IMG/VR virus record: IMGVR_UViG_3300021437_000051
Location: 1-38,729 of that record
Direction: 5' to 3' (one strand)
Source: a virus
DNA length: 38,729 bases
Shown here in pieces: positions 1 through 38,729 of this stretch. The notes beneath the pieces were generated by a model, which saw only the letters and a program-made list of their open reading frames with translations, made no database searches and was not told where the DNA came from. How positions within the stretch are numbered: the stretch's first letter is position 1; each line of letters starts with the position of its first letter. Made by a program: the position numbers and the translations under genes.

Positions 1-564
1 CACAGCAGAACTCGGCTCGAAACGAATCAGGAAGTGTTTCGGGCCTTTCAGAATGCGAGGGTCATAGCTGAAGAAGTCGCACCACTGGCGACGTGTGCAG
101 GCCAACTGAAGCAGCATCTGCGGCTTGTACTGGTCAGGAACTACTCCAGCCTTGACGTAATCAATGTGTGTCGTTGTTGTCGGGCACTTGATTTCGAGCA
201 AGCCATCAACGCCAACCAATCCATCCGGGGACGCTCCGCAGTATTCAATACGCGGATGCGGGATCATCCCGACAAGTGACACTTTGTTGTCCGTTAAAGC
301 CTTGTATGCGGTTCTGGCTTCGTCCTCCGTGTCTATGCCGTGTTGCATGGCTTCATTAACGCGCATCTGCGTCATGGAGTCTGTAGCCCGTTCACTCACC
401 ATGTCGTTAAGCAACTTGATGCGAGACGCCCCAGGCTTGCCGTCCTTCCTGAAATCTAGGACAGCAGACATCCGGGAAGCAGTTAGGCATCCGATGCGCT
501 CTTGAAACCATTCCGCGTTGCGTTGGAACGGATTACTACTCAGATTGTCTGCTGTCAGTTTCAT
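1..564 (-). CDS. YqaJ-family viral recombinase/exonuclease, N-terminal part (cut by contig start)
   Basis: A lambda-exonuclease-like nuclease predicted to resect double-stranded DNA ends for phage recombination. The protein starts at 564 (ATG) and shows the family landmarks in order: an N-terminal ERIGCLTASR stretch near residue 27, the glutamate-rich middle, ASPDGLVG and GLLEIKCP (the D and E-x-K metal-binding residues of the PD-(D/E)xK fold), then DQYKPQMLLQLACT and WCDFFSYDPR. The reading frame runs off the left edge and is completed by the minus-strand segment at 38499-38729. It follows the SSB-like gene by 2 bp, which forms a recombination module. The last few codons at the left edge differ from the right-end copy (SSAV versus SPDE). 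Confidence 0.9.
   Translation of the reverse strand, partial: MKLTADNLSSNPFQRNAEWFQERIGCLTASRMSAVLDFRKDGKPGASRIKLLNDMVSERATDSMTQMRVNEAMQHGIDTEDEARTAYKALTDNKVSLVGMIPHPRIEYCGASPDGLVGVDGLLEIKCPTTTTHIDYVKAGVVPDQYKPQMLLQLACTRRQWCDFFSYDPRILKGPKHFLIRFEPSSAV
10..135. repeat. Terminal redundancy, left copy
   Basis: These 126 bases are identical to 38604-38729 in the same orientation. The repeat lies inside the YqaJ gene, and joining the ends restores one uninterrupted protein, so this is an assembly overlap of a circular or circularly permuted genome. The outermost nine bases (1-9) match the corresponding right-end sequence only in part. Confidence 0.95.
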
Positions 565-566
565 GA

Positions 567-1133
567 TCAGAATGGAATGGTGTCGTCAATCTTTGCCAGT
601 TGCTTGTACTCTGGCGATTCTTGAATCAATTTCTTGAAGCCGTCTGACAAGCTGTGATAAGTCTCGCCGTCGTACTCATCCAACGAGAAATAGACCAACG
701 GATTGATAGCCTCAGGACACGTCATTCCCTTCGGAAGACTCATCACACCAGCGACCTTGGCTTTACCCTTTTCCGTATGGACTACGGACAACATGCAGGG
801 AGCGCCAAGGATTGCCTTGGGGTCAAAGCCGGTCAATTCCTTTTCCGTGAATTTTCGACCACGCCAGTTTTCCAAGTCCTTCCGCAGTGCAGCTTTTTCA
901 CCAAGGCTTGCCGTGTAGAACCTGGACACGCCAAACGGCTTGCCTTCCAATTCACCGTTCGGAATGAGTTCGTTTGGCAACTCCCATGTGATGATGAGTT
1001 GACGGCGGGTAGTGACCTTTCCCTCGTACTCGCCCTTTTGCGTGCCGATGTCAATCAGCTTGATGCAACGGGCGATGTGTGAACCTTCGGGGCATTGGGC
1101 GAAGTCTCCTCCACCTGTATCTTTGAGAATCAT
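567..1133 (-). CDS. Putative phage single-stranded DNA-binding protein
   Basis: A 188-aa protein likely to coat single-stranded DNA during replication or recombination. The sequence shows an opening glycine-rich GGGDFAQCPEGSH segment, a beta-rich body (LIDIGTQKGEYEGK, RRQLIITWELP) and an acidic, hydrophobic C-terminal tip IDDTIPF. That tip closely resembles the DDIPF tail of bacterial SSB, which recruits partner proteins. It sits immediately upstream of the YqaJ exonuclease in the leftward operon, the usual place for an SSB or annealing partner. The OB fold itself is inferred and not demonstrated. An alternative is a DUF669-like recombination-associated protein. Confidence 0.65.
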   Translation of the reverse strand: MILKDTGGGDFAQCPEGSHIARCIKLIDIGTQKGEYEGKVTTRRQLIITWELPNELIPNGELEGKPFGVSRFYTASLGEKAALRKDLENWRGRKFTEKELTGFDPKAILGAPCMLSVVHTEKGKAKVAGVMSLPKGMTCPEAINPLVYFSLDEYDGETYHSLSDGFKKLIQESPEYKQLAKIDDTIPF

Positions 1134-1142
1134 GATGTGCTT

Positions 1143-1325
1143 TCAGTGAGTAAAAATATCGTGTTTAAGTGGGTTGTCAAGAATCCAGCCACGGTTGGAT
1201 GAGTGCTTCAGATACAACATGGATGCGATCCATTTCCTACGTGCATGGCGTACTGCGGAATCCTCAAGGTAAGGCGTTCTCGGGTAGAGCTTTATTGCCG
1301 TCATGATGAGTTTGCGAGTGTTCAC
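1143..1325 (-). CDS. Small basic hypothetical protein
   Basis: A 60-aa unknown protein in the leftward operon. A GTG start at 1325 is preferred: it overlaps the upstream stop (GTGA) and has GGAG six bases upstream, while the ATG at 1304 has no ribosome-binding site. The sequence is basic, with a central HARRKWIASMLYLKHSSNRGW stretch that looks helical. No catalytic motif is visible. It lies between a tiny membrane protein and the SSB-like gene. Confidence 0.6.
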   Translation of the reverse strand: MNTRKLIMTAIKLYPRTPYLEDSAVRHARRKWIASMLYLKHSSNRGWILDNPLKHDIFTH

Positions 1326-1438
1326 AGGAAACTCCAGTAGCACAGGGCAACAGTCACCAGATACACAATCCACACACACATGATCAGCGGCGCATCAGGG
1401 TCTTTGCTGAATGGATAGCCATCGTTGTCCGTGATCAT
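1322..1438 (-). CDS. Tiny single-pass membrane protein (38 aa)
   Basis: A 38-aa reading frame with ATG at 1438 overlapping the upstream stop (ATGA) and a TGA at 1322-1324 overlapping the next GTG start. The first half is polar (ITDNDGYPFSKDPDAP) and the second half is one hydrophobic segment (LIMCVWIVYLVTVALCYW), as in a single-pass inner-membrane protein. The coupling on both sides argues that it is translated. The function is unknown. Confidence 0.6.
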   Translation of the reverse strand: MITDNDGYPFSKDPDAPLIMCVWIVYLVTVALCYWSFL

Positions 1439-1800
1439 TTGATTTCCCCTTGCGCCTTGTTGAACGCCAATTCCCGAAGGGCTTCGCGCATCACCGTCCA
1501 TGCCGACAGATGCTCGACAGAGTTAGGCGACGTGTTCAGCAGGATCGAAAGCGCGTCATAGACATATGTGCGCTTAGCTCCGGTTTTCATCTGCTCTGCG
1601 ACGATTCCAGACACTTCCATGTCCATGTAGGACACATTGCCGTCAATGCAATCTCCCGCTATGGCATCCGACAAAAACTCTGGGTCATGCATCAATTCAT
1701 CGCTTCGGGCTTCTTGCGCAACTCCGATCAAATCCGCTTCCTCACATGCAAGCTGATGGGCGGCAAATTCGTTGGCAATGAAAGTGTCCAATCCGTTCAT
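1435..1800 (-). CDS. Acidic hypothetical early protein
   Basis: A 121-aa acidic protein that I do not recognise. The N-terminal half is rich in Glu and Asp (EEADLIGVAQEARSDEL). The C-terminal half looks helical (SVEHLSAWTVMREALRELAF). There are no cysteine clusters, membrane segments or nuclease motifs. The ATG at 1800 overlaps the stop of the preceding gene, and its own stop overlaps the tiny membrane protein, so it is translated as part of the leftward early operon. Confidence 0.65.
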   Translation of the reverse strand: MNGLDTFIANEFAAHQLACEEADLIGVAQEARSDELMHDPEFLSDAIAGDCIDGNVSYMDMEVSGIVAEQMKTGAKRTYVYDALSILLNTSPNSVEHLSAWTVMREALRELAFNKAQGEIK

Positions 1801-1994
1801 GCTTGCACCTGTGCGGCTGTTCCAGTGGAGAACGACATGATTGCGTTGGCCTTTGCACGGCTGGCATCAGCCATCGTTTTGCACTGCTGGCGAGAGATCA
1901 GGAAGTTGCCAGTGCTGCCATCACACATAGTCATGGACTGTGTGACCGTCAGCGTGTGGCCATTGCTGTTGCGCTTGATTTGGAAGTTGTTCAT
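1797..1994 (-). CDS. First gene of the leftward early operon, hypothetical
   Basis: A 65-aa protein starting MNNFQIKRNSNG, with the start at 1994 chosen because GGAG lies nine bases upstream. The N-terminal half looks like beta strands (HTLTVTQSMTMCDGSTGNF), and the rest is a helix with ASRAKANAIMS. It is the promoter-proximal gene of the leftward operon, about 50 bases downstream of a strong promoter, which is where phages often place anti-host or regulatory genes. The function is unknown. Confidence 0.6.
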   Translation of the reverse strand: MNNFQIKRNSNGHTLTVTQSMTMCDGSTGNFLISRQQCKTMADASRAKANAIMSFSTGTAAQVQA

Positions 1995-2043
1995 TTCGTT
2001 TCGCTCCAGTTCGTTGTTCGTCGTTTCGTGTTGCTGTGAACGA

Positions 2044-2072
2044 ACTATGGGCGCTAGTTTGATGCTTGTCAA
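2044..2072 (-). promoter_or_regulatory. Leftward early promoter (PL-like)
   Basis: Read on the minus strand, a perfect TTGACA (2067-2072) is followed after 17 bases by CATAGT (2044-2049), a good sigma70 pair. The spacer contains one copy of the operator repeat ACTAGCGCC and a second copy lies just upstream of the -35. It points at the 1994 gene. This indicates repressor control of the leftward operon. Confidence 0.75.
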
Positions 2073-2085
2073 CATTGGCGCTAGT
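2050..2085. promoter_or_regulatory. Left operator: two GGCGCTAGT direct repeats
   Basis: Identical nonamers GGCGCTAGT occur at 2050-2058 and 2077-2085, 27 bp apart. One lies in the spacer and one just upstream of the -35 of the leftward promoter. The same word recurs in the repressor/Cro intergenic region, so it is the likely recognition half-site of the phage repressor or Cro. Confidence 0.7.
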
Positions 2086-2126
2086 ATTTCAGCAGAATAA
2101 ATTGTAACAGCGCCGCTAGGCGTTAT

Positions 2127-2588
2127 TTACTCTTTCGATTTTTCTGGAAATGGGTTCGCGGCACCGAAATTCGGGTGTGCGATGTTGTGATACTTGTTTG
2201 CGTCCGCTAGCAGGTAGTGCTGAAGCTCTGCGGGAAGTTGGCGGTAAAAATCAAGCAACTGCTTTTCATGCTGCGTCATGTCAGGCTCGGGGTATTCGAT
2301 ATTCGTCGCCTCTGCCATTTCCCTGATTTGCTTTGCAATACGCTCCGAAAACTCGGATACGTGGCAGCGAAGCCCCTTCGCAAACTTGGCAGCGGCCTCC
2401 GCATTTAGCGGGGCATCTGCGTTCAAGTATTGCCACACCATGCCCTGATTGCCTATCCCGTATTCCTGTCCAAACTTCGATTGCGACATCCCCGCCTTTT
2501 TCATGAAGATTTCACGGAGTTGTGCGGCCTCCTGGACATGCATGTCCGTAATGGTGGCCTTCCTGTGTGCTTTGCGCTCTGAAGTCAT
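2127..2588 (-). CDS. CI-like lysogeny repressor without protease domain
   Basis: A 153-aa helix-turn-helix protein expected to bind the GGCGCTAGT operators and keep the lytic promoters off. Residues about 20-75 form a Cro/C1-type HTH (AAQLREIFMKKAGMSQSKF, then EYGIGNQGMVWQYLNADAPL). The C-terminal part is short and polar, with no S24 peptidase Ser/Lys motif, so RecA-stimulated self-cleavage is not expected. The start at 2588 is chosen because a GATAAT -10 element lies six bases upstream, which suggests a leaderless message. It is transcribed divergently from the Cro-like gene. Upstream in-frame starts reaching 2765 would run through the promoters and are rejected. Confidence 0.8.
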   Translation of the reverse strand: MTSERKAHRKATITDMHVQEAAQLREIFMKKAGMSQSKFGQEYGIGNQGMVWQYLNADAPLNAEAAAKFAKGLRCHVSEFSERIAKQIREMAEATNIEYPEPDMTQHEKQLLDFYRQLPAELQHYLLADANKYHNIAHPNFGAANPFPEKSKE

Positions 2589-2594
2589 GTCAGC

Positions 2595-2622
2595 ATTATC
2601 CGCAAGCTCCGCGAATAGCAAA
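2595..2622 (-). promoter_or_regulatory. Repressor maintenance promoter (PRM-like)
   Basis: On the minus strand GATAAT (2595-2600) is preceded after 16 bases by TTTGCT (2617-2622). Transcription would begin at about the repressor ATG (2588), giving a leaderless message as known for lambda cI from PRM. The -35 match is weak. Confidence 0.5.
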
Positions 2623-2636
2623 CACTGACTACCTGT

Positions 2637-2682
2637 TGCGCTAGTGAGAAAAAGCTTGCGCCCGTTTGCTAGTGGCGCTAGT
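2637..2682. promoter_or_regulatory. Right operator: GGCGCTAGT-type repeats
   Basis: TGCGCTAGT (2637-2645), TTTGCTAGT (2665-2673) and GGCGCTAGT (2674-2682) lie in the same orientation between the repressor and Cro-like genes. The last two are adjacent and overlap the rightward promoter spacer and -10. The arrangement matches a repressor/Cro-controlled switch. Confidence 0.65.
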
Positions 2683-2684
2683 AT
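2656..2684 (+). promoter_or_regulatory. Rightward early promoter (PR-like)
   Basis: TTGCGC (2656-2661) and TAGTAT (2679-2684) are separated by 17 bases. The predicted start site, about seven bases after the -10, coincides with the Cro-like ATG at 2692, so its message may be leaderless. Operator repeats fill the spacer. Confidence 0.55.
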
Positions 2685-2691
2685 GTTTGGC

Positions 2692-2895
2692 ATGAACACA
2701 ATTCTCCACATCCGCAAGTCTCTGGGAGTTAGCCAGGTAGAGCTTGCACGGGCGGTCGGGCGCACTCAAGGCGCGATCTATTTTTACGAGTCGGGGACTA
2801 CGGTTATCCCGCCTGATGTCGCACGAAAGTTGATCGAATTCGCATCGTCTCGCGATCTTCATTTGACATTCGATGACATTTACGGTGCGGCATGA
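2692..2895 (+). CDS. Cro-like helix-turn-helix regulator
   Basis: A 67-aa DNA-binding protein consisting almost only of an HTH_3/YdaS-like domain: ILHIRKSLGVSQVELARAVG, then RTQGAIYFYESGTTVIPPDV. Its likely role is to repress the divergent repressor and moderate early transcription. The start at 2692 places the HTH at the N terminus. In-frame alternatives at 2644 and 2683 lie inside the predicted promoter. The stop overlaps the helicase ATG (ATGA), so it heads the rightward early operon. Confidence 0.75.
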   Translation: MNTILHIRKSLGVSQVELARAVGRTQGAIYFYESGTTVIPPDVARKLIEFASSRDLHLTFDDIYGAA

Positions 2896-4319
2896 AGCCA
2901 TTACGCGCTTCCCCGTCCCCTGCCGCAATACCTGATTTGCGGTATTCAGCTTTTCTATCGCAGAAATTCAAGCAGAACGCTCCCGCTGGATTCAACCCGG
3001 AAGATTCCGACATTCCTGACGATTTCATGCCGCACCAATCGGCATTGCTCAAGTGGGCTATCCGTCGCGGTAAGGCTGCAATCTTTGCTGACACTGGCCT
3101 AGGCAAGTCCCGTATGCAGGTGGCATGGGCGGATGCTGTTTGCAGGAAGACAAACGGAAGCGTCCTGATTCTCGCGCCTCTTGCGGTTGCACAGCAGACG
3201 GTGCAGGAAGGCGATGCTATCGGCGTACAGGTCACGCATTGCCGTGATGCTGCGGACGTTAAGCCGGGCATCAATATCACCAACTACGAACGCCTGCACA
3301 AGTTTGATGCTCGCGCTTTCGTCGGGGTTGTGCTGGATGAATCTAGCTGCATCAAGCATCACGACACAAAGAGCTTTGCATTGCTCACCGAAGCATTCCG
3401 CAAGACCTCTTACAAGCTCTGTGCTACCGCAACCCCTGCTCCCAATGACTGGACGGAATTGGGGACGCATGCGGAGTTTCTCGGCATTTGTTCACGCGCT
3501 GAAATGCTCGCAGAGTTTTTCACACATGACGGCGGGGACACGTCTGTATGGCGTTTGAAGGGTCACGCACAGCACATCTTCTGGAAATGGGTATCGGGAT
3601 GGGGCGCGCTCATCCGCAAGCCGTCTGATCTTGGCTTTGATGATTCGGCGTATGCCCTTTCGCCCCTTGAAATGATCGAACACATCATAGAAGTGGATCT
3701 CCCATTCGGTGATTCGTTGTTCGCCAGTGAGGCGCAGACGCTATCGGAACGCAGGGACGCTCGGCGGGCAAGTCTGGATTACCGCGTAAAGGCATGCGCC
3801 GATGTGGTCAATGCAGACAAACAGCCGTGGGTTGTCTGGTGTGATCTGAATGCAGAGGGTGACGCTCTTACGCGGTCGATTCCTGGTGCCGTTCAGATTT
3901 CCGGTTCTGATGACGCGGAAGTCAAAGAGCAGCGATTGATGGACTTTGCTAGCGGGAAGATTCGCGTTTTGGTGAGCAAGCCATCCATTTGCGGATTTGG
4001 ATTGAACTGGCAACACGCTGCACGCATGGCGTTTGTAGGCGTTACGGACTCATTCGAAGCCTATTATCAAGCTGTACGCCGTTGCTGGCGCTTTGGTCAG
4101 AAACGCCCGGTAAACGTCCATATCTTTGCATCTCAACTTGAGGGCGCAGTCGTTAGCAATCTTCGCAGGAAAGAACGCGAAGCCATTGCAATGGCAGAGA
4201 GCTTGTCAAAAGAAACCCATGAAGCCGTTATCTCTCAGGTATTGGGAAATGACAGGCAAACCAATGATTACAACGCCAGCAAGAGCGTTTCTCTTCCCTC
4301 ATTTCTCAAGGTGGCGTGA
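2892..4319 (+). CDS. SNF2/DEAD-like superfamily 2 helicase
   Basis: A 475-aa ATP-dependent DNA translocase or helicase, probably for phage replication. The motifs appear in order: Q-like FMPHQSALLKWA near residue 50, Walker A ADTGLGKS near 68, Walker B VVLDESSCIK near 150 (DESS where many members have DEAH), motif III CATATPAP near 180, a C-terminal RecA domain with SKPSICGFGLNW, and motif VI QAVRRCWRFGQKRPV near 410. The arginine fingers are present. The ATG overlaps the Cro-like stop and its own stop overlaps the methyltransferase start. This compact single-chain form is common in proteobacterial phages and prophages. Confidence 0.88.
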   Translation: MKPLRASPSPAAIPDLRYSAFLSQKFKQNAPAGFNPEDSDIPDDFMPHQSALLKWAIRRGKAAIFADTGLGKSRMQVAWADAVCRKTNGSVLILAPLAVAQQTVQEGDAIGVQVTHCRDAADVKPGINITNYERLHKFDARAFVGVVLDESSCIKHHDTKSFALLTEAFRKTSYKLCATATPAPNDWTELGTHAEFLGICSRAEMLAEFFTHDGGDTSVWRLKGHAQHIFWKWVSGWGALIRKPSDLGFDDSAYALSPLEMIEHIIEVDLPFGDSLFASEAQTLSERRDARRASLDYRVKACADVVNADKQPWVVWCDLNAEGDALTRSIPGAVQISGSDDAEVKEQRLMDFASGKIRVLVSKPSICGFGLNWQHAARMAFVGVTDSFEAYYQAVRRCWRFGQKRPVNVHIFASQLEGAVVSNLRRKEREAIAMAESLSKETHEAVISQVLGNDRQTNDYNASKSVSLPSFLKVA

Positions 4320-5188
4320 TGAACTGCATTGATCAGACCATTGGCGAAAACTTCGCTATCTATCATGGTGATTGCATTGAAGTGTTGAAGGGATTGCCCG
4401 ATGAAAGCGTGGATTACTCTATCTTTTCGCCTCCCTTTTCGTCTCTTTACACTTACTCCAATAGTCCGCGTGACATGGGGAATTGCAAGACGGATGCGGA
4501 GTTTTTCGAGCATTTCTCTTACCTTGTTGCGGAACTGGCGCGGGTAATGAAGGCAGGCAAAGAGGTGTCGTTTCACTGCATGCTCTTGCCCGCATCTAAG
4601 CAGCATGACGGCTATATCGGATTGAAAGACTTTCGCGGGGATCTGATTCGCGCATTCAAAGATGGCGGATTTATCCACCATTCCGAAGTCGTCATCTGGA
4701 AAGATCCAGTGACGGCGATGCAGCGCACCAAGGCGGTCGGACTGCTGCATAAGTCTGTTCGAGAAAACGCTAATCACTGCCGTCAGGGAATCCCGGATTA
4801 CCTCATCACCATGAAGAAACCGGGTGATCCGGTAGAGCGCGTCAAGCATACGGATTACCCGGTTGACCACTGGCAAAAGGTTGCAAGCCCTGTATGGATG
4901 GATATCAACCCGTCCAAGACCCTGCAACGGGAGTCAGCACGCGAAGAAGATGATGAACGCCATATTTGCCCGTTGCAATTGGAAGTCATAGAACGCGGCA
5001 TAGAGCTTTGGACGAATCCCGGTGATGTGGTGTTGTCACCGTTCGCTGGAATCGGTTCCGAGGGCCATGTAGCGATCCAGATGGGGCGCAAGTTCATTGG
5101 GGCGGAACTCAAGGAAAGCTACTACAAGCAAGCCGTTAAAAATCTGTTGCAGGCCCATTCCGTTTCTGGCGATTTGTTCGCAGCATGA
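4319..5188 (+). CDS. Orphan DNA methyltransferase (N4-cytosine/N6-adenine type)
   Basis: A 289-aa beta-class amino-methyltransferase that would modify phage DNA. Catalytic motif IV is SPPF (DYSIFSPPFSSLYTY, near residue 38), near the N terminus. The AdoMet-binding motif I is VVLSPFAGIGSEG near residue 238, toward the C terminus, which gives the beta-type order. SPPF leans toward N4-cytosine, but N6-adenine cannot be excluded. ATG 4319 overlaps the helicase stop (TGATG); a GTG three bases earlier is the alternative. No restriction enzyme gene is adjacent, so protection against host restriction or a regulatory role is likely. Confidence 0.85.
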   Translation: MNCIDQTIGENFAIYHGDCIEVLKGLPDESVDYSIFSPPFSSLYTYSNSPRDMGNCKTDAEFFEHFSYLVAELARVMKAGKEVSFHCMLLPASKQHDGYIGLKDFRGDLIRAFKDGGFIHHSEVVIWKDPVTAMQRTKAVGLLHKSVRENANHCRQGIPDYLITMKKPGDPVERVKHTDYPVDHWQKVASPVWMDINPSKTLQRESAREEDDERHICPLQLEVIERGIELWTNPGDVVLSPFAGIGSEGHVAIQMGRKFIGAELKESYYKQAVKNLLQAHSVSGDLFAA

Positions 5189-5928
5189 ACTATTACCCCT
5201 TCCACGTTGGGGATTACACAAGCCATACGGCACACCTAGAGCCAATGGAAGATTTGGCATATAGGCGGCTGATGGACTTGTATTACACGACAGAATCCCC
5301 CCTTCCGTCTGCCACTGAGTGCGCTCGATTGATTCGGATGAAGGCGTTTCTAAATGAAGTCGCTGGCGTCCTGACTGAGTTTTTCCATGAGACTCCAGCA
5401 GGATGGGTTAGCGACAGATGCGAGCATGAGATAGCGGCATACAGGGAAAAGCAAACTAAAGCCAGCGCTTCAGGAAAGGCATCTGCTATTGCTCGACAAC
5501 TGAAAAATGAACGGATATTGAACGAACGTTCAACGAACGTTCAACGAACGTTCAACGAACGTTCAACGAATGAAGAACAACCGTTATCAGAACGTTCAAC
5601 TACCAGAACCATAACCAGAACCATAACCAAAGAAGAAAACCTTACTGCATCGCCTTCGGCGCTGCCTGCTAGCAAAAAAGGTTCTCGCCTATCCCCAGAC
5701 TTCGCGCTAACGGCGGAACTGCGTGACTTCTGTCTAACAACCCGGCCTGACCTATCGCCCGAAGTCGTTTTTGAGACTTTCCGGGATTACTGGCTAGCTC
5801 AGCCCGGGGCTAAGGGTTGCAAATTGGATTGGGTCGCGACTTGGCGTAACTGGGTCAGAAACTCCAGAACGTCAAATACGCGCTCTGCTGCGTCAGAAAT
5901 TGCTCGTGCTATGGAGATGATCAATTGA
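5185..5928 (+). CDS. YdaU/DUF1376-type replication initiation protein
   Basis: A 247-aa protein of the lambda-O-like replication group. The N-terminal DUF1376 domain (residues 1-90) begins MNYYPFHVGDYTSHTAHL and has MEDLAYRRLMDLYYTTE. A low-complexity linker with repeated NERST words follows (residues about 110-150). The C-terminal domain carries FRDYWLAQPGAKGCKLDW and ATWRNWVRN, typical of replication proteins that recruit the helicase. The linker is encoded by 11-bp iterons, which could be the origin. Its ATG overlaps the methyltransferase stop, and its stop overlaps the TTG start of the next gene. Confidence 0.8.
   Translation: MNYYPFHVGDYTSHTAHLEPMEDLAYRRLMDLYYTTESPLPSATECARLIRMKAFLNEVAGVLTEFFHETPAGWVSDRCEHEIAAYREKQTKASASGKASAIARQLKNERILNERSTNVQRTFNERSTNEEQPLSERSTTRTITRTITKEENLTASPSALPASKKGSRLSPDFALTAELRDFCLTTRPDLSPEVVFETFRDYWLAQPGAKGCKLDWVATWRNWVRNSRTSNTRSAASEIARAMEMIN
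5521..5597. repeat. Iteron array, probable replication origin
   Basis: Four perfect head-to-tail copies of AACGAACGTTC occupy 5521-5564, with a partial fifth (5565-5570) and another GAACGTTC at 5590-5597. The core GAACGTTC is a perfect palindrome and the 11-bp period is about one helical turn, so all sites face the same side. The array lies inside the replication gene, as the lambda origin lies inside gene O. The origin role is inferred from this position and layout. Confidence 0.65.
5605..5628. repeat. 12-bp tandem direct repeat next to the iterons
   Basis: AGAACCATAACC occurs twice in tandem (5605-5616, 5617-5628), immediately after the iteron array and before an A-rich stretch (5629-5638). 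It may form part of the same origin, or it may be simple coding repetition (TRTITRTIT). Confidence 0.5.
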
Positions 5929-6413
5929 ACAAAACGGACGTTCCTGGGCTCTCTACGGCCCTTACAAAGGCATTCCTAGCTTATGGGCGCAATCCGCCTA
6001 ACGCAGAAATGCTCACAGCGTACTTTGAAGTACTCCAAGAATTCGCAATGGCGGATGTTTTGCGGGTCATTGGAGATTGGCCGAAAACGCAGCCGAAAAG
6101 CCCGACAGCGGCGGAGCTTTACAAGCTGCTGAATGACCGGGCAATTGATGGGCGGGAACGTCAGGCGGAACGCGACCGGGCGGAATTTGCACAAGGCTAT
6201 CGGAAGTTAGGGGCAAGTCCTGCAGGTAAAGCTGCTTTGAAATCGCTCGCAGATTCATTTCGGGACAAGCAGCGAATGACGATGCAAAGCATTGCTTTTC
6301 GCATCATGGATCAATGGTGCGACGGAATAACTCCAAATCAGAGAACGGTGGCGTATGTGCTTGATGCTGGAATTCCAGATGACAAAGTGCATGCAATTCT
6401 CAACATGCTTTAA
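5925..6413 (+). CDS. Possible helicase loader (G39P/lambda P-like role)
   Basis: A 162-aa helical protein. The TTG start at 5925 is supported by GGAGA eight bases upstream and by overlap with the previous stop. Residues 20-75 (NAEMLTAYFEVLQEFAMADV, then PKSPTAAELYKLLNDRA) resemble the N-terminal helical bundle of phage helicase loaders of the G39P kind. The C-terminal half (IMDQWCDGITPNQRTVAYVL) is unknown. The position directly after the O-like replication gene is where a loader is expected. The assignment rests on weak similarity and context. Confidence 0.5.
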   Translation: MNKTDVPGLSTALTKAFLAYGRNPPNAEMLTAYFEVLQEFAMADVLRVIGDWPKTQPKSPTAAELYKLLNDRAIDGRERQAERDRAEFAQGYRKLGASPAGKAALKSLADSFRDKQRMTMQSIAFRIMDQWCDGITPNQRTVAYVLDAGIPDDKVHAILNML

Positions 6414-6427
6414 GATCAAAGGGCGGC

Positions 6428-6676
6428 ATGAATGGATCTCATGAATATAGAAAATACTGTTTTGAGCGATTCCGAAGCGCATTTGATGCATTGCGGTCAG
6501 GGAGAAAATCCGAGGTATCAGATTACCTGCGCGACCTTGAGGCCAAACACGGGCGTGAGCTTGCGGAACGAGTGCGAGCAAACCTTATCGCATGCCTCAA
6601 GTCAGACAGTTGGAATGCTCCTGACAGCAGTCAGCCGAAAAGCCCGAGAGGCCCACGAAAGACTGCGGAAAAATAA
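6428..6676 (+). CDS. Small charged hypothetical protein
   Basis: An 82-aa protein rich in Arg and Glu, with helical segments (YRKYCFERFRSAFDALRSG, then DYLRDLEAKHGRELAERVR) and a proline-rich basic tail (PKSPRGPRKTAEK). A purine-rich sequence precedes the ATG. This frame is preferred over the longer overlapping frame beginning at 6432 because its composition is typical of a real helical protein. The function is unknown; it sits among replication and early accessory genes. Confidence 0.6.
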   Translation: MNGSHEYRKYCFERFRSAFDALRSGRKSEVSDYLRDLEAKHGRELAERVRANLIACLKSDSWNAPDSSQPKSPRGPRKTAEK

Positions 6677-6680
6677 CGCA

Positions 6681-6818
6681 ATGACGCAAGGGCGCGTTCA
6701 TCGAATTAGCGTTGGAATCCTGACAAAAGCCTTTGATGAAACCGGGTGCCCCTTGTCGGATGAGGAAATCACATTGATGCACAGATACGGAAACGAACCG
6801 TTTTCATGGGAGGAATGA
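6681..6818 (+). CDS. Small hypothetical protein (45 aa)
   Basis: A 45-aa frame starting MTQGRVHRISVG, four bases after the previous stop, and ending in FSWEE. Its stop overlaps the next start (ATGA at 6815-6818). It contains one predicted helix and an acidic tail. I do not recognise it. The tight packing is the main support. Confidence 0.45.
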   Translation: MTQGRVHRISVGILTKAFDETGCPLSDEEITLMHRYGNEPFSWEE

Positions 6819-7132
6819 TGCTAATCGCCGCACTCGTTATCTACACATCCGCCGCCGTCACGATTATTGCTGATGACAAACCCACGTTTGACACCCAGTT
6901 GAAAGCCGTTGAATCGTCAGTCACAGCGACCCGTGATGACGGAACCAAGACTTACGGACGCGCACAGATTGACGGCTGCGAAAAGGGTGAAGGGCATATC
7001 TACATCCTGAACAACGGAAACAAGCGTATCGAGATTGACTACGACTGGAAAACATCCGGGCCGTTGATTGCGGACAAGATCGCGGAAGGCATCTGCAAGC
7101 AGTACCTGGGGTATGTGGGTGGAAACCTATGA
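6815..7132 (+). CDS. Exported small early protein
   Basis: A 105-aa protein with an N-terminal hydrophobic stretch (MMLIAALVIYTSAAVTIIA) that reads as a signal peptide or membrane anchor, followed by a polar domain with two cysteines (DGCEKGEGH and EGICKQY). Periplasmic location is predicted. An early-expressed envelope protein in a temperate phage could act in superinfection exclusion, but nothing in the sequence proves it. The start at 6815 follows the operon pattern (ATGA); 6806 and 6818 are also possible. Its stop overlaps the next ATG. Confidence 0.6.
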   Translation: MMLIAALVIYTSAAVTIIADDKPTFDTQLKAVESSVTATRDDGTKTYGRAQIDGCEKGEGHIYILNNGNKRIEIDYDWKTSGPLIADKIAEGICKQYLGYVGGNL

Positions 7133-7680
7133 GGGTGCTAATCGCCTGCGAGTATTCGGGACGTGTTCGGGATGCATTCATCCGTCGAGGTCATACCGCC
7201 ATGAGTTGCGATCTGTTGCCCACTGAACAACCTGGACCGCATTACAGGGGAAGTGTTGAAGATGTCATCAATGAAGAATGGGATTTGATGATTGCACATC
7301 CCCCATGCACTGATTTAGCTGTATCAGGATCACGCCACTTCGCTGCAAAAATTGCTGACGGAAGGCAACAGGCCGCACTTGATTTTGTGCAATACCTGAT
7401 GAATGCACCAATCGAACGTATCGCGATTGAAAATCCCATCAGTGTCATCAGTAGCAAGATCAGGAAGCCAGACCAGATTATTCAGCCATGGCAATTTGGA
7501 CATGGGGAAGTGAAAGCCACTTGTCTTTGGTTAAAGAACCTTCCCAAGCTTGTTCCTACAAATGTTGTTGATGGTCGCGAGCCCAAGGTTCACAGAATGG
7601 CCCCTGGACCTGACAGGTGGAAAAACAGAAGCCGCACATATCAAGGGATTGCGGATGGATTTGCGGAGCAATGGGGATGA
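7129..7680 (+). CDS. C5-cytosine-methyltransferase-like phage protein
   Basis: A 183-aa protein of the short phage DNA cytosine methyltransferase family. It opens with MRVLIACEYSGRVRDAF, an AdoMet-binding-like motif I. It then has WDLMIAHPPCTDLAVSG, with the PPC catalytic cysteine of C5 methyltransferases, and ERIAIENP, which resembles the ENV-type motif VI. The classical target-recognition domain is missing, since full-length enzymes exceed 300 aa, so activity is uncertain. The C terminus RSRTYQGIADGFAEQWG is typical of this phage family. It is the second DNA methyltransferase of the phage and has no partner nuclease. Confidence 0.75.
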   Translation: MRVLIACEYSGRVRDAFIRRGHTAMSCDLLPTEQPGPHYRGSVEDVINEEWDLMIAHPPCTDLAVSGSRHFAAKIADGRQQAALDFVQYLMNAPIERIAIENPISVISSKIRKPDQIIQPWQFGHGEVKATCLWLKNLPKLVPTNVVDGREPKVHRMAPGPDRWKNRSRTYQGIADGFAEQWG

Positions 7681-7946
7681 AATCAAAGAATCACAAGGCC
7701 ATCACAGACAAAGAGCGCATTCACATGGCTGCGGTAAAAGCCCTGTCGTGTGGGGTGTGCGGAATACCTGGGCCATCGGATGCCCACCATATCGAGCAGC
7801 AAAAGCATTTCCTTGTCATCCCGTTGTGCAAGTCCTGCCATCAAAGCAACTTCAACGGAATTCACGGACTGGCGAGGATTTGGTCGGCATACAAAACCAC
7901 AGAGATGTCAGTGCTGAACGAGACCATTGCGAGGGTGTATGCATAG
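7677..7946 (+). CDS. HNH-type nuclease, Ref-like
   Basis: An 89-aa zinc-binding nuclease-like protein. It contains CGVCG (two cysteines), DAHHIEQQKHF (the DHH-like active-site line) and CKSCHQSNFNGIHG, the layout of small phage HNH proteins such as the P1 Ref C-terminal domain, which cuts DNA together with RecA. The ATG at 7677 overlaps the upstream stop. A frame extending to 7617 exists but lies inside the methyltransferase gene. It probably takes part in recombination or DNA processing. Confidence 0.65.
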   Translation: MKSKNHKAITDKERIHMAAVKALSCGVCGIPGPSDAHHIEQQKHFLVIPLCKSCHQSNFNGIHGLARIWSAYKTTEMSVLNETIARVYA

Positions 7947-8214
7947 AACTCAGCAAAAAACTCTCAAATCAATGGAATCTCCTATTTCAGCGATTGATAG
8001 GGTAAGAAAAAATGGGCCAAGAAAACCGCTTCGGAGTCTTAAAGAATTGTCTGATGAGTTTGGGGTCAAGTATGCAGCCTTAAGGCGCTATTTGGGGCTC
8101 GATGAAAATTCTCCTAAAGCAAGATATGGAACGGGATCATCAGCAAATGGGAATAGAAATACATGGTATGACCCGGATGAAATGCGTAAATGGTGGAAGG
8201 CTAGAAACAAATGA
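7939..8214 (+). CDS. Putative helix-turn-helix protein
   Basis: A 91-aa protein with a helix-turn-helix-like segment (RSLKELSDEFGVKYAALRRY), a flexible glycine/asparagine region, and a C-terminal DPDEMRKWWKARNK typical of small DNA-binding phage proteins. The ATG at 7939 has GAGG five bases upstream. It overlaps the HNH gene end by 8 bp and its stop overlaps the next ATG. It may be a regulator of the later rightward genes, inferred from position only. Confidence 0.6.
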   Translation: MHRTQQKTLKSMESPISAIDRVRKNGPRKPLRSLKELSDEFGVKYAALRRYLGLDENSPKARYGTGSSANGNRNTWYDPDEMRKWWKARNK

Positions 8215-8480
8215 GACACGCCGCACGCAAGGATGCTAACCACGCCGAGATTGTCGAAGCACTGCGTACGGCAGGGGCTTATGTCTGGGACATAGAACTC
8301 CCGGTGGATTTATTGGTGGGATACAAGGGCAAAACCGTCTTGATGGAATTGAAGACGCCGAGAGGCAAATGGACGGATTTACAAAAGGCTTTCATGTTGT
8401 CGTGGCCTGGTGGAACGGTGGCTACTGTGCGGGACATTGAAGGCGCATTGCGGGTACTCAAGACAATGGAGAACGAATGA
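8211..8480 (+). CDS. VRR-NUC-like endonuclease
   Basis: An 89-aa minimal PD-(D/E)xK nuclease. After an N-terminal helix (NHAEIVEALRTAGAYVW) it has LPVDLLVGYKGKTVLMELK, which supplies the Asp and the E-x-K catalytic residues. It ends in LQKAFMLSWPGGTVATVRD, matching the conserved Q and the final strand of VRR-NUC proteins. Stand-alone VRR-NUC enzymes act on branched DNA, so it may resolve Holliday junctions or forks during phage recombination. It is coupled by ATGA overlaps on both sides. Confidence 0.75.
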   Translation: MRHAARKDANHAEIVEALRTAGAYVWDIELPVDLLVGYKGKTVLMELKTPRGKWTDLQKAFMLSWPGGTVATVRDIEGALRVLKTMENE

Positions 8481-8806
8481 GCAAAACAACAGCGGTTTCG
8501 TACGTCAGGGACTACCTGACAAGCGTGCGTGGTGTGAAAGTGGGCGAACGGGAGAATGCCAAGCAAGTGGCGACAAAGCTTGCAGAGTATCTCCAATGCA
8601 CTGCGCCAATATCTCTGCATGATGCCAATACCATGCTTAGCCAATTTGCAGCCGGCAAGCGTGCGCTTTTGTCGGCAAAGGCTGAAAAGTACCTACACAA
8701 TGAATTCAAGCCGCTGAATCGTGTGCGCCACGAATACCCAACAACCCGGCATATCCCGTCTCTGGTATCCGGAAAACGCGTGTATTGGGACCCGCTATGC
8801 GTCTAG
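8477..8806 (+). CDS. Hypothetical early protein
   Basis: A 109-aa basic protein with helical N-terminal half (VSYVRDYLTSVRGVKVGE, then AKQVATKLAEYLQC) and a C-terminal tail ending KRVYWDPLCV. There are no recognisable catalytic motifs. It is coupled upstream by an ATGA overlap and overlaps the next gene by 10 bp. The function is unknown. Confidence 0.6.
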   Translation: MSKTTAVSYVRDYLTSVRGVKVGERENAKQVATKLAEYLQCTAPISLHDANTMLSQFAAGKRALLSAKAEKYLHNEFKPLNRVRHEYPTTRHIPSLVSGKRVYWDPLCV

Positions 8807-9210
8807 ACGATCTGATGCACGTCATGGATCACCCGAAAACAGTCCCGATTGCGGAATACATCGGAACGCATGGGTTAGTCCCCAGCACAAAGATTCGGGA
8901 AGTTTTCCTGTCGGGAATGACGGATAGTTTCTTCAAATCCATTTTGCAATGCCTGAATCACGGCGGCGTCATCAAAGCAGGCAAGTTTGTGCGGGAGGCT
9001 GGGAAAACACCTTGCCGGGAATATGAAGCCTGCAAGGATTGGCGGAAGAAGCTAATTGTGTTGATCGAGGCCAGGATCAAGTGGCATCAGACGAAAAGGG
9101 AAACCAAGACTAAGCGGGAAAGGAAAGTCTACGACTATCCCACTGGCGACTGGGTGCAAAAGTGGAAGCCGTTCAGAGACCCGATGCACACCCTATTGAT
9201 GGGGAAATGA
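8797..9210 (+). CDS. Winged-helix-like protein with RDPM C-terminal motif
   Basis: A 137-aa protein. The N-terminal half (VPIAEYIGTHGLVPSTKIRE, then KSILQCLNHGGVIKAGKFV) looks like a winged helix. A basic linker (KRETKTKRERK) and a C-terminal peptide WKPFRDPMHTLLMGK follow. The next gene ends with almost the same peptide (WQPFRDPMLTAIFGK), so the tail is a shared functional element. ATG 8797 is used since the TTG at 8785 lies deeper in the previous gene. The protein is possibly a DNA-binding regulator; the role of the tail is unknown. Confidence 0.6.
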   Translation: MRLDDLMHVMDHPKTVPIAEYIGTHGLVPSTKIREVFLSGMTDSFFKSILQCLNHGGVIKAGKFVREAGKTPCREYEACKDWRKKLIVLIEARIKWHQTKRETKTKRERKVYDYPTGDWVQKWKPFRDPMHTLLMGK

Positions 9211-9536
9211 TGGACGCCCGTAAATCTGTTGTGCTTGAACAGTTATCCACAGGCCCCAAGACGCGGGAGCAGATGGAGGAGGCGACAGGACTACAGTTGA
9301 AGCGGGCAATTTGTTATCTCAGGGAAACGCACAAGGTATGCATCTGCGGACATGTGCCAATTCCAACGGGTGGGCGGATCACTGTTTACGAGATAGGGGA
9401 AACAGACAGAATCCAACTGAAACGCCAAGAACTGAAGAAGATGCGAAAACAGCGGGAAACATGGGTGACAACATGGCAACCATTCCGAGACCCGATGCTA
9501 ACGGCGATCTTTGGGAAACGGGCACACGATGAATAA
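9207..9536 (+). CDS. Second winged-helix-like protein with RDPM C-terminal motif
   Basis: A 109-aa protein starting MMDARKSVVLEQL, with an HTH/winged-helix pattern (TGPKTREQMEEATGLQLKRA, then a strand pair around GGRITVYEIG). The C terminus WQPFRDPMLTAIFGKRAHDE repeats the tail of the preceding protein. The start overlaps the upstream stop (ATGA) with GGGGA before it. It is the last gene before the terminator at 9586-9611. A 13-bp repeat shared with three other sites overlaps its final codons. Confidence 0.6.
   Translation: MMDARKSVVLEQLSTGPKTREQMEEATGLQLKRAICYLRETHKVCICGHVPIPTGGRITVYEIGETDRIQLKRQELKKMRKQRETWVTTWQPFRDPMLTAIFGKRAHDE
9516..9528 (+). repeat. Dispersed 13-bp repeat AAACGGGCACACG, copy 1
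   Basis: One of four exact copies (also 11199, 11955 and 18159, same orientation). This copy continues ...ATGA. It encodes KRAH at the end of the last early gene, just before the late module. Confidence 0.75.
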
Positions 9537-9567
9537 GTGAAAGCCGTTACATTGGGCCGTCTCCACG

Positions 9568-9611
9568 CACTCTCACGAGTGTTTAAGGGCGGCTCAGTCC
9601 GCCCTCTTTTT
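9568..9611 (+). terminator. Rho-independent terminator (with an extra small hairpin)
   Basis: AGGGCGG (9586-9592) pairs with CCGCCCT (9599-9605) across a six-base loop and is followed by CTTTTT. A small hairpin CACTC/GAGTG lies just upstream (9568-9581). It separates the early rightward genes from the terminase genes and should end early transcription unless antitermination occurs. The 9537-9632 gap holds nothing else obvious. Confidence 0.8.
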
Positions 9612-9632
9612 GCTACCCCTTAGGGGCGTAAA

Positions 9633-9932
9633 ATGACCAATAAAGAAATTCAGTCAGTTAAGCGCGTTCCAAATCCCAAGGGACGAACTCCCGGCGTTCC
9701 AAACAAGGCAACAGCCAATGCTAGAGCGGCCATTGCTCGCTTGGTTGATGACAACGCATTGCGTATGCAGGGATGGCTAGATCAGATTGCTGAAGAACAG
9801 GGTGCATTGGCAGCTTGGAAATGCATGTCTGATGTCATCGAGTACCACATCCCCAAGTTGGCGCGCACTGAACACACAGGCGCGGATGGTGGTGAGATCA
9901 AAACTAGCCTGACCGTCAACTTTGGCAAATGA
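9633..9932 (+). CDS. Terminase small subunit-like protein
   Basis: A 99-aa protein beginning MTNKEIQSVKRVPNPKGRTP. The basic GRTPGVPNKAT stretch followed by a helix (ANARAAIARLVDDN) and AWKCMSDVIEYHIPKLART is characteristic of DUF5681-like small terminase proteins that recognise phage DNA for packaging. The stop overlaps the large subunit ATG. TAGGGG lies nearby upstream as a ribosome-binding site. Confidence 0.75.
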   Translation: MTNKEIQSVKRVPNPKGRTPGVPNKATANARAAIARLVDDNALRMQGWLDQIAEEQGALAAWKCMSDVIEYHIPKLARTEHTGADGGEIKTSLTVNFGK

Positions 9933-11197
9933 CAGATATCAGGATTGGAAAGCCGTTCAGGTTCCTATTCGAGAAAAGTCGGGGAAAAGTTGCCTATGGT
10001 GGTCGAGGGAGCGGCAAGAGTGTCTCGTTTGCACGGGCTCTCCTGGTGCAGGGTGCAGCCTCCCCACTCAAGATACTGTGTGCACGCGAGACGCAGACAT
10101 CGATCAATGAATCCGTGTATGACCTGCTGCGTACACAGATAGGCGAATGCGACATTGAATCGTTCTATGACGTTCTGGCGAACGAAATCAGGGGAAAGAA
10201 TGGCACCCGTTTTGTGTTTGCCGGCCTGAGGCAACAAGGGATTGCCAACATCAAGTCGTTCAATGATGTTGACAGATGCTGGGTAGAAGAAGCCCAAGTC
10301 GTCAGCAAGCGATCGTGGGATGTATTGCTTCCTACCATCCGCAAGCCGGGGTCTGAAATCTGGTGTTCAATGAACCCGGAACTAGACACGGATGAAACCT
10401 ATCTGCGGTTCATTCAGACGCCCCCGGATGGGTGGATTGTCCGCAGGGTGAACTATGATGAAAATGAGTGGTTTACGGATGAACTCGAAGCGGAGCGCCT
10501 GGACACACTCAAGCGCGACCCGGCAGGCTACAAGAACATTTGGGACGGTGAGCCGAGGGCGGCAGTTGATGGCGCTATCTATGCCGATGAGGTGGCGAAG
10601 GCATATGAACTCGGGAGAGTTAGAAACATTCCGCACGATCCCCAACTACGGACACATGTTGTCTTTGATCTTGGCTTCAATGACTCCATGGCGATCATTC
10701 TGGTGCAGAAAGTGGCGTCAGAAATCCGGGTCATTCATCACATTGAAGACTCTCAGCGCACATTGGCTAGCTATTCGCAAGAGTTGAAAACGTTGGACTT
10801 TGGTGGTGAGCCGATCAATTGGGGCTCTGTCTACCTGCCTCACGATGGGTTTGCGGTCAGGCATCAGTCAGGGATTGATGATGCAAGCGTCATGCGGGGC
10901 CTAGGTTGGACGATTGCCCAGACGCCTAACACTTCTGTCGAGTCTGGCATCAATCGAAGCCGTGAGATGTTTTCCCGTGTCTACTTTGACGCTGAACGCT
11001 GCGACAGGCTGCTCCAATGTCTGAAGCGTTACCGCAGGCACATTAGTAACTCGACTGGGGCTATTGGGGCGCCGATTCACGACGAGTATTCACACTCTGC
11101 AGACGCATTCCGGTATCTGGCGTTGAACGAAAGCCAGTTGACCAATGAGGAATGGGGCGGACAGAAGATGAATTACCCGAGATTGAATTACGCCTAG
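9929..11197 (+). CDS. terL: Terminase large subunit (PBSX/Terminase_3 type)
   Basis: A 422-aa packaging motor. The ATPase domain has Walker A GGRGSGKS near residue 24, a coupling and Walker B region VDRCWVEEAQ near 113, and a C-motif-like WCSMNPELDTDETY. The nuclease domain starts at THVVFDLGFNDSMAIILV with its metal-binding Asp and continues to HDEYSHSADAFRYLAL, which carries the final conserved Asp. The length is normal for the family. It overlaps the small subunit gene (ATGA). The stop is followed within 2 bases by repeat copy 2 and then by a structured RNA element. Confidence 0.95.
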   Translation: MTDIRIGKPFRFLFEKSRGKVAYGGRGSGKSVSFARALLVQGAASPLKILCARETQTSINESVYDLLRTQIGECDIESFYDVLANEIRGKNGTRFVFAGLRQQGIANIKSFNDVDRCWVEEAQVVSKRSWDVLLPTIRKPGSEIWCSMNPELDTDETYLRFIQTPPDGWIVRRVNYDENEWFTDELEAERLDTLKRDPAGYKNIWDGEPRAAVDGAIYADEVAKAYELGRVRNIPHDPQLRTHVVFDLGFNDSMAIILVQKVASEIRVIHHIEDSQRTLASYSQELKTLDFGGEPINWGSVYLPHDGFAVRHQSGIDDASVMRGLGWTIAQTPNTSVESGINRSREMFSRVYFDAERCDRLLQCLKRYRRHISNSTGAIGAPIHDEYSHSADAFRYLALNESQLTNEEWGGQKMNYPRLNYA

Positions 11198-11198
11198 A

Positions 11199-11211
11199 AA
11201 ACGGGCACACG
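11199..11211 (+). repeat. Dispersed 13-bp repeat AAACGGGCACACG, copy 2
   Basis: Exact copy, non-coding here, starting two bases after the large terminase stop codon. Confidence 0.75.
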
Positions 11212-11234
11212 CTGCTTGTTGTTTATTGAATAGA

Positions 11235-11349
11235 CTGCCAACAGTTACCTAGCGTGGCAGCTAAACATAGCCCTTTAGTCAGGGTTCCCATGGGAGAAAT
11301 CCCAACAGCCGCCACGCTCGGGAACCTTGACTAAAGGGCTTTTTCTTTG
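11235..11349 (+). ncRNA. Structured RNA element ending in a strong terminator
   Basis: A 21-bp helix with one G-U pair joins AGCCCTTTAGTC... (11269-11289) to 11320-11340, followed by TTTTTCTTT, so it can terminate transcription. Its 30-base loop holds a small GNRA-capped hairpin (TGGGA-GAAA-TCCCA, 11291-11304) and AGCCGCCACGCT (11307-11318). The latter can pair with AGCGTGGCAGCT upstream (11251-11262, one mismatch), which would form a pseudoknot. The upstream strand can instead pair as CTGCCA/TGGCAG (11235-11240 with 11255-11260). It lies between the terminase and HNH genes. It may be only an elaborate terminator, or it may be a processed or regulatory RNA. Confidence 0.6.
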
Positions 11350-11414
11350 GTCAAGCGATATGCAGGCAGGGAGGGATAACCGCCGACGCTGCGTATTGGA
11401 ATGGGCCAAGGACG

Positions 11415-11618
11415 ATGCACAAGGGCCAAGCGTGGGTGATAGTGGATAGAGCGCGTGCGGGGTCGAGATATCAAATCGGCGGAAAGTCTTTCCTATATGT
11501 ATGCGTCCGAGGGGAACTCAGGAAGCAGGCATTCACGGGCTTTGTTCATTCAGAGCTTGGGGATGCTATGCCAACGAACCGGAAGAATCTAGGAAGCAGT
11601 AGGAAAGACAATGGCTAG
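11415..11618 (+). CDS. Small hypothetical protein before HNH gene
   Basis: A 67-aa frame starting MHKGQAWVIVDRARAGSRYQ with AAGGA just before the ATG (short spacing). The N-terminal two thirds have a plausible beta-rich pattern (KSFLYVCVRGELRKQAFTGF). It overlaps the HNH gene by 8 bp. It lies downstream of the terminator-like RNA element. The function is unknown and the reality of the gene is moderate. Confidence 0.45.
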   Translation: MHKGQAWVIVDRARAGSRYQIGGKSFLYVCVRGELRKQAFTGFVHSELGDAMPTNRKNLGSSRKDNG

Positions 11619-12018
11619 CAAACAAGTAAAGCAACTGATAGCAAGACAGAGGAAAGCGGGATATGTGGTCAAACTGCTTTCAATGTCTGACAATGAAATT
11701 GCTGAGTCAATTCGCAGAAGTTCAGACGGTTTCCTCTTTTCCCCTGAATGGCGGAAATTACGGGATGAAACTGTCAATAGGTATGGAACGCAATGCATGT
11801 GCTGCGGAATCCATCCGAAGCCAAAAAATTTGAATGTTGACCACATAAAGCCGCGTAAATTATTCCCGGAGTTGGCGCTTGATCCTGAAAATCTGCAAAT
11901 ACTTTGCGGGCGCTGCAATAAAGCAAAGGGCAATAAGCGATTCACTGACTACAGAAACGGGCACACGATAACCCGCAATAAATTGCTAGCCTTAGGACAT
12001 GACTGCGGATTCCGTTGA
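11611..12018 (+). CDS. HNH endonuclease
   Basis: A 135-aa nuclease. The HNH core is complete: CMCCG (zinc pair), LNVDHIKPRKLFPELALDP (the catalytic His in DH), ENLQILCGRCNKAKGN (the second zinc pair and the final N). The N-terminal region is basic and helical. AGGAAAGACA precedes the ATG. HNH proteins beside the terminase, such as HK97 gp74, assist packaging-related cleavage, so this is a likely role; a free-standing homing endonuclease is the alternative. Repeat copy 3 overlaps its C-terminal coding region. Confidence 0.85.
   Translation: MASKQVKQLIARQRKAGYVVKLLSMSDNEIAESIRRSSDGFLFSPEWRKLRDETVNRYGTQCMCCGIHPKPKNLNVDHIKPRKLFPELALDPENLQILCGRCNKAKGNKRFTDYRNGHTITRNKLLALGHDCGFR
11955..11967 (+). 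repeat. Dispersed 13-bp repeat AAACGGGCACACG, copy 3
   Basis: Exact copy inside the HNH gene near its 3' end, read there as RNGHT, a different frame from copies 1 and 4. This shows that DNA rather than protein sequence is conserved. Confidence 0.75.
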
Positions 12019-12053
12019 ATCTAAGCACAAGGTCATTTACTCCAAGGCCACGC

Positions 12054-14477
12054 ATGAAGCCGGAACCAATTAGCGACGATGAATTGCTCGTTATCACTGA
12101 CAGAGAGATTCGCAACGCATTTGGCTACCGCACTGGCAAATTGTCCGAAGCAAGGCGCAAGGCTTTGCAGTATTACATGGGCGTCGCGGTTGGCGATCTA
12201 GCTCCACCGGACATTGAAGGGCGTTCGCAGGTTGTGTCGCATGATGTTGCGGACACCATTGAGGGGATGCTTCCTGAACTGCTGAAGATATTCACCGCAG
12301 GCGACAATGTGGTGGAGTTTCAGCCTCAGTCTGAAGGCGATGAAGAAGCTGCAGAGAATGCGACGGACTACTGCAATTACGTGTTCTATCGGCAGAACAC
12401 GGGATTTCAGACGCTGTACACATGGTTCAAGGATGCGCTGCTGTCAAAGGTTGGTATTCTCAAGGTCTATTGGGATGACAAGGTAGAAGTTGCCCGAGAG
12501 GTCTATAACGGCTTGAGTGATGTTGAACTCGCCACCATTGCGGACGATGAGGAAGTCGAGATCATCGAGCATACGGCAGTCCCGGATGAGGATGCCGAAG
12601 AACAGAAGCAGCAGGTTGTCCAGCAACTAACGGAACAGTTGCAGCAGATGCAGGCCCAGGCGCAACAGATGCCTCCGGAGCAGATGCAGACGGTTGGACA
12701 GCAGATGCAGCAGCAAACGCAAGGGTTGATGCAGCAATTGCAGCAGGTTCAGTCAACACCTGTACCGCCGTTGCACAACATCACATGCAAGCGAAGCAAG
12801 AAGTGCGGACGTGTACGCATTGAAAACGTCCCGCCTGAAGAATTCCTGTTTAGCCGTCAGGGCAAGACGGCGAAAGAGACGCCATTCGTTGCGCATCAGC
12901 GGCAGCTTACTTTGTCTGACCTGCGTCAAATGGGCTATGACGTTGGCGACGATCTGACAGACGATGATCAGATCAGCGCATTGTCTGCGGAACGAATCGA
13001 ACGTGTGTCGTCTGACGATGAGTACGGCGGTTATGCGTCTGCGTATGAAAGCGGGGCAACGACTCCGGCCATGCGTCATATCTGGGTGACAGAGTGCTAT
13101 CTGCAGGCCGATAGGAATGGCGACGGCGTAGCTGAATGGCTTAAGGTACTGCGTGCTGGTCATCAGTTGATCGATGTTGAAGAGTGCGACGGACCTCCGT
13201 TTGTCACCATCTGCCCGATTCCACTACCACATCGCTTCTTCGGGCTGTCTATCGCTGATGTGACGATGGAAACGCAACGGGTGAAGACTTCACTGCTGCG
13301 GGCTGCACTCGACAATCAATACATCCAAGCCAACGGGCGTAATTGGGCGGTTGAAGGTCAAGTGAACCTTGATGACCTGATGACATCGCGTCCTGGTGGC
13401 GTTGTGCGGGTCAAGACACCTAACGCGGTTGGCCCAATGCAACAAGGGTTGGGCGATTCACAAGGCGTCATGAGTCTGCTTGAGTACATGGAAACCGTCA
13501 AAGAGGCTCGCAGCGGCTATAAACGCCACGGTCAATCGACTGACACCAATGCGCTCAGCACGACAGCAACAGGCGTTAACGCTGTCCAAGAGGCTGAAAG
13601 CGAACGGGTTGAACTGGTGGCCCGCATCTTTGCTGAAACAGGCGTTACTGACCTGTTCAGCATGATCCTGAAACTTGTTTGCCAGTATCAGGACAAGCCA
13701 GCACAGATGAAGGTTGCGGGCAATTGGAAGATTGCAGACCCGCGTGAATGGCGAAACAAGTTCGACCTGATCATCAATGTCGGGCTTGGCACAGGAAACA
13801 AAGATGCCATTGTTAGCCACTTGATGGCGCTGCAAAACTTCATGGCAGGCCCTGCCGCAATGGCGGGCATTGTTCAGCCTGAGAATCTGTACAACTACGG
13901 CGAAGAGCTTGTGAAGAATCTCGGGATTAAGTCGCCTGACAAGTTCTTCACATCACCCGACAAGATTCAGCCGCAGCAACCTCCTCCACCTGACCCAATG
14001 ATTGCGATCAAAGGGCAGGAATTGCAGGTGCGCACGCAAGAGATACAAGCGGACATGGCTAAAACGCAGATGACCTTGCAGGCGCAGGCAACACAGGCGC
14101 AGCAGGATAACCAATTGAAGCTGTACATCGCGGAACTCAACAGCAAGACGCAGGAAGTTGTCGCGCAGATGAAAGCTTCTATCGATGAGCAATCGCAAAT
14201 CCTGAACGCTCAAGCCAATCAGCAGCGTGCAGAGAATGAAAACTTGCGCAGCCAAATCATGATGCTGGACAAGATGCAGCAGGCCACATTGCAGTCTGCG
14301 TCTAACAGCACCATGCAACAGGCCAACAATAACGAGAGCGGCAACCACGTTGCTACTGCATTGGCAGGGTTGGCAGATGGTATCAAAGCCTTGCAAGAAC
14401 TTCACAGCAAGCCCAAGGATATTCAATTCGTACGCGATCCCAATACTGGGAAAGCATTAGGCGCGAGGGTGCAATGA
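12054..14477 (+). CDS. Portal protein (P22/podovirus-like, large)
   Basis: An 807-aa portal forming the DNA channel at the capsid vertex. N-terminal landmarks are LSEARRKALQYYMGVAVGDL and SQVVSHDVADTIEGMLPELL, followed by QTLYTWFKDALLSKVGILKV. A Gln-rich coiled insertion lies at about residues 180-245 (QQLTEQLQQMQAQAQQM). The crown/barrel end is a long Gln-rich coiled coil (residues about 640-770). The start at 12054 is used with AAGG five bases upstream; a TTG at 12015 overlaps the HNH stop and is the alternative. It is followed by an ATGA-coupled small gene. Confidence 0.9.
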   Translation: MKPEPISDDELLVITDREIRNAFGYRTGKLSEARRKALQYYMGVAVGDLAPPDIEGRSQVVSHDVADTIEGMLPELLKIFTAGDNVVEFQPQSEGDEEAAENATDYCNYVFYRQNTGFQTLYTWFKDALLSKVGILKVYWDDKVEVAREVYNGLSDVELATIADDEEVEIIEHTAVPDEDAEEQKQQVVQQLTEQLQQMQAQAQQMPPEQMQTVGQQMQQQTQGLMQQLQQVQSTPVPPLHNITCKRSKKCGRVRIENVPPEEFLFSRQGKTAKETPFVAHQRQLTLSDLRQMGYDVGDDLTDDDQISALSAERIERVSSDDEYGGYASAYESGATTPAMRHIWVTECYLQADRNGDGVAEWLKVLRAGHQLIDVEECDGPPFVTICPIPLPHRFFGLSIADVTMETQRVKTSLLRAALDNQYIQANGRNWAVEGQVNLDDLMTSRPGGVVRVKTPNAVGPMQQGLGDSQGVMSLLEYMETVKEARSGYKRHGQSTDTNALSTTATGVNAVQEAESERVELVARIFAETGVTDLFSMILKLVCQYQDKPAQMKVAGNWKIADPREWRNKFDLIINVGLGTGNKDAIVSHLMALQNFMAGPAAMAGIVQPENLYNYGEELVKNLGIKSPDKFFTSPDKIQPQQPPPPDPMIAIKGQELQVRTQEIQADMAKTQMTLQAQATQAQQDNQLKLYIAELNSKTQEVVAQMKASIDEQSQILNAQANQQRAENENLRSQIMMLDKMQQATLQSASNSTMQQANNNESGNHVATALAGLADGIKALQELHSKPKDIQFVRDPNTGKALGARVQ

Positions 14478-14659
14478 TCTACGCAGCAGACGGCAGGGAA
14501 TTCGAGGATGAAGTCATTCGTATTGAGGTGGGGTCAGAAGAAGATGACAACGCACTCGTTGAATGGCGGGAGTTTTACTACGGCGATGAGCAAATCCGCA
14601 GGGATGTGCACGTCAAATTGAAGATGGGTTCGGCGTCGCTTGGCGCTATTGGTTTCTAA
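14474..14659 (+). CDS. Small acidic head-region protein
   Basis: A 61-aa acidic protein (MIYAADGREFEDEVIRIEVG) coupled to the portal gene by an ATGA overlap. The N-terminal IYAADGREFEDE and the strand-rich body suggest a small beta protein. The homologous role is unknown; the position suggests a head or connector accessory. Confidence 0.6.
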   Translation: MIYAADGREFEDEVIRIEVGSEEDDNALVEWREFYYGDEQIRRDVHVKLKMGSASLGAIGF

Positions 14660-14669
14660 GGAGTAGAAC

Positions 14670-15137
14670 ATGGCGAACTCTAGCGGCGTTGCAAATAGTT
14701 TCAAATTCGAGTGCATGATGGGCTATCACCAGTTGGGTGCGCCTACTCTTGTTTCCCGCACGAGCCTGACCGCTCCGACAAACGATGTTGTGAAGGCGGC
14801 TCTGTATCTCAGCTCAGCCACCACAGGCCCTAGCAACACGGTCTACACGGTAACGGGTGAGGTGTCGGGTACTGGCTACACGGCAGGCGGTGTGACGGTC
14901 ACGAATGCCACTGCGCCTAACCTGCAGACGACCACAGGTGTCTGGGATGCGTCGGCGGACATTGTGTTTACCTCAACGGCGTCCATTGGCCCGACGGATT
15001 GCGTGATGCTCTACAACAGCACGCAGGGCAACCGCAACATTGCCGTGTACACGTTTGCTGCACAGACGTTCAACGGGACATTGACCCTGACGCGTCCTGC
15101 GATTGGTGCTGCGACTTCCATGCTCCGGATTGCCTGA
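14670..15137 (+). CDS. Putative structural (decoration-like) protein
   Basis: A 155-aa Thr/Ser/Ala/Gly-rich beta protein with AAQTFNGTLTLTRP near its end and no charge clusters, as in capsid decoration or fibre proteins. GGAG precedes the ATG by about seven bases. It is followed by a tiny membrane protein and two larger proteins of the same composition, all between portal and scaffold. The function is inferred from position and composition. Confidence 0.6.
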   Translation: MANSSGVANSFKFECMMGYHQLGAPTLVSRTSLTAPTNDVVKAALYLSSATTGPSNTVYTVTGEVSGTGYTAGGVTVTNATAPNLQTTTGVWDASADIVFTSTASIGPTDCVMLYNSTQGNRNIAVYTFAAQTFNGTLTLTRPAIGAATSMLRIA

Positions 15138-15138
15138 C

Positions 15139-15231
15139 ATGGAACGGCTTACGCGATTCTTCCTGTGGGTTGTGATTGCGGCGGCTATCTATGTATGGCT
15201 AACGATCTTCCTTACGCCGTCTGGATTGTAA
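15139..15231 (+). CDS. Tiny single-pass membrane protein (30 aa)
   Basis: A 30-aa frame MERLTRFFLWVVIAAAIYVW followed by LTIFLTPSGL. It is almost entirely one membrane helix with a positive N terminus. It starts one base after the previous stop and ends directly against the next ATG (TAAATG). The perfect fit in the operon suggests that it is real. The function is unknown. Confidence 0.55.
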   Translation: MERLTRFFLWVVIAAAIYVWLTIFLTPSGL

Positions 15232-16449
15232 ATGGCCAATTTCATTGTTAATCCTGGTTCTGGAGGATCAACCTTCGCATCCGACACGATCACGGCGGTT
15301 GAATATCCCCTAGCTAAGTCTGCCTGGGGTGCTGCTGGAGCGGTGAACCAGACTTCCGTGGCCTCGCCATTGCCGGTTCAGGTGATCTCAGGCGCTGCAG
15401 TCAACACGACTGGCGCAATCACCACAGCAGCAACGACTGTCGGCCCGGTGACGATGGGGTCATATGTCAGTGTGACTGTTCAGGTGTCGGGCACCTATGC
15501 GGGCGTCAATTTCGGCTTCTGGGCTTCCAATGACGGCACAACCTACTGGCCAGTGAACGCGGTAAGGTCGGATACTGGTGTTTATGAAACAACCACAGGC
15601 GTTCTAACGGCTAACCAGACGCGTGCATGGGATGTCGATATTGGTGGCGCAAACTTCTTTAAGGTCATCAGTACAGCATTCACGTCAGGTTCGGCAGCGA
15701 TCAGCATTCTTCAGAACATGGAAGAAGGCTCGCCCTCTGTAGCTGCAATTACCCAAGGGCCTGCGGCTGCAGCGACAGCGATCCTTGGCAACCCGACGCG
15801 CATTGGCGGAACGTTTACGACAGCGTTGCCGACATACACCACTGGCCAACAGACAGACCTGCAGACAACGGCAAGGGGCGAGGTCTATTGCGCGCTTTCG
15901 ATTGGTGCAGTATCGGCAACCGTGAAGGCGGCTTCGACTGCGGCCGCAACGACTGACACGGCGCTGGTGGTATCAATGGCAGGCGCGAACAGCGCCGTGA
16001 AGATTGGCGACGGAACGAACAACGCGGCGGTAAAAGCGGCGAGTACGGCAGCGGCAGCGACTGACCCGGCGGCGGTGGTTTCGCTATCTCCGAACAGTCC
16101 TATAACACTGCCAACGCCATCGACTTCAATTATCAGCAGCGCCGCCACCACGAATGCCACGAGCGTGAAGGCAACGGCGGGAACGGTGTATAGCTTGACG
16201 GCTAACAACACCGCGGGAACTGCGGCATTCATCAAGCTGTACAACTTGGCGACCGCACCTACGGTAGGAACGAGTGTTCCGACGCTCACATTCTCTGTTC
16301 CTGCAAACGGTTCCATCAACGTCACATTTGGCACATCTGGTGCTCGATTTGCCACGGGCATCGCATTAGCGATTACCAACCTTGGAACGGACGCGGATGC
16401 AACAGCGGTCACGGCTGCACAGATCAAGTCTGTCCTAGCCTACATCTAG
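15232..16449 (+). CDS. Structural beta-rich protein with internal repeat
   Basis: A 405-aa Ala/Thr/Gly/Ser-rich protein. Residues about 60-160 form a beta domain (SYVSVTVQVSGTYAGVNFGF, then WASNDGTTYWPV). A repeated word VKAASTAAAxTD occurs twice in the middle. The C-terminal domain (AGTVYSLTANNTAGTAAFIK) resembles virion surface beta sandwiches. It is likely a decoration or fibre component. It is encoded between portal and scaffold together with the next gene. Confidence 0.6.
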   Translation: MANFIVNPGSGGSTFASDTITAVEYPLAKSAWGAAGAVNQTSVASPLPVQVISGAAVNTTGAITTAATTVGPVTMGSYVSVTVQVSGTYAGVNFGFWASNDGTTYWPVNAVRSDTGVYETTTGVLTANQTRAWDVDIGGANFFKVISTAFTSGSAAISILQNMEEGSPSVAAITQGPAAAATAILGNPTRIGGTFTTALPTYTTGQQTDLQTTARGEVYCALSIGAVSATVKAASTAAATTDTALVVSMAGANSAVKIGDGTNNAAVKAASTAAAATDPAAVVSLSPNSPITLPTPSTSIISSAATTNATSVKATAGTVYSLTANNTAGTAAFIKLYNLATAPTVGTSVPTLTFSVPANGSINVTFGTSGARFATGIALAITNLGTDADATAVTAAQIKSVLAYI

Positions 16450-16463
16450 CGGGGTGACGCCTC

Positions 16464-18422
16464 ATGGCGATTACACTCGTTGGCACCCCGGTAGTTAACA
16501 GCGCAGCAAGCGGCGCAGTAACTTTCACCAAGACACTAGCATCGGGCAGCAGCCTTGTGCTGTGCCTGAACGTCTACGATTCGTCGGGAACATCCCCGAT
16601 GACCGTAAGCGTCACGGGCGGTGGTGGAACGTGGGCAAGTGTTGTCCTGGCGACGGCAAACGCCTTCACCTCGCGCTCGCAAATTTGGCGTTGTTTCAAC
16701 CCGACAAGCGGATCGCAGACGATCACTGTTACGCCAACGACTGCGGGTGACACGGTAGTCGGCGTTCTGTCGGAATTCACGGGACTGCTTGCGGGGAGCG
16801 TGACACTCGGGACAACGAGTGCCTTTACCTCGACTCCGAGCATTGGGCCATCTGCCGCAACCACGAATGCGGTAGAGCTTGTTGTCGCAACGTTGGCAGC
16901 GTTTACAACGAACAATGGCGGAACGTCGCCAGCCACCACGGGTTACACCAACCTCGGCAACCAGGTAACGCCAAACGGCACCATCCGGGCGGATTACAAG
17001 GTCACAAGCAGCACAGGCACGCAGTCTGCAGCATGGGGAACGCTTACCGCTGGCGACACGCAAAACGCCACGCTTGCCACGTTCATCGACAACAGCGGCC
17101 CAAGCGGTAATTCGGATGGATGGCCGCTTGCAGGCATGGTGGCTGTTGGCCGTTTGCTTGCGGGTGGTGGTGGCAACACTGCAGCACTTACCGGGCAATC
17201 CACAACATCAGCGGTTGGCACATTAACGCCAACAATCACTACTGCGCTCACAGGACAAGCAACAACGTCCGCAGTTGGCACCCTGACGCCTAGCCAAGGG
17301 GCGACCGCAGCACTCACAGGTGTGTCAGCAACATCGGCAGTCGGAACACTGACGCCCAGCATTGCCACTACATTTGCAGGTGTTTCGGCAACCTCTGCCG
17401 TTGGCGCGTTTGCTCCGAATATCTCGGTTGCGTTGGTTGGTCAATCAGCAACGTCTGCAGTTGGCACACTGACAGCGACGTTAGCTAGCCTGCTAACCGG
17501 GCAAGCGGGGACATCTGCGGTTGGAACGCTAACGCCCTCCATAACAGTCGCGTTTAGTGGTGTAGGCAGTACCGCATCAGTCGGCACGTTATCGCCTAAC
17601 CAAGGGGCTACAGCAAGCCTTACAGGCGTATCTGCAACGTCTGATGTTGGTGTATTGACTCCAATCATCACGACTGGAATCGTTGGCGTCGGGTCAACTT
17701 CAGCCGTTGGAACACTGACCGCCAACCAAGGCAACACAGGAAACCTGACGGGGCAATTTGGAACCTCGGACGTTGGCATATTTGTTCCGAGCATTTCTGC
17801 CGCATTTAGTGGAGTTTCAGCTACAGCAAGCGCGGGAACACTGACGCCATTTGTAGCTACAACCATTAGCGGACAGCAGGCAACGTCTGCGGTTGGTGTG
17901 CTGACAGCGGCACTTGCAGCAGCACTTGCAGGCGTTCAGTCGCAATCCGATGTCGGCACCCTTACTCCGTCTGCGGGAAACGCAACCGTCGCCCTTGTTG
18001 GTGTGGAGGCAACCTCTGCTGTTGGCGTCTTGACGGCGGTCGTAGATACGCCAGTCACACAAGGCGCAGGCCAGCGACGTAAACAGCGTTTCATCATCGG
18101 AACTCGTGAGTATTTCGGCACCTTTGAAGATGCTGCAGAACTGCTATTAGAGCGTGCAAAACGGGCACACGATAAGCAAGCAAAAGAGAGTATTAAGAAG
18201 CCTGTAAAGACGGCAGGTAAGCCTGTAACCGTCAAGCCTTCAGTTGATGAAGTCCAGAAGCTCATAGAGAGCGATCAAGCCAAGGTTTCGGCATGGATCA
18301 CGGCGCAACAGGACTTCATTGATAGCGTTACCCGAAGGATTGAAGAGCTTGAGCAGCAGCAGAAGCTTGCAGACGATGAGGACGAAAGCGAGATCGAATG
18401 GCTAGTTCTGATGGCGCTATAG
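16464..18422 (+). CDS. Large repeat-containing fibre-like protein
   Basis: A 652-aa protein in three parts. An N-terminal beta domain covers residues 1-235 (TVSVTGGGGTWASVVLATAN, then RSQIWRCFNPTSGSQTITVT). About 14 tandem repeats of 19-23 aa with core TSAVGTLTP, each starting LTGQ or SGVS, follow. The C-terminal tail has QRFIIGTREYFGTFEDAAEL and a charged coiled coil ending in LEQQQKLADDEDE. It is probably a surface fibre or adhesin attached through its C terminus. Repeat copy 4 overlaps the junction into the tail (RAKRAHDKQ). The next gene overlaps its end by 25 bp. Confidence 0.65.
   Translation: MAITLVGTPVVNSAASGAVTFTKTLASGSSLVLCLNVYDSSGTSPMTVSVTGGGGTWASVVLATANAFTSRSQIWRCFNPTSGSQTITVTPTTAGDTVVGVLSEFTGLLAGSVTLGTTSAFTSTPSIGPSAATTNAVELVVATLAAFTTNNGGTSPATTGYTNLGNQVTPNGTIRADYKVTSSTGTQSAAWGTLTAGDTQNATLATFIDNSGPSGNSDGWPLAGMVAVGRLLAGGGGNTAALTGQSTTSAVGTLTPTITTALTGQATTSAVGTLTPSQGATAALTGVSATSAVGTLTPSIATTFAGVSATSAVGAFAPNISVALVGQSATSAVGTLTATLASLLTGQAGTSAVGTLTPSITVAFSGVGSTASVGTLSPNQGATASLTGVSATSDVGVLTPIITTGIVGVGSTSAVGTLTANQGNTGNLTGQFGTSDVGIFVPSISAAFSGVSATASAGTLTPFVATTISGQQATSAVGVLTAALAAALAGVQSQSDVGTLTPSAGNATVALVGVEATSAVGVLTAVVDTPVTQGAGQRRKQRFIIGTREYFGTFEDAAELLLERAKRAHDKQAKESIKKPVKTAGKPVTVKPSVDEVQKLIESDQAKVSAWITAQQDFIDSVTRRIEELEQQQKLADDEDESEIEWLVLMAL
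17181..18053 (+). repeat. Tandem imperfect coding repeats (~14 units of 57-69 bp)
   Basis: About 14 divergent units encoding GxSxTSAVGTLTP words run through the fibre-like gene. Units differ in length by whole codons. Such arrays can expand or contract by recombination, changing fibre length. Confidence 0.8.
18159..18171 (+). repeat. Dispersed 13-bp repeat AAACGGGCACACG, copy 4
   Basis: Exact copy inside the fibre-like gene just before its charged tail, again followed by AT(A)A, in the same reading frame (KRAHD) as copy 1. Confidence 0.75.
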
Positions 18423-18715
18423 CAAACGAAGCGCAGCTAAGCAAAGAGATGACACGAGGGCAGCAGGCAAGGGAATTGTTAGAGCATGAACTCATGCGCG
18501 AAGCGTTTGAGGCAATCGAGGCAAAGGTTATCAGTGAATGGAAGACAAACGAAAACCAGGAAGGCCGCGAAAAATGCCACCTGATGCTCAAAGCAATGGA
18601 GCAATTGAAGGGGCATCTTTCGGAAGTGATGTTGACGGGTCGTTTAGCGTCATTACAACTGGAAGCGAGGCGGTCGAGAGTGCAGAAGCTGAGGGAATGG
18701 ATATCGGAGTATTAG
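18398..18715 (+). CDS. Helical head-assembly accessory protein
   Basis: A 105-aa mostly helical charged protein (RGQQARELLEHELMREAFEA, then EWKTNENQEGREKCHLMLKA). The pattern RGxxAxELLxxELxxEAFxA is one I associate with a family found between portal and capsid genes of podovirus-like phages. It overlaps the fibre-like gene by 25 bp. The precise role is not known. Confidence 0.65.
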   Translation: MASSDGAIANEAQLSKEMTRGQQARELLEHELMREAFEAIEAKVISEWKTNENQEGREKCHLMLKAMEQLKGHLSEVMLTGRLASLQLEARRSRVQKLREWISEY

Positions 18716-18717
18716 CC

Positions 18718-18888
18718 ATGCACCTACGGGTGGTGGAAGGTGAATTGAGGGGAAGGAAGACCATTACACGAGTCTTTCACCCGGATGCAAAAACAGAACA
18801 AACGTGGAACGGGATTTATAGCGATGCACCCGTGGAAGTCGGCTCCATTGGATACCGATTGAACACAGGTGAGTCGTTCAACCTGTAG
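18718..18888 (+). CDS. Small head-region protein (56 aa)
   Basis: A 56-aa protein MHLRVVEGELRGRKTITRVF... with strand-like pattern, starting two bases after the previous stop and having GGAG eight bases upstream. A longer frame reaching back to 18538 (with KPGRPRK) overlaps the preceding gene by 178 bp and is less likely. The function is unknown; the position suggests a capsid accessory. Confidence 0.55.
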   Translation: MHLRVVEGELRGRKTITRVFHPDAKTEQTWNGIYSDAPVEVGSIGYRLNTGESFNL

Positions 18889-18907
18889 TACTCGTTTGGA
18901 GTAATGC

Positions 18908-19834
18908 ATGAGTGATGTTGCTACCGATTTCGGCGCGACGGAAGGCGAGGCAGAGATTGTCTCTGCGTTTGAGAATCTGCTTGATCCTCAACCCAAGGAA
19001 GAAACTGAAGGAAAACCGGATGTAGAGGCGAAAGCCGAAGCTAACCCGGAACCTGAGGAAGAACCTGCGGAGGGAGATGAACCAGAAGCAGAACGCTACA
19101 AGGTCAAGGTAAACGGCAAAGAGATTGAGGTATCTCTCCCGGAGTTGCTGGCGACCTATCAGAAGGAAACAGCCGCTAACGAGAAATTTGAGCAGGCTGC
19201 GGAGATTCGCAAGACAGCATCAGCGGAAATCCAGAAGGCGCAAGCGGAACGTGCTGAAACAGCACAAAAGCTGCAGCAGGCAGAACTTGTGCTTAGGGGG
19301 CAGTTGGCAGAACAACCCAATTGGGATGCTCTGTTGCAGTCTGACCCGGTGCAATACCTGCGTATCAAACAGGTATGGGAGCAGAAACACGCGCAGTTGA
19401 ACGCCATCCAGGCGCAACAGCAAAACCTGAGTTATCAGGCCCAGATTGAAGATCAGAAGAACATGCAGGCATTTCTCGCTGAACAAGCGGACGCCTTGCA
19501 CCAAGCTCTCCCAGACTGGAAAGACCCCGTAAAGGGTCAAGCCGAACGACAAGCCTTGTCTGCCTACCTGAAGAAACAAGGATATGGCGACGATGAGCTT
19601 GTAAACTTTACACGGGCTAAGGATGTACTCATTAGCCGCAAAGCCATGCTTTACGACGCACTCATGTCGAAGGCAGCAAAAACGACAGAGAGGGTAGAAA
19701 AACTGCCGCCTCAGAAGGTCATGCGGTCAGGTGCTACTCCAGCGTCAACAGATGGCAGAACCAAACAAATGCAGGCGTTACGGCGCAGTGGAAGCACTGC
19801 AGACGCGGCGTCTATTTTCGAAAAAATGCTTTAA
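18908..19834 (+). CDS. Scaffolding-like protein
   Basis: A 308-aa acidic, helical protein directly before the major capsid gene. The N-terminal 60 residues are extremely acidic (EEEPAEGDEPEAE). A short beta unit YKVKVNGKEIEVSLPELLAT follows, then a long Gln/Ala coiled coil (residues 95-190), and a basic C terminus (RRSGSTADAASIFEKML), which is the usual coat-binding end of scaffolds. GGAG lies six bases before the ATG. It assembles the procapsid and leaves before packaging, by analogy. Confidence 0.8.
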   Translation: MSDVATDFGATEGEAEIVSAFENLLDPQPKEETEGKPDVEAKAEANPEPEEEPAEGDEPEAERYKVKVNGKEIEVSLPELLATYQKETAANEKFEQAAEIRKTASAEIQKAQAERAETAQKLQQAELVLRGQLAEQPNWDALLQSDPVQYLRIKQVWEQKHAQLNAIQAQQQNLSYQAQIEDQKNMQAFLAEQADALHQALPDWKDPVKGQAERQALSAYLKKQGYGDDELVNFTRAKDVLISRKAMLYDALMSKAAKTTERVEKLPPQKVMRSGATPASTDGRTKQMQALRRSGSTADAASIFEKML

Positions 19835-19846
19835 AGGAATTGAATC

Positions 19847-20794
19847 ATGACGATGCAAACCAATGCCCAGAACACCTTCAGCTATAACAGCCTGGTGAAC
19901 ATGGAAGATGTTAGCGATGTGATTGCCAACATTGCCCCGACTGACACCCCGTTTCTTTCGGCTCTGAAGAAGACCAAAGCAACGAACACGATGCACGAAT
20001 TCTTGACGGACACCCTGAACTCTGCGGCTAACAATGCCCAGCTTGAAGGGGATGTGTTCACGTCGCAAACCCGTCCTACCCCGGTTCGTCTGAACAACCG
20101 TACGCAGATCAGCTACAAGGTCGTTTCGGTTTCGCGCACGCAACAAGCGTCGAACCCGTACGGCATGAAGAACATGCTCGCCTATCAAATGGCGAACGTG
20201 GCGAAGGAAATCAAGCGCGACCAAGAGTTTGCACTGACGCAAAACTCGACGGCCAACGCTGGCACGACTTCGGTTGCTCGCCAGTTGCGCGGCCTTGAGG
20301 GTTGGATTGCGACCAATGCTGACTACGGCGCAACGGGTGCGGCTCCGGTGTACACAGCAACTCCGGGTACGGCTGCAACGGATGGCACCCAGCGTGCGTT
20401 TACTGAAACCATTCTCAAGAACGTGCTGCAGCAGATTTACACGCAGGGCGGTAATCCTGAGCTGATTCTGGTAGGCCCGTCGCAGAAGCAAACATTTTCG
20501 ACGTTCACGGGTAACTCGACTCGTTTCAAGGAAGCCGAAGACGGCAAGCTGAATGCGTCCATCAATATCTATGTGAGCGATTACGGCACGTTGAAAGTTG
20601 CCCCGGATCGCTTCAGCCGTGCGCGTACTGCGTTCGTGTTGGACATGGATTACTGGGCACTTGCTGAACTCTCGCCTGCATCGATGGTTGATCTTCCCTC
20701 CACGTTTGATGGCGTGGGTAAGGCTCTGGTGACTGAGTACACCCTTGAAGCACGCCAAGAGAAAGCCAGCGGCGCATGCCGTGACTTGCTCTAA
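19847..20794 (+). CDS. Major capsid protein (SU10/DUF5309-like)
   Basis: A 315-aa coat protein with an HK97-type fold expected. Landmarks are DVSDVIANIAPTDTPFLSAL at the N terminus, NNAQLEGDVFTSQTRPTPVR, NRTQISYKVVSVSRTQQASN, then QMANVAKEIKRDQEFALTQN. These match the DUF5309 coat family seen in phage SU10 relatives. GGAATTGAATC precedes the ATG. Codon use is more biased than in neighbours (many GCG, CCG and ACG codons), consistent with very high expression. A terminator follows 14 bases after the stop. Confidence 0.88.
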   Translation: MTMQTNAQNTFSYNSLVNMEDVSDVIANIAPTDTPFLSALKKTKATNTMHEFLTDTLNSAANNAQLEGDVFTSQTRPTPVRLNNRTQISYKVVSVSRTQQASNPYGMKNMLAYQMANVAKEIKRDQEFALTQNSTANAGTTSVARQLRGLEGWIATNADYGATGAAPVYTATPGTAATDGTQRAFTETILKNVLQQIYTQGGNPELILVGPSQKQTFSTFTGNSTRFKEAEDGKLNASINIYVSDYGTLKVAPDRFSRARTAFVLDMDYWALAELSPASMVDLPSTFDGVGKALVTEYTLEARQEKASGACRDLL

Positions 20795-20808
20795 TCAGTT
20801 GAACTAAG

Positions 20809-20832
20809 CCGGGGCCTTCGGGCCTCGGTTTT
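20809..20832 (+). terminator. Rho-independent terminator after the capsid gene
   Basis: CCGGGGCC (20809-20816), TTCG tetraloop, GGCCTCGG (20821-20828) with one G-U pair, then TTTT. It probably attenuates transcription after the highly expressed coat gene or stabilises its mRNA 3' end. Confidence 0.85.
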
Positions 20833-20844
20833 CAAGGGGAAGAC

Positions 20845-21141
20845 ATGGAAGACGCAATCGCAATTTTCACCACTGGGGCAACGATTACCACGGGCGCAGC
20901 ATCGGCCAACGTGGCGATTCCGTTGGACTCATCGGGTAACGTACCTCGTTATATCCGCATCGCTGCTATTAACCCGTCTTACATCAAGCTGGGTGTGGCT
21001 GGTGTGACGGCTGCTGTTGGCGACATTCTTGTGCAGCCCGCAGACGCGGTAATTCTCTGCACGAATGGATGCACGTTCGTTGCTGCTATTCAGCAGGCGG
21101 CGGCTGGTGTTGTTCAAATCTCTCCATTGTCAAATCTATGA
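20845..21141 (+). CDS. Small virion structural protein
   Basis: A 98-aa beta-rich Ala/Ile/Val/Thr protein (NVAIPLDSSGNVPRYIRIAA, then YIKLGVAGVTAAVGDILVQP) resembling small head decoration or completion proteins coded right after the coat gene in podovirus-like phages. GGGGAAGAC precedes the ATG. Its stop overlaps the next ATG. Confidence 0.65.
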   Translation: MEDAIAIFTTGATITTGAASANVAIPLDSSGNVPRYIRIAAINPSYIKLGVAGVTAAVGDILVQPADAVILCTNGCTFVAAIQQAAAGVVQISPLSNL

Positions 21142-21425
21142 TTCAGACCAAGGCCATTCTTGATGATTTGGGCGGCAACCTGATTGTGAATCGTGTTCAG
21201 GATGTTGAGCCTATTGTGAATCATGCAGCGGCTTTGCGTCAGTCTGGCGAAGTCGGATCAAGAGACATGAAATTGGCCGCAACGCTTCCTGGTGTTGTGG
21301 TGGAACAGTACCTAGCAACCAACGGAATCACGTTCCGCGAGTTTTGCCAAGATGAAATCCACGCAAAGCGGATGCTGAATGATCCTGCGTTGTCTGCGTT
21401 CAGAGTTTGGGAAGGCAGGCTGTAA
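21138..21425 (+). CDS. Conserved head-tail region protein
   Basis: A 95-aa protein with LIVNRVQDVEPIVNHAAALR, an AATLPGVVVEQYLATNGITF segment and FCQDEIHAKRMLNDPALSAF, ending RVWEGRL. This layout (repeated DPALxxFRxWxGR end) is familiar from a conserved gene after the capsid gene in podovirus-like phages. The start at 21138 overlaps the upstream stop. A head-completion role is likely but not proven. Confidence 0.65.
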   Translation: MIQTKAILDDLGGNLIVNRVQDVEPIVNHAAALRQSGEVGSRDMKLAATLPGVVVEQYLATNGITFREFCQDEIHAKRMLNDPALSAFRVWEGRL

Positions 21426-22048
21426 TGGCACTCGATACCTATACAAACCTGAAGACAAGCATTGCGGATTGGTTGAATCGTAGTGACTTGACGGCGGTAA
21501 TCCCGGATTTCATCACGCTAGCCGAAGCGCAGATGAACCGCGACTTGAATGAATTGACGGCATTGCAAAAAACAGTGACGGGAACGGTTGATAGCGTCAC
21601 AACGTCCATTGCAATTCCTGCCGACCTGTTGAACCTGATGAACATCGTACTGAGCGATGGCACGAACAACAATTCGCTTTCGTACATTGCCCCAGAGGAT
21701 GCCGGCAACTTCGGGACGGGTCAGGACAAGCCGCGCTACTACTCGGTGATCGCGGATAACTACGTTGTTTATCCAATCCCGAATCAGACCTATACGTACT
21801 CATTGCATTACGTTGGCGAGATTCCGGCGTTAAGCGTCTCCAATGCCTCCAATTGGGTGTTGGCTAACACACCTAACCTTTACCTGTTTGGGGCGCTTCT
21901 GGAGGCTGCTGCGTACCTTGGCAACGATCCTAGGGTGCCGTTGTGGGAAGCCAAGTACGCGAAGGGTAAAGAGACATTGCTGCAGCAGGATAGCGAGCTT
22001 GCAAGGTCTGGGCCTCTCACGATCAAAGTGGATGCGCAAACAGCATGA
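21425..22048 (+). CDS. Head-tail adaptor protein
   Basis: A 207-aa connector protein. The N terminus (YTNLKTSIADWLNRSDLTAV, then PDFITLAEAQMNRDL) is the helical signature of podophage adaptor proteins that bind beneath the portal. A beta middle domain (KPRYYSVIADNYVVYPIPNQ) follows, then a helical end with NDPRVPLWEAKYAKGKETLL. It starts by TAATG overlap with the previous gene and is coupled to the stabilisation gene. Confidence 0.75.
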   Translation: MALDTYTNLKTSIADWLNRSDLTAVIPDFITLAEAQMNRDLNELTALQKTVTGTVDSVTTSIAIPADLLNLMNIVLSDGTNNNSLSYIAPEDAGNFGTGQDKPRYYSVIADNYVVYPIPNQTYTYSLHYVGEIPALSVSNASNWVLANTPNLYLFGALLEAAAYLGNDPRVPLWEAKYAKGKETLLQQDSELARSGPLTIKVDAQTA

Positions 22049-23496
22049 TTCCATTTGCTGGTTATCTGCCGGATGCTGACCCTACAACGCCAGGACTGAT
22101 AAAGGACTGCGTGCAGTGGATTCCGTACGAAAACGGATACGAGGCAGCACCTAGCCCTACCAATGCTTCTGGAGTCTCTCCGCTAGCAGCTTCATGTCGT
22201 GGGGCTGCGGTGATGACGTTGCTCGATAGCACCCGCAGGCTGTTTGCGGGAACGCAGACAAAGCTTTACGAGGTTTCATCCGGAAGTAATACGGACGTAT
22301 CCCGTGCAGGCAACTACACGGGTGCGACGGATAACCGTTGGATATTCGGGCAATTCGGCAATGTGTCACTTGCCACGAATTACACGGATACGATGCAGTT
22401 TAGTAACGCCTCAGGTGCCTTTGCAGATATTGCCGGCGCACCGAAAGCGAAGACAATAGTTGTCGTTAACGGCTTTGTGATGGCGTTGAACTACAACAAC
22501 GGCACGCAGGTTTCAGATGGTTGGTTCTGCTCAGGGTTGAACGATTACACCATTTGGACGCCATCCATTGCGACACAGTGCGCCAATGGTCGTTTGTTTG
22601 GCACTGAGGGTGCTATTACTGCGGGGGCGAGACTCGGTAAGTACTGCGTTGCGTTCAAGGATTCCGCTGTTTACCTTGGATCGTATCAAGGTGGCAATCT
22701 CATATGGGCATGGGATGAGATATCTACTGACATTGGCTGCGTTGGCCCGGAGGCATGTGCCAATCTGGGAAATTATGTATTTTTTGCGCATCGCGACGGT
22801 CTGTACATTTTTGATGGTTCTCGCCCTCAGGATATTTCTGTCGGATCAGTGAAGCAGTTTTGGCAGTCTGACCTGAACCAGATTTACCGTTACCGCGTGA
22901 TCGTCAATTACGACAGGCAACGGGATCGTGTGTACGTGTACTACCCGGATCAATCCTCCTCAGATGGAACGCCTAACGCCTGCCTTGTATGGCACAAGGG
23001 CGCTAACAAATGGGGCAAAGCTAGCAGGACGATTCAGGCAGCATTGAACTATGTTCAGCCTGCGGTCACGTATGACGGCATCGGCGGCCTCTATTCCACA
23101 TGGGATTCACTCCCAGCAATTGCGTACGACTCGCCGTTCTGGTCAAGCGGATCAAGGGCGATGGCGGTCTATGACAACACTGCGCAACTGGTGACCCTGA
23201 CAGGGGTTGCAGCAACGTCGAGCTATACAACTGGCGACCTTGGCGACATGGATGCAGTCACACAGGCGACTCTGTTCCGCACGCAATACATCACACCTCC
23301 GGCTACGGCGAGCATTGAATGCTCCGCAAAGATGAACGAAGACGATAGTTATTCGGTCACACAGACGATTAACCGGGCATCTGGGAAGTTTGATATTCGT
23401 CAGTCTGGCAGGTGGCACAGGTTCACCTGCACGCACACGGGTAACACCAAGGCCATTGGCTTTGATATGAAGATCAACCCGGCAGGTGTGCGATGA
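22045..23496 (+). CDS. DNA stabilisation/tail hub protein, P22 gp10-like
   Basis: A 483-aa protein that closes the portal after packaging and forms part of the short tail. The N-terminal FAGYLPDADPTTPGLIKDCV, then the beta-propeller-like series (TQTKLYEVSSGSNTDVSRAG; YVFFAHRDGLYIFDGSRPQD; RYRVIVNYDRQRDRVYVYYP) fit the phage stabilisation family. The length matches P22 gp10. It is coupled by ATGA on both sides. Confidence 0.8.
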   Translation: MIPFAGYLPDADPTTPGLIKDCVQWIPYENGYEAAPSPTNASGVSPLAASCRGAAVMTLLDSTRRLFAGTQTKLYEVSSGSNTDVSRAGNYTGATDNRWIFGQFGNVSLATNYTDTMQFSNASGAFADIAGAPKAKTIVVVNGFVMALNYNNGTQVSDGWFCSGLNDYTIWTPSIATQCANGRLFGTEGAITAGARLGKYCVAFKDSAVYLGSYQGGNLIWAWDEISTDIGCVGPEACANLGNYVFFAHRDGLYIFDGSRPQDISVGSVKQFWQSDLNQIYRYRVIVNYDRQRDRVYVYYPDQSSSDGTPNACLVWHKGANKWGKASRTIQAALNYVQPAVTYDGIGGLYSTWDSLPAIAYDSPFWSSGSRAMAVYDNTAQLVTLTGVAATSSYTTGDLGDMDAVTQATLFRTQYITPPATASIECSAKMNEDDSYSVTQTINRASGKFDIRQSGRWHRFTCTHTGNTKAIGFDMKINPAGVR

Positions 23497-23810
23497 GATT
23501 GAACGAGCCCCGTTTACCTGTTGAACCTGAATCCAACTATGACCGGCAATTGTCGATCAGCCTTTACCAGTTTCTCCGTGATGTTGGAAATCAACTTAAT
23601 GGGGTAGCTGAGGGTCAGATTGGGGTAATACACAACAGCGTTACCGCCGTCCCTACGACAGGGACATACAAACAAGGCGACAAACTTCGCAACGGTTCAC
23701 CTACTGAGTTAGGCACTGCGGGAAGCAAATATGTCATTACGGACTTCATATGCGTTGCTAGCGGTACTCCTGGTACTTGGCTGCAATGCCGCTCACTCAC
23801 GGGGAATTAA
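23493..23810 (+). CDS. Small tail-associated structural protein
   Basis: A 105-aa protein: N-terminal helix (YDRQLSISLYQFLRDVGNQL) and a C-terminal beta part ending SGTPGTWLQCRSLTGN. I associate this small two-part protein with the segment after gp10-like genes. It is coupled by ATGA overlap. The role is uncertain, possibly tail or trimerisation. Confidence 0.6.
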   Translation: MRLNEPRLPVEPESNYDRQLSISLYQFLRDVGNQLNGVAEGQIGVIHNSVTAVPTTGTYKQGDKLRNGSPTELGTAGSKYVITDFICVASGTPGTWLQCRSLTGN

Positions 23811-23811
23811 A

Positions 23812-24033
23812 ATGATGCCACCAAGTTACGGCCCGATGTTTGGCAACGTTTCAGGCAAGACCGGACAACCGCTGAACCCTTACCAGATGGTAGGTGGTTA
23901 TGCACAGATGCCTAACACGGCAAATCCTGCGCAGCCATTGCCGGGTCAGTATGGCGGTCAACCTCAGCAGATGATGCCGCGTCCGATGGGGTTCCGGCCG
24001 CAATCGCTTCTTGGTCATCAGATGGTGCGCTGA
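23812..24033 (+). CDS. Proline/glutamine/methionine-rich small protein
   Basis: A 73-aa low-complexity protein (MMPPSYGPMFGNVSGKTGQP, then QPQQMMPRPMG). GGGGA six bases before the ATG at 23812 supports this start. A longer in-frame start at 23731 would add a lipoprotein-like signal sequence but overlaps the previous gene by 80 bp. It is probably a virion protein of the ejection group; no domain is recognised. Confidence 0.5.
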   Translation: MMPPSYGPMFGNVSGKTGQPLNPYQMVGGYAQMPNTANPAQPLPGQYGGQPQQMMPRPMGFRPQSLLGHQMVR

Positions 24034-24035
24034 TC

Positions 24036-25061
24036 ATGATGCCAACCGATTATCAAGGCCTGTTTTTGAACGGGAATCAAAATGCGTTGATCAATCGACA
24101 GCCTGCAGCCGTTCCTCAGGTGAATACGAATTACAACCCGTACGCAGACCAATGGAAATACACCGATACCGGGGCGAAGAATGTCGGCTATCTCCCACGT
24201 ATCCAAGCGTCTGACATCGTAAACGGCAAGTTTGTTGGCGGTGATAACTATGGTCAGTTCTCAGCGGCCAACATGGGCGCGCACGGGGATAACTATCAGA
24301 CATCGATGAACCCGGATGGCACCTTTCGTCTTGGCGTCAAGACAGACAAAACCAACCGTCTCGATACGACTTACGTCAAGCAAGGGGATTCATGGGTTCC
24401 GCAGGCTCAAGCTAATGCGCATTGGGACACCGGGACGGGCGGATTTGGCGGGACACTGAGCAAAATACTTTCCGCTACTCCGGCGGGGGCTTTGATGAAT
24501 TCCCCGCTTGGCCAGAAGCTTGCGCCAATTGCCTCCATTGCATCGATGTTCGTTCCCGGAATGCAGCCGTTTGCACTGGCGATGAACGCCATGAATGCGG
24601 GTATGCACGGCGATCTGAAAGGGTTGGCAATGTCCGCGCTTCCAGGTATGGGGCAACTTGCCGGGCAAGGTTCCATGTTTGCCAATCTTGCCAATGGTGT
24701 CAGTACTGCAGGGCAGGCTTATGGCGGTGTGAAGAACCTGCAAAACGGCAACCTGTTGGCGGGGCTTGGTGGGTTGGCGGGTGCCGCTGGTGCTGCTTCC
24801 AACATGTCGGGAAACTCAGATTTTGGATCGATGTTTGGAAATGCGTCTAAAGGTCTTGGGATCGCTAACAATCTGCAACATGGAAACGTTATGGGAGCAG
24901 TTAGCGGCGGTCTTGGATTGGGCGGATACGGGCAAGCGGCAAGTGCACTAAATGGCATTAATTCTCTCTACAATCTTACACAGCAGCGCGGTACCCCATT
25001 AGGGCCTGTGCGTACTGTTCAAAGGCCGATGATGTTCGGCAATCCAACAGGGCGGGGCTAA
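24036..25061 (+). CDS. Internal virion/ejection-type protein 1
   Basis: A 341-aa protein. The N-terminal half is polar with Asn/Tyr/Gly motifs. The C-terminal half (residues about 160-320) is very rich in Gly, Ala, Met and Leu (GLAMSALPGMGQLAGQGSMF; LLAGLGGLAGAAGAA), a composition typical of proteins ejected with podophage DNA that insert in the envelope. It is the first of four such genes in a row, matching the P22 gp7/gp20/gp16 position. The exact family is not recognised. Confidence 0.6.
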   Translation: MMPTDYQGLFLNGNQNALINRQPAAVPQVNTNYNPYADQWKYTDTGAKNVGYLPRIQASDIVNGKFVGGDNYGQFSAANMGAHGDNYQTSMNPDGTFRLGVKTDKTNRLDTTYVKQGDSWVPQAQANAHWDTGTGGFGGTLSKILSATPAGALMNSPLGQKLAPIASIASMFVPGMQPFALAMNAMNAGMHGDLKGLAMSALPGMGQLAGQGSMFANLANGVSTAGQAYGGVKNLQNGNLLAGLGGLAGAAGAASNMSGNSDFGSMFGNASKGLGIANNLQHGNVMGAVSGGLGLGGYGQAASALNGINSLYNLTQQRGTPLGPVRTVQRPMMFGNPTGRG

Positions 25062-25062
25062 T

Positions 25063-26142
25063 ATGGCATGGGTTCAGGACGCAAGCGGTAACTGGTATGA
25101 CGACGGCTCATCGTCCGGTACTACTACCGATTACAGTAGCTATGTTGATCCGTTCAATTCGCAGACGGCTCCAACTTACGACCCTTCGCAAGGCGTCGAT
25201 TATTCGTCGATGTTCGGACTTGATCCGAACGTAACAGGTGCCGCACCGAATCCGCAGACTGGCGCAAATGGCGGGGCTGATTACAGCCAATACCTGAGCG
25301 CAGATGGCCCTTCATGGCTTCAGCAATTGCAAGGCTATGGTGGAACAGGTAATACCTTGGGCGCACTTGGTAGCATGCTCAAAGGCAACGGCTCCACTGT
25401 TGGCGCATTAGCTGGTGGATTGGCTGGCGCATTGGGTTCTGGTAATGCTGCAACCCAAACACAAAGCAATATCCCCTCATGGGCAACGCCGTATTACAGG
25501 AATTATCTGGAGTCTGCGCAGAACCTTGCGAGCAATACGGGGTTTAATGACACACAGAATCAAGCGTTTGATCGCATCAATTCGCTTGCCAACAATCAGG
25601 GTGGTATCAACGGCGCAGCAACATCGCTTGCGACCGATACCATGAATGGCAAGTATCTGAACCCTGAAACGAATCCGTATCTGCAAAAGACTGCGGATTA
25701 CATGACAAAGAACATGTCTGACGCCTATGCACGGGGTACGGGCGCGCAGACGATGGGACAGTTTCAGAATGCAGGGGCTTTTGGTGGCTCTGCAATGAAG
25801 GAAACGCAAGCAGCCAACAATCAGCAGTTTGCAGACAGCCTTGGTAACTCGCTTAACTCACTGTACGGCGGGAACTACGCCAACGAGCGCAGCAACCAAC
25901 TAAGCACAATGGGGCAAACCCCGTCACTGAACGCCAATCAGTATTACGGCACGCAGCAGCAGCTTGCGGCAGGCACACAGAAGCAGCAATGGCCGTATTA
26001 CCAACAGCAGATGTTCGGTAATGCCTTGGGTGCGATTACAGGGACTCAGCAGTCAACGAGTGCGAGTCAGAACCCGTGGGCTGCAGGATTAGGTGGCGCT
26101 ATCACCGGGGCGAAATTGGGCGGACTCTTGGGGGGTAATTGA
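25063..26142 (+). CDS. Internal virion/ejection-type protein 2
   Basis: A 359-aa Gly/Asn/Gln-rich protein. The N terminus is tyrosine- and aspartate-rich. The central helix region (NPYLQKTADYMTKNMSDAYA, then GTGAQTMGQFQNAGAFGGSA) is a motif I know from podophage virion-associated proteins. The C terminus is hydrophobic glycine-rich (AAGLGGAITGAKLGGLLGGN), suited to membrane insertion. It starts two bases after the previous stop and overlaps the next ATG. Confidence 0.65.
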   Translation: MAWVQDASGNWYDDGSSSGTTTDYSSYVDPFNSQTAPTYDPSQGVDYSSMFGLDPNVTGAAPNPQTGANGGADYSQYLSADGPSWLQQLQGYGGTGNTLGALGSMLKGNGSTVGALAGGLAGALGSGNAATQTQSNIPSWATPYYRNYLESAQNLASNTGFNDTQNQAFDRINSLANNQGGINGAATSLATDTMNGKYLNPETNPYLQKTADYMTKNMSDAYARGTGAQTMGQFQNAGAFGGSAMKETQAANNQQFADSLGNSLNSLYGGNYANERSNQLSTMGQTPSLNANQYYGTQQQLAAGTQKQQWPYYQQQMFGNALGAITGTQQSTSASQNPWAAGLGGAITGAKLGGLLGGN

Positions 26143-27647
26143 TGGGACTCCTAAACAGCATGACCCCGGAAGATGAAGGCATCCTGCAGCTTGGACTTGG
26201 TTTGCTTGGCTCCCGTGGAAACTTTGCGAGTTCACTAGCCCAAGGGGGCGAAAAAGGACTTGCGGCATTCAATCAGGCAAAACAAGTACAGATGGCGAAG
26301 CAATTGCAGGACGCACAGTTGCAGAACTTGCAAGCAGAGGGCGCATTGCATGGACTGCAAGCAGATCGTATGCGCCGCATTAACGCCATGATTGAACAAT
26401 CGTTAGGCGGCGGGCCCTCAAATGTATCTCTTGCGTTCAATGGTGGAGTGAATAGCTCTGTTCCAAATGGCGGGGCTCCTGGTTCGTCTGGTGGCATGTT
26501 TGCTGGCCTTCCTGCGGATGCTGTTGCGTCTGACCTTGCGTTCAATGATGGCAAGGGCATCGCTAATGAAATGTTCCAGCGCACGAGGCCAAACAAACAG
26601 AACGTCAACGGAACAATCGTAGACTTTACGGATACGCCAAGCGGAACAGCACTTCCGCAAACTAATCAACAAGGTTTCTCGACAATCACAGTCAAAGACC
26701 CAACTGACCCGAGCGGATATAGGGTTGTACCAGTTGGCGGAAGTAATGATGTGTTTGGAACACAACAAGGAATCACAGAGCGCGCAAAGGCAAACTTTGG
26801 TTCACCTGTGACGATCAATGGCCGAATGATGACGCCAGCACAGGCAAGCGATTCTTTGTCTGTTGGTAGCTCTCCAACGCCTAACAGAATACCTCCGGTA
26901 ATCCAATCTGCTCGGGACGATGATGCAATCCGTGTGATGTTGCAGGAGCGCGGGAATGCCTTGCTTCGCGGTGATACCAATGAGGTTGCATCATTGGATC
27001 GTGAAATAGCAAGCATGAAGAATCGATCTGCCCCTGTTACACAAGCATCCGATGGTCTTCCTGGTGTTGCTGTTCAGCCAAACAAGGTGAAGGCAATAGA
27101 GGATTCTACAAAAGGAATAAATGACGAATGGATTCAAGGGACATTCAAACCCATTAGGGCGGCTGGAGAGTCTGCGCAAGGTCGTATTGAGCAAGCCAAC
27201 ATTGCACGCGCTGCTTTGTCCAAGGGCCTAGGTGGATGGGGTGATCAAACCAAAGCATCGATGGCGAATGTGTTGTCAGGTCTTGGTCTTGCGTCTGACA
27301 AGGTGAAAGACTACGCAGCAGACGCTCAGATATTCCAAAAGGTTGCGATGGAACGTTTATGGTCAACCTTGAATGATGCAGCGGGCCCACAGACCGAGGG
27401 AGATGCCGGTAGAGCGTCAAAGACTTATGCAAGCCTATCCAATACGCCTAAGGCTAATGCTTTCATCCTTGATCTTGCACAAGCTCAAGCGGAACGCGAC
27501 AAGTTGCGCGCCAATTTCTACACCCATGCACAACCCATTGCAAAGTCAAGCGGTGATCTGACAGAAGTTGACCGTGAATGGCAGGCACGTACGCCTAGCA
27601 TCTTTGACATGCCATCCATGAAGGCGTGGAAGGCAATGAAGCCATGA
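26142..27647 (+). CDS. Internal virion/ejection-type protein 3
   Basis: A 501-aa protein with a helical N terminus (EDEGILQLGLGLLGSRGNFA, AFNQAKQVQMAKQLQDAQLQ), a flexible middle, and a helical C-terminal domain ending with VDREWQARTPSIFDMPSMKA. There is no lytic transglycosylase motif. TGATG coupling at the start and ATGA at the end link it to its neighbours. Its place in the four-gene ejection block is the main functional clue. Confidence 0.6.
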   Translation: MGLLNSMTPEDEGILQLGLGLLGSRGNFASSLAQGGEKGLAAFNQAKQVQMAKQLQDAQLQNLQAEGALHGLQADRMRRINAMIEQSLGGGPSNVSLAFNGGVNSSVPNGGAPGSSGGMFAGLPADAVASDLAFNDGKGIANEMFQRTRPNKQNVNGTIVDFTDTPSGTALPQTNQQGFSTITVKDPTDPSGYRVVPVGGSNDVFGTQQGITERAKANFGSPVTINGRMMTPAQASDSLSVGSSPTPNRIPPVIQSARDDDAIRVMLQERGNALLRGDTNEVASLDREIASMKNRSAPVTQASDGLPGVAVQPNKVKAIEDSTKGINDEWIQGTFKPIRAAGESAQGRIEQANIARAALSKGLGGWGDQTKASMANVLSGLGLASDKVKDYAADAQIFQKVAMERLWSTLNDAAGPQTEGDAGRASKTYASLSNTPKANAFILDLAQAQAERDKLRANFYTHAQPIAKSSGDLTEVDREWQARTPSIFDMPSMKAWKAMKP

Positions 27648-29389
27648 GCGATTACGACAAGGCATGGCAGGCAGCTACAGGCGGTGGAGGATCGCCTGAA
27701 TATGACGTTGCTTTCGACAAAGCAAAGAACGGATTGTCTGAGCCGCCAAAGCCTGATGCCGGAAGAGATACCAGTCGGCAAATGGACTTTTCTGCAAGCC
27801 GGTATTCGTTCGCTACACCAATGGGGCGCATTGACACACCAATTCCTTTTGACTTCGGCATATCGAGTGGATTGAATGCGCTTGGTGCTGATGTTGGTGA
27901 TTGGAACGCAGGCATTGCAAAGAAGTTGGCAACGTTTGGCTCTGGGCTTACCAACTTTGCAGAAGGTGTTAAAGGGCTGACAGCTTCGAACAAGCCTCAG
28001 TCACTTTCTGACCTTGTGACGGGATCAACTCCCGACATTAGGACACGTCTCGCTGTTGATGAAAAGCGGGCAACTGATGCGCCATTGACTTCTGACACAT
28101 TCGGGAAGGTTGTTCAAGGATTAGGACAAACTGCGCCAATGTTTGCCGTACCGTACGGATGGGCGAAAGGTGCTGGCGCTGTTGCTGGCCCAATCATTGA
28201 AGGCATTGCAACCGGAGCAGCTAGCGGGGCGCTTGATCCTGTTGGAACGGGTGACAGTCGCGCCATGAATGCCGGAGTAGGGGCTATTGCAGGCGGCACT
28301 CTTCCTGCGGCTGTTGCTGGAGGTCGTGCGGTACTTTCTCCCGTATCTCAAGCGATAGCAGATAAAGCAAAGCGCGCTATTGATCTTGGCATACCACTCG
28401 GGGCGGTAGACACAGCAGGAAATTTCGTTAAGTCGGCCCGTTCGATGTTTTCTGACATGCCGTTTATTGGTGGCATATCGGCGGCACAAGACTCGGCAAA
28501 GCAACAGGGCTTCAATCGTGCTGTAGGACGAGAGTTTGGTGCGGATGCTTCTGCATTGACACCTGATGTTATGCAGGCAGCAAAAGGCAAAATAACGGAC
28601 AAGCTCGATGCATTATGGAACAACAATAACGTCAACGTTGACCAAGACCTATTCAAGACGATTGTTGGCCTAGAAAACGAAGTGCATACACTTCCCTCTT
28701 CTGAGGCAAGGCGTCTATCCATGCACTTGACGGATTTGAAGTCAAAGATTCAGCAGGACGCCAATGGAAACCTGTTCATTCCTGGTGATGTTGCAAACAA
28801 GTTTCAAACGCAATTCAAAGATTTGAAGGGAAATGGATTCCTTGAAAACGACTTGCTTGCTCTGCGTAAAGGGATCATTTCTGCGTTTAATCGCAGCGTG
28901 ACGGGTGATGAAGCAAATGCACTCACAGCGGCGCGCTACCAATACAAGAACTTCAAGACAGCAAACGGCGCACTGAACAATTCTGAGCTTGGAATTGCTG
29001 GGCGTCAGTCTGGCGATATATCCCCTGCACTGTTGGCAAATTCTGTACGCCAGAACTTCCCTGACCTTGCAACACGAGGCGCAACAAATGGACTTCCTGA
29101 GCTTGCGCAACTCGGCAATCAATTCCTTGTTGACCGTGTGAAGCAAACAGGAGGATCAACCCGCGCCATGTTGCAAAACATGGGAGTAGGCGGTGCTGCG
29201 CTTGGCGGGGCAGCATTTGCGCCAGCAGCAACAGGGTTAGGTATTGCTGGAGGTGGTTTGCTGAACTACACGCTAGGTAATCCAAAGATTGCGCGTGCGC
29301 TATTGAATGACTATGTGCCGGGACTTGCTGGAACAAGCATGCAGCGTCTTCCGATTGGTGTTGCAGGTGGACTGCTTAACGCTCCTTGA
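27644..29389 (+). CDS. Internal virion/ejection-type protein 4
   Basis: A 581-aa protein starting MSDYDKAWQAATGGGGSPEY. Two glycine/alanine-rich hydrophobic stretches (AKGAGAVAGPIIEGIATGAA; AALGGAAFAPAATGLGIAGG) flank a helical middle domain with conserved-looking YQYKNFKTANGAL. It is the largest ejection-type protein, analogous in place to P22 gp16. No peptidoglycan hydrolase residues are seen. A short minus-strand gene overlaps its last 14 bp. Confidence 0.6.
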   Translation: MSDYDKAWQAATGGGGSPEYDVAFDKAKNGLSEPPKPDAGRDTSRQMDFSASRYSFATPMGRIDTPIPFDFGISSGLNALGADVGDWNAGIAKKLATFGSGLTNFAEGVKGLTASNKPQSLSDLVTGSTPDIRTRLAVDEKRATDAPLTSDTFGKVVQGLGQTAPMFAVPYGWAKGAGAVAGPIIEGIATGAASGALDPVGTGDSRAMNAGVGAIAGGTLPAAVAGGRAVLSPVSQAIADKAKRAIDLGIPLGAVDTAGNFVKSARSMFSDMPFIGGISAAQDSAKQQGFNRAVGREFGADASALTPDVMQAAKGKITDKLDALWNNNNVNVDQDLFKTIVGLENEVHTLPSSEARRLSMHLTDLKSKIQQDANGNLFIPGDVANKFQTQFKDLKGNGFLENDLLALRKGIISAFNRSVTGDEANALTAARYQYKNFKTANGALNNSELGIAGRQSGDISPALLANSVRQNFPDLATRGATNGLPELAQLGNQFLVDRVKQTGGSTRAMLQNMGVGGAALGGAAFAPAATGLGIAGGGLLNYTLGNPKIARALLNDYVPGLAGTSMQRLPIGVAGGLLNAP

Positions 29390-29516
29390 ACAAGAAGTCC
29401 TTAACGCGTCCTGGAGGCATCTTCAGATTAATAAATTTCTTGATTGGGTAAATGAAGCAAACCCAAAGCAGAAGAAAGAACAACGGTTTAGCAATGATGC
29501 CAAGCACTAGCGCCAT
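29376..29516 (-). CDS. Antisense small membrane protein (46 aa)
   Basis: A 46-aa frame on the minus strand inside the rightward late operon. AAGGGG lies five bases before its ATG (29516). The protein has one membrane helix (PLFFLLLWVCFIYPI) followed by a basic tail (KKFINLKMPPGRVKDFLFKER). It fills the gap between the last ejection gene and the first fibre gene, overlapping the former by 14 bp. The helix plus basic tail pattern and the good ribosome-binding site argue that it is genuine. Its promoter is not obvious. The function is unknown. Confidence 0.6.
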   Translation of the reverse strand: MALVLGIIAKPLFFLLLWVCFIYPIKKFINLKMPPGRVKDFLFKER

Positions 29517-29536
29517 TGAATCCCCTTGGAGTCAGT

Positions 29537-30244
29537 ATGCCCGTCCCTAGCCTCATCACTGATCTATCCACCACGATCAGCAGCAATTCTCCGGCAGGAA
29601 GCGAGAATGTTGGAACGTCGATGGATGACTACATCCGCGCACTATCGGCGTTCATTGCGCAATTGAACTCCCTTAAAGCCAATCTTGCAAGTCCCACATT
29701 TACGGGAACTGTGACGGTTCCATTGTTGACATCAACCGGAGCCATTGGCGCGTCTGGGAATATTTCTAGTGCCGGGGTGTTGTCTGGGGCTTCTGTGACG
29801 GCTTCCGGGGCGATAACTGGGGCTACACACTCACTGACAGCTCAGCCTAGCTTCTATGCCTACAACGGGGCGGCGACGGGTAACTCATTCTCGCAGGTCA
29901 TTGTTTGCTTTACGGAGCAACACGACACAACCAACGCACACAACACCAGCACAGGAAGGTTTGTGTGTCCTGCGGCAGGTCGATATCTGTTCATCGGCGG
30001 TGGAAATCTTGGGAGTGCAGCAAGCACCACAGTGAACAGCAACATGTACATCCGGGTAAACGGAACGCTGATTTACAACATAAGCGCTTTCTCTATCCCG
30101 GCAGGCCAACAAGCACAACACACGACAAGCGCAATCCTGAACCTTGCTGCGTCTGATTACGTGGAATTGTTTGGGGTTGGCTCAACAACAACGGGAACAG
30201 TAACGATTAGTTCCGCCTACTTTTCTGGCTATCAACTAGGTTAA
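29537..30244 (+). CDS. Tail fibre with C1q-like head domain
   Basis: A 235-aa trimeric fibre protein. Residues 1-45 (MPVPSLITDLSTTISSNSPA, then MDDYIRALSAFIAQ) are a virion anchor shared with the next protein. A short collagen/beta repeat region (FTGTVTVPLLTSTGAIGASG) follows. The C-terminal domain (residues about 110-235: QHDTTNAHNTSTGRFVCPAA, then GRYLFIGGGN and DYVELFGVG) has the beta pattern of C1q/TNF-like receptor-binding heads. GGAG lies five bases before the ATG. Confidence 0.75.
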   Translation: MPVPSLITDLSTTISSNSPAGSENVGTSMDDYIRALSAFIAQLNSLKANLASPTFTGTVTVPLLTSTGAIGASGNISSAGVLSGASVTASGAITGATHSLTAQPSFYAYNGAATGNSFSQVIVCFTEQHDTTNAHNTSTGRFVCPAAGRYLFIGGGNLGSAASTTVNSNMYIRVNGTLIYNISAFSIPAGQQAQHTTSAILNLAASDYVELFGVGSTTTGTVTISSAYFSGYQLG

Positions 30245-30246
30245 CC

Positions 30247-31998
30247 ATGCCCGTACCTACGCTCATCACTGATCTATCCACGACAGCGGCCACCAATAGC
30301 CCTGCGGGTACGGACGCCATTAGCAACACGATGGATGATTACATCCGGTCGTTGTCGGCATTCATTGCGCAGAACTATGCCAATAAAGCGAGTCTGTCTC
30401 AATTGGCAGCTAGCTCTGGCTCATCTCTTGTCGGCTTCCTGCAATCAGGGACGGGGGCGGTTGCAAGGACTGAACAGGACAAGCTTAGAGATGTTGTGAG
30501 CGTCAAGGACTTTGGCGCTGTTGGGGATGGTGTCACGAACGACACATCAGCCATTCAATCAGCAATCAATGCGGCGGCGAACGTCTACATTCCTCCCGGC
30601 ACCTATCTGACGACTGCAATCAGCATCCCAAGCAACACGCGGGTTCTGGGTGCTGGCCCGCAAACTATCCTTCAGCCGCATTCGTCGATTGTCGGCACCG
30701 CCTTCTGGTCTGCTGCTGGCTCAGCCACGGATGTTGAATTCGGAAACGTGGCGATTAACGTCAACACGACTACCTATGCAACGATGTTGAGCTTCAGCGC
30801 CAACACAGTGACCAGGCTCAATGTGCACGACGTGAAGATCAGCGCGGGCGGCGGCTGGGGCGTCTGGCTTGCGAACTGCGTCGATTCAATCATCCAGCGC
30901 GTGCAGGTCTTGGCGGCCAAGTCCTACGGCATCCAAAGCACGGGGGGTGGAAGCAACAGCGTTCGCATCCTTGACTGCGTGGTCACTGGCCTGCCAGCGG
31001 CTGGCGTGCATGGCATCCAGTGCGACTCTGGTTATGGTCACGCCATCAAGAACTGCAAGGTCTACAGCCTGCTTTCCGCATCCGGCTTCGGGATCAACTT
31101 CAACATGGTCAATGACGGCACGATTGAGGGCAATACGACCTATGACACGGTGTTCGAGGGCATCAACATCACGGACGCGACCTCGTGCGTGGTGAAGAAC
31201 AACCGGGTCTATTGGACTGGCGCGGCCTCGACTGACTTCGGCATCAGCATCAACGCCAGCACGCAGGGATGCAACTTCAATGTGATTGAAGGCAACACGG
31301 TCAACCGGAGTTATAAGGCCGGAATAGCTCTTGCTGGAACGGTATCTTTTGGTGCTGGCTACAACGTAGTGGCAAACAACACGATGTTTTCTCCAGGAAT
31401 TGGCGGGGTTTCTGCTGATTCTGGTAATTCATCTGCTGGTGTGGTTTTGTATGGCACAGGGACAACAGGTAATCAGGTAATAGGAAATACTGTTTATGGG
31501 GATGGTTCAAACACAAAATATGGCGTGATTGAAACCACTGCGCTGGGTGGAGTTCCAAACACGAATGTTTTCGGGAATAACTACATTCAAAACGTATTGA
31601 CGGCTTCAATATCAAAGTCTGGTGCCGCTTCGCGTGAATATCTTAATGGGTTCACCGCCAAGACTTGGACGCCAACAGTAACAACAGGGTCAGGATCGAT
31701 CACAACGCTTGGCACAGTCACCGCAAGCTATATCGAGCTTGGCCCTTTAGTGATGTTCTTCGTCAATATTCCAATCACTACAAATGGAACTGGAGCAACT
31801 GACCTTCGGTTTACGTTGCCTTTCACAACTGGTGCACTTGGTGAGGCTACGGGGAGAGAGTCTGGTGTTAGTGGCAGCCAGTTGATTGCGAGTTATGCAA
31901 ACGGCGTAACTACAGCCATTGTCAGGACATACAACAACACCTACCCGGGCGCAAACGGTGCTGTGATTGAAATTTCAGGAACATTCCTCAGGGCTTAA
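30247..31998 (+). CDS. Tailspike with pectate-lyase-type beta helix
   Basis: A 583-aa host-recognition protein. The N-terminal anchor (MPVPTLITDLSTTAATNSPA, MDDYIRSLSAFIAQ) repeats that of the preceding fibre. VSVKDFGAVGDGVTNDTSAI near residue 80 is the classic entry of the pectate lyase superfamily beta helix, which runs to about residue 450. A C-terminal beta domain (residues about 475-583) likely trimerises. Such spikes bind or cut host polysaccharide. Base composition changes within the gene near 31310 (GC-rich before, AT-rich after), a sign of mosaic origin. Confidence 0.85.
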   Translation: MPVPTLITDLSTTAATNSPAGTDAISNTMDDYIRSLSAFIAQNYANKASLSQLAASSGSSLVGFLQSGTGAVARTEQDKLRDVVSVKDFGAVGDGVTNDTSAIQSAINAAANVYIPPGTYLTTAISIPSNTRVLGAGPQTILQPHSSIVGTAFWSAAGSATDVEFGNVAINVNTTTYATMLSFSANTVTRLNVHDVKISAGGGWGVWLANCVDSIIQRVQVLAAKSYGIQSTGGGSNSVRILDCVVTGLPAAGVHGIQCDSGYGHAIKNCKVYSLLSASGFGINFNMVNDGTIEGNTTYDTVFEGINITDATSCVVKNNRVYWTGAASTDFGISINASTQGCNFNVIEGNTVNRSYKAGIALAGTVSFGAGYNVVANNTMFSPGIGGVSADSGNSSAGVVLYGTGTTGNQVIGNTVYGDGSNTKYGVIETTALGGVPNTNVFGNNYIQNVLTASISKSGAASREYLNGFTAKTWTPTVTTGSGSITTLGTVTASYIELGPLVMFFVNIPITTNGTGATDLRFTLPFTTGALGEATGRESGVSGSQLIASYANGVTTAIVRTYNNTYPGANGAVIEISGTFLRA

Positions 31999-32000
31999 TC

Positions 32001-32264
32001 ATGAACCTATCCACTGAAACCATGATTGCCCTCGCAGGCTATGTCTTGCAACTTGGCATAGTCATTGGCGTCATGCGAAGTAATGCCGAAGCCACGAAAG
32101 AGCAATTGAAACTCTTGCGTGCAGACATGGACGCTAGGATAGGCGAACTACGCGAGGATTTGTCAGCACACAGGGCTAGGGTTCACGAGCTTGGCAATCA
32201 ATCTCACATGATGGCGATGCAGGTTGTCACGACGCTTTCTCAGATTATTGCAGACAAAAAATGA
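32001..32264 (+). CDS. Small membrane protein with coiled coil (lysis cassette)
   Basis: An 87-aa protein with one N-terminal membrane helix (MIALAGYVLQLGIVIGVMRS) and a charged coiled coil (EQLKLLRADMDARIGELRED). This layout fits an inner-membrane spanin-like subunit or a holin-associated protein, but it is shorter than typical Rz proteins and no partner lipoprotein is seen. It starts two bases after the tailspike stop, and its stop overlaps the endolysin ATG. Confidence 0.6.
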   Translation: MNLSTETMIALAGYVLQLGIVIGVMRSNAEATKEQLKLLRADMDARIGELREDLSAHRARVHELGNQSHMMAMQVVTTLSQIIADKK

Positions 32265-32749
32265 ACGCCTACAATCTCTCGCCTAATTTCACGTTGGCAG
32301 AGTTTGAGCATTCAGACACGGCTAATCGTCTCGGCATTTACAACAAGATGGGCAACAGCGCCATCCTTGAATCGGCCATGCATACCTGTTGGATGTTGGA
32401 AAAGATCAGGAAGTTTCTGACAGTCCATCGAGGGCGTGAAGTGCCGATCAACATTACCAGAGGCTACTGTTGCCCTGAGTTGAATCGGGCTACCACTGGC
32501 GCGATGATCTCGAGCGATCACATGAAGGGGGCAGCGGCTGATTGGATTGCCCCATTGTTTGGCAGCACTACCCTAATAGTCAGTGTGATTGCGCCTGTTG
32601 TTGACGATCTCGGGATAGGTCAAATGATCCTTGAGTATCCAGATAGTGAAGACTCAAAGATTCACACATCAACCCTTCGCCCGATGATTCCGGCTAACCG
32701 TGTCCTGGTGCATACGGATGAGGGCTATACGCCGTGGAGTGTTAATTGA
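32261..32749 (+). CDS. Endolysin, M15-type peptidase
   Basis: A 162-aa peptidoglycan peptidase of the M15_3 type. FTLAEFEHSDTANRLGI is the family opening, ITRGYCCPELNRATTGAM follows, and SSDHMKGAAADWIA holds the zinc-binding His and Asp. KIHTSTLRP takes the place of the usual C-terminal WvH zinc ligand. It cuts the peptide cross-bridges at lysis. No signal peptide is present, so export depends on the holin encoded next. The ATG overlaps the upstream stop. Confidence 0.85.
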   Translation: MNAYNLSPNFTLAEFEHSDTANRLGIYNKMGNSAILESAMHTCWMLEKIRKFLTVHRGREVPINITRGYCCPELNRATTGAMISSDHMKGAAADWIAPLFGSTTLIVSVIAPVVDDLGIGQMILEYPDSEDSKIHTSTLRPMIPANRVLVHTDEGYTPWSVN

Positions 32750-32964
32750 GCGATATACGAGACAGGTTCCGCAGACTGATCGCCTACTTTGTCGCACGCC
32801 TTGGCGAGACTTCCACGATTCAGGGGTTGGCAGCTATTGCAACGCTTGCCGGCGGGTACACCATGAACTCTGAACGCATTGCAGAGTGGGCAGCATTGGC
32901 GGCTGTTGTGTCTGGTGTCTTGAAGATCATGCTTCCTGACAGCATCACCAAGGCTGACAAATGA
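32746..32964 (+). CDS. Holin
   Basis: A 72-aa small membrane protein. The TTG start at 32746 has GGAG six bases upstream and overlaps the endolysin stop. After a basic amphipathic N terminus (RDRFRRLIAYFVARLG) it shows a hydrophobic pair (TIQGLAAIATLAGGYTM; RIAEWAALAAVVSGVLKIML) typical of small two-helix phage holins. It would form the membrane lesions that release the endolysin. Confidence 0.75.
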   Translation: MSDIRDRFRRLIAYFVARLGETSTIQGLAAIATLAGGYTMNSERIAEWAALAAVVSGVLKIMLPDSITKADK

Positions 32965-33203
32965 CGCCGCCCATTGTTCTTATCGAATGGGAGGATCACG
33001 GTGAGTTAGATAACACTCCGTGGGTGGAGAACAATCCAATAACGAAAAGCACTCCAATCATGTTTACCTCGGTTGGATTTGTCGTTTTTGAAGATGACCA
33101 CAGGTTGATTCTTGTTTCGTGTTGGTCTCCGGACACCACTAGCCGTCGGGATCAATTGGTCAAATCCGCTATCAAGCGACGTATCACTTTGAAAGCAAAA
33201 TGA
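32961..33203 (+). CDS. Hypothetical protein of the lysis region
   Basis: An 80-aa beta-rich protein beginning MTPPIVLIEWEDHGELDNTP and containing GFVVFEDDHRLILVSCW. It has no membrane segment. It is coupled by ATGA overlap to holin and phosphoesterase genes. I recall similar small acidic proteins in other phages but cannot assign a function. Confidence 0.6.
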   Translation: MTPPIVLIEWEDHGELDNTPWVENNPITKSTPIMFTSVGFVVFEDDHRLILVSCWSPDTTSRRDQLVKSAIKRRITLKAK

Positions 33204-34150
33204 TGCCAGCGGCAAAAGTCACAGAAGACGAATTCATTGATGTGTGGAGGCGTCATCAAAGCCCGGCAGCTGTTGCAAAGGTGCTAGGTGTCGCTGAGCG
33301 CAATGTCCTGTCAAGACGCCGCAGGATTGAGGCCGCAAGGGGCATTGATCTATCGACCGTCATCAAGCCGATGATTTCCGATGATCATCCGAAGCGGTTA
33401 GACCTCGGGATATTGGACGGAAAGATCGTCGTTTTCTCGGATGCCCACTTTTGGCCGGGAATCAGGACAACGGCGTTTAAGGCTCTCTTGCGGTTCATCA
33501 AGACATACAAACCTCGTGCGGTGGTTTGCAACGGGGACGCCTTCGATGGGGCTAGCATCTCCCGTTTTCCCCGGATTGGATGGGATAGCACACCCAGCGT
33601 GCAAGATGAATTGATGGCGTGTTCTACGGCGCTGGGCGAGATCGAAGAAGCTGCGGGCGATGCCAAGCTTATTTGGCCACTAGGCAACCATGATGCGAGA
33701 TTCGAGAATCGGTTAGCGGCAAACTCTCCACAGTATGAACATGTGAAAGGGTTCAGCCTGCAGGATCACTTTCCGAAGTGGCATCCATGCTGGGCAGTGT
33801 GGAATGGGGATGTGGTCATCAAGCATCGATGGAAGAATGGCATCCATGCCGCTCACCTGAACACGGTGAATGCTGGCGTTTCGATGGTGACGGGTCACCT
33901 CCACTCATTGAAAGTGACGCCATACGATGACTACAAAGGCACCCGTTACGGCGTGGATACCGGAACCCTAGCGGATACGCATGGCCCGCAATTCCGAAAC
34001 TATCTGGAAGAATCCCCGACGAACTGGCGTTCAGGATTCGTTGTTTTGACGTTCAAAGGCGGAAAATTGCTATGGCCTGAAGTGGTCAAGGTCTGCGGGC
34101 AGGATCAAGTCGAGTGGCGCGGGGAAGTGTTCGACGTGTCTAGTTATTAG
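33200..34150 (+). CDS. Calcineurin-like metallophosphoesterase with N-terminal HTH
   Basis: A 316-aa protein. Residues 8-45 (EFIDVWRRHQSPAAVAKVLG, VAERNVLSRRRRIE) form a helix-turn-helix. The catalytic domain has all metal motifs: VVFSDAHFWPG (D-x-H), VVCNGDAFDG (GD), LGNHDAR (GNHD), and MVTGHLHSL (GHxH-like). Such phage enzymes are often coded next to terminases or lysis genes; the substrate (DNA ends, nucleotides or protein) is unknown. It is the last gene of the late operon. Confidence 0.85.
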   Translation: MMPAAKVTEDEFIDVWRRHQSPAAVAKVLGVAERNVLSRRRRIEAARGIDLSTVIKPMISDDHPKRLDLGILDGKIVVFSDAHFWPGIRTTAFKALLRFIKTYKPRAVVCNGDAFDGASISRFPRIGWDSTPSVQDELMACSTALGEIEEAAGDAKLIWPLGNHDARFENRLAANSPQYEHVKGFSLQDHFPKWHPCWAVWNGDVVIKHRWKNGIHAAHLNTVNAGVSMVTGHLHSLKVTPYDDYKGTRYGVDTGTLADTHGPQFRNYLEESPTNWRSGFVVLTFKGGKLLWPEVVKVCGQDQVEWRGEVFDVSSY

Positions 34151-34196
34151 GATTTATAGGCTATTCACGCTATACATGCATAAATTTTGCAGATAT

Positions 34197-34268
34197 TGGA
34201 CAGGGCATGGGAATCGAACCCATATCGCCGTTGTACATCAACGGGCTCTACCGTTGAGCTAGCCCCGC
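34197..34268 (-). tRNA. tRNA-like sequence, likely attP core (degenerate)
   Basis: On the minus strand the sequence folds as a cloverleaf: GCGGGGC/GCCCTGT acceptor (with G-U pairs), D arm GCTC/GAGC, anticodon arm CCGTT/AACGG with loop GATGTAC, and T arm ATGGG/CCCAT with loop TTCGATT. CCA follows the T at 34200. Base 26 is missing, the variable loop has four bases, and position 33 is A rather than U, so it is probably not a working tRNA. It lies 0.2 kb upstream of the integrase, the usual place of an attachment site that copies a host tRNA gene. Confidence 0.55.
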
Positions 34269-34283
34269 TGGGGCCGGATCATA

Positions 34284-34303
34284 TTCCGCCAAATTTCCGC
34301 CAA
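34284..34303. repeat. 20-bp repeat upstream of integrase, copy 1 (arm-type site?)
   Basis: TTCCGCCAAATTTCCGCCAA consists of two TTCCGCC units 11 bp apart. It recurs with one mismatch at 34460-34479, ending exactly at the integrase ATG. Pairs of such units beside the tRNA-like core suggest integrase arm-binding sites. Confidence 0.6.
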
Positions 34304-34361
34304 TGTCAACCGAAACCAGCATGAATGCTTATGTTTTGTTTCCTTTCACCGGCACCACATA

Positions 34362-34398
34362 GCCCTAACTACTGTATGAATAATCAGGTAGTTAGGGC
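34362..34398. repeat. 11-bp perfect inverted repeat upstream of integrase
   Basis: GCCCTAACTAC (34362-34372) and GTAGTTAGGGC (34388-34398) form a perfect inverted repeat around a 15-base centre. No T-run follows, so it is not a typical terminator. It may bind a regulator or form an RNA hairpin controlling integrase. Apart from this, the tRNA-like sequence and the 20-bp repeats, the 34151-34479 gap shows nothing clear. Confidence 0.6.
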
Positions 34399-34459
34399 AC
34401 CTCTCCCTAGTATCGTGTGTTTCGTTGTGCACTGTTTTGCGTTATCTTGCGTGGCCCTA

Positions 34460-34479
34460 TTCCGCCAAAATTCCGCCAA
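34460..34479. repeat. 20-bp repeat upstream of integrase, copy 2
   Basis: TTCCGCCAAAATTCCGCCAA, one mismatch from copy 1 and 176 bp away in the same orientation. It occupies the ribosome-binding region of the integrase gene, so integrase binding here could repress its own synthesis. Confidence 0.6.
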
Positions 34480-35472
34480 ATGGCTTACATACGAAAACGC
34501 GGCTCGACGTATCGGGCGGAAGTATCAAAACATGGCGTAGATCGTTCCGCCAGCTTCCCAACGAAAGCGCAAGCCGTTGCGTGGGCTACAGCATTGGAAG
34601 CAGAGATTAACGCAGGCCGGACGGGGGCAGTAGTCCCAGGAAAAACACTTGCGATGGCAATGAACCGCTATGCATTGGAGGAAAGCCCCAAGAAGCGCGG
34701 AGAACGCTGGGAGGGTCTGCGTATCAAGGCATTCCTGAAAGAGGCTCACGCGGCCTACAAACTCTCCCTGATGCCATTGCAGGCTATCAAGGGAACACAC
34801 ATCGCAGCATGGCGTGATGAACGGCGGAAACAGGTATCCGCCGGGAGTGTCTTGCGGGAATGGAATCTACTGTCCGCAGTGTTCAGCAAGGCTACAGAAT
34901 GGGCGTGGATTAGTCGAAACCCGATGACCAATGTCAAAAGACTCGACCCAGTGAAACCCCGGCACCGCATATTTGCTGATGCGGAGATTGCTGCAATTCT
35001 TGATGTCTCATCATATCTACAGGGACATTATCCGGCCACAAAATCACAACTTTCGGCGGCTGCATTTTTGTTTGCTCTTGAGACTGCGATGCGGGCTGGA
35101 GAGATTTGCTATCTTCAAAAGTCTGACATACACCTTGAACGTAAGATTGCACTTGTTCGGATGTCCAAGAATGGGGAGGCGAGAGAAGTTCCCTTGTCGC
35201 AAAAAGCAATTTCAATACTTTCTCAGTTGGATACTGACCCATTGTTTCACCTCACTCCATCACAGTTAGATGCCAATTTCCGTAAACTGAAGAAAGCGGC
35301 AGGCATCACAGGTGCAACTTTCCACGACTCTCGTGCAACTGCCCTCACCCGCCTAGCCCCACGATTCCAAGCCCACGAACTAGCCAAGATCAGCGGCCAC
35401 AAGAATCTGAATATCCTGCTGAACACTTACTATCGTGTCGATGTGTCTAGCCTTGCGGAGCGGTTGGACTAG
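34480..35472 (+). CDS. int: Tyrosine-type integrase
   Basis: A 330-aa site-specific recombinase that inserts the phage into the host chromosome. The N terminus MAYIRKRGSTYRAEVSKHGV is the arm-binding domain. The catalytic residues are visible: Arg in ALETAMRAGEICYL, Lys in VRMSKNGEAREVPL, HxxR in ATFHDSRATALTRL, His in ISGHKNLNILL, and the nucleophile Tyr in NTYYRVD. The start at 34480 is chosen to match family N termini; the GTG at 34417 would read through the repeat. Its stop shares a CTAG with the stop of the convergent AlpA-like gene. Confidence 0.92.
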   Translation: MAYIRKRGSTYRAEVSKHGVDRSASFPTKAQAVAWATALEAEINAGRTGAVVPGKTLAMAMNRYALEESPKKRGERWEGLRIKAFLKEAHAAYKLSLMPLQAIKGTHIAAWRDERRKQVSAGSVLREWNLLSAVFSKATEWAWISRNPMTNVKRLDPVKPRHRIFADAEIAAILDVSSYLQGHYPATKSQLSAAAFLFALETAMRAGEICYLQKSDIHLERKIALVRMSKNGEAREVPLSQKAISILSQLDTDPLFHLTPSQLDANFRKLKKAAGITGATFHDSRATALTRLAPRFQAHELAKISGHKNLNILLNTYYRVDVSSLAERLD

Positions 35473-35648
35473 ACACACTCCCTCTGAGATTCTGTCCATT
35501 CAACAACTTCCCTCCGCAACCATTTCGGCCTGCCACCTGCCAGGACAATCGCTTGCGGGAATCCTGGTGAATACCGGACACGGCTGAAGACTGACCGCGA
35601 CATGCGGAGATAGTCGCAGACTTCGGCAATGGTTAGGAGGTCGTTCAT
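35469..35648 (-). CDS. AlpA-like excisionase/regulator
   Basis: A 59-aa DNA-binding protein starting MNDLLTIAEVCDYLRMSRSV. The order LLTIAEVCDYLRMSRS, FSRVRYSPGFPQAIVLAGG, RPKWLRREVVEWTE matches AlpA/MerR-like winged helices (TIAEV... helix, P-x-x-V strand, W-x-R-x-E-V-x-x-W helix). The partner of a tyrosine integrase is often such an excisionase. It converges with the integrase and overlaps it by four bases at CTAG. Its start is ATGA-coupled to the preceding leftward gene, so it is made with the early operon, when excision is needed. Confidence 0.75.
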   Translation of the reverse strand: MNDLLTIAEVCDYLRMSRSVFSRVRYSPGFPQAIVLAGGRPKWLRREVVEWTESQRECV

Positions 35649-35911
35649 GACCTCATCGCCTCGTCGATTGCAGCATCCGCGTCGTCTTCGGTCTCAGCGT
35701 CCCATGTCACAAACTCAGACTCAAATCGGAGATGCTTACGCAGGAAGCAATACCGCATCGCATCCCGCTCATACTCCGCTGCCGCTTTGTCAGCGGCCGC
35801 TTGCAGGGCGCTTAGCTGCAGGCATTCTTCTTCAAGCTCTGCGACGCGGGTGCGGAGTGCTTCAAGCTCGGCAAAATATCTCCGAGGGATTGTGATGTGT
35901 TCTTCGCTCAT
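35645..35911 (-). CDS. Coiled-coil hypothetical protein
   Basis: An 88-aa acidic protein. Residues 10-45 form a coiled coil (AELEALRTRVAELEEECLQL), followed by RYCFLRKHLRFE and a highly acidic end. It is coupled on both sides by ATGA overlaps. Many phages carry similar small accessory proteins of unknown role in this place. Confidence 0.65.
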   Translation of the reverse strand: MSEEHITIPRRYFAELEALRTRVAELEEECLQLSALQAAADKAAAEYERDAMRYCFLRKHLRFESEFVTWDAETEDDADAAIDEAMRS

Positions 35912-36231
35912 GGCTTCATTGCCTCATTGATTGCATCAGGGATCGCACGAATGCGGTCGCTCAACGCTTGCAGCACTTCATGCGGGTCTGTGTCTTTCGG
36001 GCGAAACATCATCGTCCTGCCATCGTCCAACTTGATCGGTGGCGGGTACAGCAGCGAATGAACACTCATGAGAATCTTTATCGAATGTTCGTATTGTTCT
36101 CTTGCATGGTTGCGCTCCAATCGCAATATCTCATTGTGGCGCTCCAGATCAGCCACCAGTGCGTGAAGTGTTTTGATTTCTTCTTCTTTCAATGAAAGAG
36201 TTGCTTGGTAGTCTTGACAACATAGGCTCAT
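35908..36231 (-). CDS. Coiled-coil hypothetical protein
   Basis: A 107-aa protein. The N-terminal half is a coiled coil (LKEEEIKTLHALVADLERHN, EILRLERNHAREQYEHS), then a short PPPIKLDDGRTM segment and an end helix (VLQALSDRIRAIPDAINEAM). The function is unknown. It is coupled to the next gene (ATGA). Confidence 0.65.
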   Translation of the reverse strand: MSLCCQDYQATLSLKEEEIKTLHALVADLERHNEILRLERNHAREQYEHSIKILMSVHSLLYPPPIKLDDGRTMMFRPKDTDPHEVLQALSDRIRAIPDAINEAMKP

Positions 36232-36366
36232 TTCTCTTGCTCCTCAAAATCGTATCCTGCGATCAGCGCAGCGCACGCCAGACATGCGTGTAGTTCTCGT
36301 AGCTCATGGACGCTTTACCTCCTCGATTGTTGCGCGCTCAAACACCATGCCGATGAAGTCGTCCAT
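36228..36366 (-). pseudogene. Possible frameshifted small gene
   Basis: Two short coding-like pieces in different frames fill this gap. MDDFIGMVFERATIEEVKRP (36366-36304) ends at TGA. In the +1 frame, HELRELHACLACAALIAGYD followed by FEEQEK continues to a stop at 36228 that overlaps the next ATG. Joined, they would make a sensible 46-aa protein. Between them AGGAGGT precedes ATGAGC (36307), which opens only a 14-aa frame. A one-base indel (real or sequencing) or recoding is possible. Confidence 0.35.
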
Positions 36367-36372
36367 GTGCAC

Positions 36373-36555
36373 TCACGACTCCTCTGGTACTGGTGACATT
36401 GCCGCGTTCTTCGCATACTCCAGCATTCCGACAGCCAAAAGTGTTGCGGCTTCACCGGCAATGCCTTTGTAATGCCATTCCGTGGATACGTTGCCATCGC
36501 GGTCTAGTTCCACTAGCAGGAACATGATGGTGCTGTCTTGTATTTCTGCTTTCAT
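36373..36555 (-). CDS. Small hypothetical protein (60 aa)
   Basis: A 60-aa protein starting MKAEIQDSTIMFLLVELDRD with AAAGGAACGAC before its ATG, the reason to prefer 36555 over the upstream non-ATG start. It has a beta-hairpin-like middle (VELDRDGNVSTEWHYKG) and a helix (ATLLAVGMLEYAKNAAM). The function is unknown. It is coupled upstream by ATGA overlap. Confidence 0.55.
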   Translation of the reverse strand: MKAEIQDSTIMFLLVELDRDGNVSTEWHYKGIAGEAATLLAVGMLEYAKNAAMSPVPEES

Positions 36556-36797
36556 GTCGTTCCTTTCAGTGCTCGGATTGCGTGCGCACATTCCACAGCC
36601 GCGTCATTGAAATACTCGTTAGCGCAGCCGTTTTCAGGCGGCACATAGCCAACAAAGCGGATTCCGTCACACAGCTTCGCGGCTTCCTCCAGCGCCTCCC
36701 GCCTCGCCTCTGCGGCTCGTGCGTCGCCGTAGTCCATGATTGCCATAAGCTCGGAGGGGCGAAATCCATCTTTCGATTTAGGTAGCGGGATGGTCAT
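36552..36797 (-). CDS. Small hypothetical protein (81 aa)
   Basis: An 81-aa protein with a charged helix (DARAAEARREALEEAAKLCD), typical of a widespread phage family that ends with CAHAIRALK. The middle has GYVPPENGCANEYFNDAAVE. Its role is unknown. It is ATGA-coupled on both sides in the leftward operon. Confidence 0.6.
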   Translation of the reverse strand: MTIPLPKSKDGFRPSELMAIMDYGDARAAEARREALEEAAKLCDGIRFVGYVPPENGCANEYFNDAAVECAHAIRALKGTT

Positions 36798-37009
36798 GGC
36801 TTCACCTTTTCAGTCAGTCCACGCCACGGCAGCTCTTGGAATCCACTGCGAAGGGTTTCTTGCTTTGCGAATTCATACTCGTGCCAATGAATGCGCCAGT
36901 AATAGCCATCCCAGCGGCTCCACATTAGGTATCCTCTAGTCGTCGTTCGCTCATACATCCCAACCCGCACCGGCTTCGTGGTGCCGGGATACCAGTCAGT
37001 TTTGGTCAT
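36794..37009 (-). CDS. Trp/Tyr-rich hypothetical protein
   Basis: A 71-aa beta-rich protein (WYPGTTKPVRVGMYERTTTR, MWSRWDGYYWRIHW) ending LPWRGLTEKVKP. The start WYPxxxKPVRxGxY and end WRGL are features I associate with a recurrent small phage family of unknown function. It is ATGA-coupled on both sides. Confidence 0.6.
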   Translation of the reverse strand: MTKTDWYPGTTKPVRVGMYERTTTRGYLMWSRWDGYYWRIHWHEYEFAKQETLRSGFQELPWRGLTEKVKP

Positions 37010-37194
37010 TCCTTGCTCCTCGCGGCTGCTCGATAAAAGAAGCCGTCACGTGATTGCGAAACAAGTTCAAGTTTTCCATCCTTCGCAAGCCTGCGGCACA
37101 TGCGGCGCTTGTCATCGTCTCGATACGAGTAGCGGTCAACGAAAAACTCTTGCCGTGTAGCGATCTCGATAATTTGCGCACGAGTGAGTTTCAT
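37006..37194 (-). CDS. Small winged-helix-like protein
   Basis: A 62-aa basic protein (MKLTRAQIIEIATRQEFFVD, DDKRRMCRRLAKDGKLELVS, GFFYRAA). The helix-helix-wing pattern, with LAKDGKLELVSQSRDGFFYR as the wing, suggests DNA binding. It is coupled by ATGA overlaps. The function is unknown. Confidence 0.6.
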   Translation of the reverse strand: MKLTRAQIIEIATRQEFFVDRYSYRDDDKRRMCRRLAKDGKLELVSQSRDGFFYRAAARSKE

Positions 37195-38348
37195 TTCTGC
37201 ACCTCTCTCGCGGCGGTGATCACGGCTCGGGCGAAGTCAAGATATCCATCTGAATCCCGCCACAATCGCGCAATGTCGTGAACAGATAACTCCCGCAGGG
37301 CAGGCGATTTGTAAAGCGGCGTCACAATTTCAAGCCGTGGATTTAGCTCACTCCATCCATTATCGATTTGCCATTGATCGACAAATTCAATTCGCCCAGT
37401 TTCGTTGTGTTGATACATCCAAGCCACAGGCTTGTGAAAGGCGATTGGAAATTTTATTTGCATAGCCTTCCAAACTTCCCGATAAATTGATTCCTCAATC
37501 ATGAGTGCTTCTATCGGCACTTTTGAGTACACGTCATGGCCGTTTACATACTCAACAGCCGCACGGCACATTGCATTCGTCGGCATGCAATCACAATCAC
37601 CTGCCGGATACGCTGGAGCATTATTCGTTGCGCAATCACTCCAATGCTCAGCAGCAGGCGCGGCGGGTTGCTCATGCTGATCCGCCTCGCCCCATGCTTT
37701 CACCGGGTCTTTGTCCGTTGAATTGACCGACAAATATTTGAATGCACCAGAGCAAAGTGGGCACTTAACTTTTACGCGATGCGCACCTGCGCTTGTGTAT
37801 TGCTCGACACATCCTGTTCCACCACACACGCTGCACTTTTTCGGCTCAGCAGGCGCGGCCAGATAGTCCGGGCGCACTACCCACTTTGCCGCCTCATCAT
37901 ATTCAGCTTCATTGATCGCGTTATTGATGTACCTATGTGCCGTTTCTTTTGAGTGCGCCGCGTGACACGGCCACCCACACTCATCAAACACAACCCATGC
38001 GGCAGGCTCACCAGAAGCAGCAGGCGCAGCGGGTTGCTCCATGTCGTTGGAATCACCAATATGGTCTGCGATGCCTTTGCCATCGTCGGCAACCCGATCC
38101 GCAAGCTTGTCCTCGCAATGGTCTTGTTCAAGGTTCGATCCCGTTTCTTTAATAGGCGAAGCCGCTATTAAAGGTTTAGGTGTCAAGGAATCCTTGACTA
38201 CTGATTCCTGCGCCATGTCTGACAACGCCTGCTGCGCGTTCTCCTGGATAGACGATTGCCATGCAAACCTAGCAGCATCATACGAACACGCAAACGGTGG
38301 CGTCCCATGTTTTTCTTCCTGCAATGTGTACCATTGATCGAATGTCAT
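37191..38348 (-). CDS. Modular protein with C4 zinc-ribbon and repeated linkers
   Basis: A 385-aa mosaic protein starting MTFDQWYTLQEEKHGTPPFA. Modules are joined by Ala/Pro linkers (MEQPAAPAASGEPAAWV, LAAPAEPKK, EQPAAPAAEH). A C4 zinc motif of DnaJ style is CSVCGGTGC followed later by CPLCSG. A PVAWMYQHNETGRIEFVD module lies near the C terminus, which ends with RDSDGYLDFARAVITAAREV. Such proteins are assembled by module exchange in phage early regions; the function is unknown. The start overlaps the upstream stop (TGATG). Confidence 0.65.
   Translation of the reverse strand: MTFDQWYTLQEEKHGTPPFACSYDAARFAWQSSIQENAQQALSDMAQESVVKDSLTPKPLIAASPIKETGSNLEQDHCEDKLADRVADDGKGIADHIGDSNDMEQPAAPAASGEPAAWVVFDECGWPCHAAHSKETAHRYINNAINEAEYDEAAKWVVRPDYLAAPAEPKKCSVCGGTGCVEQYTSAGAHRVKVKCPLCSGAFKYLSVNSTDKDPVKAWGEADQHEQPAAPAAEHWSDCATNNAPAYPAGDCDCMPTNAMCRAAVEYVNGHDVYSKVPIEALMIEESIYREVWKAMQIKFPIAFHKPVAWMYQHNETGRIEFVDQWQIDNGWSELNPRLEIVTPLYKSPALRELSVHDIARLWRDSDGYLDFARAVITAAREVQK
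38147..38198. repeat. Two adjacent hairpins inside a coding linker
   Basis: CTTTAATAG (38147-38155) pairs with CTATTAAAG (38165-38173), with extra internal GC/GC pairing. GTCAAGGA-A-TCCTTGAC (38182-38198) is a second near-perfect palindrome. They lie in the low-constraint linker of the modular gene, so they may be insertions or protein-binding sites. Confidence 0.55.
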
Positions 38349-38518
38349 CACCACACCCCCAGCCAAACGCCCGTACCGTGGATATTCGCAATCGGAAAAA
38401 TGAGCGCACCGGCAATCAGAAATCCCCACTTACCCGCAGACAGACACACAAATACGTGTGTAATCCACGATGCAATCAACCATCCAACAAGACACAAGCT
38501 AAAGAAATCGTCTTTCAT
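38348..38518 (-). CDS. Two-helix small membrane protein
   Basis: A 56-aa protein starting MKDDFFSLCLVGWLIASWIT with two hydrophobic segments (FSLCLVGWLIASWITHVFVC and GKWGFLIAGALIFPIANIHG). GGAGAAAGT precedes ATG 38518, the preferred start. It overlaps the YqaJ 3' end by 20 bp and is TGATG-coupled to the modular gene. An early envelope protein, possibly for superinfection immunity; the function is not proven. Confidence 0.6.
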   Translation of the reverse strand: MKDDFFSLCLVGWLIASWITHVFVCLSAGKWGFLIAGALIFPIANIHGTGVWLGVW

Positions 38519-38729
38519 ACTTTCTCCAGAAATTAAAGAATTCGTCCTCGACTTCTGACAGGAATTGCTCTGCAATTTTTTCGATTCCGGCAATCTCATC
38601 AGGACTCGGCTCGAAACGAATCAGGAAGTGTTTCGGGCCTTTCAGAATGCGAGGGTCATAGCTGAAGAAGTCGCACCACTGGCGACGTGTGCAGGCCAAC
38701 TGAAGCAGCATCTGCGGCTTGTACTGGTC
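38499..38729 (-). CDS. YqaJ-family exonuclease, C-terminal part (cut by contig end)
   Basis: This is the remainder of the protein that starts at 564. It contains the last family block, DQYKPQMLLQLACTRRQWCD, in which the Q and the WCDF segment complete the nuclease core. A helical end follows (AGIEKIAEQFLSEVEDEFFN) and a stop at 38499. Joined across the redundancy it gives a protein of about 220 aa, normal for the family. Confidence 0.9.
   Translation of the reverse strand, partial: DQYKPQMLLQLACTRRQWCDFFSYDPRILKGPKHFLIRFEPSPDEIAGIEKIAEQFLSEVEDEFFNFWRKYERRFL
38604..38729. repeat. Terminal redundancy, right copy
   Basis: Identical to bases 10-135. It marks the contig as circular, with about 38,603 unique bases. 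Confidence 0.95.

Follow-up and report, generated by a model that had tools for sequence, protein, structure and literature searches.

The window, by which we mean the whole stretch of 38,729 bases analysed here (viral record IMGVR_UViG_3300021437_000051), carries on its plus strand a gene encoding the terminase large subunit (9929-11197; PHROG 3717/2 and TIGR01547) and, downstream of it, a gene encoding the portal protein (12054-14477; PHROG 1216 and alignment with L001), the open reading frame of which opens at a TTG at 12015 and has its likely start at the ATG at 12054. The interval between these neighbours is occupied by a cassette of RNA and HNH gene (11198-11998, plus strand), delimited by blastn against L001. 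Its gene encodes an HNH endonuclease of 135 aa (11611-12018, plus strand; PF01844, 4.7e-12, and alignment with the HNH family) and is preceded by a pseudoknotted terminator and by a second leader region (11343-11610, plus strand), which lies in the position held in relatives by a structured RNA, here called RNA2. A 67-aa ORF was also found between terminase and portal, for which there was no family match. Elsewhere in the window a tRNA-Thr gene (anticodon TGT) is located at 34198-34268 on the minus strand, opposite to the structural genes.

The closest relative, L001, has a terminase protein 96% identical to that of the window. When the two were compared by blastn, the matches stopped at 11193 and restarted at 11999 (DNA identity 83% and 82%), and since the terminase-portal gap in L001 measures only about 43 bp, it is the additional 800 bp or so, with the RNA and the HNH gene in them, that set the window apart. 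The final HNH codons (11999-12018) extend into the sequence shared with L001, which is the ancestral region 5' of the portal gene. Among the terminase relatives L001 is the only close one and it lacks the cassette; in the more distant ones, read by eye, the terL-portal junction was found without the RNA and in some cases with a different HNH gene. Loci L016, L017, L020 and L027, also read by eye, carry an unrelated HNH-type gene directly after the terminase, in the same slot, which therefore appears to be a hotspot. No DNA similarity to the window region was detected among 50,697 phage records.

The 5' part of the leader is built around a 21-bp stem, P2, which includes one G-U pair and whose 5' arm (11269-11289, plus strand) and 3' arm (11320-11340, plus strand) were identified by folding, the former also in a survey of such stems. 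The 3' arm is followed directly by TTTTTCTTT, with a U-run at 11341-11349, so that P2, as a G+C-containing stem with a U-run, has the structure of an intrinsic (Rho-independent) terminator. The P2 loop (11290-11319) is 30 nt long and contains a 5-bp hairpin with a GAAA tetraloop, P3 (11291-11304, plus strand; folding), and a 12-nt strand A', AGCCGCCACGCU (11307-11318, plus strand). This strand pairs at 11 of 12 positions with strand A, AGCGUGGCAGCU (11251-11262, plus strand), located 5' of the stem, with a duplex energy of -20.1 kcal/mol; none of 3,000 dinucleotide shuffles reached the A/A' score, which is 26. Strand A is also part of a small hairpin, P1 (11250-11263, plus strand; TAGC-GUGGCA-GCUA), the loop of which lies within it. 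Linkers L1 and L3 measure 6 nt and 1 nt. The region 11225-11350 as a whole has a minimum free energy of -58.5 kcal/mol (z = -7.4), and no shuffled sequence folded equally well. The pseudoknot-terminator module was defined by a strand A 5' of P2, a strand A' adjoining the 3' arm, a P2 of at least 17 bp and a U-run, and the window has each of these parts. The structure, a pseudoknot in which the terminator loop pairs with a strand 5' of the stem, is strongly supported.

Related modules were sought in a stem survey of all loci on both strands, which gave 240 long stems with a U-run, 207 of them with a testable flank. An A/A' score of at least 17 was found in 157 of the 207; the corresponding numbers were 14 when the flanks were shuffled and 22 when they were swapped. 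At a score of at least 15 there were 166 modules in phage loci, with 78 distinct A/A' pairs, and all show the order seen in the window (A, P2 arm, hairpin, A', P2 arm, U-run). Their P2 is mostly 21-25 bp long, and in 153 of the 166 strand A' directly abuts the 3' arm (L3 = 0). These modules were partly selected on A/A' itself, and for this reason the selection on P2 alone and the swapped-partner control matter as checks: when loci were picked on the P2 arms alone, 81 of 82 distinct loci reached the score (22.8 expected from shuffles), and with swapped partners the figure stayed low (22/207).

Base pairs were counted in an alignment of 19 distinct sequences. All 133 A/A' cells are paired, with 37 double changes, no single change and no broken pair. 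No shifted register approaches this, and a slide by one column cuts the pairing to 23-39%. Among the modules of the stem survey, GC, CG, AU and UA were all seen at each of seven A/A' positions. The compensatory changes that keep A/A' lie in relatives of the window module only, no close homologue of the window's own module having been found. Judged from these alignments, the pairing is kept by selection across many phages while its letters change freely. The P1 hairpin around A gave a mean score of 12.2 in the relatives, against 8.4 with shuffled flanks, and was supported by its score in 62 of 78 modules compared with 25 of 78; of its five pairs, one is for the most part not formed in the alignment used for counting.

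The initial annotation of this region had described the 21-bp terminator stem, its organised loop with a GNRA (GAAA) hairpin and the 12-base loop strand pairing with the sequence 5' of the stem, and its coordinates and pair counts proved correct. The comparison with homologues that it had proposed as a check shows that the loop pairing is a conserved pseudoknot, and the feature does lie in the leader of the HNH gene, next to a terminator. It had also proposed that strand A can pair, as an exclusive alternative, with CTGCCA at 11235-11240 (plus strand). This second pairing exists in the window, but at only -8.2 kcal/mol compared with -20.1 kcal/mol for A/A', and it is specific to the window and not conserved, as the mean score of CTGCCA-type alternatives in the relatives (9.54) is no better than that of shuffled sequences (9.66).

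Homologues of the HNH gene often have upstream of them a long terminator-like stem and then 200-400 nt of conserved structured RNA. The order of the cassette is an optional promoter, the pseudoknotted terminator, RNA2 and an optional HNH endonuclease. Three types of RNA2 (alpha, beta and gamma) were aligned, and the alpha and beta types have consensus structures with double changes. Pattern scans of the viral collection yielded at least 120 beta, at least 101 5'-module and at least 64 alpha stretches. Within 1,500 nt downstream an HNH gene follows 16 of 61 alpha loci, 6 of 96 beta loci (among the matches listed) and 5 of 82 module loci with enough flank. Since only a minority of cassettes is followed by this gene it must be regarded as optional, and the cassette must serve more than the control of HNH. 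Where the loci left room for it, the 5' module was found in 20 of 30 alpha cases and in 35 of 96 beta cases (the latter among the matches listed), 81-110 nt ahead of the RNA2 core. In two bacterial genomes (L499 and L500) the beta core occurs without an obvious 5' module, which indicates that the parts of the cassette are separable. The RNA2 region of the window itself, searched by blastn and nhmmer against all loci, gave short matches and no match to the alpha, beta or gamma type. Representative cassettes of these three types, one of each, had no match in the 50,697 phage records, and no description of the cassette or the module was found in the literature searched.

In some alpha cassettes (L418, around 2258-2400; L437, L336, L357 and L390) the cassette is followed not by HNH but by a short ORF (about 40 codons) that shows a CxC ... 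CxxC pattern and possibly encodes a zinc-ribbon protein. A stretch resembling a tRNA T-arm, such as GGGUUCAAGUCC, is present in the RNA2 region of some gamma and delta type RNAs (L039, L050 and L065).

The 3' end of RNA2 contains two copies of a sequence of 6-11 nt: X1, preceded by GGCUCC, and X2, which is preceded by CACC and lies at the 3' edge. This sequence varies between loci; nevertheless X1 and X2 are identical or nearly so within most of them (L058, L036, L071, L140 and L191 among others). No complement of X was found inside the RNA, and the X of a given locus scored no better than a swapped one. A 9-nt direct repeat in the window, AGGAAGCAG, can be tentatively assigned to the same rule, with X1 at 11520-11528 and X2 at 11591-11599 (both plus strand), the latter ending 11 nt before the HNH start codon; at P = 0.021 this assignment is suggestive only. 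The X1 = X2 rule is a testable regularity of RNA2.

The cassette was also found at other sites. In T7-like relatives it is placed between the terminator of the scaffold gene and a promoter-like sequence belonging to the capsid gene. In close T7-like relatives the same site is empty: its total length is about 220 nt, and it has only the terminator, the promoter-like sequence and a leader; these empty sites come from a capsid-based scan (among the matches listed), and their flanks are too diverged from those of the filled sites to place the junction to the base. The element-bearing loci include no empty site, having been retrieved through the element itself. The beta cassette is the neighbour of a small HTH regulator in other phages, as judged by eye from the protein sequences, and the insertion sites often follow the terminator of the preceding gene. 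As both empty and filled versions of the same sites exist, the cassette comes and goes. Comparison shows a cassette present or absent at a given place, with a 5' module oriented toward the HNH gene. In loci L418-L497, from T7-like phages, the major capsid gene is preceded by a conserved leader (GGACAACCGCAAGGCC ... CUGGACAACC; about 120 nt) that has a promoter-like sequence of its own, and the four of these leaders compared with Rfam (L418, L429, L437 and L458) gave no match. The scaffold-capsid interval of L433, L435 and L437 holds a further short conserved RNA-like sequence (GGGGAAAGCGGATGCTGGCA ... GTAGCGAGTACCC).

Of 78 modules, 51 have a box resembling the -10 element (at least 5 of 6 positions) upstream of A, where 22 were expected, and in 35 of these 51 it is TATAAT-like and lies 11-13 nt before A. 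Given this position just before A, transcripts would start at P1. RNA2 follows the 5' module within about 80-110 nt, which leaves no room for another obvious promoter, and RNA2 and HNH would therefore need read-through of the terminator. In the window no sigma-70 promoter could be recognised just upstream of A, nor any separate one in the whole terminase-portal interval. Unless it is read through, a terminator located here would therefore also affect the portal gene and the later genes, so the suggestion made in the initial annotation, that the element gates transcription of all structural genes, may still hold for the window phage. It does not hold as a general property of the cassette, which in T7-like phages sits before the capsid gene's own promoter-like sequence and in most relatives is not followed by HNH.

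The explanation that we favour, and to which we give an even chance, is that we see here the 5' domain of a structured leader RNA from a phage cassette with the capacity for a small HNH gene, and that the A/A' pairing acts as a brake on termination. As RNA polymerase advances, P1 would form first, and A' would then emerge before the 3' arm of P2 and pair with A. By the standard geometry of an A-form helix, a chain as short as the linkers (in the window 6 nt for L1 and 1 nt for L3) would be unable to run along both helices, for which reason the full 21-bp P2 and the full A/A' probably cannot coexist. Before the base of P2 could close beside the U-run, A/A' should then have to open, and the pairing may delay or limit closure of this base, the part that causes termination. 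With such a built-in brake a set fraction of transcripts would continue into RNA2 and HNH, and the remainder would stop at the terminator, giving a short stable RNA about 100-140 nt long. We infer that the role of the module is probably the tuning of read-through.

Other readings of the same data have to be weighed against this one. The 5' module could be an independent small RNA, acting in trans or as a partner of RNA2 or HNH, with any read-through incidental. The promoter-like box before P1 and the U-run after P2 would delimit a discrete transcript, the wide variation of A/A' is what orthogonal recognition would give, and most cassettes lack the HNH gene. This reading we consider possible, if somewhat unlikely, as RNA2 comes directly after it, at a near-constant distance where both are found and with no obvious promoter of its own, and as the window has no recognisable promoter and no target is known. 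P2 with its U-run also fits an ordinary intrinsic terminator, at insertion sites that often follow the terminator of the previous gene, and A/A' might then only stabilise or protect the RNA end, no regulated choice being involved; the double changes in A/A', the L3 of 0 and the frequent structured RNA downstream would all be left unexplained, which makes this account unlikely. Far harder to accept is an alternation of strand A between CTGCCA and A', as the initial annotation had it: both pairings are possible in the window, but the weakness of the first and its lack of conservation make such a switch very improbable. Long regions may well contain a 12-nt match by chance; with no shuffle in 3,000 as good and covariation in many relatives, however, chance complementarity is scarcely credible here.

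Another possibility is that the leader RNA is a cofactor of the nuclease, helping HNH to find or cut DNA as the HEARO or omega RNA does with IscB. The HNH gene comes directly after the RNA, its domain matches the HNH domains of IscB and Cas9, the internal X1 and the 3'-edge X2 of RNA2 change together between loci, and ORF-less copies exist. On the other hand the protein consists of the HNH domain only (about 115-135 aa in its short form) and scores 36 bits where the IscB cut-off is 175, the Rfam comparison gave no HEARO match, and no sequence complementary to X is present in the RNA; we therefore regard such a role as improbable. The same holds, as a long shot, for a bolder proposal, in which the pseudoknotted terminator and RNA2, the latter ending in an internal copy (X1) of its own 3' flank (X2), would form one self-contained RNA and represent a new class of mobile element in phages. 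The minimal HNH nuclease recruited by this RNA would depend on it for targeting DNA, and X1 would specify the target site. The unusually clean covariation of the loop-to-terminator pairing makes a tertiary contact acting on an intrinsic terminator directly testable.

Well over a hundred contigs of uncultured phages contain the structured RNA module, and Rfam covers only a fragment of one subclass. The only family found in the window and the loci was RF02932 (Betaproteobacteria-1), in the beta subclass; its 120-nt core corresponds to the middle of the beta RNA2 and omits the 5' pseudoknot module, the 3' X1/X2 domain and the alpha and gamma subclasses. This core adjoins HNH in L044 and elsewhere occurs without it. 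The window itself had no RF02932 covariance-model match above the gathering score and no Rfam match to a known riboswitch or cis-regulatory family, and the alpha and gamma RNA2 and the 5' module had no Rfam match either.

The HEARO or omega RNA that works with IscB is a structured RNA directly 5' of an HNH-bearing ORF, is mobile and has ORF-less copies. The cassette resembles it in all these respects, but differs in having no HEARO covariance-model match in Rfam (window and loci), an HNH-only protein and its own promoter and pseudoknotted terminator. The window protein (PF01844, 46.3 bits against a Pfam cut-off of 21.4) lacks the combination of RuvC and HNH that characterises IscB and reaches 36.2 bits with the IscB profile NF040563, far below the cut-off of 175. 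Compact HEARO enzymes have been described (PMC9755519). The cassette HNH domain is closest to the HNH enzyme of phage GVE2 and to the HNH domains of Cas9 and IscB.

Type III toxin-antitoxin operons consist of a promoter, a pseudoknotted RNA, a leaky terminator and a nuclease gene, in that order. The cassette has the same layout, but it lacks tandem RNA repeats, its nuclease belongs to the HNH family rather than being a ToxN-type RNase, and most of its copies lack such an ORF. Free-standing HNH homing endonuclease genes of phages are small, lie between essential phage genes and are absent in close relatives. The HNH gene of the window is likewise small, placed between terminase and portal and absent from L001, the window and L001 forming the pair of occupied and unoccupied sites. 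It differs from the free-standing genes in that the HNH of the cassette is accompanied by a conserved two-part structured RNA, which also occurs alone.
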